Shown piece after piece: positions 1-52,759 of a DNA stretch of 52,759 nt (the stretch's first letter is position 1; each line of letters opens with the position of its first letter). Where the stretch lies: the NCBI GenBank assembly GCA_963170185.1, contig CAUJGS010000114.1, positions 1 to 52,759 on the forward strand. The letters are read 5' to 3'. The notes below the pieces were generated by a model. The model did no database searches. It saw only the letters and a list, made by a program, of their open reading frames with translations, and had not been told where the DNA came from. This DNA is from Bdellovibrionota bacterium. GTDB lineage: Bacteria > Bdellovibrionota > Bdellovibrionia > Bdellovibrionales > JAMPXM01. Both the position numbers and the translations under genes were made by a program.

Positions 1-22
1 GCCACGCGATTTTAAACAACAT
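1..22 (-). CDS. ABC transporter permease, 5' end only (MacB/LolC-like)
   Basis: Only the first seven codons are inside the window, reading M-L-F-K-I-A-W. That beginning is typical of FtsX/MacB/LolC-type permeases. Its ATG overlaps the TGA of the ATPase gene as TGATG, so the two are probably translationally coupled and form one transporter. The identity is an inference from this short peptide and the neighbour. Confidence 0.45.
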
Positions 23-765
23 CATTTCGCACCTCCACCGTTTGGCGACTGCTTAACGGGTGCCGCAAGTTTTCCATTTTCCAGCGGATGAACCACTTGC
101 GCGTAACTCACGAGATGCGTGTCGTGCGTTGAGAACACAAAACTCACATTCTGTTTTTCGCGAAGCTCCTGAAAGACCGCCACGATGGTGTCGGAAGTTT
201 TACGATCGAGATTCGCCGTTGGCTCGTCTGCCAGAATCACAGCTGGTTTCTTGGCCAACGCACGAGCGATTGCGACACGCTGTCTTTGACCGCCCGAAAG
301 CTCGCGCGGAAGTTTATCGCGAAACTGGAGAAGCCCTACCTGCGACAGAACCTCTTCCGCGCGGTCTTTGGACTCTCCTCGAGAAAGCCCGATAGAGGGC
401 AAAAAATAAGACGTGTTTTCCACGACCGAAAGAGTTGGCAGCAGAAAGAAACTTTGAAAGACAAACCCCAAACGCTTGAGGCGAAGAACTTCGAGCTCAC
501 GCTCGCTCAGTCTTCCAACGTCGTGTCCATCGAAGATCACCTGACCCCGAAGCGGCTTTTCAAGAAGCCCCATGACATTTAGCAAAGTCGTTTTCCCACT
601 GCCGGAAGGACCAACTAAGCAGACCATGGAGCCGCGAGGGACTTCGAGGTCGATCCCCTTAAGAACAAGCTCTTGATCAGAGCCGGCCTCCGCAGCGAAA
701 CCGCCAGAGCCACCATTCGATCCGTAGCCAAACTCCACTCCGTGAACCGTGATCACTGCGCTCAT
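22..765 (-). CDS. ABC transporter ATP-binding protein, LolD/MacB type
   Basis: This 247-residue ATPase would power a membrane transporter that acts on envelope substrates (lipoprotein release or MacB-type export). The Walker A motif GPSGSGKT, the signature LSGGQ followed by RQRVAIARAL, and the Walker B VILADEP with the following TANLD are all present, as is the H-loop STHD. The family is usually about 220-250 residues. I start it at the ATG at 765, because a longer frame reaching 966 adds 67 residues unlike the family. An unusual Gly/Ser/Ala-rich stretch lies at about residues 16-30, before the first conserved strand. The stop codon overlaps the start of the permease gene. The substrate cannot be read from the sequence. 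Confidence 0.9.
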   Translation of the reverse strand: MSAVITVHGVEFGYGSNGGSGGFAAEAGSDQELVLKGIDLEVPRGSMVCLVGPSGSGKTTLLNVMGLLEKPLRGQVIFDGHDVGRLSERELEVLRLKRLGFVFQSFFLLPTLSVVENTSYFLPSIGLSRGESKDRAEEVLSQVGLLQFRDKLPRELSGGQRQRVAIARALAKKPAVILADEPTANLDRKTSDTIVAVFQELREKQNVSFVFSTHDTHLVSYAQVVHPLENGKLAAPVKQSPNGGGAK

Positions 766-898
766 CGACGAGACCCCCAATTGGCAATACCGGCAGGGTA
801 AAAACCGCTTCGAACTATACGAGAACGCACGTGCTTTTGGCACGAAGATTGGTACCTCAAACTCTATCTGGCACCAATGATAGGGGGGTGCCTCAAGC

Positions 899-1927
899 AT
901 GAATCCAGGTGAGTCGGTCACTTTACTTTTTACACTTGTTTTAGGGGCCTGGATTCTCGGTCTCACCGTCCGACTTTACCTTCGCACCAAACCAGTTCGA
1001 TTCAATGACCCCACACCTCCGCCCTCGACGCCTGTTTCCGAAACATCGTTTCGCATTCTGACGGTCGGTGGAATCGGTGGCGAGATTCTCGCGCTTCGCT
1101 GGGTCGGCCGCTACATGCTGGCTCTTAAGCCGGCTCTCCTCACGCTCTTTCCAAACTCCCAAGTGCGAAACCACCAACCCGGCATGCGTCTCCCAAGCCG
1201 ACTGGCCGCGGAATATCTGGCTTGCGAGATCCTAAGCTCGGCGGAGGAAGAGACAGAAGCCGTCGCCCCACTGATTCTCATCGGTCATTCAAAAGGGGGA
1301 ATCGACATACTTGAGCTCATGATCCAACACCCGGCTCTCATCGGCCGCATTCGCCTAGCCGTGATAATGAACACGCCGCTTTCTGGATCATGGGTCGCGG
1401 ATCTCCTCGTCGACCGAGTTCTCAAACCGCTTCGTTTAAAATGGCCGGCACTTGAAGAACTCACAACCGAATCTCGAAAACGCTTTTGGAACGAGCGCTG
1501 GAGCGCTTTGCCCGAATGGCATCGACGCCTTATCTTAAAGCGCCTTCACATCGTCACCAGCGAAGAGTTCCATTCGGCGCAATGCGCTTGGCCGATTATC
1601 CTTTCACATCGCTGGATGCGACTGTCTGGCCTTCGAAGCGACGGACTCGTTTCCTTAGAAAATCAGAAATTTCCGATGGTACCCAACACGGCCATCGCAC
1701 AGCCGGTGACGACACATTTTTTCTGGCACCACGGATTTCTCACCTGCCGCGCGATGCTTTCCAATATCACGGATATCGAGCGCCAAGAAACCTTGCGCAC
1801 GATCTTCGCTCAACATCCCGTGCTTTTACGCGAACCACGGCTTGACCCCGACGCCAAGCCCACGCGCCACAAAATGGCGCATCTCGCATCAAGGCGTCGC
1901 TACGGTCATCTCGAGGTGATCAAGTGA
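899..1927 (+). CDS. Membrane-anchored alpha/beta-hydrolase-like protein
   Basis: The 342-residue product begins with a hydrophobic segment (about residues 6-27) that would anchor it in the inner membrane. It carries LILIGHSKGG at about residues 125-134, a nucleophile-elbow motif (G-x-S-x-G) of alpha/beta hydrolases and lipases. A likely catalytic His lies late in the protein (TTHFFWHHG), but I cannot assign the acid. The start has a G-rich ribosome site about ten bases upstream. Its TGA overlaps the GTG start of the next gene, which suggests co-translation with the E2-like acyltransferase and the fatty-acid hydroxylase, hence a lipid-related role. Substrate unknown. Confidence 0.75.
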   Translation: MNPGESVTLLFTLVLGAWILGLTVRLYLRTKPVRFNDPTPPPSTPVSETSFRILTVGGIGGEILALRWVGRYMLALKPALLTLFPNSQVRNHQPGMRLPSRLAAEYLACEILSSAEEETEAVAPLILIGHSKGGIDILELMIQHPALIGRIRLAVIMNTPLSGSWVADLLVDRVLKPLRLKWPALEELTTESRKRFWNERWSALPEWHRRLILKRLHIVTSEEFHSAQCAWPIILSHRWMRLSGLRSDGLVSLENQKFPMVPNTAIAQPVTTHFFWHHGFLTCRAMLSNITDIERQETLRTIFAQHPVLLREPRLDPDAKPTRHKMAHLASRRRYGHLEVIK

Positions 1928-2769
1928 CAGGGCTTGTCTCGAACGCGGCGAATGTCGCTTACAAAACCAAGCGTCCCATGTCCGCTTGGCGCCGAATCTC
2001 GATGGGATCTTGGCGACCAACCGGCGACTCGAGCGTCTTCGTCGAACTCGATCTCCCCGTGCATCACATTTTGGATTCGATCCACCAACACGGCGGTCAA
2101 ACCCTTCCGGTCAACGCGGTATTTTCAAAGATGATCGCCAAAGCGATCTCGACCAACGAACTCACCCGCCAGATCAATTCCGTCGTCCGCAGCGGCGCGA
2201 TCTACGAACGACAAGACATCGATCTGTTTTTCCATGCCGTGACAACTCCGGACGATCTTTCCGGCTTCAAACTAAAAAATCCCCACGAATCCGACTTATC
2301 CAAGCTTGCTATTGAAATCGACGAACGTGTCCATGCCGTTCGTAACGGCCACGACAGAACCTTTCATCAGGTGAAGGGACTTTTCCGTCTCTGCCCTGGC
2401 TGGCTCTCTAAACTGGCGCTCGATCTCACCGGTTTTTTTTCCTACACGCTGAACCTCAATCTCTCGGTCTTAGGCGTACCGAGAGACGCTTTTGGTTCGA
2501 TCATGGTGACCAACGTCGGTAGCTTAGGAATTGACGGCGGCTTCACCATCATCGCACCCTACTCACGCATCCCATGCGTGATCGCCATTTGTTCCCTGCA
2601 AAAGAAACCTCTGGTCGAAACCGATGCCAGCGGCCAGGACATTCTCGCGATCCGTCCCGTCGTGCGTCTGGGATTGACTTTTGATCACCGCATCGTCGAT
2701 GGCATTCACATCGCAGCTTTCGTAAAAGAGATGAAGCGCCTTTCAAAGGAGCCTCAGACATGGCTGTGA
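1924..2769 (+). CDS. Stand-alone E2-type acyltransferase catalytic domain (2-oxoacid dehydrogenase E2 family)
   Basis: This 281-residue protein matches the catalytic domain of dihydrolipoamide acyltransferases (PF00198). The C-terminal LGLTFDHRIVDG contains the family's active-site H-R-x-x-D-G, and VTNVGSLGIDGG is the usual glycine-rich strand before it. Complete E2 subunits carry one or more N-terminal lipoyl domains and an E1/E3-binding domain; none is present here, and no E1 or E3 gene is nearby. It is therefore probably not a pyruvate dehydrogenase subunit but an acyltransferase using another acyl donor; that is inference. Start is GTG, overlapping the hydrolase stop as GTGA, and its end overlaps the next gene by 10 bases. 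Confidence 0.85.
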   Translation: MTGLVSNAANVAYKTKRPMSAWRRISMGSWRPTGDSSVFVELDLPVHHILDSIHQHGGQTLPVNAVFSKMIAKAISTNELTRQINSVVRSGAIYERQDIDLFFHAVTTPDDLSGFKLKNPHESDLSKLAIEIDERVHAVRNGHDRTFHQVKGLFRLCPGWLSKLALDLTGFFSYTLNLNLSVLGVPRDAFGSIMVTNVGSLGIDGGFTIIAPYSRIPCVIAICSLQKKPLVETDASGQDILAIRPVVRLGLTFDHRIVDGIHIAAFVKEMKRLSKEPQTWL

Positions 2770-3371
2770 CCTGGATCGAGCGACACCCCAAGTGGCTGAA
2801 AGTCTTAGCCAGTCCGCATCCCGCGTGGAACACGCTACTCGTGATGGCATTGATCGCCGGTCTGCTTCGCCTGCCAAGCCGAGAACTCTTGGATTTTTCT
2901 TGGAGTGACCTAGCTTGGTTGGCTCTCGGTGTTCTCGGTTGGACTTTTTTCGAGTACGCCATGCATCGCTGGGTCTACCATGGCAATTATTAAAACAAGC
3001 GGCTTCGCGAATTCGTCGAGAGCTTTCACATCTACCACCACCGAAACATTCAAGACGCGCGCGTGCTGACGGCGGGCGTGCTAATGATTTTGCCTCTGGC
3101 TCTACTGACGCTCTCGCCACTCTACTTTGTCTTCTCGCTGCTCTCGAGCACCGGCTTCGTCCCCTACGCGGTCGGCTTCATCGCGGCATACGGGTTTTAC
3201 GAGTGGGTGCACTACCTGATCCACAAACACTCCGACCCTCGCGGATATCTGAAGTGGATCACGCGTTACCACATGCACCACCACGATCGCCGGTGGGATC
3301 GTTGCTTCGGCAATACCAACTCACTTTGGGATCATCTTTTGGGTACTTATTCAAAGCCCGCGAAACACTAG
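2760..3371 (+). pseudogene. Fatty acid hydroxylase / sterol desaturase family, interrupted by an in-frame TAA
   Basis: The frame from ATG 2760 to the stop ending at 3371 encodes a membrane di-iron hydroxylase of about 203 codons, broken by one TAA at 2991-2993. The histidine clusters of the family are all present in one frame: HRWVYH just before the stop, then HIYHH, HYLIH and HMHHH after it, with hydrophobic segments between them. Because both halves are in the same frame, this is a nonsense codon and not a frameshift. The first piece (2760-2993) encodes 77 residues; the second could only restart at GTG 3063, losing HIYHH. It may be a recent pseudogene, a sequencing error or, less likely, a readthrough site. 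It ends the hydrolase/acyltransferase operon and overlaps the convergent gene by 21 bases. Confidence 0.8.
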
Positions 3372-3920
3372 ACCAAACTGAATGGCCATCGAAGTGCCGG
3401 GTGAAGCGTTGAACTTCAGATCGGAACGAAACCAAAGCGTGTTGCTGACCATGACCGCCATAGCCGCACCGACATGAAGTCCCGTCTCAGTTTTGCGGTC
3501 TTCCGATCCTTCCGGACGATACCATGAAAAATCCAAGCCGCCGTAAACCGAGCCGATGAACTGATCAATCGCTGGCAGATCGGCCCTCAGCGAGGCCGAA
3601 AAAATCGTGAAGTCCACCCCCTCGGCATGAGTGTTGGAAAGTCCAAACTCCGCCACGCCCAAACGATCCGTCGAAAATCCGTAACGTCCTCCAAAAACCG
3701 GTAGGATCTCGGTCACGCCGTCGATCTGGTTTGGCAACAAGCTCCCGACGAAGAGCGAGATCTCCGACCCCGACTCCGCACCACCTTCTTGCGCATTCGC
3801 GTCAGACAGTCCGGTAAAAAACCCGACCATCAAAGCCAGCAAGATCAGTCCCCGCGTGAGGTGACTTTGATTGCAATGTTTCGGGTTCCATGACGCAGAG
3901 GAAGATTTCGTTGCCGACAT
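3351..3920 (-). CDS. Exported outer-membrane beta-barrel-like protein
   Basis: A 189-residue product with a long N-terminal region and a signal-peptide-like hydrophobic stretch (LTRGLILLALMVGFFTGL), with a probable cleavage after ANA. The rest alternates hydrophobic and polar residues with many Gly and aromatic residues, as in small beta-barrels, and it ends in short strand-like repeats (FGLVFRGL). I do not recognise a named family. No good ribosome site precedes the ATG at 3920, so the start is uncertain. It is divergent from the hydrolase at 3995 and convergent with the interrupted hydroxylase. Confidence 0.65.
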   Translation of the reverse strand: MSATKSSSASWNPKHCNQSHLTRGLILLALMVGFFTGLSDANAQEGGAESGSEISLFVGSLLPNQIDGVTEILPVFGGRYGFSTDRLGVAEFGLSNTHAEGVDFTIFSASLRADLPAIDQFIGSVYGGLDFSWYRPEGSEDRKTETGLHVGAAMAVMVSNTLWFRSDLKFNASPGTSMAIQFGLVFRGL

Positions 3921-3994
3921 ACTTAAGACGGTAGCCTATTCAAAGAGATTCGCCAACCTTGACCGCCCTCACGTCGAGACCGGACAATGACGTC

Positions 3995-4888
3995 ATGATC
4001 AATCGAGCAGAAGGTTACTTCCTCGGCGACACGCCGAAGTTCGCTTCCAGCGCACGCAACCCCAACGAACTCTTTTATCAGTCGTGGACGAACTCGGCTG
4101 GCAAAGCGCGCGCGACTTTGGTCCTGACCCACGGGATCGCCGAACACTCGGAAGCCTACAACGAATTCGCGCTCGATTTCGCGCCTCGTGGTTGGGACAT
4201 TTACGCCATGGATCTTCGCGGTCACGGACGAAGCGAAGGACGTCGCGGTTACATCGACGACTTTCATCGCTACAGCCGCGATCTTGATCGCTTTGTTCGC
4301 CACTTGCGCGCAGGTCCATTAAAAAACTCGAAGCTTCCGATGGTGATGATGGGGCACTCGATGGGCGGCCTCATCACGCTTCGCTACATGGTCGACCAAG
4401 GAGAGTCCGCGCCAGCCGCAGCACTCGCGCTGAGTTCGCCAGCGCTTGGTATCTCCATGCCGATTCCTCCGGTGAAAGAGATGGCGGCAAGCCTGCTCCT
4501 AAAGTTTTTGCCGCAGGTCACTCTGCCAAACGACATCCGCTATGATCATCTGACTCACGTCGAAGAACGCTGGAAGAAATATCCAAGCGACCCGCTTCGC
4601 CACGACAAAATCTCTCCAGCTATGTACTTTGGCATGCTGGACGGTTTTGAAAAGGTGAACCTTGGGGCGGATCGCATCAAAGTCCCAACCTTGATTCAAG
4701 CCGCAGGCGACGAGCGGATCGTTAGTCGACCCGCGATCGAAGAATACTTTCCCAAGATCGGGGCGGATCGCAAAAAACTGATCATCTACGAAAACTCCTA
4801 TCACGAGATTTTCAACGACATCGAACGCGAGCGCGCGATGGACGATCTCGACGCATTTTTAGGACTCGTTTTATCTGACTCCAAGTAA
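3995..4888 (+). CDS. Alpha/beta hydrolase, monoacylglycerol lipase / serine aminopeptidase S33 type
   Basis: A cytoplasmic serine hydrolase of 297 residues resembling monoacylglycerol lipases and lysophospholipases. LTHGIAEHSEAY gives the oxyanion region, DLRGHGRSEG follows, MMGHSMGGL is the nucleophile elbow with catalytic Ser, GDERIVS gives the probable catalytic Asp, and SYHEIFND the catalytic His. The order and spacing match the family. I chose ATG 3995; a TTG at 3959 in the same frame would add twelve residues but leaves little room for a promoter facing the divergent gene at 3920. A lipoprotein gene follows 18 bases later and is probably co-transcribed. Confidence 0.88.
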   Translation: MINRAEGYFLGDTPKFASSARNPNELFYQSWTNSAGKARATLVLTHGIAEHSEAYNEFALDFAPRGWDIYAMDLRGHGRSEGRRGYIDDFHRYSRDLDRFVRHLRAGPLKNSKLPMVMMGHSMGGLITLRYMVDQGESAPAAALALSSPALGISMPIPPVKEMAASLLLKFLPQVTLPNDIRYDHLTHVEERWKKYPSDPLRHDKISPAMYFGMLDGFEKVNLGADRIKVPTLIQAAGDERIVSRPAIEEYFPKIGADRKKLIIYENSYHEIFNDIERERAMDDLDAFLGLVLSDSK

Positions 4889-4906
4889 GGTTCAGGGAGG
4901 TCGCTC

Positions 4907-5557
4907 ATGAAAACATCGTCTCGCTTTGTCCATCTCTGCTCGATTGGAACTCTGGCGCTCACGCTTGGTGCCTGCTCTTCAAATGGAAAGTCGCCGCTGC
5001 GCGAGCCGGGACCTCCGAATCTCAACGTTCCAAAAACACATAGTGAAGTGATCGAAAAAAACTCGTCCGGAGACTCGGAGTTCGCGGGGCTTTACAACAC
5101 CTTTGAACTCAAGGCGACGATCCTCAATAGCCAAGTTCGCGAGGCCCTGATCCAACGACAGGCCGAGTATTACCAGTGGGACTCTGGTCAGCTTTCCACC
5201 GAACGCGACAAATCTCTCCAGGAGAACAGTTCGGAAGCCGCCGCGTTTGTCAGTTTCTCGACACCGGAACGAAAGAACGACAATCTCGCAGACAGAAAGT
5301 CGATCTGGAGAATCTTTCTTGATGTCGGTGGCAAACGTTACGTCGGTCAGGTGAAAAAAGACCGCCGCCTCATTGCCGAGCTTCAAGCGCTCTATCCATT
5401 TCACACGCGTTGGAACACACCGTACATGTTCACCTTCCCGGTCGCGATGAGTGCGATCGAATCCGAGGCGATCAAGCTAACGGTGACTGGCCCCTTGGGC
5501 TCGCGCGTTTTAGAGTTTGCACCTGTACCGAGCGCGACCTTTACAACCGCGCCGTAA
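4907..5557 (+). CDS. Predicted lipoprotein, function unknown
   Basis: The 216-residue protein has a clear lipoprotein signal peptide ending LTLGAC, with the Cys as the acylated residue, so it should sit in the inner or outer membrane facing the periplasm. A strong ribosome site (GGGAGG) precedes the ATG. The mature part is soluble with mixed alpha/beta character, and I recognise no domain. It follows the lipase-like hydrolase at 3995 with a short gap. Its last 17 bases overlap the 3' end of the convergent helicase gene. Confidence 0.75.
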   Translation: MKTSSRFVHLCSIGTLALTLGACSSNGKSPLREPGPPNLNVPKTHSEVIEKNSSGDSEFAGLYNTFELKATILNSQVREALIQRQAEYYQWDSGQLSTERDKSLQENSSEAAAFVSFSTPERKNDNLADRKSIWRIFLDVGGKRYVGQVKKDRRLIAELQALYPFHTRWNTPYMFTFPVAMSAIESEAIKLTVTGPLGSRVLEFAPVPSATFTTAP

Positions 5558-8500
5558 AGTCTTTCTCAAAAACCTGTTTGGCAAACGGGAACACCGCGAC
5601 CAACCCCAGAGTCTCACCTGGCTTGGCAATTCCGGCCGCGACCAACGCCTGCGCATAATACGTCAGCTGTTCGAGCGCCTTTTCATAGTGATCCGTGTTC
5701 CCAGTTTTATAGTCGACAATCCAAAGCCTCCCGGAAACATCTCGCCCCCAAAGATCGACCTGGCCTTCGACAAGAAGTCGCTCGGTAGGATGGACGTATG
5801 TGAAGCTCCATTCCACTTCGCCGGAAGCGATGATGGCCTCGATATCCGGTGTTTTTAAATCAAGAACCCAGTTCAACGCTTCAAGAGCCGAGTCTTGTTC
5901 GTCCGGTTGAAACCAGCGGACGATCTCTTTGGCCATCTTGTCGCGACGATCCTCCGATCGGGACTTCGCCATTTCGAACACGCGATGCAGCCTAGTTCCT
6001 CGCGCCGCCGCCTCCGCCATCTTAAGCGGTTTCAGATGGTCCTTCCCAATAAGAGGTGCCTCTTGAGGCTCCAGTGACTGCAAGTTTTCGCGTCTTTGCT
6101 TCGACTCTCGTTCACCTAGGTGTTTTTCCAAAAGGGCCGTGACCGAGATCGACACCATCGGCGCATTTTCACTGGCCGAGTCTTGCGCGTGATCTCGGCG
6201 CCAAGGATTTGGGATCACCGCCGACTGAGCTTCTTGTTTCACAAAGTCGGAGGCAAACTCCGGAGCCTGCTTCAAAGTTTGGTAGCTACCATGGCTTCCC
6301 GGCGAAGGATTGAGGTTCAGATAAGAAAGAAAGCTTTCTTCCGGAGGTACTTCACCGTGATCCAGAGTCGCCGATAAAAACAACGATTCCCTAGCGCGCG
6401 TGAGCGCGACATACAAAAGTCGTCGGCTCTCCTCCAGACTCCATTCTTGAAAAACCGCGTTCCAGTCGCGACTGACGGGGCCGGCCGAGAAACTTCCTTC
6501 TTCGTCAGTGGTCACCGCCACCGACCAAACACGTTCGGTTTCATGAAAGACGAATTTGTCTTTCAAACGAATCGGACGCTTCGAAGAGTCGGCCAGAAAA
6601 GGCAAAATCACGTGATCAAACTCAAGCCCTTTGGAAACGTGAATCGTCATCAGGTGAATACGATCTGGCTTTACCGCAGCGACGGCGTCGCGGTCATTTG
6701 ACTCGCCCTCGCCGCCTCGATCACCACCACCCATGACCTCGTCGTTGAACTTGCGCGGTAAAAAACCGGCCTGACGTTCCGCCACGACAAGTTTGGAAAG
6801 AAACTTTAGAGCATTGGCTTCTCTTCGACCACTGGGGTCCAGCACTCCGCACCAAGAAAAGAAATCGCAAGCCGTCAACACCTCACGAAACGCCTGAACG
6901 ATGCCGCGCTCTTTCACGCAGATCAGAGCCGTCTTTAGGCTCTGCACCATAAGCTGCTGGCCAGCCTCGCTTTCCAGCGTCGACCATAGCGAACCTTTGC
7001 GGCGATAGCCCAGCGCAAGCACGGCTTCGTCGACCGGAAACCAAGCCGTGCGTGCCAAGTGGATGAGGTTTTCGTCGTCGTGTGGGTTCGAGAGAAAACC
7101 AAGCAGCGCGCAAAGGTCCGCAGTTTCAAGACGGTCCGAGTACGCACCCGCCGTATGCAGTTGAATCGGAAGCCCGCGGCGAACGAACTCGCGCGCCACA
7201 TAGCCAAGCTCGCGGTTTGATCTCGCGAGTACGGCGATCGAGGCCGGCGAAGCGCCCGCTTTCAGTAGCTGCGAGGCCACGGCCGAAAGCCGCTCGGCCT
7301 CTCGACGTCTCTGATCGTCTTGCGAAAGTGCTTTTTCTTTACCGGCTTCATTCATCTCTTTAACCGGCTCGGCGACAAAGAGTGTGGCCGCACCAAGCGG
7401 GCTTCCAACCGAGCCCTTGCGCCGTCCGAGGTTTTCTTGTTTGACTCGCTCGCTCGTCATTTTTTGAAACTCACCCTTGAATCCCACGACGACGTCGTTC
7501 ACAAAGGCCATGACTTCGGGGTGCGAGCGGCGATTTCCCATCAGCTCTGTTCGTTCATGTCGACTCGATAGCGCTTCGGACTCACGGTCATGGAACACGC
7601 CCGGTCGGGCGCCACGAAACAAGTAGATACTTTGCTGAGGATCTCCGACCACGAACTGCGGTTTTCCCTGCGCCAGCTCTCGAATCAGTTCGACTTGCCT
7701 AGGCGATGTGTCCTGGTACTCGTCGATCAACCAATGATCCCAAGAATCTGCGAAAGCTTTCGCCGCGTCCGGGGCTTGATGAATAAGCTCGAGCGCGAGG
7801 ATTTCTAGATCTTCCAACTCGATCAAACCCTGACGAAATTTTTCTTCTCGCAAAAAAACGGTGAAACGCGCTTCGATAGCGACCATCGCCTGGTTCAGAG
7901 AATGAAACTTGGCTAACGCAGAAAGATCGGCCAGCGAGTCCTGAACCACTTTCTCGACTTGCTTCAACGGGTCTTTCCATTTAGCGCCCGCCCGAAACTC
8001 AATTTTCATCGCTCCAGCGTTTCGTACCGATGGCTCCGCCTCTTGCCACGTTTGCAACTGCGCAAGTCTTTCGGAAACCGACCCTTCGACTTTTAGCAAT
8101 TGAACCCCGCGATTGAGCCAATCTAAAAAATCGTTCCATTTTTCCGAAGTCTGGTTGGCCTCGATCTCACCAATAAGATCGTTTAAAAATCGTGCGCTCG
8201 CAGCCAGAGACTTTCCCAAAAGACGTTCAAAGTCTTCAAGTCCAGCAGGACGAGCCGGTTTATCGGTGTATTGAAATTCGCGCCGGATTTTTGAAACCCG
8301 CTGAACAATTGCGAGAGCTTGCGAAAACCCGTACTCCGCCAGAACCTCGTCAAGAAAAGACTGATCAACCAATGCCTCCGAGGCTTCCGGAAAAAACACC
8401 CGTTTCCCCACGCGTCGAATCAGCATGTCGATCTCGTCTGGTCCGGCGACACGAAACCCCGGCTCAAGACCGATCGCCGCGCCAAACGTTCGCAAGAAGT

Positions 8501-8801
8501 TATCCATCACTCCGTGCATCGTTGTGACAAAGAGCTGACTCCGCGATGTCACAAATGGCACGAGTTCTGTTTGACGAGACGACTTAAGCGCCGCTTCCAT
8601 CAGGCGCACGCGAAGCTCTTGCGTCGCCATGCGTGTGAATGTCGTCACGACAAGGCGCGGAGCTTGCCCGTTTGAAGTCGGCAAACGGCGCCACTCTTCT
8701 TCAAGACGAAGCACACGTTCCACGAGATTGTAGGTCTTCCCAGCGCCGGCGCCGGCACGCCATAGAGCGTTTCCTATCGGAGCGCTATGTAACTCACTCA
8801 T
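5541..8801 (-). CDS. addA: AddA-type UvrD/RecB helicase-nuclease subunit
   Basis: A 1086-residue superfamily 1A helicase with a C-terminal PD-(D/E)XK nuclease, as in AddA and RecB, which process double-strand breaks before RecA loading. Motifs in order: Walker A AGAGAGKT near residue 20, TTFTRMATQEL (Ia), WLIDEYQDTS (II), GDPQQSIYLFRGA (III), GNRRSHPEVM (IV), TIHVSKGLEFDHV (V) and YVALTRARESL (VI). The nuclease part has GTRLHRVFE, then EGQVDLWG and IVDYKTG with a following Q-x-x-x-Y. I start at ATG 8801, which overlaps the stop of addB as ATGA; a longer frame begins at 8843 inside addB. The length fits AddA (about 1200) slightly on the short side. Confidence 0.88.
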   Translation of the reverse strand: MSELHSAPIGNALWRAGAGAGKTYNLVERVLRLEEEWRRLPTSNGQAPRLVVTTFTRMATQELRVRLMEAALKSSRQTELVPFVTSRSQLFVTTMHGVMDNFLRTFGAAIGLEPGFRVAGPDEIDMLIRRVGKRVFFPEASEALVDQSFLDEVLAEYGFSQALAIVQRVSKIRREFQYTDKPARPAGLEDFERLLGKSLAASARFLNDLIGEIEANQTSEKWNDFLDWLNRGVQLLKVEGSVSERLAQLQTWQEAEPSVRNAGAMKIEFRAGAKWKDPLKQVEKVVQDSLADLSALAKFHSLNQAMVAIEARFTVFLREEKFRQGLIELEDLEILALELIHQAPDAAKAFADSWDHWLIDEYQDTSPRQVELIRELAQGKPQFVVGDPQQSIYLFRGARPGVFHDRESEALSSRHERTELMGNRRSHPEVMAFVNDVVVGFKGEFQKMTSERVKQENLGRRKGSVGSPLGAATLFVAEPVKEMNEAGKEKALSQDDQRRREAERLSAVASQLLKAGASPASIAVLARSNRELGYVAREFVRRGLPIQLHTAGAYSDRLETADLCALLGFLSNPHDDENLIHLARTAWFPVDEAVLALGYRRKGSLWSTLESEAGQQLMVQSLKTALICVKERGIVQAFREVLTACDFFSWCGVLDPSGRREANALKFLSKLVVAERQAGFLPRKFNDEVMGGGDRGGEGESNDRDAVAAVKPDRIHLMTIHVSKGLEFDHVILPFLADSSKRPIRLKDKFVFHETERVWSVAVTTDEEGSFSAGPVSRDWNAVFQEWSLEESRRLLYVALTRARESLFLSATLDHGEVPPEESFLSYLNLNPSPGSHGSYQTLKQAPEFASDFVKQEAQSAVIPNPWRRDHAQDSASENAPMVSISVTALLEKHLGERESKQRRENLQSLEPQEAPLIGKDHLKPLKMAEAAARGTRLHRVFEMAKSRSEDRRDKMAKEIVRWFQPDEQDSALEALNWVLDLKTPDIEAIIASGEVEWSFTYVHPTERLLVEGQVDLWGRDVSGRLWIVDYKTGNTDHYEKALEQLTYYAQALVAAGIAKPGETLGLVAVFPFAKQVFEKDFTARL

Positions 8802-11599
8802 GTCGCTAGCTCCAGATGTGGTGCCCGGCACGCATAAACCCACTGACAGCGATCGCAGTCTTCTTTCTTATGCGGCTCCGGGCGAAACTCGCCGCTATCT
8901 AAAATTCTTCGAACTTCACCGACACGTGCTTTGAGTTCCTCATAAGAGTTCGTCAAATCCTCGCGCGTTTGCATATAGCGGATCTTTTTGTCGTCGACGA
9001 TTTCAAAGAGATCCAAGTTGCCTTCGGCTAAACGAAGACCATTGCCGCGAGACTTCTTGGTGACATCGAAAATAAAAATTCCGGCCAGTTTCCCTTCCAG
9101 GCGTGGTTTGGTCCAAGAGTTTTCCAGCGCGTAGGCATAAACCAGAGGTTGCCAATATTGATTGCGAGCCCAGGTCGAATAGTTTTGGTGATACGCGCGG
9201 TTTTTGTAGTCGACAATAACGGTTCGCCCTTTGGAGTCTTGGTCGACGCGATCGATGGAACCTCGAATCGGTGTCGCCGATCCGCCAAACTGAAATTCTC
9301 CTTCGAATGCCACCTCGCAACCCACCGTCTTCAGATCGGGGTGCTTGGCTCGCTCGGAGCGTTCGAACTCCAAAACACCACGCGCAACTCGAAGCATCCG
9401 ACGGCGAAGCGAGTTCCAGGCCTGCGGCGTACGCACCAAGGGCTTACCGTCTTGCTTCTCGACTTCGGTTTTGGCTTGGTCCACGACCGCAAAAAGCTCC
9501 TCGTCCGAAAGATCCGGCCACTGCTTGAGACCAAGATGCTCGAAGATTTTATGTTGCAAACTCCCTTGCCGACTCATATCGGCATCGAGGTCGATCTCGC
9601 CGGGATCGCGAAGCGCTAGAATTCGCGAAAGAGCAAACTGCAACGGGCAGCGAGAGACGGCATCGATCGTCGACGCCGAAAGCTTTTGCACGAGTCCGCC
9701 ACCGAATTTCGTCGGCTCCGACTCGCCTCGTTCATAGCGCAACCGCGCCCGCTGAGCTTCTGACCCGATTTCGTCAAACGGACGCTTCATCAGCGCATCA
9801 AAACGGGTGTCCTTGGGAACCTCGATCTCAGGAGTCTCCCTGTTCACCGCCCAAGCGCCCGCCAGCCAAGTCCAAGACGGAGTCTGCACCGTTCCGCCAA
9901 TATCGGTTTCCGCAAACAACAAGACCGTCGCCGCGCGCTCCTGCATGAGAATCCATCTCGCTTCGAACTCGCCGCGCTTGCGATCTTCGCCGTCGATAAC
10001 AAACCCCAGGTCGCGCTCGATTGCCCGAAGGTCCGTCGTCTGCAAGGCTGTTCCCAATTGCGACCGCAAAGCGCCGTCATGAAGACCCATCGCCACAATG
10101 TGCGAGCAGTCGATCCCCTCTAAAGACGTGAGGTTCACGCACCATATTCCATCGACCAGCGGTGGAATCACATTCACTTCGACTTTGGCCATCGCCTCGG
10201 CGAAGTATTTGACCCATTGCGAGCTTTGAAACTCCAAATCCGGAGGACATTCTTCCAAGACCGACTTCAAGGCCCGCGTGGCCCGATTTAGATCGTCGCC
10301 GGTTCTCAAAAGCGAAGCCGCCAGCGCGATGAAACGGTCCCGCGACAGACGGTCGTCTTTCCACTGACCACGGTCTTTGAACTCCGTCTGAAAATATCGC
10401 ATCAGATCTTGAGACAGATCGAGATCGCTTGCCTCGTACACGCGCGAGAAAACTTCGCGGAAGCCCTGATAACCGATCGCTGGCTGACCCTCGCCAAACA
10501 CGTCGACCTCGAGATCGCGCGGATCTGGAATTCCGGTTCGAATTCTAAGTCGCGCAAGCCACTTCATCATGTCGGGAAACGAGTGCAGAGCCGAAACCAC
10601 AGCCTTGCTAGAGGGAATGCCTTCCGTTTCCAAATGAAGCGAGAGCACCGGCCAGTAGGCTTCAAGATCCGGCGCGACAATCGCGATCGATGTCGCGGCG
10701 ACACCCGCATCCAGCCAACCTCGCGCCATCGCGACGGCTTCTTTTACTTCGGCCGAAGCGCTGGGCAAACGACGATAGACTCGCCCAGTTTCCGCCGCCA
10801 AGGCTTCGGCTTTGTCGGCTTTCACCAGACATGTCACGCCACGCGATTCCGCCTGTTTGAGAATCCAATCCGCCGCCAGTCGGCTTTCCGGATAATCCGC
10901 CTCCCATTCCGGGGACGGGCGAAGAATGCGAACCCGGCGCTTAGCCGCGAGCGCCAAAAGCAATTCCGCTTCGACATGTGACAACTCGGCACCGAGATCG
11001 AAAACAAAGTCCCGGGAAAGCACGTCATCCAGCGATTCCCGATGCGCAATCAGCCAGCCCGGAAGCCAAGCCCCGGCACAGAGTTTTTTTTCTTTCAGTT
11101 TTTTCCAAAGGTCGCTCGAGATACGATACCAGTCGCGCCAACGCTCACGCGAAGACTCGCGCGAGGGATCTTCCGAAGCCAACCAGTCTTCTAACAGCGA
11201 ATCGGCGCCGGCTTCGAGAGCCAAGATCGGAAGAAGCTGTCGGATATAAGCAAAGGCTGTCTTGGCCGCGCCGGGAGCCTTCAACCACGGCTCGTCGCGA
11301 TCCGCCAGCCAACCGGCGATGGCCGTGAGCATCAGTTCTCGCGAAATGATCTGAAGTTCCGGATCGATTTTCCTAGCAGCTTCCTGCCAGACCTCGTTGG
11401 CGCGAAGCACGGACTTGCCACTCACAAACCCATGCGCGCCAGCACCTTGGCCACCCGCCAGCAGTCTTCGCTGAATCGCAAGTTTGCTTCGCACATCGGT
11501 GACCACCCAAGACGTGCCACCTAAGCGAAGTTCGTTTTCAAAAGATTCGACCCACTGTCGACGTGTGCGATTTGAGCCGATGCGAAGAATCTCGATCAT
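8798..11599 (-). CDS. addB: AddB-like nuclease/helicase partner with iron-sulfur staple
   Basis: This 933-residue protein precedes and overlaps addA, as expected for the AddAB complex. The C-terminal third holds a RecB-type nuclease: GSLQHKIFEHL, then RGSIDRVDQ and VIVDYKNR, with a distal Q-x-x-x-Y-like QPLVYAYAL. One Cys before it (AVSRCPLQFA) and three after it (CDRCQWVYAC) match the [4Fe-4S] staple that closes AddB nuclease domains. No Walker A motif is visible in the N-terminal region, unlike Bacillus AddB but as in several Gram-negative AddB-like proteins. The helicase-like middle is probably a non-hydrolysing DNA-reading module (inference). It lies 67 bases after the outer-membrane protein gene at 11667 and may share its transcript. 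Confidence 0.82.
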   Translation of the reverse strand: MIEILRIGSNRTRRQWVESFENELRLGGTSWVVTDVRSKLAIQRRLLAGGQGAGAHGFVSGKSVLRANEVWQEAARKIDPELQIISRELMLTAIAGWLADRDEPWLKAPGAAKTAFAYIRQLLPILALEAGADSLLEDWLASEDPSRESSRERWRDWYRISSDLWKKLKEKKLCAGAWLPGWLIAHRESLDDVLSRDFVFDLGAELSHVEAELLLALAAKRRVRILRPSPEWEADYPESRLAADWILKQAESRGVTCLVKADKAEALAAETGRVYRRLPSASAEVKEAVAMARGWLDAGVAATSIAIVAPDLEAYWPVLSLHLETEGIPSSKAVVSALHSFPDMMKWLARLRIRTGIPDPRDLEVDVFGEGQPAIGYQGFREVFSRVYEASDLDLSQDLMRYFQTEFKDRGQWKDDRLSRDRFIALAASLLRTGDDLNRATRALKSVLEECPPDLEFQSSQWVKYFAEAMAKVEVNVIPPLVDGIWCVNLTSLEGIDCSHIVAMGLHDGALRSQLGTALQTTDLRAIERDLGFVIDGEDRKRGEFEARWILMQERAATVLLFAETDIGGTVQTPSWTWLAGAWAVNRETPEIEVPKDTRFDALMKRPFDEIGSEAQRARLRYERGESEPTKFGGGLVQKLSASTIDAVSRCPLQFALSRILALRDPGEIDLDADMSRQGSLQHKIFEHLGLKQWPDLSDEELFAVVDQAKTEVEKQDGKPLVRTPQAWNSLRRRMLRVARGVLEFERSERAKHPDLKTVGCEVAFEGEFQFGGSATPIRGSIDRVDQDSKGRTVIVDYKNRAYHQNYSTWARNQYWQPLVYAYALENSWTKPRLEGKLAGIFIFDVTKKSRGNGLRLAEGNLDLFEIVDDKKIRYMQTREDLTNSYEELKARVGEVRRILDSGEFRPEPHKKEDCDRCQWVYACRAPHLELAT

Positions 11600-11666
11600 C
11601 GAAAACTAGTTTGGCTTGCTCAGTGGCAAAACGGCAAGGCGCGGCGCAGGCGCTCAAGAGAGTCCG

Positions 11667-12824
11667 CTATCGACGCTGCTTAAGACGTCGGCGACCAGAG
11701 GCCGAGGAGCCTCCGGAGCTATCGCTACCGGAACCACCAAAGAGTCCCAAGTCCAAACCGATTCCGAGATTCATTTGAACCATGTAGCGACGATCTTCCA
11801 TTTGCCCTGGGTACTCCCCTAGCTCAACCCCATACGTCGCAAGATCAAACGAAAGCACGCCCATATCAAACGTCGTTCCCAGGGCGTAATAACCTTGGTG
11901 CAAACCCGCACGCAGCTGCAAGAGAGGCAGATCAAACTCCACCCCCAGATTGATCTTTTTGCCGACTTGAATATCCGAACGGTCCGCGTACCGATAGTCC
12001 ATCGCCGTGGTGATATCAAAAAGCGGAGTATCAAACGTGAGCGAACCTCCGATGGTGATATCCGGTTCGGCACGCGGTGGCGCCGTTACACCTTCGTCGT
12101 GACTAAACGCCGTGTAACCGAAGTTACGAATCGTCACGGCAAGCGTCGGTCGTATCGGCGACGGCACCGTGAGCATCGTTCCGATATCAAGACCGTATCC
12201 CGTGCCTCGATTCTTAAGCTGCTCCTTGATCGCGTCGATATCGAGATCCGAAAGCACGGCCGCACCAAGCGGCAGATTTGTACCCGTGCGATTCACACGC
12301 CGAACCGTGGCACCGACGGACCAAACACCGGGAATGAAGTCGATCGCTCCACCCAGTGCCAAACCGTAATCGAAGATGTAGTTGATATTCATTTCCGGAT
12401 AAGCCGGGTTCTGCAGATTGAGTCCGACGTTGCCGTTGGCGTAGCCCGCGATACCGAAGTTGGGCACGACAAACGAAGTCATTGCGCCGCCTCCCAACCA
12501 CACCGCTTTGCCATAGAGGTCGTCGAGCATGTCCGCAAACGTCGAGCCCGAAGATGCGGTTTGCACGATCTCCATGGCCTGCTGACCATTCACACCCAAC
12601 CGCGGATTCATGATCGTCCAATGCACGCCCGACACCCTTGCCAGAGCTGCCGGGTTGTACAAAAGCGCATCGCCATCGCTGGCAACAGCCGTGAAGGCAC
12701 CGCCCATACCCATCGCGCGTGCCGAACCCCATGTCTCCTGAAACTCCGCCGCATGCGCTCGAGGCCCATTCGCCAAAGTCAGCAGCCATAAAATTGTCAG
12801 CGTCGAAAAAAAGGACTTCGTCAT
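11667..12824 (-). CDS. Outer-membrane beta-barrel, 'MGMGG...NPA' (PorV/UPF0164-like) family, paralogue A
   Basis: 385 residues with a cleavable signal peptide (ends near RAHAAEF), followed by the family hallmark ARAMGMGGAFTAVASDGDA and LLYNPAAL. This N-terminal motif marks a group of FadL-like/PorV-like outer-membrane barrels; the remainder is strand-rich with a long glycine/serine tail and a basic C-terminus (GRRRLKQRR), unlike the usual terminal aromatic. It starts at ATG 12824, overlapping the stop of the lipoprotein gene as TGATG, so the two are probably made together. Related barrels lie at 13767 and 16611. The function (lipid or protein export, surface anchoring) is not evident from the sequence. 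Confidence 0.78.
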   Translation of the reverse strand: MTKSFFSTLTILWLLTLANGPRAHAAEFQETWGSARAMGMGGAFTAVASDGDALLYNPAALARVSGVHWTIMNPRLGVNGQQAMEIVQTASSGSTFADMLDDLYGKAVWLGGGAMTSFVVPNFGIAGYANGNVGLNLQNPAYPEMNINYIFDYGLALGGAIDFIPGVWSVGATVRRVNRTGTNLPLGAAVLSDLDIDAIKEQLKNRGTGYGLDIGTMLTVPSPIRPTLAVTIRNFGYTAFSHDEGVTAPPRAEPDITIGGSLTFDTPLFDITTAMDYRYADRSDIQVGKKINLGVEFDLPLLQLRAGLHQGYYALGTTFDMGVLSFDLATYGVELGEYPGQMEDRRYMVQMNLGIGLDLGLFGGSGSDSSGGSSASGRRRLKQRR

Positions 12825-13681
12825 CAAGGACACACGCACGCCGCCAGCGTGTCCGTGCATGTCCCCAGTCCGGGATCGTCTTCACTATGAATCAGGCCCG
12901 CCAAAGCCTTCACCTGGTCGGCCGAAAAATCGGCGGGTTCCGTGATGCTACAAAAATCATAAGCCGGGTTCACACCAGCAAGTGCCGAACATGCTCCCGA
13001 AACAGCCGTCGCCAAAGAAGAGCCCAGCGTCGAGCCCGACGCGTTCAATCCTTCAATCGCAAGCGTGATCCCAGTGCCGAACTCTCGAACCATCGCTTCT
13101 GGGAGATCGGCGACATTGCAGGCATCAAACCCCGGGTCGGCCGTGCCGTCGTTATTGGTGTCGGCGTAGGTCGCAAGAATCGCTCCCATCTTGGAAAACT
13201 CGATAAACGAAAGCATCAGGTTTTCATCTACCGTGCGCGCCGCTGGATCTGTCGAAATCGAGCGCAGAGTTTCTTCCGCCTCTTTACAGTCCGCAACCGA
13301 CGACACCGTCGCGTTTTGCAACGCCCCCATGAACAAAGCAAACAACCCGCCACCATTGCCAGCATTCGAAAGCTGATCAGCAAGTCGAATGAGATTCAAA
13401 CCGCAGCGCCCAGCATAGGCCGAAGCGAGTGCCGTCTTGGCAGCGCGTTCGGCGCGTCCCGTGGGCGACATGCGAAGCAGAGTGTCGATCGCGGCCGTCC
13501 ACTGCGACCCGTTCATTTGTTTTTTGGCTTCAAACAAGAGAGCCGCATCTGTGTCACGCTTGGCGCTTTCCAAAAAAGCATTTTGGCTGCAAGAAAGCGA
13601 AGACGCAGCAATCAAGAATACAACGAGAGCAAACGCTGGAAATCGACCAATATAACGTGCGTGAATCGGCGCTAACCTCAT
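12824..13681 (-). CDS. Predicted lipoprotein, cysteine-containing, partner of barrel A
   Basis: A 285-residue exported protein with hydrophobic segment FALVVFLIAASSLSC; the Cys after SSLS is a plausible but degenerate lipobox. Residues about 40-100 look helical and TPR-like (ALLFEAKKQMNGSQWTAAI). Eight or so further Cys occur, with several near the C-terminus ending CVCP. A distant resemblance to the lipoprotein at 15088 is seen around the NGGG stretch with nearby Cys residues. It overlaps the barrel gene at 12824. No functional domain is recognised. Confidence 0.65.
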   Translation of the reverse strand: MRLAPIHARYIGRFPAFALVVFLIAASSLSCSQNAFLESAKRDTDAALLFEAKKQMNGSQWTAAIDTLLRMSPTGRAERAAKTALASAYAGRCGLNLIRLADQLSNAGNGGGLFALFMGALQNATVSSVADCKEAEETLRSISTDPAARTVDENLMLSFIEFSKMGAILATYADTNNDGTADPGFDACNVADLPEAMVREFGTGITLAIEGLNASGSTLGSSLATAVSGACSALAGVNPAYDFCSITEPADFSADQVKALAGLIHSEDDPGLGTCTDTLAACVCP

Positions 13682-13718
13682 CCTATTATGATAGCGAGAA
13701 GCGCCCGTCCACGGGGCC

Positions 13719-13751
13719 CTAGACCGATCAAACTAGACGTTCAAACTAGAC
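13719..13751. repeat. Short direct repeats upstream of the lipoprotein gene
   Basis: The hexamer CTAGAC occurs three times at 13719, 13733 and 13746, and TCAAACTAGAC occurs twice, at 13728 and 13741. The spacing of 13-14 bases puts the copies near one helical turn apart. They lie between the end of barrel B and the start of the lipoprotein at 13681, where a promoter or operator could be. Function is a guess. Confidence 0.4.
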
Positions 13752-13766
13752 ACAGGAATAGACGCC

Positions 13767-14903
13767 TTAGAACCGAAGGGCAAATTTTCCAACCCAACGT
13801 CGGTCTTCGCGTCGACCGTTTGGATGGCCGATTTCCTCGCCATAGGAGGCCACTTGGAGCTGAAATTTTTCGGTCGCAAACTCAAGCCCGGCAGTCCAGT
13901 AGCCCTGATTAGCTCCCGCCCGAACGAACGCGAAGTCCGCGAAGTTGAATTCGATCCCGGCATGCGAGCGCTTGATCGCATCCTCTTCGGATTCCACCAA
14001 AGGTGTCGTGATGCCGTGATACTCAAATGCGATCGTGGTGCGCGTTCGATTGCCGAGAATCGGCTGAAAGCTAAGAGCGACATCCACCGTTTGTTCGGTA
14101 TCACGCGGACGAAGCGCGGTGGCATTAAACATCCCTTCGCGAAAATCGTAAGATGTGTTGCCGACGTCTCGCACGCTAACACCAAGAGCCGGCAGGCCCG
14201 CTACCGGAGCCGTGAGAATCAGCCCGGCATCCGCGGCAATCCCCATCCCTTCGCGAGCGAGCCCGGCGACGGTCAATCCTGTCGAAGCCGGATCGAGATC
14301 GTCATGAATCTCCGAACGGTTCACGAAACGACCGGTCACTCCCATCTTGAGAATACCGCCGTACATGCGAAAGTTGTAACCAAGTGCCAAGGCCCAGTCG
14401 TTTACGTAATCAAGGCGATAGTTCGTTCCAGCGGGATCGACCGAGGCATTGATCTGATACTTGGCCAACAGACCGACACCAAAGTTCGGCGCAACGAACG
14501 AAGGAAAGAGCTGCATCTTCGAATGCCAATGCTGCCCCCGCGCCTGATTGAGACGATCTAAAAGACCTTGAATCGAAATTGCATCCATGAAGTTTGTGAC
14601 ATTCACGATTTCCGTGTTGGCAAAGGCTCCGTGAAGCTCAGGGTCCGCAATGGTAAAGGTATAGTCGCGAAGCTTTCCAAGGCCTGCCGGGTTTGTCAGA
14701 ATCGCCGTCTCATCGTTGACCGTGTTAACATAAACACCGCCCATCCCAAGCGAACGAACGCCCGTGTAAAACTCGTCGATCTCGCCGTTAAAAGATGCCG
14801 CCGATGCCAACGAGCTCGAAAAGAGAGCCGTCACGCTCACGAACAATGCAGCCAGAACACGCCTTTTCACGATGCATGGAATGGATGAATTTTCGCGGAT
14901 CAT
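13767..14903 (-). CDS. Outer-membrane beta-barrel, 'MGMGG...NPA' family, paralogue B
   Basis: 378 residues. The signal peptide runs through KRRVLAALFVSVTALFSSS and is followed by VRSLGMGGVYVNTVNDETA and ILTNPAGL, the same N-terminal motif as the barrels at 11667 and 16611. It ends VGKFALRF, a terminal Phe as expected of a BAM-assembled barrel. I start at ATG 14903 because AAGAGGTG lies a few bases upstream; a longer frame to 14969 has no such site. It is divergent from the lipoprotein at 15088, with a shared 184-base intergenic region. Confidence 0.78.
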   Translation of the reverse strand: MIRENSSIPCIVKRRVLAALFVSVTALFSSSLASAASFNGEIDEFYTGVRSLGMGGVYVNTVNDETAILTNPAGLGKLRDYTFTIADPELHGAFANTEIVNVTNFMDAISIQGLLDRLNQARGQHWHSKMQLFPSFVAPNFGVGLLAKYQINASVDPAGTNYRLDYVNDWALALGYNFRMYGGILKMGVTGRFVNRSEIHDDLDPASTGLTVAGLAREGMGIAADAGLILTAPVAGLPALGVSVRDVGNTSYDFREGMFNATALRPRDTEQTVDVALSFQPILGNRTRTTIAFEYHGITTPLVESEEDAIKRSHAGIEFNFADFAFVRAGANQGYWTAGLEFATEKFQLQVASYGEEIGHPNGRREDRRWVGKFALRF

Positions 14904-15087
14904 ATCACACCTCTTAACTAATCTCGTATCGACACATCCTTGTTCCGGATTGAGACGATCCGGCGACATCGATGTCGAACTGGCCTCGACTCGCCCGACC
15001 TAGGTCCGCAAAGTCTTTGTTCGATTTCTTACGCTTTTTCTGAACGCTCCAGAGGCGCTATCATAGAGCTTTGGAGAGGTAACAAAA
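14904..15087. promoter_or_regulatory. Divergent intergenic region between barrel B and lipoprotein gene
   Basis: This 184-base AT-richer gap separates two divergent genes and must hold promoters for both. A TATCAT hexamer at 15059-15064 could be a -10 element for the plus-strand lipoprotein, but no convincing -35 is seen. Position is certain; promoter assignment is weak. Confidence 0.4.
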
Positions 15088-15801
15088 ATGAATTCAAAAC
15101 TGATCCGGCTCTCGTTGGCAGGTCTCGCTACGATGATTCTCTCGGCCTGCGAAACTCCCGAAGATCGCCAGCTCGCGAGCGCACAAGACTGTATCGACTT
15201 CGCACGCACGGCAGGCGACGCCGATCGTTGCTACGCTCTGGTCGACGGACTCGACAATGAAAAAGCGTACCTGATCCGCTGCTCAGCAAACTACATCGCA
15301 CAAGGCTTCACCGGCGAACGCATGGCAAGCGCCTTTCAACGCCTGAAAGACGGCAATGGCGGCGGCCAAAGCCCAATGGCCACGGCGATGGCCTACCTCG
15401 TTTTCAGCAACAACTCGTCTGTTCACTCGGTCGATAGCGCGGTTCTCAATTGCACGCGCTCTGGCGTGCGTTCGATGCAACGTCTTGTGACGATGTCCAA
15501 GCTTGCCACCTTCATCACCCAAACCGGTCTTGGTGGTACGATTCCAGCTAACGCCAACCCTCTTGATCCGTCATTTGATCCAGCCACGATTCAAAACGCG
15601 ATCACCAACCTCGCGGGCACCGGTACCGTTGATGACAAGAAAAATGTCGGCAATATCGCCCTTCAAATGAACGACGCGTATTGCAGCCCCGGTTCTTCTT
15701 TCACAGGAAACGAGATCTGTTTAAAACTTGGCGACGCCATCTCGACAGGATCAGGCGACGCGCAAGCCATTGGCGAACAGCTACTCGCTCTTCTTCAATA
15801 G
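15088..15801 (+). CDS. Predicted lipoprotein, cysteine-containing
   Basis: 237 residues with a good lipobox (MILSAC) after a short signal peptide; ribosome site GGAGAGG precedes the ATG. Mature protein is mostly helical with paired Cys (CIDFARTAGDADRCYAL, RCSANY, LNC, YCSPG, ICLKLG). A stretch DGNGGGQ with nearby Cys recalls the lipoprotein at 12824, suggesting distant paralogy. It is divergent from barrel B, again pairing a lipoprotein with a barrel. A stem-loop lies 38 bases after its stop. Function unknown. Confidence 0.72.
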   Translation: MNSKLIRLSLAGLATMILSACETPEDRQLASAQDCIDFARTAGDADRCYALVDGLDNEKAYLIRCSANYIAQGFTGERMASAFQRLKDGNGGGQSPMATAMAYLVFSNNSSVHSVDSAVLNCTRSGVRSMQRLVTMSKLATFITQTGLGGTIPANANPLDPSFDPATIQNAITNLAGTGTVDDKKNVGNIALQMNDAYCSPGSSFTGNEICLKLGDAISTGSGDAQAIGEQLLALLQ

Positions 15802-15838
15802 TCGCAATTCACCTTGCGCCCAGGCTCGAGTTTCGACT

Positions 15839-15876
15839 AAAGCCCTTCCCTATCACGGGAGGGGCTTTATGTTTTT
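15839..15876 (+). terminator. Stem-loop: probable terminator whose 3' arm carries the next gene's ribosome site
   Basis: A 12-bp stem (15839-15850 with 15857-15868, one G-U pair) and six-base loop TATCAC is followed by ATGTTTTTGGGG. It resembles a Rho-independent terminator for the lipoprotein gene. The 3' arm contains GGGAGGGG, the only good ribosome site for the phosphatase-like gene starting at 15869, so folding would hide that site. Confidence 0.7.
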
Positions 15877-16597
15877 GGGGAACCTAACACTCGGGCTTTG
15901 TGGATTCGTGGTCGCGGCAAACGGATTTTTGGCGACGCCGGTTTGGGCAGCCGACGCCAAAGCCATTTCCAAAAAAGTACGAAACGTCTTCGCTCTCACC
16001 TCCGACGGCAGCTTGATTCGCGGCGCTCAGCCATCGTCAAAAAATGTCGGCGTTTTAGTTGAAGCCGGAGTCGAAGAGGTTCTTATCCTGAAGGTCGACA
16101 CCAAAGGCGAAGTGGCGCGCGAGATCGAAGCGCTCTTGGCGGCGGGTTTACCGGAGGACCGTGTGCATCACCTACTGATGCAGTGGAACAAACCCGACGT
16201 CGCCAACACCTGCGAACAAGCCGCGACGGCGTTACAGATTATCACGGACGCCCAGGCAGAGGGTCGATCACTCTACTTCCATTGTACAGCTGGCGAAGAT
16301 CGCACAGGCATGGTCGCCGGGCTCTATCGTATCTTCACCGAAGGCATCGAAGTCGACGACGCATTTGAAAACGAACTCTGCGCCCGCGGTTATGCTGACG
16401 GCCACGCTCGCAAGCCTTCGCACATCGCAAGCACCATTCACCGCAGCCTGACACCGCTGTTCTTTGAATTGGCCGAGCGCTTAAAAAGCGCAAATGAAAA
16501 CGGCGAGGTACTACCCTCGCCGTCTAAACTTTGCCGTGGAATCGAGAAAAGCGTTTCGAAATCGACGGCGACCGGCACGCGCTGTCCGAAACACTGA
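15869..16597 (+). CDS. Exported dual-specificity/tyrosine phosphatase-like protein
   Basis: 242 residues: a signal peptide ending near VWAADA, then LIRGAQPSSKNVGVLVEAGV, a pattern typical of the start of DSP-like phosphatases, and the active-site loop HCTAGEDRTG at about residue 139, giving the CX5R motif. A general acid Asp is not assigned with certainty. It would act in the periplasm or outside the cell on phosphoproteins, phospholipid head groups or inositol phosphates. A longer upstream frame (to 15728) overlaps the lipoprotein gene and is not used; the ATG at 15869 has GGGAGGGG upstream. It faces the convergent barrel gene ending at 16611. Confidence 0.8.
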   Translation: MFLGNLTLGLCGFVVAANGFLATPVWAADAKAISKKVRNVFALTSDGSLIRGAQPSSKNVGVLVEAGVEEVLILKVDTKGEVAREIEALLAAGLPEDRVHHLLMQWNKPDVANTCEQAATALQIITDAQAEGRSLYFHCTAGEDRTGMVAGLYRIFTEGIEVDDAFENELCARGYADGHARKPSHIASTIHRSLTPLFFELAERLKSANENGEVLPSPSKLCRGIEKSVSKSTATGTRCPKH

Positions 16598-16610
16598 ACT
16601 CTTTAAAGAA

Positions 16611-17798
16611 TCAAAAATCCATCGACATCTTCGTCATGTAAATCCGAGAAGCTTTGGGACTGTCGCTAGTCCCAACTTCTTGAGCATAGGTGACCAGATC
16701 CAAGCGGAAGACGGCGAAGTCGCCGCTGAATCCCGCCGTGAAATAGCCTTGATTGATACCAAAGCGCCAACCGCCCTGAAACCAAGACTTCACCTTCCAC
16801 AAGAACTCGGCACCCATGTGAACACCTTTGGAGAAGGTCCAGTTCTCGTGAAGGATGTCGCGAACATCGAACGCAAACCGCGAACGCCAAATCCACCAGT
16901 CCGGAAGCTCAAACGCCGAGCCGACATCGATACGACGCTGAAGCCGATCAGGCTCGCCGGAATTTGGATCCAGCAAATGGAGATTTGTTTTAAAGCCGTA
17001 GTCGAGAACGTTGCGAACCGTTAACCCGAAAGTCGGCGCCGCTTTGCTAAAGACAGGATGCGAAGAAACATCCGGCGAGTAGAGCACGCCCAAGTCGGCG
17101 TCAAACGTCATCCCCTCACGTGCATCTTGAGGACGCAAAATATTGTCATCAAACGCCAACTCAACCGCATTGATCGAACGATTGAAATAGCCGCGATAAA
17201 TGGCCTTCCCCGTGACACCAAACGAAAGTTTTCCGGACTCAAGCTTCCCGTTCCATGCGCGCGCGTAGGCGATCGTCGTATCCTGACGAGCGACGACCTG
17301 AACCTGCGGCCCAACGGATTGAGCAACTCGCATCTCAAGAGAAAGGTCGACCGGAATCACCGCCACCGCCCAGCCTGGACGAGCCATGTAGGCATTCAAG
17401 AAGCCCATTCGCGCCGAATAGTGGTTGCCATAATTCGACTCGAGAAAGCTCGTGATTCGCGATACGTCGTTGCTCGACGAGACATCTCCGATGTCGCCAA
17501 AGAACTTCGGAAACTTTTCGTCGATGCCCACGTGTAGCAAAGAGAGGTTGGTATTGCCTTCCTCCAAGCGCACCAAAAATGCCGGGTTGTAGAAGATCGC
17601 GCTATAATCGTCGACAGCCGCCGTGAACGCACCACCCATCCCCATCGCGCGCACACTCATTCCGGGTTGGTGAATCGTAAAGTCTTTTACGTCACCCACT
17701 TGTGCGTGTGAACCGTTTGGCGTCGTGAGAATTGCCCCAGCAATCAAGCAAGCCAACACACGAACAACTGGCAAACTACCTCGAATAGAAAACTTCAT
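16611..17798 (-). CDS. Outer-membrane beta-barrel, 'MGMGG...NPA' family, paralogue C
   Basis: 395 residues with signal peptide (cleavage near GSHAQV), followed by VRAMGMGGAFTAAVDDYSA and IFYNPAFL. It ends TKMSMDF, a terminal Phe consistent with an outer-membrane barrel. The sequence is clearly related to paralogues A and B in the first 60 residues and in overall length. It is transcribed away from the gene at 17963. The three copies within about 6 kb indicate local duplication. Role unknown. Confidence 0.78.
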   Translation of the reverse strand: MKFSIRGSLPVVRVLACLIAGAILTTPNGSHAQVGDVKDFTIHQPGMSVRAMGMGGAFTAAVDDYSAIFYNPAFLVRLEEGNTNLSLLHVGIDEKFPKFFGDIGDVSSSNDVSRITSFLESNYGNHYSARMGFLNAYMARPGWAVAVIPVDLSLEMRVAQSVGPQVQVVARQDTTIAYARAWNGKLESGKLSFGVTGKAIYRGYFNRSINAVELAFDDNILRPQDAREGMTFDADLGVLYSPDVSSHPVFSKAAPTFGLTVRNVLDYGFKTNLHLLDPNSGEPDRLQRRIDVGSAFELPDWWIWRSRFAFDVRDILHENWTFSKGVHMGAEFLWKVKSWFQGGWRFGINQGYFTAGFSGDFAVFRLDLVTYAQEVGTSDSPKASRIYMTKMSMDF

Positions 17799-17962
17799 TT
17801 CAATCTGCTCCGTGGACTCATGTTCTGAAGAGGGAGACGTCGAACTCCGTCGACCGATTCAGTCTAATGAGATTTTAAGCAAAGCTCACTTTCTGATTCT
17901 TTCTGCGACGAAGGTCGAGACTGACTTCCCATGTCGAAGGGAACTCTCTAGCCTATAGCCTC
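17799..17962. promoter_or_regulatory. Divergent intergenic region, barrel C / gene at 17963
   Basis: A 164-base gap between divergent genes that must hold both promoters. I see no convincing -35/-10 pair or strong palindrome. Confidence 0.35.
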
Positions 17963-18592
17963 ATGAATTGTTCAAAACCGGTCATCGCATTTCTTATTCT
18001 CATGCTCTTTGTTGCGACGACTCACGCTTCGACTCCGCCCCCTTCGCCGGATCTCACGGTCGAACAAAAAACCGATGCGCCGCCAACGCCCGAAGAAATC
18101 GGCCGAGCCAACCAAATCGAGATCACGACGCCGCCCCCCGTCCGCCTAAAGGTCGACCGTTCGCATGACTATTTTTATCACTATCGCCAGGCCTTGAGCT
18201 TTCATGGCGGCATCGGTGCCAACCTTTCCGATATCGCCAACCCAAGTTCCACAATCGGGTTTCAATACCGTTTTTCATTCCCGGAAAATGGCCGCTCCGA
18301 AGCCGGCGCCGATCTCTTGGCTTCAGGAACCGGCCTGATTCACGCCTCGAGATTTCACTTTCTCGATGATGCTCGTTTTCGATTTTTCTACAAGTATGGG
18401 CTCGAAGTCCGAGTCGTCCCTTCCGAGGAACTCGTGACATTGCTGAAATTGGCAAACTGGCGCGCGCGCTTGGCCGGTGGTTTCGAGTGGAACACCTGGG
18501 GGTCGATTGGCTTACGAATGGACCTCGAAGCACATATCGGAACATCCGATCGCACCCTCACCGCGCTCGCCGGACTCGCCTACAGTTTCTAG
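17963..18592 (+). CDS. Exported beta-barrel-like protein, unknown
   Basis: 209 residues: signal peptide (IAFLILMLFVATTHAS), a proline-rich linker (PPPSPDLTVEQ, TPPPVR) at about residues 25-60, then about 140 residues of strand-like, Gly- and aromatic-rich sequence ending GLAYSF. The C-terminal Phe after alternating residues suggests an outer-membrane barrel. Its stop overlaps that of convergent coaE by four bases. No family recognised. Confidence 0.65.
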   Translation: MNCSKPVIAFLILMLFVATTHASTPPPSPDLTVEQKTDAPPTPEEIGRANQIEITTPPPVRLKVDRSHDYFYHYRQALSFHGGIGANLSDIANPSSTIGFQYRFSFPENGRSEAGADLLASGTGLIHASRFHFLDDARFRFFYKYGLEVRVVPSEELVTLLKLANWRARLAGGFEWNTWGSIGLRMDLEAHIGTSDRTLTALAGLAYSF

Positions 18593-19194
18593 GCGAATCT
18601 TTCTAGCTCGCTAAGCACTTCCGTGGTCGCCTTCGCGAGATTCGTTAGGTCACCGTGATTCCAGATTACAAAGTCCGACTGCTTCACTTTCTGTTCCTGA
18701 GGCAGCTGCGATGAGATTCTGGCGCGCGCCTCTGGCTCTGTGAGTTTCGCTCGCGCCATCAAGCGCTGAAGCTGAACATCTGGATCGACGGCAACACAGA
18801 CCACTTTATCGAAGTGAGATTTCAAATTTTTCTCAAAAAGAAGTGGGATCTCATAAAATGCGAGCTTATCGCCGCGCTTGGCGAGTCGGTCTCGCTCGGC
18901 CTGAGCAAGCCTGCGCACCTCCGGATGTAAAATACCCTCTAAGGCCGCCTTGTGCTTTCCAGACGTATCCGCAAAGACAATCGCGCCCAAGCGGCCACGG
19001 TTGACGACGTCTCCGTCGTCAAACACCGCATCGCCAAAGAGCGAGCGAATCTGCTTGGCGCCTTGGCTTTTTGGAGCCATCGCAAGATGAGACAAGCCAT
19101 CCGCGCTAATGACAGTGTATCCGGCCCGGCCGAGCATTTCGGCGACCGTGCTCTTTCCCGATGCGATTCCTCCGGTCAAACCAACCCAAAGCAC
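18589..19194 (-). CDS. coaE: Dephospho-CoA kinase
   Basis: CoaE phosphorylates dephospho-CoA in the last step of coenzyme A synthesis. The 201-residue product has the P-loop GLTGGIASGKST at its start, SADGLSH, and LLFEKNLKSHFDKVVCVAVD, all characteristic, followed by the usual QLQRLMAR and NHGDL segments. I use GTG 19194 since AAGGGA lies seven bases upstream; a TTG at 19221 would add nine residues absent from the family. Divergent from the Ser/Thr kinase gene. Confidence 0.92.
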   Translation of the reverse strand: MLWVGLTGGIASGKSTVAEMLGRAGYTVISADGLSHLAMAPKSQGAKQIRSLFGDAVFDDGDVVNRGRLGAIVFADTSGKHKAALEGILHPEVRRLAQAERDRLAKRGDKLAFYEIPLLFEKNLKSHFDKVVCVAVDPDVQLQRLMARAKLTEPEARARISSQLPQEQKVKQSDFVIWNHGDLTNLAKATTEVLSELERFA

Positions 19195-19354
19195 GGCACT
19201 TCCCTTTCCAAGATGTCTCAATTTTCACCATTCACCGTCCCGAGGTCCAGTCGATATTGCGCGAAGTGGTCCAGTAACGGTCCTGTTTACCGCTGTAAGA
19301 CTTCTGAATTCTCAAGGCGTTATCCGCTATTACCGATGAAGAGACGTGGATCTA

Positions 19355-21460
19355 ATGAAACTTGAAACCTTTGGTAAGTACGTTCTGCTGGAAAAGCTTG
19401 CCATGGGCGGTATGGCAGAAGTTTATCTCGCACGCAGCATCGGCGCCGGTGGCGTCGGTAAGTTTGTTGCGGTTAAGCGCATCCTCCCTCAGTTCTCGGA
19501 ACAACCTGAGTTCGTGGAGATGTTCAAAGACGAAGCTTCGATCGCCATCAACCTCCAACACTCGAACATCGTGACCATCACCGAGTTCGGTATGGAGAAA
19601 AACCAGTTCTTCATCGTCATGGATTTCGTCAACGGACGAAACTTGAAGCAGATCCTGAACAAGGTAAAAACAGCCAATAGCTCGCTCGGTATCGAACACA
19701 TCGTTTACTGCGCAAAAGAGATCGCCGCTGGTCTGGATCACGCCCATCGCTGCTTAAACCCAGCGACGGCAAAGCCACTGAACATCATTCACCGCGACAT
19801 GTCCCCGCACAACGTGATGATCAGTTTCGAAGGCGAAATCAAAGTCGTCGACTTCGGTATCGCGAAAGCGGAAACCCAGATCGAATCGACACGGGCCGGA
19901 ACCCTGAAAGGGAAATTCGGTTACATGTCGCCTGAACAAGCCGACGCGCAGGAAGTCGATCAACGTACCGATGTCTTCTCGCTTGGTATCATCTTGTGGG
20001 AACTTCTCGCAAACGACCGCCTTTTCGTCGGCAAAAACGAGATCGAGATTCTTCGCAAGATCAAAGAATGCAATATTCAGCCGCTTCGTAAGCTAAACGC
20101 GAACATCCCTCCGGAGCTCGAGAAAATCGTTTCGAAAGCTTTGGCAAAGGATCGTAACCTTCGCTATCGCAATGCCGAAGACTTGCATCGCGACTTACAT
20201 CGCTTCTTGAACCTGAAGTATCCGGACTTTTCGAAGCAAGATTTTGCAAAGTTCCTGAAGACGCTCTTTGCTAAAGAGATCGAGGACACTCATCGCAAAC
20301 TTCTCGACTATGCGAAGCTCGACTTCTCGCAGTTGATTCGCCCTAAGCGTCGCACACCGGTTCCCGCTCTTGACGAGTACTCGAACTCGGCCGTGCAAAC
20401 GCAAAAGAGCATCACACGTCCAGACACGGATGATCGCGCTTATGAAAAACGGCACGACGCGCGTCCCCGTCGCGACGATCGTGAGTCCGCGAACTCGTCA
20501 CCATTTGAAGTTCGTCAGCAAGGAAAAGTAAACATCCTTGAAGCCAAAGACATCGAAGGCGGAATCAAGACGCCCGAAGGTGGAGGCTTAAAGCTAGAAG
20601 GACCAAAACGCGGTCCCAACCCATATGCCAATGTGGGAACCGGAGGAAATCCGGGCGCAACAGCCAACGCTATGGGCACAGGCCTAGGTAGCGGCGGCGG
20701 AATGGCGGCCGGTGGCGGCATGGGAATCGGCGGTATGACCCACGCTGGAACTTACGGCGGTGGCGGCACACGCTCGCGACTCGAAAACAGTTCGTTTCAT
20801 CGTCAAAGCTCAAACTACGCTTCGTTGATCACCGTACTCATGGTCATCGGCGTCCTCGTAGTCGGAGCGATCTGGCACTTCTCAAATCCGGAACGCTCGC
20901 AGAGCCTTGTAACCAAGCTCATGCGTGACGCCGGCATGATGCCGCCGGAGACAGTCCCCGTTAAGGATCTCGCGAAAGTGGAGCTTCCTTCGGTGAAACC
21001 CTCCAAGGTCATGCTGCCGATTTCGTCGAATCCGCCAGGAGCTGAAATTCTCCTGAATGGAAAATCGACCGGTGAAGTTACACCAACGACAATTTCGGTT
21101 CGCGACGGCGATGAGATCGAGTGGACACTTCGCATGAACGGCTACAAGCCGGCGTCTGACCGCTTGATCGTTCAGCAAGGTCGTTCGCTCTCGGTCAATC
21201 TGAAAGCGGATCGTAAAGCTTACCTCGACATCACCGTCATGGGTAATGGCGAAATTTCCATCGACGGCAAGGTCATCGCGGCCCGCGGCCCTGTGGCAGG
21301 ATTCGAAGTCCCCGCCGATCAGGACATCACGGTGCGTGTATTCGATCCTGCGACGAAAGCGACCGACGAAGTCAAAGTGCGTATCTCTGAAAACACGACT
21401 CGTCGAATCACGCTGATTCCGCGCGCGAACATCAGCGGCCCGCGTCCCGCTAGCCGTTAA
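19355..21460 (+). CDS. Membrane Ser/Thr protein kinase with C-terminal PEGA domain
   Basis: A 701-residue Hanks-type kinase. The catalytic domain spans about residues 8-275: LAMGGMAEVYLA glycine loop, Lys41 in AVKRIL, HRDMSPHN at 146-153, DFGIAK at 166 and MSPEQAD. All catalytic residues are intact. A long low-complexity linker rich in Gly, Met and Ala follows (about 420-470), then one membrane span (LITVLMVIGVLVVGAIW) and a PEGA-type domain (SSNPPGAEILLNGKSTGEVT) outside the membrane. The PEGA domain is a common extracytoplasmic module of such kinases. I prefer ATG 19355 to the GTG at 19346. Followed by the acyl-CoA synthetase gene. Confidence 0.88.
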   Translation: MKLETFGKYVLLEKLAMGGMAEVYLARSIGAGGVGKFVAVKRILPQFSEQPEFVEMFKDEASIAINLQHSNIVTITEFGMEKNQFFIVMDFVNGRNLKQILNKVKTANSSLGIEHIVYCAKEIAAGLDHAHRCLNPATAKPLNIIHRDMSPHNVMISFEGEIKVVDFGIAKAETQIESTRAGTLKGKFGYMSPEQADAQEVDQRTDVFSLGIILWELLANDRLFVGKNEIEILRKIKECNIQPLRKLNANIPPELEKIVSKALAKDRNLRYRNAEDLHRDLHRFLNLKYPDFSKQDFAKFLKTLFAKEIEDTHRKLLDYAKLDFSQLIRPKRRTPVPALDEYSNSAVQTQKSITRPDTDDRAYEKRHDARPRRDDRESANSSPFEVRQQGKVNILEAKDIEGGIKTPEGGGLKLEGPKRGPNPYANVGTGGNPGATANAMGTGLGSGGGMAAGGGMGIGGMTHAGTYGGGGTRSRLENSSFHRQSSNYASLITVLMVIGVLVVGAIWHFSNPERSQSLVTKLMRDAGMMPPETVPVKDLAKVELPSVKPSKVMLPISSNPPGAEILLNGKSTGEVTPTTISVRDGDEIEWTLRMNGYKPASDRLIVQQGRSLSVNLKADRKAYLDITVMGNGEISIDGKVIAARGPVAGFEVPADQDITVRVFDPATKATDEVKVRISENTTRRITLIPRANISGPRPASR

Positions 21461-21515
21461 TCACGAAGTCCATCACTGCCGTGACTTTTCGAGCGATTTC
21501 TGCCAAGACCTAGGC

Positions 21516-23327
21516 ATGGCCGACACTATCACTCGACGCTTTCTCGAAACGGCAAAACGCCACCCGACGAAAACCGCTGTGCGCTTTCCACAAAGCCGTA
21601 CGGCGCGCAACACGAACTGGCTCGAACTCAATTGGACGGACTATCGCAAACTCGTCGACTCACTAGCTGCTGGCCTTCAAGCTTTCGGCATTCGAAAAGG
21701 CGATCGTGTTGCCATCCTCGCCAACACACGTCTGGAATGGGCCGCTCTTGATCTGGCGATCTTGGGGCTGGGCGCAGTCACTGTCCCCATCTACCCAAGC
21801 TCGACACCGGACGATATCGCCTTCATCTTGCACGACTCTCAAGCGAAGCTACTTTTCGTCGAGGACCTTTCGGTCTTTAAAAAGATGCACGGCATTCTGG
21901 GACGCGAGTCGAAACTGCGACGACCCGAGAAAGTCGTTCTCATCGACTCTGCACCGGCCGCCGAGATCCCGAGCTTCACGGAAGCAACGACGCTCGACGA
22001 GATGCAAATGCTCGGTGAAAAAGCTCTTAAGGTTTCCCCCACTCTGTACGAGTTGGCCGTGGGCGAAGTGAAGCCCGATGACGTCGCCACGATCATCTAC
22101 ACCTCTGGCACGACCGGAAGGCCCAAGGGCGTCGTTCACACTCACGTGCAAGCCTTTAGCGAAGTCTCAGAAGCCTTTCCTCTTTTGGGCGTGAGCAGCA
22201 ACGACATCACTCTCACCTTCTTGCCGTTTGCACACGTTCTTGGTCGCATCGAAATCTGGGGCCATGCCCTGCTCGGCTTCACCATGGGTTTTGCCGTCTC
22301 CATCGATCGACTCAAACAAGATTTTCAAGAAATTCGCCCCACCATCATCGTGGCGGTTCCACGGATCTTTGAGAAAATCCACGCGGGCATCCTCGCGCAA
22401 GCGGATATCTCTCCGCTTCGTCGCAAAGTGTTCGACTGGGCGCTCGAGACCGGCCGCGAGATCAGTCGCTGCAAACAAGAAAAGCGCGCGATTCCTCTCG
22501 ATGTCGCCGTCCAGTACGCGGCGGCGAGAAAACTGGTCTTCGACTCCATTCAAGAACGAATGGGAGGCCGTCTGCGCTTTGCCGTCAGCGGCGGCGCTCC
22601 CTTGAGCCGTGAAATCGCCGAGTTCTTTCATGCGGCCGGGCTCTTGGTATTGGAAGGTTACGGTCTCACCGAAACCACGGCCGCGGTTTGCGTGAACACG
22701 CCGTTTGACTATCGCTTCGGCACGGTCGGAAAACCCATTGGCGATGTGAAAGTGCAAATCGCCGACGACGGCGAGGTCCTGATCAAATCGCGCAAAGTGA
22801 TGCGTGAGTACCTAGGCGACGCCGAAGCGACCAAAGCCGTTTTGGTGGACGGCTGGTTTCACACCGGCGACATCGGAGAGTTCGACGAACAAGGCCGCTT
22901 GCGCATCACGGACCGCAAAAAGGACCTGATCAAAACGGCCGGTGGAAAGTACGTGGCTCCGCAACGCCTCGAAGGCTTGGTGAAACTCTCGCACTACATT
23001 TCCAACGTCCACATTCATGGCGACAATCGCAAGTATTGCATCGCCTTGGTCACGCTGGCCTGGGACACCGTTTCCATCTGGGCGAAGGAGCAAGGGCTTC
23101 AGCTTGGCAATATCAAAGAGGCCAGCGAAAACCCCAAGGTCAAAGATCTCATTCGTCGCGCCGTCGCGGATGCAAACTCCCACCTCGCGTCGTTTGAGAC
23201 CATCAAACAGTTCGCGATTTTGCCGAACGACTTCACAATCGAAAACGGAGAGCTCACGCCGTCTCTAAAAATCAAACGCAAAGTCGTCGACGAGCGCTAC
23301 AAAGCCGTCATCGACGCCCTCTATTAG
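21516..23327 (+). CDS. fadD: Long-chain acyl-CoA synthetase (AMP-forming)
   Basis: 603 residues of the ANL superfamily, activating fatty acids to acyl-CoA. Signature YTSGTTGRPKGVVHTH, then GYGLTETTA, GWFHTGDIGEFDEQGRL and ITDRKKDLIKTAGGKYVAPQ are all present, in the order and spacing of long-chain (FACL-like, FadD15-type) enzymes. The C-terminal Lys (NGELTPSLKIKRK) that completes adenylation is intact. It lies 55 bases after the kinase gene. With the hydroxylase, E2-like acyltransferase and lipases in this window it belongs to a lipid theme, but not to the same operon. Confidence 0.9.
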   Translation: MADTITRRFLETAKRHPTKTAVRFPQSRTARNTNWLELNWTDYRKLVDSLAAGLQAFGIRKGDRVAILANTRLEWAALDLAILGLGAVTVPIYPSSTPDDIAFILHDSQAKLLFVEDLSVFKKMHGILGRESKLRRPEKVVLIDSAPAAEIPSFTEATTLDEMQMLGEKALKVSPTLYELAVGEVKPDDVATIIYTSGTTGRPKGVVHTHVQAFSEVSEAFPLLGVSSNDITLTFLPFAHVLGRIEIWGHALLGFTMGFAVSIDRLKQDFQEIRPTIIVAVPRIFEKIHAGILAQADISPLRRKVFDWALETGREISRCKQEKRAIPLDVAVQYAAARKLVFDSIQERMGGRLRFAVSGGAPLSREIAEFFHAAGLLVLEGYGLTETTAAVCVNTPFDYRFGTVGKPIGDVKVQIADDGEVLIKSRKVMREYLGDAEATKAVLVDGWFHTGDIGEFDEQGRLRITDRKKDLIKTAGGKYVAPQRLEGLVKLSHYISNVHIHGDNRKYCIALVTLAWDTVSIWAKEQGLQLGNIKEASENPKVKDLIRRAVADANSHLASFETIKQFAILPNDFTIENGELTPSLKIKRKVVDERYKAVIDALY

Positions 23328-23401
23328 GAGGTTTCTTCGCGCAAGCGCTTCAGAAACTGCGCGGTGGCGCAAAACGGAGGTTTCGTTCAGCGCAAGCGCT
23401 T
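23327..23401. repeat. Imperfect direct repeat at the convergent fadD / hydrolase junction
   Basis: GGAGGTTTC followed by GCGCAAGCGCTT occurs at 23327-23350 and again at 23376-23401, about 49 bases apart. The first copy can fold (GTTTCT with AGAAAC, and GCGC-AA-GCGC), and the second runs into the 3' end of the minus-strand hydrolase. It looks like a small local duplication of a gene end. Confidence 0.45.
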
Positions 23402-24454
23402 GAGTAGAATTGGCACTAGGACTTCCGGCTTATGCGCGAGCGCGTGATGAGGAACATCAGGCACGATTTCAGGCGTCACGCCCCAGGCTTCCGCTGCGGC
23501 CTTCTGAGCCACCATACGCCCCGCAGACTCCCCGCCCGCGATGAAAAAATGCACGGCGCCCGTGTTCGGCTGAGCCGCTTTGCCCTCTGTTCGAAGACTG
23601 AAGTCCGCCGCCGCGCCAATTTGCGCCGTCAGCCCAAGAATCATCGCGCTGCGATCGACGCCGTCGGGCAGCTTGAACCCGCCCATCAGATTCCCATCGA
23701 CAATGCCAACGGCGGAGCTACGGGCCGAATGACCCCTTAGACGTTTAACGGACTCGAGCCCGCCCATCCACGGGTTGAGCATCATCATGCTTTCGACCGC
23801 GTTGCGTCCGGCAAGAACAACGGACCCCATCGGAATCTCATCAACCGCTTCGACCAAGGTAGAAAGAAAGATCGACTCTCGAATCTGGTTTCGACCACCA
23901 GGCAGCTTCGCTTCACCGTTTCGATAAAGCTCTAAAAATCGCGCCAGCGGCAATCCGCCGTACGAGTAGCCAACCAACACAATCGGTCCGCGCAGATCGG
24001 CGACCTTTAAAACCTCGGCGACCTCTCGCCCAAAGTCGACAGACGCCATGTCCTCACGCACGTTCTTCGCAGCGTCGCCACTTAAGTGGTGTCGCATCGC
24101 CAACGACTCCATCTGCGTGCTGTAGTGCATGATCAAAAGCCCTTCACCTTTTGATTGCGCCTCGAAAGTTTCACGAAACGCCCTAAGGTCCTCGCGCGGA
24201 ACAAAGAGACCGTTCAACAAAACCAGCGTGGGTTTGCCTCGCTTCGCTTTCAATTGATCGAAGAACACGACACGATGATCCGACGTCTCCGTTTTCACTT
24301 CGACGTAAAAACTCTCGAAGCGAGAAGGCGACGCCACTTCGGCGATCGACACGAACTGCGTGTCACAGCTGGGGCGTGCGGCATGCGCCAACGACGTGGC
24401 CACCGAAACCAGCAAAACGACAATCGAAGTTCGAGCGAAAAATAAGAGGACCAT
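23387..24454 (-). CDS. Exported alpha/beta hydrolase
   Basis: 355 residues from ATG 24454: signal peptide (FFARTSIVVLLVSVATSLAHA), then TLVLLNGLFVPRED, an oxyanion-region strand, IVLVGYSYGGLP with the nucleophile Ser in G-Y-S-Y-G-G, and a late HHALAHKPE with a likely catalytic His. It would act in the periplasm or outer envelope; substrate unknown. An in-frame TTG at 24496 is an alternative start with poor ribosome-site spacing. It lies 109 bases after the barrel gene at 24564 and may be on the same transcript. Confidence 0.75.
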   Translation of the reverse strand: MVLLFFARTSIVVLLVSVATSLAHAARPSCDTQFVSIAEVASPSRFESFYVEVKTETSDHRVVFFDQLKAKRGKPTLVLLNGLFVPREDLRAFRETFEAQSKGEGLLIMHYSTQMESLAMRHHLSGDAAKNVREDMASVDFGREVAEVLKVADLRGPIVLVGYSYGGLPLARFLELYRNGEAKLPGGRNQIRESIFLSTLVEAVDEIPMGSVVLAGRNAVESMMMLNPWMGGLESVKRLRGHSARSSAVGIVDGNLMGGFKLPDGVDRSAMILGLTAQIGAAADFSLRTEGKAAQPNTGAVHFFIAGGESAGRMVAQKAAAEAWGVTPEIVPDVPHHALAHKPEVLVPILLKRLR

Positions 24455-24563
24455 CTGGTCGGCGAGTTTATCGTCAATCGCCGAGATTCGCCTCAACTCC
24501 CGATAGAAAGAGTAGAACTTTCAGAACGACCATGGCGGAAAGTCAGAGCTCTTAAAGACGAGC

Positions 24564-25331
24564 TCAAAGATAGAAACGGAAGTAGAGATTGACGTAAGCG
24601 CCGCCGAAGTCAAAAGACCGCGCGCTCCCGTCGCCGTTTAGCAAAGTGCCTCCGGAGGACTGTCCACCCGTGATCGCGGAAGTCGCCTTCTGACTGGTTA
24701 ACGATCCCACCTTAAGCGATCGGTACCCCATCTCCAAAGCGACCGTCGTGGTGTCCACAAGCAGCGTCTCGCCGATCAAGTACGCGTTCCACATCGTCAC
24801 GGAAGCTTCACCCTTTTCGATATAGTCACTGACACCCAAAGCCGTGGCTCCGGCCGAGGTCATCGTGTAGCTTTGCTCAAGTGAAACCGAGGCCATGCCC
24901 GCACCGCCGCCTAGGCTGATTCGCGATTCAAGCCTCTTCCAGACGGGAATCTCAATCGAGGCCTTGGGAATAAGCGCCGTGATTTTCGAACTCATCGTGA
25001 AATAGGGAGTCGCGCCCGAGCTTCCGTTTACGCCCTCCAAGGCCTTGGCCAAGAGATATTCCCCACCCACGCGCAGCTGAAACCGCTGAGAGCCAAACAA
25101 AACACCGAGTTCGCCTGAGTAGTTGCTGCCAACCACTTGATCCGTCTGAACACCGCTACCCGACGACATCGCAAACGCATGATCCGAAACATTTGAAAGG
25201 CCATAGCCGCCGCCAAAATACGTGGAGAAACGTTCGTTTGGCATATCGAACTTACGCGCCATCGCCGTCGACGGTGTGAGCCCGATCAGTCCTATACAGA
25301 ATGCGATGAGGGAGACGAAATAAAAGGCCAT
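24564..25331 (-). CDS. Outer-membrane beta-barrel protein
   Basis: 255 residues with signal peptide (MAFYFVSLIAFCIGLIG, cleavage near AMARK), then alternating strand-like sequence with many Gly, Tyr and Ser, ending AYVNLYFRFYL. This matches the OmpA/OmpW-type small barrels in general character, but no specific family is identified. It is divergent from the lipoprotein region at 25658. Confidence 0.68.
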   Translation of the reverse strand: MAFYFVSLIAFCIGLIGLTPSTAMARKFDMPNERFSTYFGGGYGLSNVSDHAFAMSSGSGVQTDQVVGSNYSGELGVLFGSQRFQLRVGGEYLLAKALEGVNGSSGATPYFTMSSKITALIPKASIEIPVWKRLESRISLGGGAGMASVSLEQSYTMTSAGATALGVSDYIEKGEASVTMWNAYLIGETLLVDTTTVALEMGYRSLKVGSLTSQKATSAITGGQSSGGTLLNGDGSARSFDFGGAYVNLYFRFYL

Positions 25332-25657
25332 AGCCTATCTTAGAACGCTTTCACGGTGCCTCGCAATTTTGTTCAATCGCGCCACTTTCAGTGAAACTTT
25401 GGCTCCACCCCACTTCCGTCGCGCTTTCCATGAACGAGTTTTCGCGAAAGCTCACAGGCACCCGCTCATTTCTCGCTCGCAAGACTTCGTGCAAATTTTT
25501 ATCGGAACTTTTCTCAAAAAACCTCGCCGCCGGCTCCTGGCCCGAGGGCCTGTCCGTCACGCTCACGGCGCCAAAAATTGGCACGAAACGGGCACTCCCA
25601 AGGTGGGCTTACGCAGATGAGCTTACGCCAAAAGGACCAAGAAAACGGGGACTCGAA
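25332..25657. promoter_or_regulatory. 326-base intergenic region, no convincing gene
   Basis: This gap between divergent genes has open frames on both strands (plus from 25391 joining the lipoprotein frame, minus 25351-25584), but neither resembles a protein I know, and the plus frame would bury the lipoprotein signal peptide 89 residues inside. It probably holds promoters for both flanking genes. ACGGGG before ATG 25658 is the likely ribosome site. Confidence 0.4.
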
Positions 25658-26374
25658 ATGAACACATCCAACATCAACCATGCACAAAAACTCTCGTGGG
25701 TAATGAACTACATGCGCGTCGCTTTGAGCTTCGCCATTCCGCTTTCGCTCGCGTTCTTCACTACGGCTTGCGACAAGAATCAAAATAACTCCGGCGAAGG
25801 CGACAAAGTCGTCGCCCTCACCCCCATGTCGGCTCCGACACAGGCCTGCGCGCAAGGCCAGACCAATTATCAGCCGCGCCAGCAGAACTGGCATCGCGCG
25901 CCTCACGCACAATACAACGTGGTGCCTTACGGCTACGACTTCAACGGTCAGCCAATTCAAATGGGACCCTACGCTCAAGGCCATCAACAGCACGGCTTCT
26001 GCGGCTGCCCGACCGGCAGCCAAGCGATGTGCGATGCTCGCTACGGTCTGGTCTGCGTACCCACACAGCACCTTCATGGCCACAACATCGCGTGGTGGCA
26101 GCTCGGGCCATCCGGCGGCTTCGCCTTTACTGGATACGCTGGTTACGCGGGCTATGGCCACGTTCTGAATAACCCGGTGGTGTACCGTCAGCCGATGCCG
26201 ATTCGCCGCCAACGCCCTTACGCCTATCCCCAGCCTCAGTATCAAGCTTCGGTTCAGCTTTCGTGCGCGACCCAAGTCGGACAGACTTGCCAAGTCGGAG
26301 TGAACTCGTGTGGTGACACGGCTTACTGCCGTCCGCTGGCACCGAACTCCCCTATCGGAGTCTGTGCGCGATGA
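25658..26374 (+). CDS. Predicted lipoprotein, Tyr/Gln/Pro/Cys-rich
   Basis: 238 residues. A signal peptide (VALSFAIPLSLAFFTTAC) precedes Cys, a somewhat degenerate lipobox. The mature part is rich in Gln, His, Tyr and Pro, with a GYAGYAGYG repeat in the middle and paired Cys motifs: CGCPTGSQAMC, YGLVC, and a C-terminal LSCATQVGQTC, NSCGDTAYC. These suggest disulfide-knotted surface modules. Its TGA overlaps the ATG of a 39-codon ORF as ATGA. Function unknown. Confidence 0.65.
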   Translation: MNTSNINHAQKLSWVMNYMRVALSFAIPLSLAFFTTACDKNQNNSGEGDKVVALTPMSAPTQACAQGQTNYQPRQQNWHRAPHAQYNVVPYGYDFNGQPIQMGPYAQGHQQHGFCGCPTGSQAMCDARYGLVCVPTQHLHGHNIAWWQLGPSGGFAFTGYAGYAGYGHVLNNPVVYRQPMPIRRQRPYAYPQPQYQASVQLSCATQVGQTCQVGVNSCGDTAYCRPLAPNSPIGVCAR

Positions 26375-26490
26375 CGCTTCTTAAGATCGTTCGAACGGCC
26401 GCCGAGGTGGCACACGCCGCGATCTTAACGTGGCTCCTCTTCTTGGCGATCCAAGCCATTACCCTGCACATGATCACCGAAGGGTTTTAG
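26371..26490 (+). CDS. Small membrane ORF, 39 residues, coupled to lipoprotein gene
   Basis: An ATG overlapping the lipoprotein stop (ATGA) opens a 39-residue frame that contains one hydrophobic helix (AAILTWLLFLAIQAITL) flanked by charged ends, ending ITEGF. Such a membrane miniprotein is plausible, and the overlap argues for coupled translation. No homologue is known to me, so the gene is probable but not certain. Confidence 0.5.
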   Translation: MTLLKIVRTAAEVAHAAILTWLLFLAIQAITLHMITEGF

Positions 26491-26495
26491 AAGAA

Positions 26496-26584
26496 TCGGG
26501 GGCACAAGCCATGGCCTGGAAAACAGGCAGGCGCCCCCCGAAGCCCTTGAAAATCGGCGGTCCGCCGCACGGCTGCATTGCAGC
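26496..26584 (+). other. Structured leader upstream of prlC: three successive stem-loops
   Basis: Stem 1 pairs TCGGGGGC (26496) with GCCCCCCGA (26533, one bulge), with an inner GCCTG/CAGGC hairpin. Stem 2 is CGGCGG-T-CCGCCG at 26555-26567. Stem 3 is GCTGC-ATT-GCAGC at 26572-26584. No U-tract follows, so they are not an ordinary terminator. They may be an RNA-stability, attenuation or repeat element ahead of prlC. Confidence 0.5.
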
Positions 26585-26625
26585 AAGCGCGTGCAGCTAA
26601 AAGCATCTGTGGTAGACACCAGAAG

Positions 26626-28677
26626 ATGACAGATTCTTCTAATCCACTCCTCCAGCTTTCGACCAATCCCTTCGGCGCTTTCGCTTTCGACCGCGTCGAA
26701 AAAAAACACTTCAAACCAGCTTTGCAAGACGCGATCGCGATTGCGGAAAAAGGTTTCGCCGAAGTCCGTGCCGATACCTCTCCTGCGACGTTCGCCAACA
26801 CGATTCTCAAAATCGAAACGGTTCCCGAGCGGGTCAACCATGTGGTTTCGATTTTCTACAACCTCGTGGGCACAAACTCCGATCCCGAGATGCAAGCACT
26901 CAACAAAGAGCTATCGCCGATCTTGGCCGACTTCTCGAGCAACTTGCTCTTAGACGCTGGCATCTTCAAACGCGTGAAAGCCGCCTGGGACACCCGCGAG
27001 ACGCAAGGCCTTAAGGGCGAAGAGCTTCGCCTCGCGGAAAAGCTCTACAAGAGCTTCATCCGAAACGGCGCCCTGCTTAACGAAACGGATAAAACCAAGC
27101 TTCGCGAAATCGATCAGAAACTCGCGAAGGTCGTTCCCGAATTCGGCGACAACGTTTTGAAAGCGACCAACGAATTCAAACTCGTCATCGACGACAAAGC
27201 GGACCTCGAAGGGCTTCCCGCACAAGCCATCGAGAGCTACAAAGAAGCGGCCGACGAAGCGGATCTCAAGGGCAAGTGGCTCGTGACACTTCATGCCCCT
27301 AGCTTCATTCCGTTCATGACCTACTCTCCCAAGCGTCGGCTGCGCGAACAGCTGTGGCGTGCCTACAACGGCCGAGCTTTGAACGAAAACCAAACCGTTC
27401 TCTTGGAAATCGCGAAGCTTCGCCACCAACGCGCCAACCTGCTCGGTTACAAAACGCACGCTCATTTTGTCTTGGAAGAGCGCATGGCCTCGAACCCCGA
27501 GACTGTGCAGAAGTTTTTGGATCGCCTGATGGACAAGGTTCAGCCGGCGGCTCGCCGCGATCTGTCCGAAGTTCGCCAGTTCAAGAAAGACACATCGGGT
27601 GACGAAAGCTTCGAACCATGGGACTACGCCTTCTGGTCGGAGAAATTGAAACTGAAGCTTCACGACTTCGACGAGGAAGCACTTCGCCCCTACTTCCAAC
27701 TCGAAAAAGTCATCGACGGTGTTTTTGAACACGCACGAAAGCTCTTTGGCTTGGTGTTCAAACCTGTCAGCGGCATTCCGACACACCACCCGGAAGTGAA
27801 AACGTACGAAGTCGTGGAAGAGAGCTCGGGCCGCCACGTCGGTCTTTTCTACGCCGACTTTTTCCCGCGCGCCTCCAAACGCAGTGGCGCCTGGATGACA
27901 TCGTTCCGCGACCAGGGCTTCTACCAATGGAACGCGAAAGCCTCCGGCGCGGTTGAACGTCCACACATCGCCATCGTCTGCAACTTCACAAAGCCAACGG
28001 CCAATGCGCCGTCGCTTTTGACACTCGACGAAGTGAAAACGCTTTTCCACGAATTCGGACATGCGCTTCATGGCCTGCTTTCGGATTGCAAGTACGTCTC
28101 GCTAGGCGGAACAAACGTCTATTGGGACTTCGTCGAACTTCCTTCGCAGATCATGGAAAACTGGGTGAGCGAGCAAGAGGCCCTCGGCTTGTTTGCCAAG
28201 CACCACCAAACCGGCGAAATCATCCCGCAAGAACTGATCACGAAGATTCGCAAAAGCTCGCAGTTCCAGGCCGGTTACTTTGCGATCCGCCAACTCAGCT
28301 TCGCGGCGGTCGATATGGCATGGCACGCAGCCGACCCTTCCGGCATCACGGATGTGATCGCGTTTGAACGCCAAGCGACGGCCAAGACCGCGCTCTTCCC
28401 GCCAGTGGAAGGCACTGCGATCTCAACAGCCTTCTCGCACATCTTTGAAGGCGGCTACTCGGCCGGTTACTACAGCTACAAGTGGGCGGAAGTTTTGGAT
28501 GCCGATGCGTTTGAGTACTTCAAAGAAAAAGGCATCTTCAATCCGGAAGTCGCCAAAAGCTTCCGCGACAATATTTTGTCTCGCGGTGGCTCGGAAGATC
28601 CGATGGAACTCTACAAGCGCTTCCGCGGACGCGAACCCGATCCAGACGCCCTTCTTCGTCGTGAGGGATTGATCTAA
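26626..28677 (+). CDS. prlC: Oligopeptidase A (M3 metallopeptidase)
   Basis: 683 residues; a cytoplasmic zinc oligopeptidase degrading signal peptides and other short peptides. The zinc motif HEFGHALHGLL (HEXXH) and the following WDFVELPSQIMENW, which provides the third ligand Glu, are intact and in the right order, and the length fits PrlC/OpdA. I start at ATG 26626, where TNPFGAFAFDRV and the family's N-terminus follow; an earlier frame to 26578 runs through the structured leader. It is followed without gap by nadK. Confidence 0.92.
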   Translation: MTDSSNPLLQLSTNPFGAFAFDRVEKKHFKPALQDAIAIAEKGFAEVRADTSPATFANTILKIETVPERVNHVVSIFYNLVGTNSDPEMQALNKELSPILADFSSNLLLDAGIFKRVKAAWDTRETQGLKGEELRLAEKLYKSFIRNGALLNETDKTKLREIDQKLAKVVPEFGDNVLKATNEFKLVIDDKADLEGLPAQAIESYKEAADEADLKGKWLVTLHAPSFIPFMTYSPKRRLREQLWRAYNGRALNENQTVLLEIAKLRHQRANLLGYKTHAHFVLEERMASNPETVQKFLDRLMDKVQPAARRDLSEVRQFKKDTSGDESFEPWDYAFWSEKLKLKLHDFDEEALRPYFQLEKVIDGVFEHARKLFGLVFKPVSGIPTHHPEVKTYEVVEESSGRHVGLFYADFFPRASKRSGAWMTSFRDQGFYQWNAKASGAVERPHIAIVCNFTKPTANAPSLLTLDEVKTLFHEFGHALHGLLSDCKYVSLGGTNVYWDFVELPSQIMENWVSEQEALGLFAKHHQTGEIIPQELITKIRKSSQFQAGYFAIRQLSFAAVDMAWHAADPSGITDVIAFERQATAKTALFPPVEGTAISTAFSHIFEGGYSAGYYSYKWAEVLDADAFEYFKEKGIFNPEVAKSFRDNILSRGGSEDPMELYKRFRGREPDPDALLRREGLI

Positions 28678-28678
28678 A

Positions 28679-29698
28679 ATGGCTGTCAAAAAGATCTCGA
28701 AGAAATCGACCTCTAAAAAGTCGGTCGGCAAGTCGGTCGGCAAGTCGGCCGGCAAGTCGGCCGGCAAATCGGCCGTCGGAAAGTCGCCGACCCCGCGTAC
28801 GACAAAGAAGATGCGATCGACACTGGACAACCGTGTGATCGCGATTCTCTATCGTCCGTCGACAGACCTCGCGATCCAAAAGAGCGAGGAACTGGCGCAG
28901 TGGCTACAAGAACAAGGCTCCGAAGTTTTGGCGGCCCCTGGGCAAAAACTTGGTCGCGGCATTCGCACGGTCACCGGCAAGGACCTCGAACGCCTTGATC
29001 TCGTCGTCGTCCTCGGTGGCGACGGAACGTATCTTGGCGCGGTTCGCATGCTGGAACGCCACGCGGTTCCCGTTCTCGGCGTCAACATGGGGTCGCTGGG
29101 CTTTTTGACCGAGACACGTGTCGAAGACCTCTTCAACACGGTCATCGCGACCCTCGCCGGGAAAATGGATTTCCGCCCACGTTCGATGCTTTCCATCGAA
29201 GTGCGAAATGGCGGAAAGAAAAAGGCCGAGTACCTCGCACTCAACGACGCGGTCCTTGAGCGCGGTTCGGTCACTCATCTGATCAACATCGAAATTCATA
29301 GCGAAAAGCACTTGGTGAGCCAGCTTAAAGCGGATGCCTTGATTATCGCGACACCCACAGGCTCGACCGCGTACAACCTCGCCGCCGGTGGACCGATTCT
29401 TCACCCCGACACACGTTCGATCGTGGTGACGCCTGTTTGCCCGCACGCTCTCACCAGCCGCCCTCTCATCTTCCCGGATGACCAGAGCTTGAAGTTTCAA
29501 CTCAAGCAAACGCAGGAAGAACGAGATGCCGGCAAGAACGCCATTCTCACGGTCGATGGCGCCCACTGTGGTGCGATCACTCATGCCGATGAAATCATCG
29601 TAACCCGTAGTCCAATTGACCACATCACGGTTCGCAAGCCTTCGCACAACTTCTTCCAGCTTCTTCGTGAGAAACTGAAATTTGGGGAGCGCAACTAA
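28679..29698 (+). CDS. nadK: NAD kinase with lysine-rich N-terminal extension
   Basis: 339 residues; phosphorylates NAD to NADP. The family motif VVVLGGDGTYLGA, the VNMGSLGFLTE stretch, NDAVLERGS and TPTGSTAYNLAAGGPI are present and intact. An unusual 40-residue basic N-terminus precedes the conserved domain, built of K-S-V/A-G repeats. The ATG at 28679 begins right after the prlC stop, and the TAA at its end overlaps the ATG of recN (TAATG), so prlC, nadK and recN are probably co-expressed. Confidence 0.92.
   Translation: MAVKKISKKSTSKKSVGKSVGKSAGKSAGKSAVGKSPTPRTTKKMRSTLDNRVIAILYRPSTDLAIQKSEELAQWLQEQGSEVLAAPGQKLGRGIRTVTGKDLERLDLVVVLGGDGTYLGAVRMLERHAVPVLGVNMGSLGFLTETRVEDLFNTVIATLAGKMDFRPRSMLSIEVRNGGKKKAEYLALNDAVLERGSVTHLINIEIHSEKHLVSQLKADALIIATPTGSTAYNLAAGGPILHPDTRSIVVTPVCPHALTSRPLIFPDDQSLKFQLKQTQEERDAGKNAILTVDGAHCGAITHADEIIVTRSPIDHITVRKPSHNFFQLLREKLKFGERN
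28718..28777 (+). repeat. 12-bp tandem repeats in the 5' end of nadK
   Basis: Copies of AAGTCGGYCGGC at 28718, 28730, 28742 and 28754, with a degenerate fifth, encode K-S-V-G or K-S-A-G. The unit length keeps the reading frame, so copy number can change by slippage without breaking the gene. Confidence 0.85.
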
Positions 29699-31581
29699 TG
29701 TTACAAGAGCTTCGAGTTTCCAACTTCGCGATCATCGAGAACGTCCAACTGGTTTTCCGGCCTGGCTTGAATATTCTTAGCGGTGAAACCGGAGCGGGAA
29801 AGTCGATCCTCTTAAAAAGCCTTGGGCTCCTGATGGGCGACAAGGCGGAACCAACAGCGGTTCGCAACGGAAGCGAGTTTGCGATCATCGAAGGCTCGTT
29901 TGACCTCGACTCGCGATCCGACATTCGTGAAAAGTTGGAAGCCATGGGCATCGAAAGCCCCGAGTCGACAATGGTCGTTCGCCGCATCGTCGGCGGCAGC
30001 CAAAAGGCGCGCGTGTATATCAACGGCGCGCTTTCGACGCTCTCAGCGCTTCGCGACCTCGTGAGTCCTTTGGTGGAAGTCACTGGCCAAACCGTGCCGC
30101 TGATCGAACTCACTGGCCAGCACGACAATCGTCATCTGCTTTCTAAAACGTTCCATCTGGAGCTTCTCGATCAATACGCTGGTACCACCACGCTTCGCCT
30201 TGAGCACCAGCGCTTGTATCACCGCCTACGTGAGATCCAAGAGGAGATCCAGGTCATTCAAACAGAAGAACGCAATCGCGCGCTTCGTTTGGACTTCTTG
30301 GTCTACTCACGCGACGAGATTCGCGCGCTCGAGCTTGCGCCAGGCGACGAAGTGACTATTGAACAAGACGCCAAACGCATGAAGCACGCAAAACGCCTCT
30401 TAGAGTTCTCGGCCGGCGCGCAAGAGCTTCTTGACGGCGATGAGGACTCGATCTCTTCAAGACTTCAGACTTTGCTTTCGCGGGCGGGCGATTTGCGCCA
30501 ACACGACGAAGCTCTGGCCGCGAAACTTGCACCGCTTGAACAGGCACGTGCCACGATCGTCGATGTCGCGTATGAGATGCGTGACTACGCTCAGGCCCTT
30601 GATGCCGACCCCGAACGCCTAGAAGAGGTGGAAAGCCGCTTAAGCCGCCTTCGTCAGCTCCAAAAGAAGTACGGAACGACGGCGACGGAGATTTTGGAAG
30701 CCTTAAAAGCGACAGAAGACGAACTTCGCGATCTCGAAGCCAGCGACGAGCGCCTTGCTAGCCTTGAGGCCGAAGCCCGCGCGTTCCGCGAAAAGCTACA
30801 GAGCCTGGCGCACGAGCTTCATAAAAAACGTGAATCCGCGGCAAAGCTTTTCGCCGACGAAGTGAATGCCGAACTTCTTGATCTCAACATGAAGGGCGTC
30901 ACGTTCTTGATTTCCGTGCTCGAGCTTTCCGAGGCGGGAGCTAGTGGCTACAGCGATGTCGAGTTTCAAACACGAACTTCGAAAGCCGACCTCCCTCGCG
31001 CTCTCGCAAAAGCCGCCAGCGGCGGTGAGCTTTCGCGAATCCTGCTCTCGATCAAACAAGTCGTCGGTGGCGGCGATTCGCTTTTGCCACGCACGTACCT
31101 TTTTGACGAAGTCGACACCGGTGTCAGCGGCGAAACCGCAGACAAAGTGGGACGCAAGCTAAGGACGATTGCACGCGGCCAGCAAGTCATCTGCGTCACG
31201 CATCTTCCGCAGGTCGCCGCGCACGGCGACGCCCACTACTTCATCCAGAAGCAGGTACAAAAAACGGGCACAAAAGAAGAAGCCGGAAACGTGGCGATGG
31301 GCGTTGAACAGCTCACCGCCGAGAAGCGCGTTCGAGAAATCGCTCGCCTCATTTCAGGCGAAAAACTGAGCGCCACTTCGCTAGCTCATGCTCAACAATT
31401 GCTTGATGAATCTGCCAAAGCCGCCAAACGCCTGGCTCTGGAAGCAAGCGTCGCGGAAAAGCAGGCAGAGAAGCAAACAGAGAAGCAAACAGAGAAACAA
31501 ACCGAAAAACGCACAGAAAAATCCGGTTCGCGACGAAGCGTGCCAGGAAAAGTACGCCGCGAGTCAGGGCTTGTTAAGTAG
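29698..31581 (+). CDS. recN: DNA repair protein RecN
   Basis: 627 residues; an SMC-like ATPase acting in double-strand-break repair. Walker A SGETGAGKS at about residue 32, coiled-coil middle (charged, Glu/Arg/Leu-rich), ABC signature ASGGELSRILLS, Walker B YLFDEVDTGVSG, and CVTHLPQVAAHGD are all present. The C-terminus ends in a K-Q-T-E repeat tail of about 25 residues, absent from typical RecN. AddAB elsewhere in this window belongs to the same repair pathway. Confidence 0.93.
   Translation: MLQELRVSNFAIIENVQLVFRPGLNILSGETGAGKSILLKSLGLLMGDKAEPTAVRNGSEFAIIEGSFDLDSRSDIREKLEAMGIESPESTMVVRRIVGGSQKARVYINGALSTLSALRDLVSPLVEVTGQTVPLIELTGQHDNRHLLSKTFHLELLDQYAGTTTLRLEHQRLYHRLREIQEEIQVIQTEERNRALRLDFLVYSRDEIRALELAPGDEVTIEQDAKRMKHAKRLLEFSAGAQELLDGDEDSISSRLQTLLSRAGDLRQHDEALAAKLAPLEQARATIVDVAYEMRDYAQALDADPERLEEVESRLSRLRQLQKKYGTTATEILEALKATEDELRDLEASDERLASLEAEARAFREKLQSLAHELHKKRESAAKLFADEVNAELLDLNMKGVTFLISVLELSEAGASGYSDVEFQTRTSKADLPRALAKAASGGELSRILLSIKQVVGGGDSLLPRTYLFDEVDTGVSGETADKVGRKLRTIARGQQVICVTHLPQVAAHGDAHYFIQKQVQKTGTKEEAGNVAMGVEQLTAEKRVREIARLISGEKLSATSLAHAQQLLDESAKAAKRLALEASVAEKQAEKQTEKQTEKQTEKRTEKSGSRRSVPGKVRRESGLVK
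31459..31521 (+). repeat. 12-bp tandem repeats in the 3' end of recN
   Basis: Units of the form AAG-CAA-ACA-GAG occur five times (31459, 31471, 31483, 31495, 31507, progressively diverged), encoding K-Q-A/T-E repeats with a final K-R-T-E. The frame is preserved by the unit length. Confidence 0.8.
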
Positions 31582-31590
31582 GTCAGACTT

Positions 31591-31625
31591 TGTCAGTTTC
31601 TTCTTCCTCAAGACAGAAACTGACA
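31591..31625 (+). other. Stem-loop between recN and the TPR regulator gene
   Basis: TGTCAGTTTC (31591-31600) and GAAACTGACA (31616-31625) are perfect 10-bp inverted repeats with a 15-base loop. No U-tract follows, so it is not a standard terminator. It sits 22 bases before the next ATG and could affect its expression. Confidence 0.5.
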
Positions 31626-31647
31626 CAAGACAGGACTGGCCGCTCGC

Positions 31648-33036
31648 ATGGCTGCGAATACCACCGCTGACTCTCAAAAATCCGGCTCGAAGTCGTCCAT
31701 GAATGGAACACCTCGAACCACAGCACATGGACGCTCGACGGCGTCTGGTGCGACGTCCGGTGCGGCAACTGGCGCTGCATCCGGTGGTGCGTCGAACAGC
31801 GCCTCTGGCTCCACGTCCCTCAGTCTTCTTTCGGGCATCGAATGGGGCATCGGCCCCACCGCAGCACGCTTTCAATCGGCTCTCTTTGCCTACCACCGCG
31901 GCGACTACCTGCGCGCGCTTCCTGAGTTCGAAAAACTAGGTGAGCGCCTTTACCGATCGGGCGATTGGACGCGCTACGTGGAGTGCTCGATCTACGTTTT
32001 GCGCCTTTTGGCAGAACAAGAGGATTTCAAAAAGGTCGACAAAGTCGAAGCACGTTTGCAGGAAATCGAAAGCCTTCGCAAATCAAAGACCTCAAGTTCT
32101 CACACGTTGGATGCCATTGGAAAACCGACGACCGTCGACGCTTCTCCCAAACTCTGGTCACGCCTGCACTACGTGCTTGGTATCTGCCACGTCTATCGCG
32201 GCAACCAGCACGAGGCGGCCATGGATCGCTTTCGTCAATCCATTCAGTCGGCAATGACGTGCGACGATCGCTCGGCACTGGCTTGGCCGCTTTACGGGGC
32301 GGCGACGGTTCTCTACGCACGCGAGCGCTTTGAAGACGCACTTCGCGAACTCGACAAACTAAAGACTCTCTTAAGCTGCTGCCCGGTTTCGGAGATCGAG
32401 TCATCGGCTCATCTTCTCAATGCGTTGATTCTTCGCAACCAAGGGCGTCTCGATGCGGCTCTGCAAGCGACCTGGGAAGCCTTTGAAAGCTTAAAGGATC
32501 AACCGCACCTCGGGCTTTACCTACACACGCTTGCCACGCTGGGCACCATCTTCACCCAGAAAAACGAACCGCAAACGGCGCGCCTTTATCTGGATCTCGC
32601 GCGCCGAAGCTTAAAGCGACAAGAGTTTCCACGAATCGCCCGTATCATCGACGAAGCGATGGCGAAAACAGGGGGCGCGGCACACGGCTACGACCTCGAA
32701 CTGAACCTGAAGTCCGGAAACCTCCAAGAGATTCGCAAAGGTGAAATTCGTTTCGACGGACAGTTCATCTTGCGCGATCTGCTGCGCGTGTTCATGTCAA
32801 AGTCGCTGAAACAACCCGGCGCGACTTTGAGCAAAGAGGACCTCGTACGCGAAGTCTGGGGTGAGTCGTATCGCCCGCAGAGTCACGACAATAAAATATA
32901 TGTAAACATCAAACGTCTACGACGTCTGATCGAACCAGAAGATGGGTCGACGGAGTACATCCTGCGTGGCAAGCAAGGTTACTACCTCAATCCAAATCTA
33001 AAGATCTCGGTCATCGCGTCGGAGGCCGGTGAATGA
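31648..33036 (+). CDS. TPR protein with C-terminal OmpR-type winged-helix DNA-binding domain
   Basis: 462 residues. A Ser/Gly/Ala/Thr-rich low-complexity N-terminus (about 1-58) is followed by TPR-like helices (ALFAYHRGDYLRALPEFEKL and several more, about 60-335). The C-terminus (about 365-455) matches the PhoB/OmpR winged helix: LSKEDLVREVWG, the recognition-helix-like IYVNIKRLRRLI and YILRGKQGYYLNP. No receiver domain is present, so it is not a classical response regulator; the TPR part probably senses a partner protein or state. Its stop is close to the next gene, a small exported protein that may be its target or partner. Confidence 0.75.
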   Translation: MAANTTADSQKSGSKSSMNGTPRTTAHGRSTASGATSGAATGAASGGASNSASGSTSLSLLSGIEWGIGPTAARFQSALFAYHRGDYLRALPEFEKLGERLYRSGDWTRYVECSIYVLRLLAEQEDFKKVDKVEARLQEIESLRKSKTSSSHTLDAIGKPTTVDASPKLWSRLHYVLGICHVYRGNQHEAAMDRFRQSIQSAMTCDDRSALAWPLYGAATVLYARERFEDALRELDKLKTLLSCCPVSEIESSAHLLNALILRNQGRLDAALQATWEAFESLKDQPHLGLYLHTLATLGTIFTQKNEPQTARLYLDLARRSLKRQEFPRIARIIDEAMAKTGGAAHGYDLELNLKSGNLQEIRKGEIRFDGQFILRDLLRVFMSKSLKQPGATLSKEDLVREVWGESYRPQSHDNKIYVNIKRLRRLIEPEDGSTEYILRGKQGYYLNPNLKISVIASEAGE

Positions 33037-33065
33037 CGCTAAAACCTGATAGGCAGGGAGTTCCC

Positions 33066-33503
33066 ATGTTCCGTTCGCACGCAAAATCCTACGTTCTTCT
33101 ACCGCTGCTCACATTAGCGACGGCGGCTCTTCTTTGGCTTGGCCAGAGCACGGTTGCCGCCGACAAAGCCGAGGCCTGCCGCGACTGTCCGTTTCCAATG
33201 CGAATTTCCGACGGTCATTGGCTGATGCCTAACGGAATGGCGGAAATCTTTGTCAACGAACTCAACCTCGGTGGCGGACGCATACAAACCGTTGTTCGTC
33301 TCTTCGATGCCAAAACCGGTGACCTTCTCGCCGTGGGTTCGCTCGATCACAACAAAGGCCGCAAACGCCTCAAAGTCGAACTCATCGATTTCGCCGGCGG
33401 CAGCATCACGGTCGATCTTCAGTACGCAAACCTCAATCGAACGAAGATCAAAGTGAAAATGACGTGCCAGCAGTGCAACGTGCAGCCGTCTTACTGGAAT
33501 TGA
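33066..33503 (+). CDS. Small exported protein with two CXXC motifs
   Basis: 145 residues with signal peptide (KSYVLLPLLTLATAALLW) and two Cys pairs, CRDC near residue 40 and CQQC near the C-terminus, which could bind metal or form a disulfide. The middle is strand-like. AGGGAG sits at the right distance before ATG 33066; an alternative ATG at 33033 overlaps the regulator stop as ATGA. Function unknown. Confidence 0.65.
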   Translation: MFRSHAKSYVLLPLLTLATAALLWLGQSTVAADKAEACRDCPFPMRISDGHWLMPNGMAEIFVNELNLGGGRIQTVVRLFDAKTGDLLAVGSLDHNKGRKRLKVELIDFAGGSITVDLQYANLNRTKIKVKMTCQQCNVQPSYWN

Positions 33504-33527
33504 TAAAATCCAAGAGACCGGCGAGCT

Positions 33528-33959
33528 TTAGCGACGAAATACCCAGAGTGGGCCTATCAGAAGAAACTGAAGGTCCTTGAAAAACGAGGGCTTCTTACCC
33601 TCGACTTTGTGGCCGTAAAACTGGCCGATCCATCCGACAACAAACACCGCGATCGAGGCCGGCATCAAGACCGTAGCCGGCACGAGAGCAACAAGGCCGA
33701 TCACGACGGCCGACATCAACACCATTTTTGCAAAATACTTCACACCAAGCGTGGCGTAGTAGATCAATGCCAGAAAAATGGCGATGGTACCAAAGTTCAG
33801 CCAATTCGAATCAAACGCCGACGGCTTCGGCAGGGCCCACAACGCCCCGACGAGACTCAGGGTGATCATCGGCACGCAGACTTTGTGCAGAATCTGATTG
33901 GTGCGATTTTGGTGGCTCTCCGAATACTCTTTTAACAACGCTTCGGCTCGAGTTCCCAT
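33528..33959 (-). CDS. DUF962 / Mpo1-like membrane protein
   Basis: 143 residues with several membrane helices. The N-terminal HQNRTNQILHKVCVP and the C-terminal GQFYGHKVEGKKPSFF match the DUF962 family, whose yeast member Mpo1 is an iron-dependent dioxygenase that degrades 2-hydroxy fatty acids. The conserved His residues of the family are visible. A strong AAAGGAG ribosome site precedes the ATG. It is convergent with the small exported protein gene. Whether it has this activity here is inference. Confidence 0.85.
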   Translation of the reverse strand: MGTRAEALLKEYSESHQNRTNQILHKVCVPMITLSLVGALWALPKPSAFDSNWLNFGTIAIFLALIYYATLGVKYFAKMVLMSAVVIGLVALVPATVLMPASIAVFVVGWIGQFYGHKVEGKKPSFFKDLQFLLIGPLWVFRR

Positions 33960-34000
33960 CGTTCGCTCCTTTATCAGCCTTCTATGAGTTAGTCCTAGAG

Positions 34001-34378
34001 TTAGTCCTCACCATCTTCGAATGGAATCAACGTCCCATCACAAGTGATCAGAACACCGCGCCAGCACTGGGCCGCCGGAGCGCAGTAACCTTCCCAAAGG
34101 GTCGCGACCCACTTTCCAGTTTGAGAATTGAACCAGGTTCTTGCAACCCGAGTTTTTGCTTCTTCGCAAAGCGTGCGATCATCTTCCGTTTCAAATGGGA
34201 GTCCGCAATACTCCGTCTCAGCATGAGCCATCGCAAGGCGCTTGGCCTCGGATTCCGAGATACATGCAGCCACACCGGCACCCTGTGCCTGACTATGACC
34301 GGACTCAAAAACAGCGAGTCCAACAACAACAGCGAGACCCATTGCTAAAGCGATAACCTTGAGGCGATTTTCAAACAT
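34001..34378 (-). CDS. Small exported Cys-containing protein
   Basis: 125 residues with hydrophobic signal segment (VIALAMGLAVVVGLAVF) and six Cys in the mature part, giving potential disulfides. GGAGGAAAAT is placed immediately before ATG 34378, so this start is preferred to a longer frame from 34534. Function not recognised. Confidence 0.65.
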   Translation of the reverse strand: MFENRLKVIALAMGLAVVVGLAVFESGHSQAQGAGVAACISESEAKRLAMAHAETEYCGLPFETEDDRTLCEEAKTRVARTWFNSQTGKWVATLWEGYCAPAAQCWRGVLITCDGTLIPFEDGED

Positions 34379-34437
34379 ATTTTCCTCCGCGCTCACCTTA
34401 ACTAACGAGGTCTTGGGAGGTCGAAAAGCAGAGGCGT

Positions 34438-35208
34438 TTAGGTCGTAGATTCTACAAGCGATTTCCAGTGTACACCGGCGGCATCGAGCAAAAGTGTCAT
34501 GGGAGCCAATGGCCCAACCTCCGGCCCTAGCCAAGACCCGAGATTTAAGCTTCTCGCTTCCTCAGACTCTCTCGGGTTCCAAGTGTAATCGTCGCGGACG
34601 TGTACATGCCCCGAGATCAGAAAATCAAATGGCTCTTCGTCATAGGCATGCGCCGCATGAGTGCGAATCATCTTTTGGATCGCGCCCTCATCACGAGCTT
34701 TCATATGAGACGAAGTCCATTTGCGGCTCGAACGACTCATACGATCGCCGATCTGCTGAATCGACTCACCCGGAAGGTTTTTGGAAAGCCACGCAAACGT
34801 CTTGGACCTCAGCACTTCGCGCAAGATGAGATACCCGCGATCATCCGGATTCATCTGATCACCGTGCTCCACGCGCACCCGCCAGCCAGCGAGATCAAAA
34901 TAGCGCGCACTATCGTGCACCACAGCGCCCAGTTCTCTTTCCCAAATTTCCGCCAAGTGCAGATCGTGGTTGCCCTCGAAGTAGTGAACTTGCACGCCCT
35001 TTGCCGTTAAACGTTTCACGGTCTCGCAAGCGCGAGCAAAACGTCGGACAAAGTAACGATCGGAACCAAACCAGAGATCAAAAATGTCGCCCACTAAAAA
35101 CACATGGGTCGTTTGGTCGCGCTCACGCGCCTCTAAAAACTCGCAGAATTTTGCGTACCGCCCATCCTCTTCAGAAAGAAGATGAAGGTCTGAAACAAAC
35201 CAAACCAT
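34438..35208 (-). CDS. lpxH: UDP-2,3-diacylglucosamine diphosphatase-like metallophosphoesterase (LpxH family)
   Basis: 256 residues with the calcineurin-like phosphoesterase motifs: SDLHL at residue 6, GDIFDLWFG, EGNHDLHL, VEHGDQMN and SGHVHVR. The order and spacing fit LpxH, which cleaves UDP-diacylglucosamine to lipid X in lipid A synthesis; GNHD rather than the usual GNRD is a difference. A general phosphoesterase is the alternative. It is transcribed in the same direction as, and before, the small Cys-rich gene. Confidence 0.72.
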   Translation of the reverse strand: MVWFVSDLHLLSEEDGRYAKFCEFLEARERDQTTHVFLVGDIFDLWFGSDRYFVRRFARACETVKRLTAKGVQVHYFEGNHDLHLAEIWERELGAVVHDSARYFDLAGWRVRVEHGDQMNPDDRGYLILREVLRSKTFAWLSKNLPGESIQQIGDRMSRSSRKWTSSHMKARDEGAIQKMIRTHAAHAYDEEPFDFLISGHVHVRDDYTWNPRESEEARSLNLGSWLGPEVGPLAPMTLLLDAAGVHWKSLVESTT

Positions 35209-35270
35209 ACCCGTAAAGTGCCACCTTCCTTTTTGAAATGCAACGCAGCAAGCCTTTAGAAAGTGGCAAT

Positions 35271-35302
35271 AAAAAAGGCTGGAACTGATTTCAGTTCCAG
35301 CC
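35271..35302 (-). terminator. Rho-independent terminator of the ftsZ end of the dcw cluster
   Basis: A perfect 12-bp stem (GGCTGGAACTGA with TCAGTTCCAGCC; 35277-35288 and 35291-35302) is followed on the minus strand by TTTTTTATT. It lies about 65 bases beyond the ftsZ stop, where it would end the division operon transcript. A second short stem (CTGATCA/TGATCAG) overlaps the ftsZ stop at 35353-35371. Confidence 0.9.
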
Positions 35303-35367
35303 TCTTAAGCGGACTTTCGCGACCTGGCGGAAACGGTGACCGCCAAGCCGCGCTGATCAAAGAGTGA

Positions 35368-37014
35368 TCAGACGGTCGGGTTCTCCGACTCTTCCTCGCG
35401 CGACTTGCGACGAAGGAACGTCGGCACATCGAGATTCTTTGGATCAAATGGACTACGAACGATTTCGCTAGCTAAGCGGCGAGCCGCCTCAAGCGAGCTT
35501 TCTGGTCCTTCAACATCCATAGTCAGTTGCTCGGGCTGCGGGCTTCCGGCACGACGGGCCTGCGACTCACGATACTGACGGACTTTTTGCAGAAGAAGAT
35601 CGCGCGGCAAAGGCTTTTCACCTTCGCCTGGCGCAGCCGAACCATTTAAGTTCATGACTGGGCCTTCCTCTTGCGAAGCCAATGACTGCGCTGGGTTCAT
35701 CATCGGACTGGGAACCGGAGCTGGCGCCGTCATCACCGAACCCGCTGGCGCGATCGGCTGAGCGTACTCAGCGGCCGGCGGCGGGTTCATCGGAAAATTT
35801 GGCGTCACCCCCGCGCCTGCATGCTGGGGCGCGTAGGCACCTGGCTGCGGCATCGTCGGCCACGAAGTCGGCTGCACATGTGGCATCGCCTGGTGCGGGG
35901 CCTGAGCCGGCATCTGGTTTGACGGCATATAAGCCGGTTGCGGCGCTGGCGCGGCTGGCATGTGGCTTGTCGCCATCGCGTTCATCTGTTGAGAAGAACG
36001 AACTTGGTGTTGAAGCGCCTGCATCTGCGCCAAGTGTTCGTTTGCTTGCATGACCGCCGGATCAAGACCGAAGCCCGTCGCGATCACCGTGATTTGGATT
36101 TCGTCGCCAAGCGACTCATCGATCACGGCACCGAAGATCACTTCGGCCGACTCGTGAGCCGCCTCTGTGATCAACGTCGTCGCTTCGTTCACTTCGTTCA
36201 TCAGAAGATCAGCACCCGAGATATTGACGACGATGCCGGTTGCGCCATCGATCGAAATATTCTCAAGAAGCGGTGAGCTGATTGCCGCTGTCGCCGCTTC
36301 GACTGCGCGATTTTCACCGCGAGCGCGACCCGTTCCCATGATCGCCATGCCTTTAGCAGCCATGACCGTGCGGATATCGGCGAAATCAAGGTTGATGTAA
36401 CCGCGAACGTTGATGAGATCCGAGATCCCTTTCACCGCGTGCAAGAGAACTTCGTCAGCGCGTTTGAAGCTATCAACCAAAGTCGTGCGGTCGTTAGAAA
36501 CCGACAAGAGCTTTTGGTTTGGAATAACGATCAAGGTGTCGACGTTCTCACGAAGCTCCGCGATTCCAGAATCGGCGTTGCGCATGCGCTTTTTGCCTTC
36601 AAACAAGAACGGACGAGTTACAACACCGATTGTGAGAGCGCCAAGTTCGCGTGCGATTTTCGCGACGATTGGAGCCGCACCAGTTCCTGTTCCGCCGCCC
36701 ATGCCGGCAGTAACAAAAACCATGTCCGCGCCTTCGAGAGCTTCAACGATATCGTTGTAACTTTCGATCGCCGAACGTTTTCCGATTTCTGGGTTCGCGC
36801 CAGCGCCGAGGCCTTTTGTGAGTTCGCTGCCCAGGTTGATCTTTCTTGAAGCTTTGTGCGAAGCAAGAACCTGACGGTCAGTGTTCGCCACCACGAATTC
36901 GACGCCCTGAAGTCCGCCGTCGATCATCGTCGTGATCGCGTTGTTACCGCCGCCGCCGACACCGACGACTTTGATATTCGCGCCGATATTGATGTTTTCT
37001 TCTAGCTCAAACAT
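35368..37014 (-). CDS. ftsZ: Cell division protein FtsZ
   Basis: 548 residues; the tubulin-like GTPase that forms the division ring. GGGGNNAI near residue 20, [22 protein letters not shown] (tubulin signature) and [14 protein letters not shown] are intact. After the globular part (about 318) comes an exceptionally long linker of about 190 residues, rich in Gln, Met, Pro and Ala. The conserved C-terminal peptide that binds FtsA ([10 protein letters not shown]) is near the end, followed by an acidic tail. GGAGGGG precedes the ATG. It ends the cluster. Confidence 0.97.
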
Positions 37015-37074
37015 ATAACCCCTCCGTTTAGGTTCCTTGCCCGAGACGCGTTCTGCATCCCGCTAGCCACAGCA

Positions 37075-38529
37075 CTACGAAAGCGCGCCTCCGAAAAAGT
37101 CCTTCACTTTACGAGCAACCATTTCGATCGACTTGTCGATCGTGGCACCCATCCCCGTGAGGTCTCCTTCGCGGCTCGCTTGCGCCAGACGCTGTTTCTC
37201 TTGTGGTGACAAATTTTCGATCCCATAAACCAACAATCCCACCGTGGTCGCGAACTCAGGGCTCTTGACCACATCTGTGAGACCGCCAATACGCTCGGGA
37301 ACTCCGCGGCGCACCGGCACTTCGCAAATAAACTCACCCATTTCGCACAAGCCCTCGAGAAGGCTCGCACCACCGGTGAGAACAATTCCTGATCCGATCT
37401 GATTTGCTAATCCTGAACGGCGGATCTCTTGCCAAATCAAGAGAACCGTCTCTTCCGCTCGCGGTTCGATGACTTCGCAAAGATCGCGACGAAGCAGTGA
37501 GCGCGGCTTACGACCGCCAACACCCTCGACCTCAATCGTCTCGTTTTCATCGACAAGATCCGCGATTGCGCAGCCAAACTTCTTCTTCACAAGCTCGGCC
37601 GCCGCCTGTGGAGTTCTTAACCCCATAGCCACGTCTTGCGTGAAGTGAGCACCGCCGACCGGGATCGTCGCCGTGTGCGCCACCGCGCCCGCAACATATG
37701 TCATGATGTCGCTTGTACCGCCGCCGATATCGACAACCGAAACGCCAAGCTTGCGCTCGTCTTCCGACAAAACAGCGAGCGACGACGCCAATTGCTGAAG
37801 CACGAGACCGCGGACGTGAAGCCCTGCTTTTTCCGCGCACTTAATAATGTTCTGCAACGCCGTTTGTCCCGCCGTGATGATGTGGACATTTGCCTCGAGG
37901 CGAACACCCGACATTCCGATTGGATCCGAGATTCCAGCTTGCTCATCGATTTTGTATTCACGAGGAAGAACGTGCAGAACCTGACGGTCGCTAGGAACCG
38001 CGACGGCTTTTGCCGCTTCGATGACTCGTGCGATGTCGTCGGCCTTCACTTCGCGATTGCGAATCGCGATCATACCGCGGGAATCAAACGACTTCACGTG
38101 GCTACCACCAACCGCGAGGTAAACATCCTGCACGCGATAGCCAGCCATCAACTCGGCTTCTTCGCGCGCTTTTGCAATCGCTTCGATCGTCGACTCAACA
38201 TTGACGACCACGCCCTGACGAATGCCATTGGACGGCGCCGTGCCGAGCCCCACGATCTCAAGCTGCAAGTCCCCAGTAGGGAGGCTTGCAATCACAGGCA
38301 CGCTGGAGCCGGCCGCTTTTGCACCGCCGCCGACATGAGATGTCGACATATGATTGTGGTTCTGGTTTGCGTATCGCAAAAGGCCGATCACGACCGAGAC
38401 TTTGGTCGAGCCGATATCCAACCCCGCGAGTACTATTTCACTCGCCGGCGGTCTTTCACGCAGAGTGTCGCGAACCGATGCGCCTGCTGCGCCATTGGAA
38501 CGATCTGTTGCCGATCGGTCAAAAGTCAT
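37075..38529 (-). CDS. ftsA: Cell division protein FtsA
   Basis: 484 residues; the actin-like membrane tether of FtsZ. GLDIGSTKVSVVIG, VVDIGGGTSDIMTYV and GIVLTGGASLLEG are the nucleotide-binding signatures. It ends with an amphipathic helix (EMVARKVKDFFGG) expected to insert in the membrane. A Asn/His/Gly-rich insertion at about residues 55-75 is unusual. I start at ATG 38529, where GGGGG lies upstream; an earlier ATG pair at 38571 adds 14 residues. It lies 60 bases before ftsZ. Confidence 0.95.
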   Translation of the reverse strand: MTFDRSATDRSNGAAGASVRDTLRERPPASEIVLAGLDIGSTKVSVVIGLLRYANQNHNHMSTSHVGGGAKAAGSSVPVIASLPTGDLQLEIVGLGTAPSNGIRQGVVVNVESTIEAIAKAREEAELMAGYRVQDVYLAVGGSHVKSFDSRGMIAIRNREVKADDIARVIEAAKAVAVPSDRQVLHVLPREYKIDEQAGISDPIGMSGVRLEANVHIITAGQTALQNIIKCAEKAGLHVRGLVLQQLASSLAVLSEDERKLGVSVVDIGGGTSDIMTYVAGAVAHTATIPVGGAHFTQDVAMGLRTPQAAAELVKKKFGCAIADLVDENETIEVEGVGGRKPRSLLRRDLCEVIEPRAEETVLLIWQEIRRSGLANQIGSGIVLTGGASLLEGLCEMGEFICEVPVRRGVPERIGGLTDVVKSPEFATTVGLLVYGIENLSPQEKQRLAQASREGDLTGMGATIDKSIEMVARKVKDFFGGALS

Positions 38530-38658
38530 CCGTAACCCCCAGTCCTTTCTCCTGTGCCCTTCACGCATCATGCATGTCGGTTTTGCTAGAGGAGAGCTTG
38601 TAGGAACCGGTAAAATCCTGTTTCACGAAACCAGACTGTGTCTGGCCTCGTCTTAAGG

Positions 38659-39438
38659 CTACGGACGGTGCTGCGCCCTGACAACAACTTTCTTGACGGA
38701 AGTCGAATCCACGATGCGGGCCCGCCTGCCCTGACTCGACAGATAGTTGAGGACGTGTTCGACCCGGACCAGCTTTTTCTCGATCTGGGTCTCACCCAAA
38801 ATGATTTCGGTACGCGGCGAAAGCAGGACCAAAGAGAAGCCATTGTTCCAAATAATTTCGGCGATGTTCGAACGATCCAGCACGCCGTTTTCCGGAAGAG
38901 CTTTGATCAGCTGAACAGCCTTTGCGCGAATCTCCGGATTCTTCAAAAACAAATCCCCACGCAAGAACGGAACATCAGGGACCACTTGCGCCGTCCACTC
39001 TTCCATCAGCTCTCCGTCTTCGGTGATCGGTCTCAAACCCGAACCCTTAGGAAGCACGACAGCCAGTGGTCGCTTAGGTGTGATGGAAACCACAAGACGA
39101 TCCGGAAACACGCGTTGCAGACGAGCATCCGCGATCCAAGAGAGCGATCGAATCGAAGCCCCCAGCGATTCCAGATTGATTTCCCAAGGGCGTTTTCCAA
39201 GGACGTTGCTCAAGCGTACGCCAATGTCGGCCTCGATTGAGCGCGCGATCTCGACTTCCATTTTTCCTTGGTCCAGGCGCGGCCGCCACTCCAGCGGAAT
39301 GGCCTGAACGGCGAAGACTCGCGAATGCGAGAGAGCGAAAAACAACGCCCCCGCCACCAAACAAATCATCACCGCACCGAGGGCTATCGGCGCGGCTTGC
39401 GAGAAACGAGTTTTTTTAGGTTTCGCTTGTGGGTCCAA
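38659..39438 (-). CDS. ftsQ: Cell division protein FtsQ
   Basis: 259 residues: a short cytoplasmic tail, one membrane span (PIALGAVMICLVAGALFFAL), then a POTRA domain (RPWEINLESLGASIRSLSWI, ARLQRVFPDRLVVSITPKRP) and the FtsQ beta domain. These match the family, and the position before ftsA supports it. The only start in a good place is a TTG at 39438, which needs confirmation. A 129-base gap with small stem-loops (e.g. CCAGAC-TGT-GTCTGG at 38631) separates it from ftsA. Confidence 0.88.
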   Translation of the reverse strand: MDPQAKPKKTRFSQAAPIALGAVMICLVAGALFFALSHSRVFAVQAIPLEWRPRLDQGKMEVEIARSIEADIGVRLSNVLGKRPWEINLESLGASIRSLSWIADARLQRVFPDRLVVSITPKRPLAVVLPKGSGLRPITEDGELMEEWTAQVVPDVPFLRGDLFLKNPEIRAKAVQLIKALPENGVLDRSNIAEIIWNNGFSLVLLSPRTEIILGETQIEKKLVRVEHVLNYLSSQGRRARIVDSTSVKKVVVRAQHRP

Positions 39439-39476
39439 TCACTTTAATTGAACCCCTCAAGACTCTTAAACACAAG

Positions 39477-40877
39477 TTAGATTGCGCCCGTGGTACCGCA
39501 GACCAGGGAATCCGTACGCAGGCCATCTAGAAGGCCAGCCAGGTAAACCCGAAGCTCCATTTCCATACAACCGCCAATCTTTCGGATGGATGGGAACGTT
39601 TCCCCGTCAGTCAGATCCACGCCCACGGTGTTACGTTTTACACTGGCGAAATTGATGTCCTTCAATAACACTTCCGATGGCAATAGCTCGGGGTTCACGC
39701 GGCGTTGAATCTGACCGATGTACATCAGCAAGGTCCAGTTTTGCGCCTCCATGGCCGACGCCACAACCGCGGGCGAAACGTTGCCGGACGCGGTAAACAA
39801 CGGATTGCCGTCAACGGAGCCCAATGATCCTCGACGAATGTTCAACATCTCCATCAACACAATCGCCGCACGATCAAACTCAGCAAATCCCAGCGAGTTC
39901 GAGGACGGTGAATTGCGATACTTCAATCGCGGAGAAGCACCGGCAACGACTTGAACCATCGTTCCACACCGGAAATGCCCGGTTCGAACCTCTCCGATAG
40001 CTTGACACGTATCAGGAGTCCATTCAGCCAGCGCGGCCGGCAGCATCGAAAATGTCTTTTGCAAGAACGCCGACGCCTCGGAGATTTCATCTTGAGACTT
40101 AGCAGCCACGATCCTGTTAAAAATTCCCCACGCGAAATAGTTTTGCATTTCACGTGTCAACTCTTCGCCCAACGACTTCTGCGGGGCATGACGTTTCATC
40201 ACGACCATGGCAGGTTCACAGAGCCTGTGCCCCTGAAAGTTCATATATTGACGTAAGAGCTCTGTATTTCCGCTGGAGAACACAGCTTCAATCCGTCGCT
40301 CGTCGCAAGATTCGATTGTCACACGACTATCAAGACCACTGAGGGCAATCATGAGGCGTGTCGAACGCACATAGTCCGCATCCTCGAGACCAATCAGAGG
40401 CACTAATTCGTGCAGCAGAAGGGCTTCGTGCTTTTCAGACAAGTTTTGTGATTTGCTCGACCAGTACGAGCGTTTCACTTCCAAGCGACGAGGTTTTTCG
40501 TGAGGGTAGTTGGCCATATCTTTCGGCTCACCCTTCACCATTGGCTGATCTACCATTTCAATCCGTAGCTCGCCCTGCTCAATCAGCTTACAGAGTCCAG
40601 AGATCACATCGATAGACTTGCCATTGCGATCAACAGCTTCCATCGCGCTATTGAGGATCGCACCACGTAGTTTACGTGCGCGAAAGCAAATGCCCTCGAT
40701 CTCACGAACGACTTCGATTGCTTGCGTGTCGCCGCCGTAGCCTTCTTTCCATTCGGTCGAAGGACCACCAGCCGCTGTTCCACCACCCGCGGGGTTCAAT
40801 TGATTCGCCGGACTGCACGCCGTCGCCAGCACAACCGCCGGCAGGACCATTAGAAGTTTCGATTTCAGTGATTTCAT
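39477..40877 (-). CDS. Large predicted lipoprotein, coupled to TIGR02147-type regulator
   Basis: 466 residues with signal peptide and a lipobox-like LATAC. The mature protein is mixed helix/strand with a conserved-looking ALLLHELVPLIGLEDADYVRS stretch near residue 160, similar to the HE-containing stretch I associate with Bdellovibrio proteins found beside TIGR02147 regulators (recalled, not checked); several Cys are scattered through it. It starts at ATG 40877, overlapping the regulator stop as ATGA. It sits between the murB and ftsQ genes, where no such gene is usual. Function unknown. Confidence 0.7.
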   Translation of the reverse strand: MKSLKSKLLMVLPAVVLATACSPANQLNPAGGGTAAGGPSTEWKEGYGGDTQAIEVVREIEGICFRARKLRGAILNSAMEAVDRNGKSIDVISGLCKLIEQGELRIEMVDQPMVKGEPKDMANYPHEKPRRLEVKRSYWSSKSQNLSEKHEALLLHELVPLIGLEDADYVRSTRLMIALSGLDSRVTIESCDERRIEAVFSSGNTELLRQYMNFQGHRLCEPAMVVMKRHAPQKSLGEELTREMQNYFAWGIFNRIVAAKSQDEISEASAFLQKTFSMLPAALAEWTPDTCQAIGEVRTGHFRCGTMVQVVAGASPRLKYRNSPSSNSLGFAEFDRAAIVLMEMLNIRRGSLGSVDGNPLFTASGNVSPAVVASAMEAQNWTLLMYIGQIQRRVNPELLPSEVLLKDINFASVKRNTVGVDLTDGETFPSIRKIGGCMEMELRVYLAGLLDGLRTDSLVCGTTGAI

Positions 40878-41671
40878 TGGATATCCCCCGCGTTGTTTGT
40901 AACCGGGAAGAACGAAACCGTGATCTGATAAACCGAGTTCTTCGAACGCGACTCTTCCTGAAGATACGTCGCAAAGGCACGCTGGAAAGCCACGATTTTT
41001 TCTTTGGCCGATGGCACCAGCTCTTGATCGATAGCCAAAGTCATAGAACCTTGCAGACGTTTTTCCACCGGGATGTTTTCCAGTGCATTAAGTGCGAGGT
41101 TCAGCACTTGGGTTTGCAGCTTGCGAAGAGCGATGCTCGTGTACTGACCGCTCGAATTCGAAACGTTTCCGGAGTTATCGCGCCACTGCCCTTCGGGAGT
41201 GACTTCCAACATTCCCAGACGAATCAGACGCTCACGCGCCTCGACGACCTCGGAATAAGTGATACCAAGAGTTTTCGCGATCCAACGCTCGTCGGATTGA
41301 AAACCCTCCATCGCCACCATTTCCAGAATCGCATAGTGATACCAATCGGCGATCACCTGAAACTGGTCGGCCATGTCACGCATCTGAGTCGATGTGTTTT
41401 TAAGCTCTCGGAAAAGTGTTTCTTGTTTGCGGAAGCTACGTTTGCGATCCTCGGCCGAAGCCAGACGAGCGCGCTCGACCGGGCCAAGCGACATTCGTTC
41501 GCAGATCTTTTCAAAACGCTTGGGGCTTACGCCCACTTGGCCGCGAAGAATCTTTGAAAGCAGCGAAGGGTTCATCTGAAGGTGCTTGGCAAAACTCCTA
41601 AGCGAATAACGCGGGTTTGTTTTGCAGCGACGGACCAGTTCATCCTGGAGATACGTGCGAATCGTTTCCAT
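40874..41671 (-). CDS. TIGR02147 / DUF4423-family transcriptional regulator
   Basis: 265 residues. The N-terminus is an HTH of the family (YSLRSFAKHLQMNPSLLSKI and LRGQVGVSPKRFEKI, residues about 22-55). The rest is the DUF4423 domain, with a winged-helix-like middle (WIAKTLGITYSEVVEARERL) and a C-terminal Q-S-rich and strand region. It is a DNA-binding regulator known mainly in Bdellovibrio and Fibrobacter relatives, usually encoded beside a secreted protein. Here its partner is the overlapping lipoprotein. A palindrome CATGA-G-TCATG lies at 41721, about 50 bases upstream, and may be its operator. Confidence 0.85.
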   Translation of the reverse strand: METIRTYLQDELVRRCKTNPRYSLRSFAKHLQMNPSLLSKILRGQVGVSPKRFEKICERMSLGPVERARLASAEDRKRSFRKQETLFRELKNTSTQMRDMADQFQVIADWYHYAILEMVAMEGFQSDERWIAKTLGITYSEVVEARERLIRLGMLEVTPEGQWRDNSGNVSNSSGQYTSIALRKLQTQVLNLALNALENIPVEKRLQGSMTLAIDQELVPSAKEKIVAFQRAFATYLQEESRSKNSVYQITVSFFPVTNNAGDIQ

Positions 41672-41916
41672 TCCTAAAACTCCGTAATAGACAGAAAATT
41701 ATGCAACGCGTCGAAAGATACATGAGTCATGTGGGAAAGTCGAGATTTGAAACAGACGTTTCAGCAGAGACCTGTCATTTTTTACAATCTGCCCAGGATA
41801 TCGCCGGAAAAATCGGCTCTATTGCCGTTAATTTCGATATGAATGATGGTGACGGCCGTTGTCATTTTGCTCAATCGGCGTCCGCCAACAGGTTTGTGAC
41901 ACACGTTAAGCGAGCA
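41672..41916. promoter_or_regulatory. AT-rich promoter region of the regulator-lipoprotein operon
   Basis: A 245-base non-coding gap between murB and the regulator start, lower in GC than the flanking genes. It contains the palindrome CATGAGTCATG (41721-41731) and the inverted repeat GAAAC-AGAC-GTTTC (41749-41762), and GGAGTTTTAGGA directly before the regulator ATG. Likely an operator and promoter; no clear -35/-10 can be named. Confidence 0.45.
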
Positions 41917-42852
41917 TTAAGCCCAATCGCCAAGCCAAACGACCTCAGTTTTGAGCTCGATTCCGGCTTTTTCCCGAACGGTTTTCTGAACGTGGCGAAT
42001 CACCTGGGCGATCTCCGAGGCCGTTGCAGCCCCCGTATTGACGATGAAGTTCGCGTGTTTTTCGCTAACCTTGGCGCCACCCACGGCAAAACCTTTTAGG
42101 CCCGCCGCCTCGACAACCCGCCCGGCACTTGTTCCCGGAGGATTCACAAAAACACTTCCGCAAGACGGCATATCAAGTGGCTGTTTCGTGAGTCGAACCT
42201 GATTGGCCGAGCGTACACGCGAAAGCACATCCTCTTTTGGCTCATGAGGCCAAGACATCCAAACTTTGGCTATAAGACTGGCCCCCGCGGCTTCGCGCCA
42301 GCCCTCGCAGTGTCGATAGCTCCAGGTAAGCTCACGGGCCAGCATCTTCTTCTTTTGAATCTGGCCGTCCGAGTTCCAATTCCAAACCTCAACAGCGTCC
42401 GTGATCTCGACAAACTCGCGAGGCTTAAGCATCTCGCCAATCCCGGCGTTCATCACCACCCCGCCGCCGACGTCGCCAGGCAGACCCGCAAGAAAAATAG
42501 CCGGCTCGAGCTTGTTTTTTAAGAAGGTTTTTAACAGCTCGGATTTCGATGTTCCCGAAAGGGCTTCTATAGAAAGACGACCGTCACGAACTTCGGCGCT
42601 CAAGCCACTAAACTTTTTAAGAGCGATCACGAGTCCGCGAATTCCTTTATCAGAGATCAAAACGTTGGTGCCGCCACCAAGAATCGTGATCGGCAGTCCT
42701 CGCTCACAGCCAAACGCGATGCCGGCGCTAAGATCTTCCTCGCTCTGCGGCTCTACGAGAAAGTCTGCGGGGCCTCCGACCAGCCACGACGTGTAGGGCG
42801 AAAGCCTCACGTTCTCGCGCACAACCGCGGCCTGGGTCGTTGGTTCTTTCAC
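41917..42852 (-). CDS. murB: UDP-N-acetylenolpyruvoylglucosamine reductase
   Basis: 311 residues; FAD enzyme making UDP-MurNAc. FAD-binding TSWLVGGPADFLV, GGGTNVLISD, then CGSVFVNP with the catalytic Ser, and the C-terminal ELKTEV Glu. The length is that of short type II MurB. The GTG start overlaps the murC stop (GTGA). Confidence 0.95.
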   Translation of the reverse strand: MKEPTTQAAVVRENVRLSPYTSWLVGGPADFLVEPQSEEDLSAGIAFGCERGLPITILGGGTNVLISDKGIRGLVIALKKFSGLSAEVRDGRLSIEALSGTSKSELLKTFLKNKLEPAIFLAGLPGDVGGGVVMNAGIGEMLKPREFVEITDAVEVWNWNSDGQIQKKKMLARELTWSYRHCEGWREAAGASLIAKVWMSWPHEPKEDVLSRVRSANQVRLTKQPLDMPSCGSVFVNPPGTSAGRVVEAAGLKGFAVGGAKVSEKHANFIVNTGAATASEIAQVIRHVQKTVREKAGIELKTEVVWLGDWA

Positions 42853-44306
42853 TTCGACCCCGTCGCCTGTTTCAGCGCGGCTACCACCTGATCCGAAAGC
42901 TTCCAGATGTCCCCCGCCCCCAAGGTGAAAAGCGCAGGCGCCTCAGTTCCAGTTTTCGCCGCCACGAGGTCTTTGGCCAAGCGTGCGGCCGTTTCCGAAA
43001 GAACAGGCGTCAATCCAGACTTCGAGGCTATGCGAAGCAGGCCGGCCTCGGCCCCTTGTCGAGGGTGAAACTGTTTTGCCTGATCACGCACGCCCGAGAG
43101 CATGGTGTCGGCGTCGACATTGGCTATTGGGTCCTCGCCAGCGGCATAGATATCGGCGAGATACACGCAGTCGGCTTGTGAAAAGCAAGTGTGAAACTGT
43201 TCCCAGCAAAGCTTGGTGCGCGAATAACGATGCGGCTGAAACGCGACAAAGAGCTTTCTATCGCCGTAGCGCTCGCGAAACGCACGCAAAACTGCTTCGA
43301 TCTCGGTTGGATGGTGGCCGTAGTCATCGAAGACATCAATGCCAGCGACCTGCCCCTTATGCTGAAAGCGTCGATCGACGCCGTTGAAACGATCAAGCCC
43401 ACGCACGATCGTCGCAAACTCGATCCCGGCCTCCAAGGCCACCGCGATCGCGGCAGCGGCGTTCAAAGCATTGTGTCGCCCGGGAACCTGGAGGCGGAAC
43501 TCCCCAAGGGGTTTACCTTCGAAATGGACTTTGTATCGAGCTTTCTCACCTTCGATGCGTAGATCAGAGTCTGGCGAGAAACCGTAGCGCACAAGGCGTT
43601 TTCCAAATGGCGCAAAGGTCTCGCGAATCACCGGGTCATCCCAGCACACGATGGCCGCTCCATAAAATGGAACTCGTCCGGCGAAATCAAAAAAAGCTTT
43701 TTTGAGATGTTCAAACGTGCCGTAGTGATCGAGGTGGTCATTGTCGATATTCGTGACCAGCGCGATCTCGGGACTCAAGCGCGAAAAACTACCGTCGCTC
43801 TCATCGGCTTCCGCGATCATCCATTCACCAGACCCCAGCAAGGCCGTGGATTTGATCAAGTCCAATCGCCCACCGACAACGATGGTCGGGTTCGCCTGCG
43901 CTTCAAGAAAGATCGCGGCGATCATCGAGGTCGTCGTGGTTTTCCCATGCGATCCGCCAACCGCGACTCCTCGCTTAAGACGCATAATCTCCGCGAGACT
44001 TTCCGCACGCGGGATCAGCGGGATCTTCAACCGACGAGCCTCTTCGTATTCCGGGTTCGTCGGACGAACAGCGCTCGAATAAACCACGACTTCCGCTTCA
44101 TGCACATTTTCAGCACGCTGACCGATGGTGACTTGAATGCCAAGCTCGCGAAGCCTTGCGATCTGCGCATTGTCCGCCAAGTCCGAACCAGAAACTGTCG
44201 ACCCCATATTGTGTAGAAGCTCAGCCAGTCCACACATGCCGATCCCGCCAATTCCGATGAAATGAACGCGAGCCGCCATGAGACTTCGAGAAGCTGTTGG
44301 GTTCAC
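42849..44306 (-). CDS. murC: UDP-N-acetylmuramate-L-alanine ligase
   Basis: 485 residues; adds L-Ala to UDP-MurNAc. IGIGGIGMCGLAELL (N-terminal nucleotide fold), GSHGKTTTTSMI (ATP site), FNGVDRRFQ and DDYGHHPTEI match MurC. The GTG start immediately follows the murG TAA; an ATG at 44279 is also possible. Followed by murB in overlap. Confidence 0.96.
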   Translation of the reverse strand: MNPTASRSLMAARVHFIGIGGIGMCGLAELLHNMGSTVSGSDLADNAQIARLRELGIQVTIGQRAENVHEAEVVVYSSAVRPTNPEYEEARRLKIPLIPRAESLAEIMRLKRGVAVGGSHGKTTTTSMIAAIFLEAQANPTIVVGGRLDLIKSTALLGSGEWMIAEADESDGSFSRLSPEIALVTNIDNDHLDHYGTFEHLKKAFFDFAGRVPFYGAAIVCWDDPVIRETFAPFGKRLVRYGFSPDSDLRIEGEKARYKVHFEGKPLGEFRLQVPGRHNALNAAAAIAVALEAGIEFATIVRGLDRFNGVDRRFQHKGQVAGIDVFDDYGHHPTEIEAVLRAFRERYGDRKLFVAFQPHRYSRTKLCWEQFHTCFSQADCVYLADIYAAGEDPIANVDADTMLSGVRDQAKQFHPRQGAEAGLLRIASKSGLTPVLSETAARLAKDLVAAKTGTEAPALFTLGAGDIWKLSDQVVAALKQATGSK

Positions 44307-45434
44307 TTACGACATTCCTTTCACTGACCGCGGTAGCCCTAGCACATACGAAGCAATCGTGGCTGCCGCTCCAGGCGCTGAAAACTTTAATACGTTTTTT
44401 TCCAACTCGCCCAGTTCTGCCAGATTCTGCTTCAAGCGTCGAACCGTTTGATCAAGTGTCGCGACATCGAAATTTTTCTGTTCCACCAAAATAGCGGCCT
44501 GCGCCTTCGCCAGCACTTCCGCATTTTTCAGCTGGTGATTGTCAGCCGCCGTGGGAAGCGGAACAAACAACGCCGCCTTTCCGCTGGCCGCAACTTCCGC
44601 GACCGTGCTGGCGCCTGCTCGGCAAACAAGCAAATCCGCCCAAGCGTACATCTGATCCATATCGTGAATATATTCGCGGCACTCCAGACTCAAACGATCT
44701 TCCGACACACCTTTGGCGCGCTCGGCCGTCTTCCATGCCTCGTAACGTCCAGAAACTTCGGCGTAATCGTACTTCCCGGTCTGGTGAATCAAATGAACGG
44801 TTCCGTCCGCAAGGCCCGTTTTTTCAACCCATTCAGCGACGACACGGTTGATAGCTCGCGCACCTTGGCTGCCGCCAAAAACGAGAACGCGAAACTTTCT
44901 TCCGCTCACGGCATCACGCGACTGCGGCTTTATGGAATCACGAACCGGCAAACCCACGCGGTGCACACGCTTTCCTTTGAGATCACGCGAAGCCGCCTCG
45001 AACACCAAAAGACACTCGTCGACGATTTTCGCCAACCACCGATTCGCAAGACCGGCATGGGCATTGGGCTCCCATATCACCGTGCGGTAATTCAAAAGGG
45101 CTGCGACAAAGAGAAACGGTCCCGAAGCAAACCCGCCTACTCCGAGCACCGCGTGCGGTCTCAACCGAAGCGCCAGCATCAAGGCCTGAGCAAACGCAAG
45201 CGGCAGTCCAAGAACGGTTTTGATCTGGTCCCAAATACCAACGCTGCTATGAAGCTTTCCGATGCGAATCAGATGCAGCGGAAGACCCGCGTGCGTGACG
45301 ATTTTTTCTTCCAAACCGCCGGAAGCGCCAACCCAGTGCACGCTGTAGCCACGTGCTATCAGCTCTTTAGCCACAGCAAGACCCGGATAGATATGTCCGC
45401 CGGTGCCGCCACCTGCTATCACCACCGTGTTCAC
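44307..45434 (-). CDS. murG: Undecaprenyldiphospho-muramoylpentapeptide beta-N-acetylglucosaminyltransferase
   Basis: 375 residues; makes lipid II from lipid I at the membrane. GGGTGGHIYPGLAVAKEL at the N-terminus, FGGSQGARAIN in the C-terminal domain and CRAGASTVAEVAASG with PLPTAADNHQ are the family's donor-site motifs. GTG start overlaps the ftsW stop as GTGA. Confidence 0.96.
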   Translation of the reverse strand: MNTVVIAGGGTGGHIYPGLAVAKELIARGYSVHWVGASGGLEEKIVTHAGLPLHLIRIGKLHSSVGIWDQIKTVLGLPLAFAQALMLALRLRPHAVLGVGGFASGPFLFVAALLNYRTVIWEPNAHAGLANRWLAKIVDECLLVFEAASRDLKGKRVHRVGLPVRDSIKPQSRDAVSGRKFRVLVFGGSQGARAINRVVAEWVEKTGLADGTVHLIHQTGKYDYAEVSGRYEAWKTAERAKGVSEDRLSLECREYIHDMDQMYAWADLLVCRAGASTVAEVAASGKAALFVPLPTAADNHQLKNAEVLAKAQAAILVEQKNFDVATLDQTVRRLKQNLAELGELEKNVLKFSAPGAAATIASYVLGLPRSVKGMS

Positions 45435-46573
45435 GCTCGACCTCGATCCAATCGCTCAAGAGACAAAAGCAAACCAAACAAGAGGCCCGACATCACGGCC
45501 GAACTTCCGCCATAAGACATAAAGGGAAGCGTGAGACCCTTGGTTGGAAGCAAACCCATCGCCACACCTGCGTTTACAAAAACCGATAAACCAAAAACGG
45601 TGGCAAGCCCCGTCGCAAGCGCTCGCTCGAAAGCCTCTTCCGCACGAGCCGCCAAACGAAACGCACGAAGCAAACAAAAGCCATAGAGCGCAAGCAAAGT
45701 CGCAACACCGATGAAGCCCATCTCTTCACCCAAAACCGCAAGCGTAAAATCGGTGTGCGCTTCCGGAAGGAAAAAGAGTTTACCCTGGCCCTCACCGAGG
45801 CCCGAGCCAGTGAGTCCACCCGAACGCAGACTCAACATCGATTGGATGACCTGGAAACCTTTTGAATCGGAAACCGACCACGGATCGAGAAACGCCAAAA
45901 CGCGCGCTTTGCGATACGGCACCTGCATAATGAGAATGTAAAACGCGGGAGCGGCGACCGCCGCGCTCGCCGCGATCCAACCCCAAGGCAGTCCAAAGAC
46001 AAAGAGGACCGCAAAGATCGTGGCCGAAGCGATAGCGAAAGTTCCAAAATCCGGCTGACGCAGCAAAAGCATCATCGGCGCGACAATCAAAACTGTCGTG
46101 ATCAAAAAACGCCAAAGTAGCGGAAGCCCCGGAAGCCACTGCGGTCGATCATCCAAACCTCGGCCGACCGAGCCGCTTGTTCGCGCTATAACAGTCGCAA
46201 GAAAAAGCGGAAGCGCCACTTTTACGAGTTCCGAAGGCTCAAAGACATTCGAGCCGGGAAGATTGATCCACCGAGCCGCACCGCCGGCCCGAACGCCAAG
46301 CCCCGGCACCAAGGTCATCGCAACACCGATCGCAGCCGTCGGCCAAAGCCACCACCCGATCCGTTCGATCCAACGAAATGGAATGAATGCGACAAAGCCC
46401 ATCAGCGCAAACGAAATCCCGGCGAACAGAACCTGTCGTCGAACGAAAAAAAGCCCGTCACCACGGGCTTCAATCGCGAAGATATAACTGGATGTATAAA
46501 CTTGAACAATTCCGAGTCCGAGGAGAGCGAAGGCTGCCAACCAAAGACCCGTTACAACACGGCGGTTTTCCAT
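45431..46573 (-). CDS. ftsW: SEDS glycosyltransferase FtsW
   Basis: 380 residues with about ten membrane spans; the septal peptidoglycan polymerase. The family patterns RRQVLFAGISF, RWINLPGSNVFEPSELVKVAL and the C-terminal GLLPTKGLTLPFMSYGGSS are present. I choose ATG 46573 since GAAGGT lies just upstream; the ATG at 46594 has no ribosome site. It begins 57 bases after the exported-kinase-like cassette. Confidence 0.94.
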   Translation of the reverse strand: MENRRVVTGLWLAAFALLGLGIVQVYTSSYIFAIEARGDGLFFVRRQVLFAGISFALMGFVAFIPFRWIERIGWWLWPTAAIGVAMTLVPGLGVRAGGAARWINLPGSNVFEPSELVKVALPLFLATVIARTSGSVGRGLDDRPQWLPGLPLLWRFLITTVLIVAPMMLLLRQPDFGTFAIASATIFAVLFVFGLPWGWIAASAAVAAPAFYILIMQVPYRKARVLAFLDPWSVSDSKGFQVIQSMLSLRSGGLTGSGLGEGQGKLFFLPEAHTDFTLAVLGEEMGFIGVATLLALYGFCLLRAFRLAARAEEAFERALATGLATVFGLSVFVNAGVAMGLLPTKGLTLPFMSYGGSSAVMSGLLFGLLLSLERLDRGRA

Positions 46574-46630
46574 GACCTTCAGAGTAAAGGCCATGGAGGT
46601 ATTCGTCTACCTTCTCGCCATTGGTCCGGA

Positions 46631-48184
46631 CTATCGGCAAGCTACCGGAGCCGGTTTCTTAAAATCACCGTTTGCATCAAAGCTAAGCACGAGATCCAGC
46701 TTCAGGTCACCGCTTTCGCAGGCCTTGATCAGAACCTGAGCCGCGTGACGAACGTTCTCGCGCAAAGAATAACGCGTCCCTTCGTAGTCCTTCTCACGAT
46801 AAGTGAGGTTTTGCAGCGCAAACGGCTTAAATCGACCGCTATCGACCTCGACCGCGAACTTGAGGAAGCGCTTATACGTTTCCGGGTTCATGTGGCGAAC
46901 CGCTTCGAGAGCACTGTGGCGACGCATCTGGTTTCCCCGTACATCGACGTCCGCTCCGCAATCGTTATCCTTCATGTGCATGGCCGCGACCAGGGTCGCT
47001 TCGCCATTTGGAAACACCACCGAAGACGCCTTCATCGCGAGATCGCGCGTGAACTGAACTTCTTTGGCGCGAGGGTTTCTCTTTTGAAGCTCGGCGAGAA
47101 GCTGCTTCTTGTGGGCTTTTAAAGCCGCTTCCTCAGATTTTTTCATCTTGCGCAAAGCCGTCGCGCCCTTTTCCAAAACCCAGGGCTTCACGTGGATGTT
47201 CCCGATGCGATCGTCTTGAGCCATCAAAGTGTCCATCAAGACCATGTCGGAAACGTCCTGCATCTGAACGATCGTCTGCGCCACCTCGGTAAATCCACGG
47301 CCAGCTATTTGCTCGACCGAGCGCGCGTCTGCGACCATTTGAAATGGTCGCTGTTGCATGAAGCGCGCGTACCGACCGTCATAGGCACCAACGCCGCTGA
47401 CTTCCGTGTACTTGTCTTCGCCTTTCAGGTTTTTCTGAAGACCGCCGTACAAGGAACGTCCGCCATCTGTATAGAGTTTCGGATTTGGCTTTCCCGCCGC
47501 TGCATTGTTCGACGCCGAAAGAAAGTTTCGCCAGTTGATTGCAATCAGGTCTTTGCTCGATCCAAAGAAGTCCGTAGCCTCCTTTGCCACCTGATGATGT
47601 GTCTCACGCGACATCGTTCGCAAGACAGATACCGGCACACGTCCGGCTCCGCCCAAGAGACGAGAAAGATGGTAGTAGCCCAAAGCCGATGCCGTGGAAG
47701 AGCATGAGATCGTCGACTTGAATTTCGCATCGAGATCGTAGTCTTCTTTGTATTCCCCATCGACCTTGTCTTTTGGCACACAGAACGCCAGTTTTGCTTG
47801 TGCGTATGTCATTCCTTTCGGAATTTCGACGAAGTTGGTTCCAGGATTCGTGCTATTGAATTTCGGACAAGCCACAATCTCTTTTGCGGGCAATGGGTCG
47901 ATATTCAACGCACCCACGCGCTCGATTTTCACCTTGCTCGCCATGCCCTCGTAGATCGTCAAACGACAAAGCTTCATCTCGTCTTCACGATCCGAATCGA
48001 GGTCGCGATATTTCAGATCTTGCGTCTCGTAGTACGCAGGCACGATACAGACTTCGTCCACACCACTCTTAGGCGACGGATGGATATAGCGCAGCTCCGC
48101 ACCACCTGAAGCATGGGCCGTAGAAAGCGCGAACGGTGCCGCCATCGCAGCTAGAAGCGAGCGGTGTTTAATTGGAAATTTCAT
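46631..48184 (-). CDS. Exported kinase-like protein (HipA/FAM20-like fold), third gene of the cassette
   Basis: 517 residues with a signal peptide (LAAMAAPFALSTAHAS). Residues 166-191 (LGYYHLSRLLG, GRVPVSVLRT) resemble the start of the HipA/FAM20/phosphatidylinositol-kinase-like fold, in which a helix precedes 'LLG...VP'. Then MDTLMAQDDRIGNIH at 317-331 resembles the catalytic loop with the D-R-x-x-N pattern, and MKDND at 404-408 resembles the metal-binding Asp. These are motif-level resemblances, not proof of kinase activity. The gene's ATG overlaps the stop of the middle gene (ATGA). Exported kinases of this fold are rare in bacteria; substrate unknown. Confidence 0.65.
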   Translation of the reverse strand: MKFPIKHRSLLAAMAAPFALSTAHASGGAELRYIHPSPKSGVDEVCIVPAYYETQDLKYRDLDSDREDEMKLCRLTIYEGMASKVKIERVGALNIDPLPAKEIVACPKFNSTNPGTNFVEIPKGMTYAQAKLAFCVPKDKVDGEYKEDYDLDAKFKSTISCSSTASALGYYHLSRLLGGAGRVPVSVLRTMSRETHHQVAKEATDFFGSSKDLIAINWRNFLSASNNAAAGKPNPKLYTDGGRSLYGGLQKNLKGEDKYTEVSGVGAYDGRYARFMQQRPFQMVADARSVEQIAGRGFTEVAQTIVQMQDVSDMVLMDTLMAQDDRIGNIHVKPWVLEKGATALRKMKKSEEAALKAHKKQLLAELQKRNPRAKEVQFTRDLAMKASSVVFPNGEATLVAAMHMKDNDCGADVDVRGNQMRRHSALEAVRHMNPETYKRFLKFAVEVDSGRFKPFALQNLTYREKDYEGTRYSLRENVRHAAQVLIKACESGDLKLDLVLSFDANGDFKKPAPVACR

Positions 48185-49371
48185 GGTTTCGTCTCCACAT
48201 TATTCTTTTCGATTTGAAAGCGTTTGGTTGCGAGTTGATATGTCGTCGGCATGTCGCTAGCGCGAATCTCCACCAACGCACGTGTACTGAGTTCCACCTT
48301 GGGTTCTGTCGATTTCGGGCCACGCACTTTCACGTCGTACACGGCCTCCGCCAGTCCGACAAAAATGCGTTTGGAAGGTTTATCCATGACCCAGAATCTT
48401 TCCGGACCACGATCCAAGCGCGCCCCCGCAGTCGAAGCGACTTCGATATCGCGAAGCTGAAGAATCTCGCCCTCCGAAGCCTTGCGCGGCAGTTTCGTCG
48501 CATCCGCCACCAAGCGCACTTTCTCAGAGTCTGGAATCTTCACTTGAGCTTCGGTCTCCATATTGGCTAACTCCACCAGTAAAAGAGCCGCCATAGCGTC
48601 CAACGCCGATTTCGGCGCCTTCTCGTCGTCACCGGTAAACATCACGGCCAAAACCGACGAACCAAAAACCACGCCGCCAAAAAGAACCCCGCGGAAAATC
48701 TGCTTCACAAGGTCTTTGGAGATGACCTCTTTGATCCAGCGACCCTTCAGCGCCAAGCGAAGTTTACGAAGATCCGCCGAAGGATTTTTCCCCTGAGCCA
48801 ACTGACGGAAGTCTTTGGCTTCGGCGTAGTCGAGAATGTCGATGTGATCTCTTAGAAACCCAGTCAATTCAGGACTCAGTTCAAGAGGAAGCTCACGCCG
48901 AACCGCCGCGACCAACGGGTGCACGGCGACTTCCGAGCGCAAACGCCCCGTGACCGCATCCACCGGCTCGGCCGAAATCAAAACATTCGCCGTGCCCTTG
49001 CCACGCACTTCGAGCTCAACAAGACGTGGCAACGCGCCGTCTACCGATCCATCGATTCGGTAAGTCGCAAGCAACGTGCTTCCGTCTTGGTTTTTAAGAC
49101 CGAGTTTCAGCTCGCCATCTTTTTTCCAAGCCTTGCCGTTGAGCTTCGGTAGACCACTTTCCCCGATCATCGCCAGCGTCGAAGTGATCTTCGCTTCGGC
49201 GGACTTCGCTTCCCATGCCTCAACGGCCAGACGGGCTTCCGCCTCGTGAGGCCGCATGTCGACAAACTGCGATTCGCAGTCTTGCCCGTAAGCCGGCTGA
49301 GTCATCGCCATAAAAAGTGAGACCGCACAAGCCACGCGAACCCCTTGCCGTGCGTATTTCGACGTCTTCAT
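48181..49371 (-). CDS. Exported protein with one internal membrane segment, second gene of the cassette
   Basis: 396 residues. Signal peptide (VACAVSLFMAMTQPAYGQ); a soluble N-terminal part; one hydrophobic stretch at about 226-246 (GVLFGGVVFGSSVLAVMF); then a C-terminal soluble part with strand-like repeats. No known domain. Both ends overlap their neighbours by four bases (ATGA), so it is made with the two kinase-like proteins. It could be a scaffold or membrane anchor for them, or a substrate (inference). Confidence 0.65.
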   Translation of the reverse strand: MKTSKYARQGVRVACAVSLFMAMTQPAYGQDCESQFVDMRPHEAEARLAVEAWEAKSAEAKITSTLAMIGESGLPKLNGKAWKKDGELKLGLKNQDGSTLLATYRIDGSVDGALPRLVELEVRGKGTANVLISAEPVDAVTGRLRSEVAVHPLVAAVRRELPLELSPELTGFLRDHIDILDYAEAKDFRQLAQGKNPSADLRKLRLALKGRWIKEVISKDLVKQIFRGVLFGGVVFGSSVLAVMFTGDDEKAPKSALDAMAALLLVELANMETEAQVKIPDSEKVRLVADATKLPRKASEGEILQLRDIEVASTAGARLDRGPERFWVMDKPSKRIFVGLAEAVYDVKVRGPKSTEPKVELSTRALVEIRASDMPTTYQLATKRFQIEKNNVETKP

Positions 49372-50687
49372 CGTGCCTCCTCACGCAAGCGATTCATATG
49401 GCCCCGGTTGAAGCCATCCAAAGACTCCATAATCGCGACCTGATGGTCGCGCAGAGCTTCGGCGAAACGCCGACTGCGCCCCGCCTCTTGTGCGTAGAGC
49501 TGACGACCATGAAAAGTCCCAACCCACTGCGCATGATGCCGCGCCAGCTCCAACAGATGCTCGAAATCCGTCGGTGCTTTTTGCTTATACGGAACTGATA
49601 TCGTTTCGACCTTTTTATCTCTCAATACGAAGCTGTTTCCACCGATCCGAATCTGCGGAAAAATTGCGGCGATATCGTAGTCCAAAAATCGGGAAGCCGC
49701 GATCTGCACATCCAAGAGCTTCGGCTGATCCTGATATGTCGTGACGGCGCTCTCGCCGACACGCTTTAGTTCTTTCATCAAAATCCGACCGTCTTGGGTT
49801 TCAAACAAAACCAAGATTCGCATCTGATCGCGCGAACCTCCTCGGTCCTTGATACTGACGATTGCATCTCGCAAATGGCCCCAGCCAAGGTGCGTTCGCA
49901 GCTCACGCTCCAGTTTCGGGCGAATCTCCGGCTCTTTTAGTCCCAGCTCCTTGGCCGCATAGGAGAGCGGCCGAGTGCTCTCGCCATCGACGCCGAACAA
50001 ACCATCCTCATCCGTCTTGTTGTCTTGCTTCTTTAAAAGCTTGCGCTGAAGCTTTTCCGGCGAAGGCATATCCAGAGCGTGCTGAGCCGTAAGCGCAAAG
50101 TCCTCGCGGACCAACCCCTGACGATAAGACACATAGATGTCTCGCGCGATCTCCTGCCGCTCGTTTGCACTTAGATGGCGACGTCGCGACGCGACCGCAA
50201 CCGTGTTTAAAACCAGTCGATTGATATCGTAAAGCGCAGGGGCGTAACCCAAGTCCTTTACGTCAAACAGGGTATAAAGCACGCCTTTTCCGGGGACATA
50301 AACTGGTGAAAAGTTGCCGGAATGCAGGTCTCCCACCGAGATCACCTCGGACTTTAGAACCTCCGGCAGTTCCTTCCATTTCAGGGGATGCCGAGATCTC
50401 GCTTCCGCCCAATAAAAGGGAGCATTGTCTCGCACCTTTTGCGAAAGCGTTTCGCTAGCCTCGTAGCTACGGAAGACGTCTTTGGGTTTGATATTGGCTG
50501 CGCGCCCACGCAAAGCCTCTTCGCAACTCATCGCTTGGGCTTGAGTGACAAAGCTCATTGAAAAATATGCTGGCAAAGATACCAGGAGTGATGCCAGGAA
50601 GAGACTTCCATGGTGCCACCGCTTTTTACCGGTTTCTGAGTTCACAGAAACGAGTAATTTGTGCTGGTACTTATGCGTTTGCTTCAC
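49368..50687 (-). CDS. Exported DUF2252 protein (kinase-like fold), first gene of the cassette
   Basis: 439 residues with a signal-like hydrophobic segment at about 28-50 (SLFLASLLVSLPAYFSM). The DUF2252 motifs are clear: VGDLHSGNF at about 118-126 (catalytic-loop-like D-H-x-x-N) and TLFDVKDLGYAPALYDINRL at about 139-158, with the later RILVLFETQDGRILMKELKR as the lysine-bearing lobe found after the catalytic part in this family. DUF2252 is related to aminoglycoside and choline kinase folds; activity is unproven. The start is GTG 50687, and the end overlaps the middle gene (ATGA). Confidence 0.78.
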   Translation of the reverse strand: MKQTHKYQHKLLVSVNSETGKKRWHHGSLFLASLLVSLPAYFSMSFVTQAQAMSCEEALRGRAANIKPKDVFRSYEASETLSQKVRDNAPFYWAEARSRHPLKWKELPEVLKSEVISVGDLHSGNFSPVYVPGKGVLYTLFDVKDLGYAPALYDINRLVLNTVAVASRRRHLSANERQEIARDIYVSYRQGLVREDFALTAQHALDMPSPEKLQRKLLKKQDNKTDEDGLFGVDGESTRPLSYAAKELGLKEPEIRPKLERELRTHLGWGHLRDAIVSIKDRGGSRDQMRILVLFETQDGRILMKELKRVGESAVTTYQDQPKLLDVQIAASRFLDYDIAAIFPQIRIGGNSFVLRDKKVETISVPYKQKAPTDFEHLLELARHHAQWVGTFHGRQLYAQEAGRSRRFAEALRDHQVAIMESLDGFNRGHMNRLREEAR

Positions 50688-50849
50688 TCGTTTTTCCCAT
50701 CCAACGTGTTCGTTTACTGGCGATCACTCGCTGATTTCGAGATCACGCCTTAGTTTCGAAATACGTCTGACGGGAATTGCATTGCCGATACCAGCGAAAA
50801 CACCGGTGTGTTTCACTCGCGAGTGCCCTCGCCCAAGGAAAGAAATGCC

Positions 50850-50888
50850 GGAAAAAAAGAAAAGCCCCACCAGCGAAACCGGTGAGGC
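50850..50888 (-). terminator. Rho-independent terminator downstream of murD
   Basis: Read on the minus strand, GCCTCACC (50888-50881) pairs with GGTGGGGC (50871-50864; one G-T pair) around a nine-base loop, and is followed by TTTTCTTTTTTT. It would stop transcription from murD before the exported-kinase-like cassette. Confidence 0.75.
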
Positions 50889-50896
50889 CTACTCAA

Positions 50897-50984
50897 GCGA
50901 GTGTTTTGTTCGGCGAACCTCCCACCGCAGGATGCGGCGGGGTGGGCGAGGCAGGATGCCGTGTTCGCCGAATAAAACTCTCGC
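50897..50984. repeat. Large inverted repeat with 22-base arms just after murD
   Basis: Arms at 50897-50918 and 50963-50984 are inverted copies with two mismatches, including the perfect ten-base TTCGGCGAAC / GTTCGCCGAA. The 44-base centre itself holds two smaller stems, both with the loop AGGAT (CCGC-AGGAT-GCGG and GGC-AGGAT-GCC), giving a branched shape. It lies three bases beyond the murD stop codon. Confidence 0.85.
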
Positions 50985-50987
50985 GTT

Positions 50988-52427
50988 TTAGCGGAACTTG
51001 CCTACGATCTCCTTGAAGTAGTTTCCGCGCTCTTCGTAGCTATCGAACATATCGAAGCTCGAAGCCCCCGGAGAGAGGAGAACCGAGTCGCTGATACGGG
51101 ACTTCTGGTAAGCGATCAAAACCGCCTCTTCAAACGTTCCAATGAGGAAGGTTTCCGACCAGTCGCCGAGGTCGCGGTTCATACGCTCCTTGGCTTCACC
51201 GACCAGGATCAGCGTCTTTACTTTGCGCTTCACCATCTCACGCAGCGGCTCGTACGAGAGGTTCGTATCCTTACCACCCATGATAAGGATGACGTTTTCG
51301 TCAAACGCGTCGAGAGCTCGCATCACTGCGTGCACGTTGGTCGCTTTCGAGTCGTTGTAGAACTCAACGCCACCGACGCGGCGAACGTACTCGAGACGAT
51401 GAGGCATACCGCCATACGTGTCGATAACCTTCTGAATCGATTCGTGCTTCGCGCCGTGCTCACGCGCCGCCAAGATCGCCGCCATGATGTTGTCGATCGA
51501 ATGCTTGCCGCGCATCTTCATGTTGCGAACCGTGTACGTTTCGATCTCGGGACCTGTGCGAACGCGGACTTCGTCCTTGATACACACAGCACCGCCGATA
51601 GACATGATTTGCGGTTCCAATGCAGGTTTACGCGAGAAGTAGAAAATCCGGCCACGCTGAACCGCTGGATCGCGTGCAAGCTCAACAACCGCGTTGTCAT
51701 CGGCATTTAAGATCGACGTCGTCGCCTGATTGACGTTCTGGAAGATGCGACGTTTTGCGTTCACATACTCTTCCATCGACTTGTAACGGTCTTGGTGGTT
51801 TTCAGCCAAGTTCGTGAACACGATGTTTTGCGGAGTGAATCGATCACAGTGCTCAAGCTGGAAGCTCGAAACTTCCGCGACAACCGAATCAAATTGTTCG
51901 CCACGCTTTAGAGCGCGTAGGAACTCGACAAGTGGTTCTCCGAAGTTTCCACCAAGCCACGCGCGAACGCCCGACTCTTTCAAGAAAAGCTCGATGAGTT
52001 TGCACGTCGTCGATTTCCCGTTGGTACCAGTGACACCCACAAGCGGCTGCTTCACGAACCATGTCGAGAACTCGAACTCACCCGTCACGACAACGCCGTT
52101 CGAACGAGCGTATTCGAAGATCTTAAGATTTGGCGGAACACCCGGCGAAAGGATGATCACGTCTTGAGCCAAGAAGATCTTGGGGCTGTGGCCGCCGAGA
52201 TCAAGTTGCACGTTGAGGCCTTCGATTTGCTCAAGAGCCGACGCGAGTTCCGGCTTCGACTTGTGATCCGAGATCGTGACCTGCGCTCCACACTCTGTTA
52301 GGAAGTGCGCGAGACTCACGCCACAACGAGCAAGACCGACAACGAGGACGCGTTTTCCTTCGAGGTCTTTGAAGTCACTAAACGGTGGCGGTGTTCCGGA
52401 CGATGGTGGCATTGGAGGGTGTGGCAT
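50988..52427 (-). CDS. murD: UDP-N-acetylmuramoyl-L-alanine-D-glutamate ligase
   Basis: 479 residues; adds D-Glu to UDP-MurNAc-L-Ala. VVGLARCGVSLAHFL, GVTGTNGKSTTCKLIE (ATP site), SSFQLEHCDRF, ENHQDRYKS, YNDSKATNVHAVMRAL and SPGASSFDMFDSYEERG match MurD. The N-terminus has an extra Pro-rich 15 residues. AAGGAG lies 12 bases before the ATG, somewhat far. Confidence 0.95.
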   Translation of the reverse strand: MPHPPMPPSSGTPPPFSDFKDLEGKRVLVVGLARCGVSLAHFLTECGAQVTISDHKSKPELASALEQIEGLNVQLDLGGHSPKIFLAQDVIILSPGVPPNLKIFEYARSNGVVVTGEFEFSTWFVKQPLVGVTGTNGKSTTCKLIELFLKESGVRAWLGGNFGEPLVEFLRALKRGEQFDSVVAEVSSFQLEHCDRFTPQNIVFTNLAENHQDRYKSMEEYVNAKRRIFQNVNQATTSILNADDNAVVELARDPAVQRGRIFYFSRKPALEPQIMSIGGAVCIKDEVRVRTGPEIETYTVRNMKMRGKHSIDNIMAAILAAREHGAKHESIQKVIDTYGGMPHRLEYVRRVGGVEFYNDSKATNVHAVMRALDAFDENVILIMGGKDTNLSYEPLREMVKRKVKTLILVGEAKERMNRDLGDWSETFLIGTFEEAVLIAYQKSRISDSVLLSPGASSFDMFDSYEERGNYFKEIVGKFR

Positions 52428-52476
52428 GGATTCTTCGTTCTCCTTACAGATAGATCAGGGATCAGTAACAAAACAA

Positions 52477-52759
52477 TTAACGCAGTTTGAGTGTCGCAAG
52501 ACTCAAGATCGCCAGCAGGATCGAAATGATCCAGAAGCGAACGATGATCTTGGTCTCCGTCAGCCCTTTAAGCTCAAAGTGATGATGAATCGGGGCCATG
52601 CGGAAAATACGTTTTCCGGTGAGCTTGAAAGACAATACTTGAGTGATCACCGACAGCGCTTCGACGACAAAAACGCCGCCAAGAAGCACCAAAACGATTT
52701 CGTTCTTCGTCAACACCGCGAGGATTCCAAGGAACCCGCCGATCGAGAGCGATCCGATA
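52477..52759 (-). CDS. mraY: Phospho-N-acetylmuramoyl-pentapeptide-transferase, C-terminal part
   Basis: The last 93 codons of MraY; the frame is open to the window edge. [33 protein letters not shown] and [19 protein letters not shown] are the family's conserved C-terminal loops and membrane helices, including the HHH active-site motif. It makes lipid I. The start lies outside the window. murD follows by 49 bases. Confidence 0.96.

Follow-up and report, generated by a model that had tools for sequence, protein, structure and literature searches.

A predicted exported Fam20-like protein and a permuted kinase-like protein encoded between murD and ftsW in a Bdellovibrionota bacterium

Why should a cassette of three overlapping genes, two of them encoding kinase-like proteins with predicted export signals, lie between murD and ftsW? 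In the window, the 52,759-nucleotide stretch of Bdellovibrionota DNA that was analysed, murD (52427..50988) and ftsW (46594..45431) flank the genes D2252, P2 and K517, which an earlier note had interpreted as an exported kinase-like system tied to septal wall synthesis.

Layout and predicted export of the cassette

The first gene, D2252 (50687..49368; 439 aa, GTG start), the second, P2 (49371..48181; 396 aa, ATG start), and the third, K517 (48184..46631; 517 aa, ATG start), are all on the minus strand, as are the sites within them described below. The ORF coordinates and a direct reading of both junctions confirm that adjacent genes overlap by the four bases ATGA, at 49368-49371 and 48181-48184, and the motifs quoted in the earlier note are present: GDLHSGNF and FDVKD in D2252, and SRLLGGAGRVPVSVLR, DDRIGNIH, and DND in K517. 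The cassette is not confined to a single genome, as two congeneric genomes share the order D2252–P2–K517; given this recurrence, and catalytic residues of K517 that do not vary across 40 diverse homologs, the arrangement is not a product of chance. The gap between murD and the cassette holds an intrinsic terminator (50862..50890, minus strand), consisting of a 13-pair stem and then TTCTTTTTTT, and an inverted repeat with 22-nt arms of 91% complementarity (50897..50984), which lies directly past the murD stop codon.

According to hydropathy analysis, D2252, P2, and K517 each begin with a hydrophobic segment resembling a Sec signal, as do most homologs, and in K517 the hydrophobic N-terminus is accompanied by an AHA-S site recognized by eye. 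The proposal that all three proteins are exported stands as a prediction. P2 has no match in Pfam, NCBIfam, PADLOC, or the PDB; it has three known relatives and is almost genus-restricted. Its supposed internal membrane segment corresponds to one hydrophobic stretch (aa 229-247; 48631..48687; mean Kyte–Doolittle value 1.94), and since hydropathy is weaker at the equivalent segment of the relatives, this stretch probably, though not definitely, spans the membrane. A defence-system reading of the cassette finds no support in PADLOC.

Fold and active site of the kinase-like proteins

Sequence searches of Pfam, NCBIfam, PADLOC, and the PDB return no match for K517, and a PDB search with a single profile of 40 K517 homologs yields chance matches only. 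The AlphaFold2 model of K517 is confident (pLDDT 91.5, pTM 0.91) and has the usual lobe order, with the N-lobe preceding the C-lobe. When this model is compared with the PDB by Foldseek, the top six matches are all Fam20 structures (E 5.7e-4 to 4.6e-3, probability 0.99-1.00), with modest TM-scores of 0.33-0.47; no other fold is matched at E<=0.005, and the PI3-kinase-type folds ranked below Fam20 are not significant. Alignment of the K517 and Fam20 profiles by hhalign gives E=5e-4 and a score of 35.5, compared with 13.4 for the reversed profile, and none of 100 column shuffles reaches the score; the full-length Fam20 profile scores 35.2 against K517, with a shuffle maximum of 23.5. The Pfam Fam20C and CotH models match none of the 40 homologs at E<=1. 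The kinase fold foreseen for K517 is therefore supported in the form of a predicted Fam20-like fold, and K517 appears to represent an unnamed bacterial family that resembles, and is probably distantly related to, Fam20C, a secretory kinase of animals. The literature treats Fam20 kinases as animal proteins, and a word search of the main paper on Fam20 evolution finds no mention of bacteria.

Residue conservation was scored in the 40 K517 homologs, which span five phyla. Lys156 in AKFK (47717..47719) is invariant in all 40 and is aligned with Fam20C Lys285 (ALFK), in a region where the alignment has low confidence, and the following segment YYHLSRLLGGAGRVPVSVLR (aa 170-189; 47618..47677) matches Fam20 AFHLDRIL-FRRVPPVAGR. 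In the catalytic loop DDRIGNIH (aa 324-331; 47192..47215), D325, R326, and N329 are invariant in 40/40, and D325 aligns with the catalytic Asp D458 of Fam20C; in the metal loop KDNDC (aa 405-409; 46958..46972), D406 and D408 are likewise invariant, and D406 aligns with the Fam20C metal Asp D478. Among the metal and catalytic residues, D325 and D406 are kept, and so is K156 within its low-confidence alignment, but two glutamates are absent: the metal-binding E306 of Fam20C aligns with S162, a position occupied by T, S, or V across the 40 homologs, and E311, the αC Glu that forms the ion pair, aligns with A167, where S, I, A, P, or T is found; neither position is ever acidic. As both glutamates are missing, the activity of K517 is uncertain; in Fam20A, the loss of E306 alone produces a pseudokinase (PMC4421793). 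The cysteines C161 and C409 occur together or not at all in each of the 40 homologs, and cysteines 46/73, 106/135, and 489/516 also vary as pairs.

D2252 matches the Pfam DUF2252 model PF10009 (E=2.5e-9, 37.1 bits; curated cut-off 22.3) within aa 113-192, and its AlphaFold2 model has a pLDDT of 82 and a pTM of 0.80. Among nine homologs, G119, D120, and H122 of the catalytic motif GDLHSGN (aa 119-125; 50313..50333) are invariant, while position 125 is Asn in seven and Gln in two; D142 of the metal-loop motif FDVKD (aa 141-145; 50253..50267) is invariant, as are E306 and K308 of KELK (aa 305-308; 49764..49775), which lies in a strand (302-309) of the model and contains the putative nucleotide-binding Lys308. 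The motif order is permuted, with D120 and D142 ahead of the sheet that bears K308, and the DUF2252 family has been reported as a permuted kinase with flipped lobes (PMC9758233). A sequential fold search of the PDB, which is blind to permutation, gives no match to the D2252 model at E<=0.001, and its weak list is rich in kinases; a profile search of the PDB finds amicoumacin kinase (E=0.0021). The two proteins are thus predicted to be exported with different kinase-like architectures, as the earlier note held.

Outside the cytoplasm, ATP is scarce. The absence of both Fam20 active-site glutamates across the K517 family gives some basis to the worry about lost activity and, together with this scarcity and the replacement of D2252 Asn125 by Gln in two of nine homologs, would suit a reading in which K517 and D2252 are exported pseudokinases that bind a ligand or act as a scaffold and transfer no phosphate. 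Such a reading is nevertheless rather unlikely: K156, D325, N329, D406, and D408 are unchanged across five phyla, E69 and E44 of K517, which are (nearly) invariant in the 40 homologs, could stand in for the missing acid, and the exported phosphatase coupled to K517 at roughly half of its loci, described below, fits phosphate turnover.

Gene neighbours and genomic position

K517 homologs are found in five phyla, and D2252 adjoins them in eight genomes; in locus L080, the two are fused into a protein of 823 aa. A quick tree of K517 forces at least five changes in the presence of D2252 beside it. All three cassette members occur together in the two congeners, and D2252 adjoins K517 homologs in these eight genomes; most genomes with K517 lack D2252. 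In the wider K517 family, an exported metallophosphatase adjoins K517 in 53 of 109 fetched loci, a set that includes some genomes fetched twice, with 50 on the same strand and a median overlap of about 11 nt; this partner is absent from the genus of the window.

Genes for VTC (PF09359, 1.5e-48) and DUF4956 adjoin K517 in Bdellovibrio, DUF4956 also does so in Rhodobacterales, and a DUF2252 homolog adjoins VTC in genome G008. As VTC and DUF4956 also accompany CotH in pel clusters (PMC7112168), the K517 family might serve a CotH-like envelope polymer system, in which it would work with the polyphosphate polymerase VTC and with DUF4956 and draw its phosphate donor from polyphosphate-linked metabolism. 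However, the association with VTC comes near to marking a single clade of the tree, and VTC and DUF4956 are absent from the genome of the window and from its genus, so that a VTC system in this form cannot operate here, and the reading as a whole is improbable. A polyphosphate donor supplied via VTC is accordingly rejected for this genus and retained for Bdellovibrio.

The cassette lies between murD and ftsW in two species of the genus; in the window, the 36-base gap between K517 and ftsW holds no terminator, whereas in the closest relative a second terminator separates the cassette from ftsW. The murD-[cassette]-ftsW order is not conserved: the junction has no insert in congener G003 and many genomes of the order, it holds unrelated genes in G002, G012, G006, G028, G029, and G035, and in congener G001 the cassette occupies a different site. 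A septal wall synthesis regulator selected for this position, which the recurrence in two species, the short terminator-free gap, and a K517 homolog beside murJ in G028 might favour, is thus highly improbable and is rejected on synteny, given also the terminators on one or both sides, one of which parts murD from the cassette, and the many other gene contexts of the wider family. The best reading of the murD–ftsW site is that it tolerates insertion and is not a functional link, the module being parked in the dcw cluster.

A proposed module and its comparison with known systems

Overall, the cassette is probably best explained as an extracytoplasmic phosphotransfer module at a tolerated site, with K517 as the kinase, D2252 as its partner, and P2 as an anchor. 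K517 would be a secreted kinase with disulfide bonds, from a bacterial family that is a distant relative of animal Fam20; its residues K156, D325, and D406 may bind metal and nucleotide, or another phosphate donor, and its substrate would most likely be a cell-envelope component, whether protein, glycan, or lipid. Exported D2252, kinase-like but permuted, would be a further subunit that works with K517: it might act on K517 allosterically, in the way that Fam20A acts on Fam20C, or be another transferase, and P2 would probably anchor the complex in the membrane. The signal-like N-termini, kept kinase residues, Fam20-like predicted fold, recurrent adjacency, and single gene fusion are observed; catalysis, complex formation, and anchoring are inferred from them.

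The family suggests, from sequence and models, that extracytoplasmic phosphorylation takes place in some bacteria. A broader and more tentative possibility is that several Gram-negative phyla possess a reversible extracytoplasmic phosphorylation system, in which a Fam20-like kinase acts with an often co-translated exported metallophosphatase and lineage-specific partners such as D2252, and which would be a counterpart, perhaps even the source, of animal Fam20. If a large family of bacterial proteins, as yet unnamed, has the Fam20 fold and motifs, this would bear on the origin of secretory kinases, and both regulated envelope phosphorylation and the phosphate donor question are testable in the culturable Bdellovibrio bacteriovorus and Ruegeria.

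Among known systems, CotH (PF08757), like the K517 family, comprises exported or surface bacterial kinases with VTC and DUF4956 neighbours (PMC7112168), but the CotH model matches none of the 40 K517 homologs, and the fold search gave Fam20 and not CotH. D2252 resembles DUF2252 (PF10009) in its score above the curated cut-off, its GDxHxxN and DxxD motifs, and its permuted lobe order, and differs in that the match is restricted to aa 113-192 and that D2252-type members carry predicted signal peptides and lie beside K517 homologs. Fam20 (Fam20A/B/C; PF06702) is the best structural match to K517; both are disulfide-rich and exported (by prediction for K517), and they share the colinear motifs AFHLDRIL-RVPP, DxxDMxxxDxLxxxxDR, DN(G/D), and CRIRKSTYLRLQLL / RHMNPETYKRFLKF. 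In contrast to Fam20, K517 is bacterial, shares only ~13% identity, lacks equivalents of E306 and E311, is missed by the Pfam model, carries Asn329 after the catalytic Asp, and has its own cysteine pattern. The likeness may extend to the pairing of K517 with another kinase-like protein. D2252 does not belong to Fam20, and the parallel is one of analogy only, but two exported kinase-like proteins that are encoded together, and once fused, may be analogous to the pseudokinase–kinase pair of Fam20A and Fam20C.

The cassette and its insertion site

Between murD (52427..50988) and ftsW (46594..45431), all on the minus strand of the window, lie three genes encoding D2252, a DUF2252 protein of 439 aa (50687..49368) that scores above the Pfam cut-off for PF10009 (2.5e-9), P2 (396 aa, 49371..48181), and K517 (517 aa, 48184..46631); P2 and K517 matched no family in Pfam or NCBIfam. 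The extent of the cassette and the ATGA overlaps of both pairs, D2252/P2 and P2/K517, proved as the earlier note had described them, and all three proteins begin with a signal-like hydrophobic stretch, with P2 carrying a second hydrophobic stretch at aa 229–247.

An ftsW-type protein was present in 40 of the 40 genomes checked. The murD gene directly adjoins ftsW in a genome of the same genus (G003) and in many genomes of the order, and is separated from it by unrelated genes in G002, G012, G006, G028, G029, and G035. The junction is a variable insertion site in Bdellovibrionota (loci L189, L191, L192, L198, L199, and L203), containing three genes of 1114–1250 aa in L198. In a cassette-free congener (L200:7990-8100), a 22-base unit (GAGGTTGAGCTTCAGCTCACAT) between murD and ftsW is repeated in tandem about five times. 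The cassette contig of G001 has other neighbours, the cassette of G004 is flanked by terminators on both sides, and in the window a strong terminator (50890-50862, minus strand) lies downstream of murD. The murD–ftsW junction is therefore a site that tolerates the landing of genes, and the cassette is probably transcribed from a start of its own; in the window, this transcription may read on into ftsW.

Relationship of K517 to Fam20 kinases

The AlphaFold2 model of K517 (pLDDT 91.5, pTM 0.91) gave six top matches in the PDB that are all Fam20 kinases (E 5.7e-4 to 4.6e-3), followed by PI3- and PI4-kinases at non-significant scores. Independently of structure, the K517 family profile was compared by hhalign with a Fam20 profile made from PDB sequences, yielding E=5e-4 for alignment A1 and 0.0032 for alignment A2. 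For each alignment, none of 100 column shuffles reached the score; a reversed profile scored far lower, and lengthening the Fam20 profile upstream left the result unchanged. The confident part pairs YYHLSRLLGGAGRVPVSVLR with AFHLDRILDFRRVPPVAGR, and relaxed alignments place, colinearly, QDVSDMVLMDTLMAQDDR on LDVMDMTIFDFLMGNMDR, DND on DNG, and RHMNPETYKRFLKFA on CRIRKSTYLRLQLLA. We conclude that K517 is a remote relative of Fam20. It is not a Fam20 protein in the strict sense, because the Fam20C model did not match the K517 family and the positions equivalent to the metal-binding E306 and the ion-pair E311 of Fam20C instead hold S/T and S/I/A.

Among 40 aligned K517 sequences, E69, K156, D325, R326, N329, D406, and D408 do not vary. 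Both C161 and C409 occur in 12 of these sequences, neither in 28, and a single one in none, while C46/C73 are jointly lost in three; this pairing is the pattern expected from disulfides in an oxidising compartment and agrees with the signal peptides.

Searching one genome per species identified 121 relatives of K517, of which 80 were kept, in Bdellovibrionota, Pseudomonadota (mainly Rhodobacterales, also Bradyrhizobium, Thiothrix, and Chromatiales), Thermodesulfobacteriota, Acidobacteriota, and Aquificota. The Bradyrhizobium homologs lie at L088, L090, and L091; L090, which is in the tree, branches among Bdellovibrionota, suggesting horizontal transfer. The genome of the window also encodes a solitary second paralog of 44% identity with intact motifs (G000:C74, L036:1733-3361).

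Pairing of D2252 with K517

Two further members of the genus, G004 and G001, have the order D2252-P2-K517. P2 hardly occurs outside the genus; its one remote relative, in G058, adjoins a K517 homolog. Within the family, D2252 and K517 stand side by side without P2 in G006, G008, and G011, as they do in the MAG loci L080 and L081, and in G028 (L104), whose K517 homolog belongs to the second deep branch of the tree, the two homologs are one gene apart. In G028 (L059:7609-12994), MurJ, a K517 homolog, an exported phosphoesterase, and a DUF2252 homolog form a row. When 71 K517 homologs are placed on a tree, its starred branches require the label "next to D2252" to change at least five times, so the pairing has been lost and regained, or gained repeatedly. 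This repeated pairing provides moderate, not strong, evidence for a functional link, because the label is scattered over the tree; the fusion of both homologs in a single open reading frame of 823 aa (L080:9773-12241) adds to it.

D2252 itself carries GDLHSGNF (aa 119–126) and FDVKD (aa 141–145) upstream of a strand with the invariant residues E306 and K308 (D2252 numbering). The literature describes DUF2252 as a kinase-like family whose lobes are flipped (PMC9758233). A sequential fold search left a permuted kinase fold unconfirmed, as expected of such a method, and a profile search of the PDB found amicoumacin kinase (E=0.0021).

Proposed function and comparison with known systems

The cassette would most likely constitute an extracytoplasmic phosphotransfer module. 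The main rival is an exported pseudokinase pair: Fam20C needs E306, and Fam20A is a pseudokinase through its loss (PMC4421793). In K517, the missing glutamate may be replaced by E69, which is invariant, or by E44, which is nearly so. A VTC-type polyphosphate route as phosphate donor does not explain the window cassette, since the genus has no VTC.

Across 109 fetched loci, with some genomes fetched twice, an exported calcineurin-like phosphoesterase (PF00149, 4.7e-18) adjoins the K517 homolog in 53; in 50 of these both genes share a strand, and their median overlap is about 11 nt. An exported HCxxGxH(S/A)S(G/N) protein, for which Pfam recognised no family, does so in 44 (e.g., L091:9120-9797); by its motif it resembles a dual-specificity phosphatase with no arginine in its P-loop. 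The genome of the window encodes an HCxxG protein on a different contig, and a search there for the partner phosphoesterase, VTC, and DUF4956 genes found none. In G008 (C495), a DUF2252 homolog directly adjoins a VTC polyphosphate polymerase gene.

We found no literature joining Bdellovibrio with Fam20 kinases among open-licence papers, and bacteria go unmentioned in the paper on how Fam20 kinases evolved. The FAM20/CotH grouping already includes Legionella effector families (PMC9758233); in this broad sense, relatives from bacteria were known. In Bdellovibrio, K517 homologs are followed by a VTC polyphosphate polymerase, DUF4956, a protein of the HlyD type, and one that appears TolC-like by eye, and DUF4956 also lies near K517 in Rhodobacterales. 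CotH kinases likewise have VTC and DUF4956 as partners (PMC7112168).
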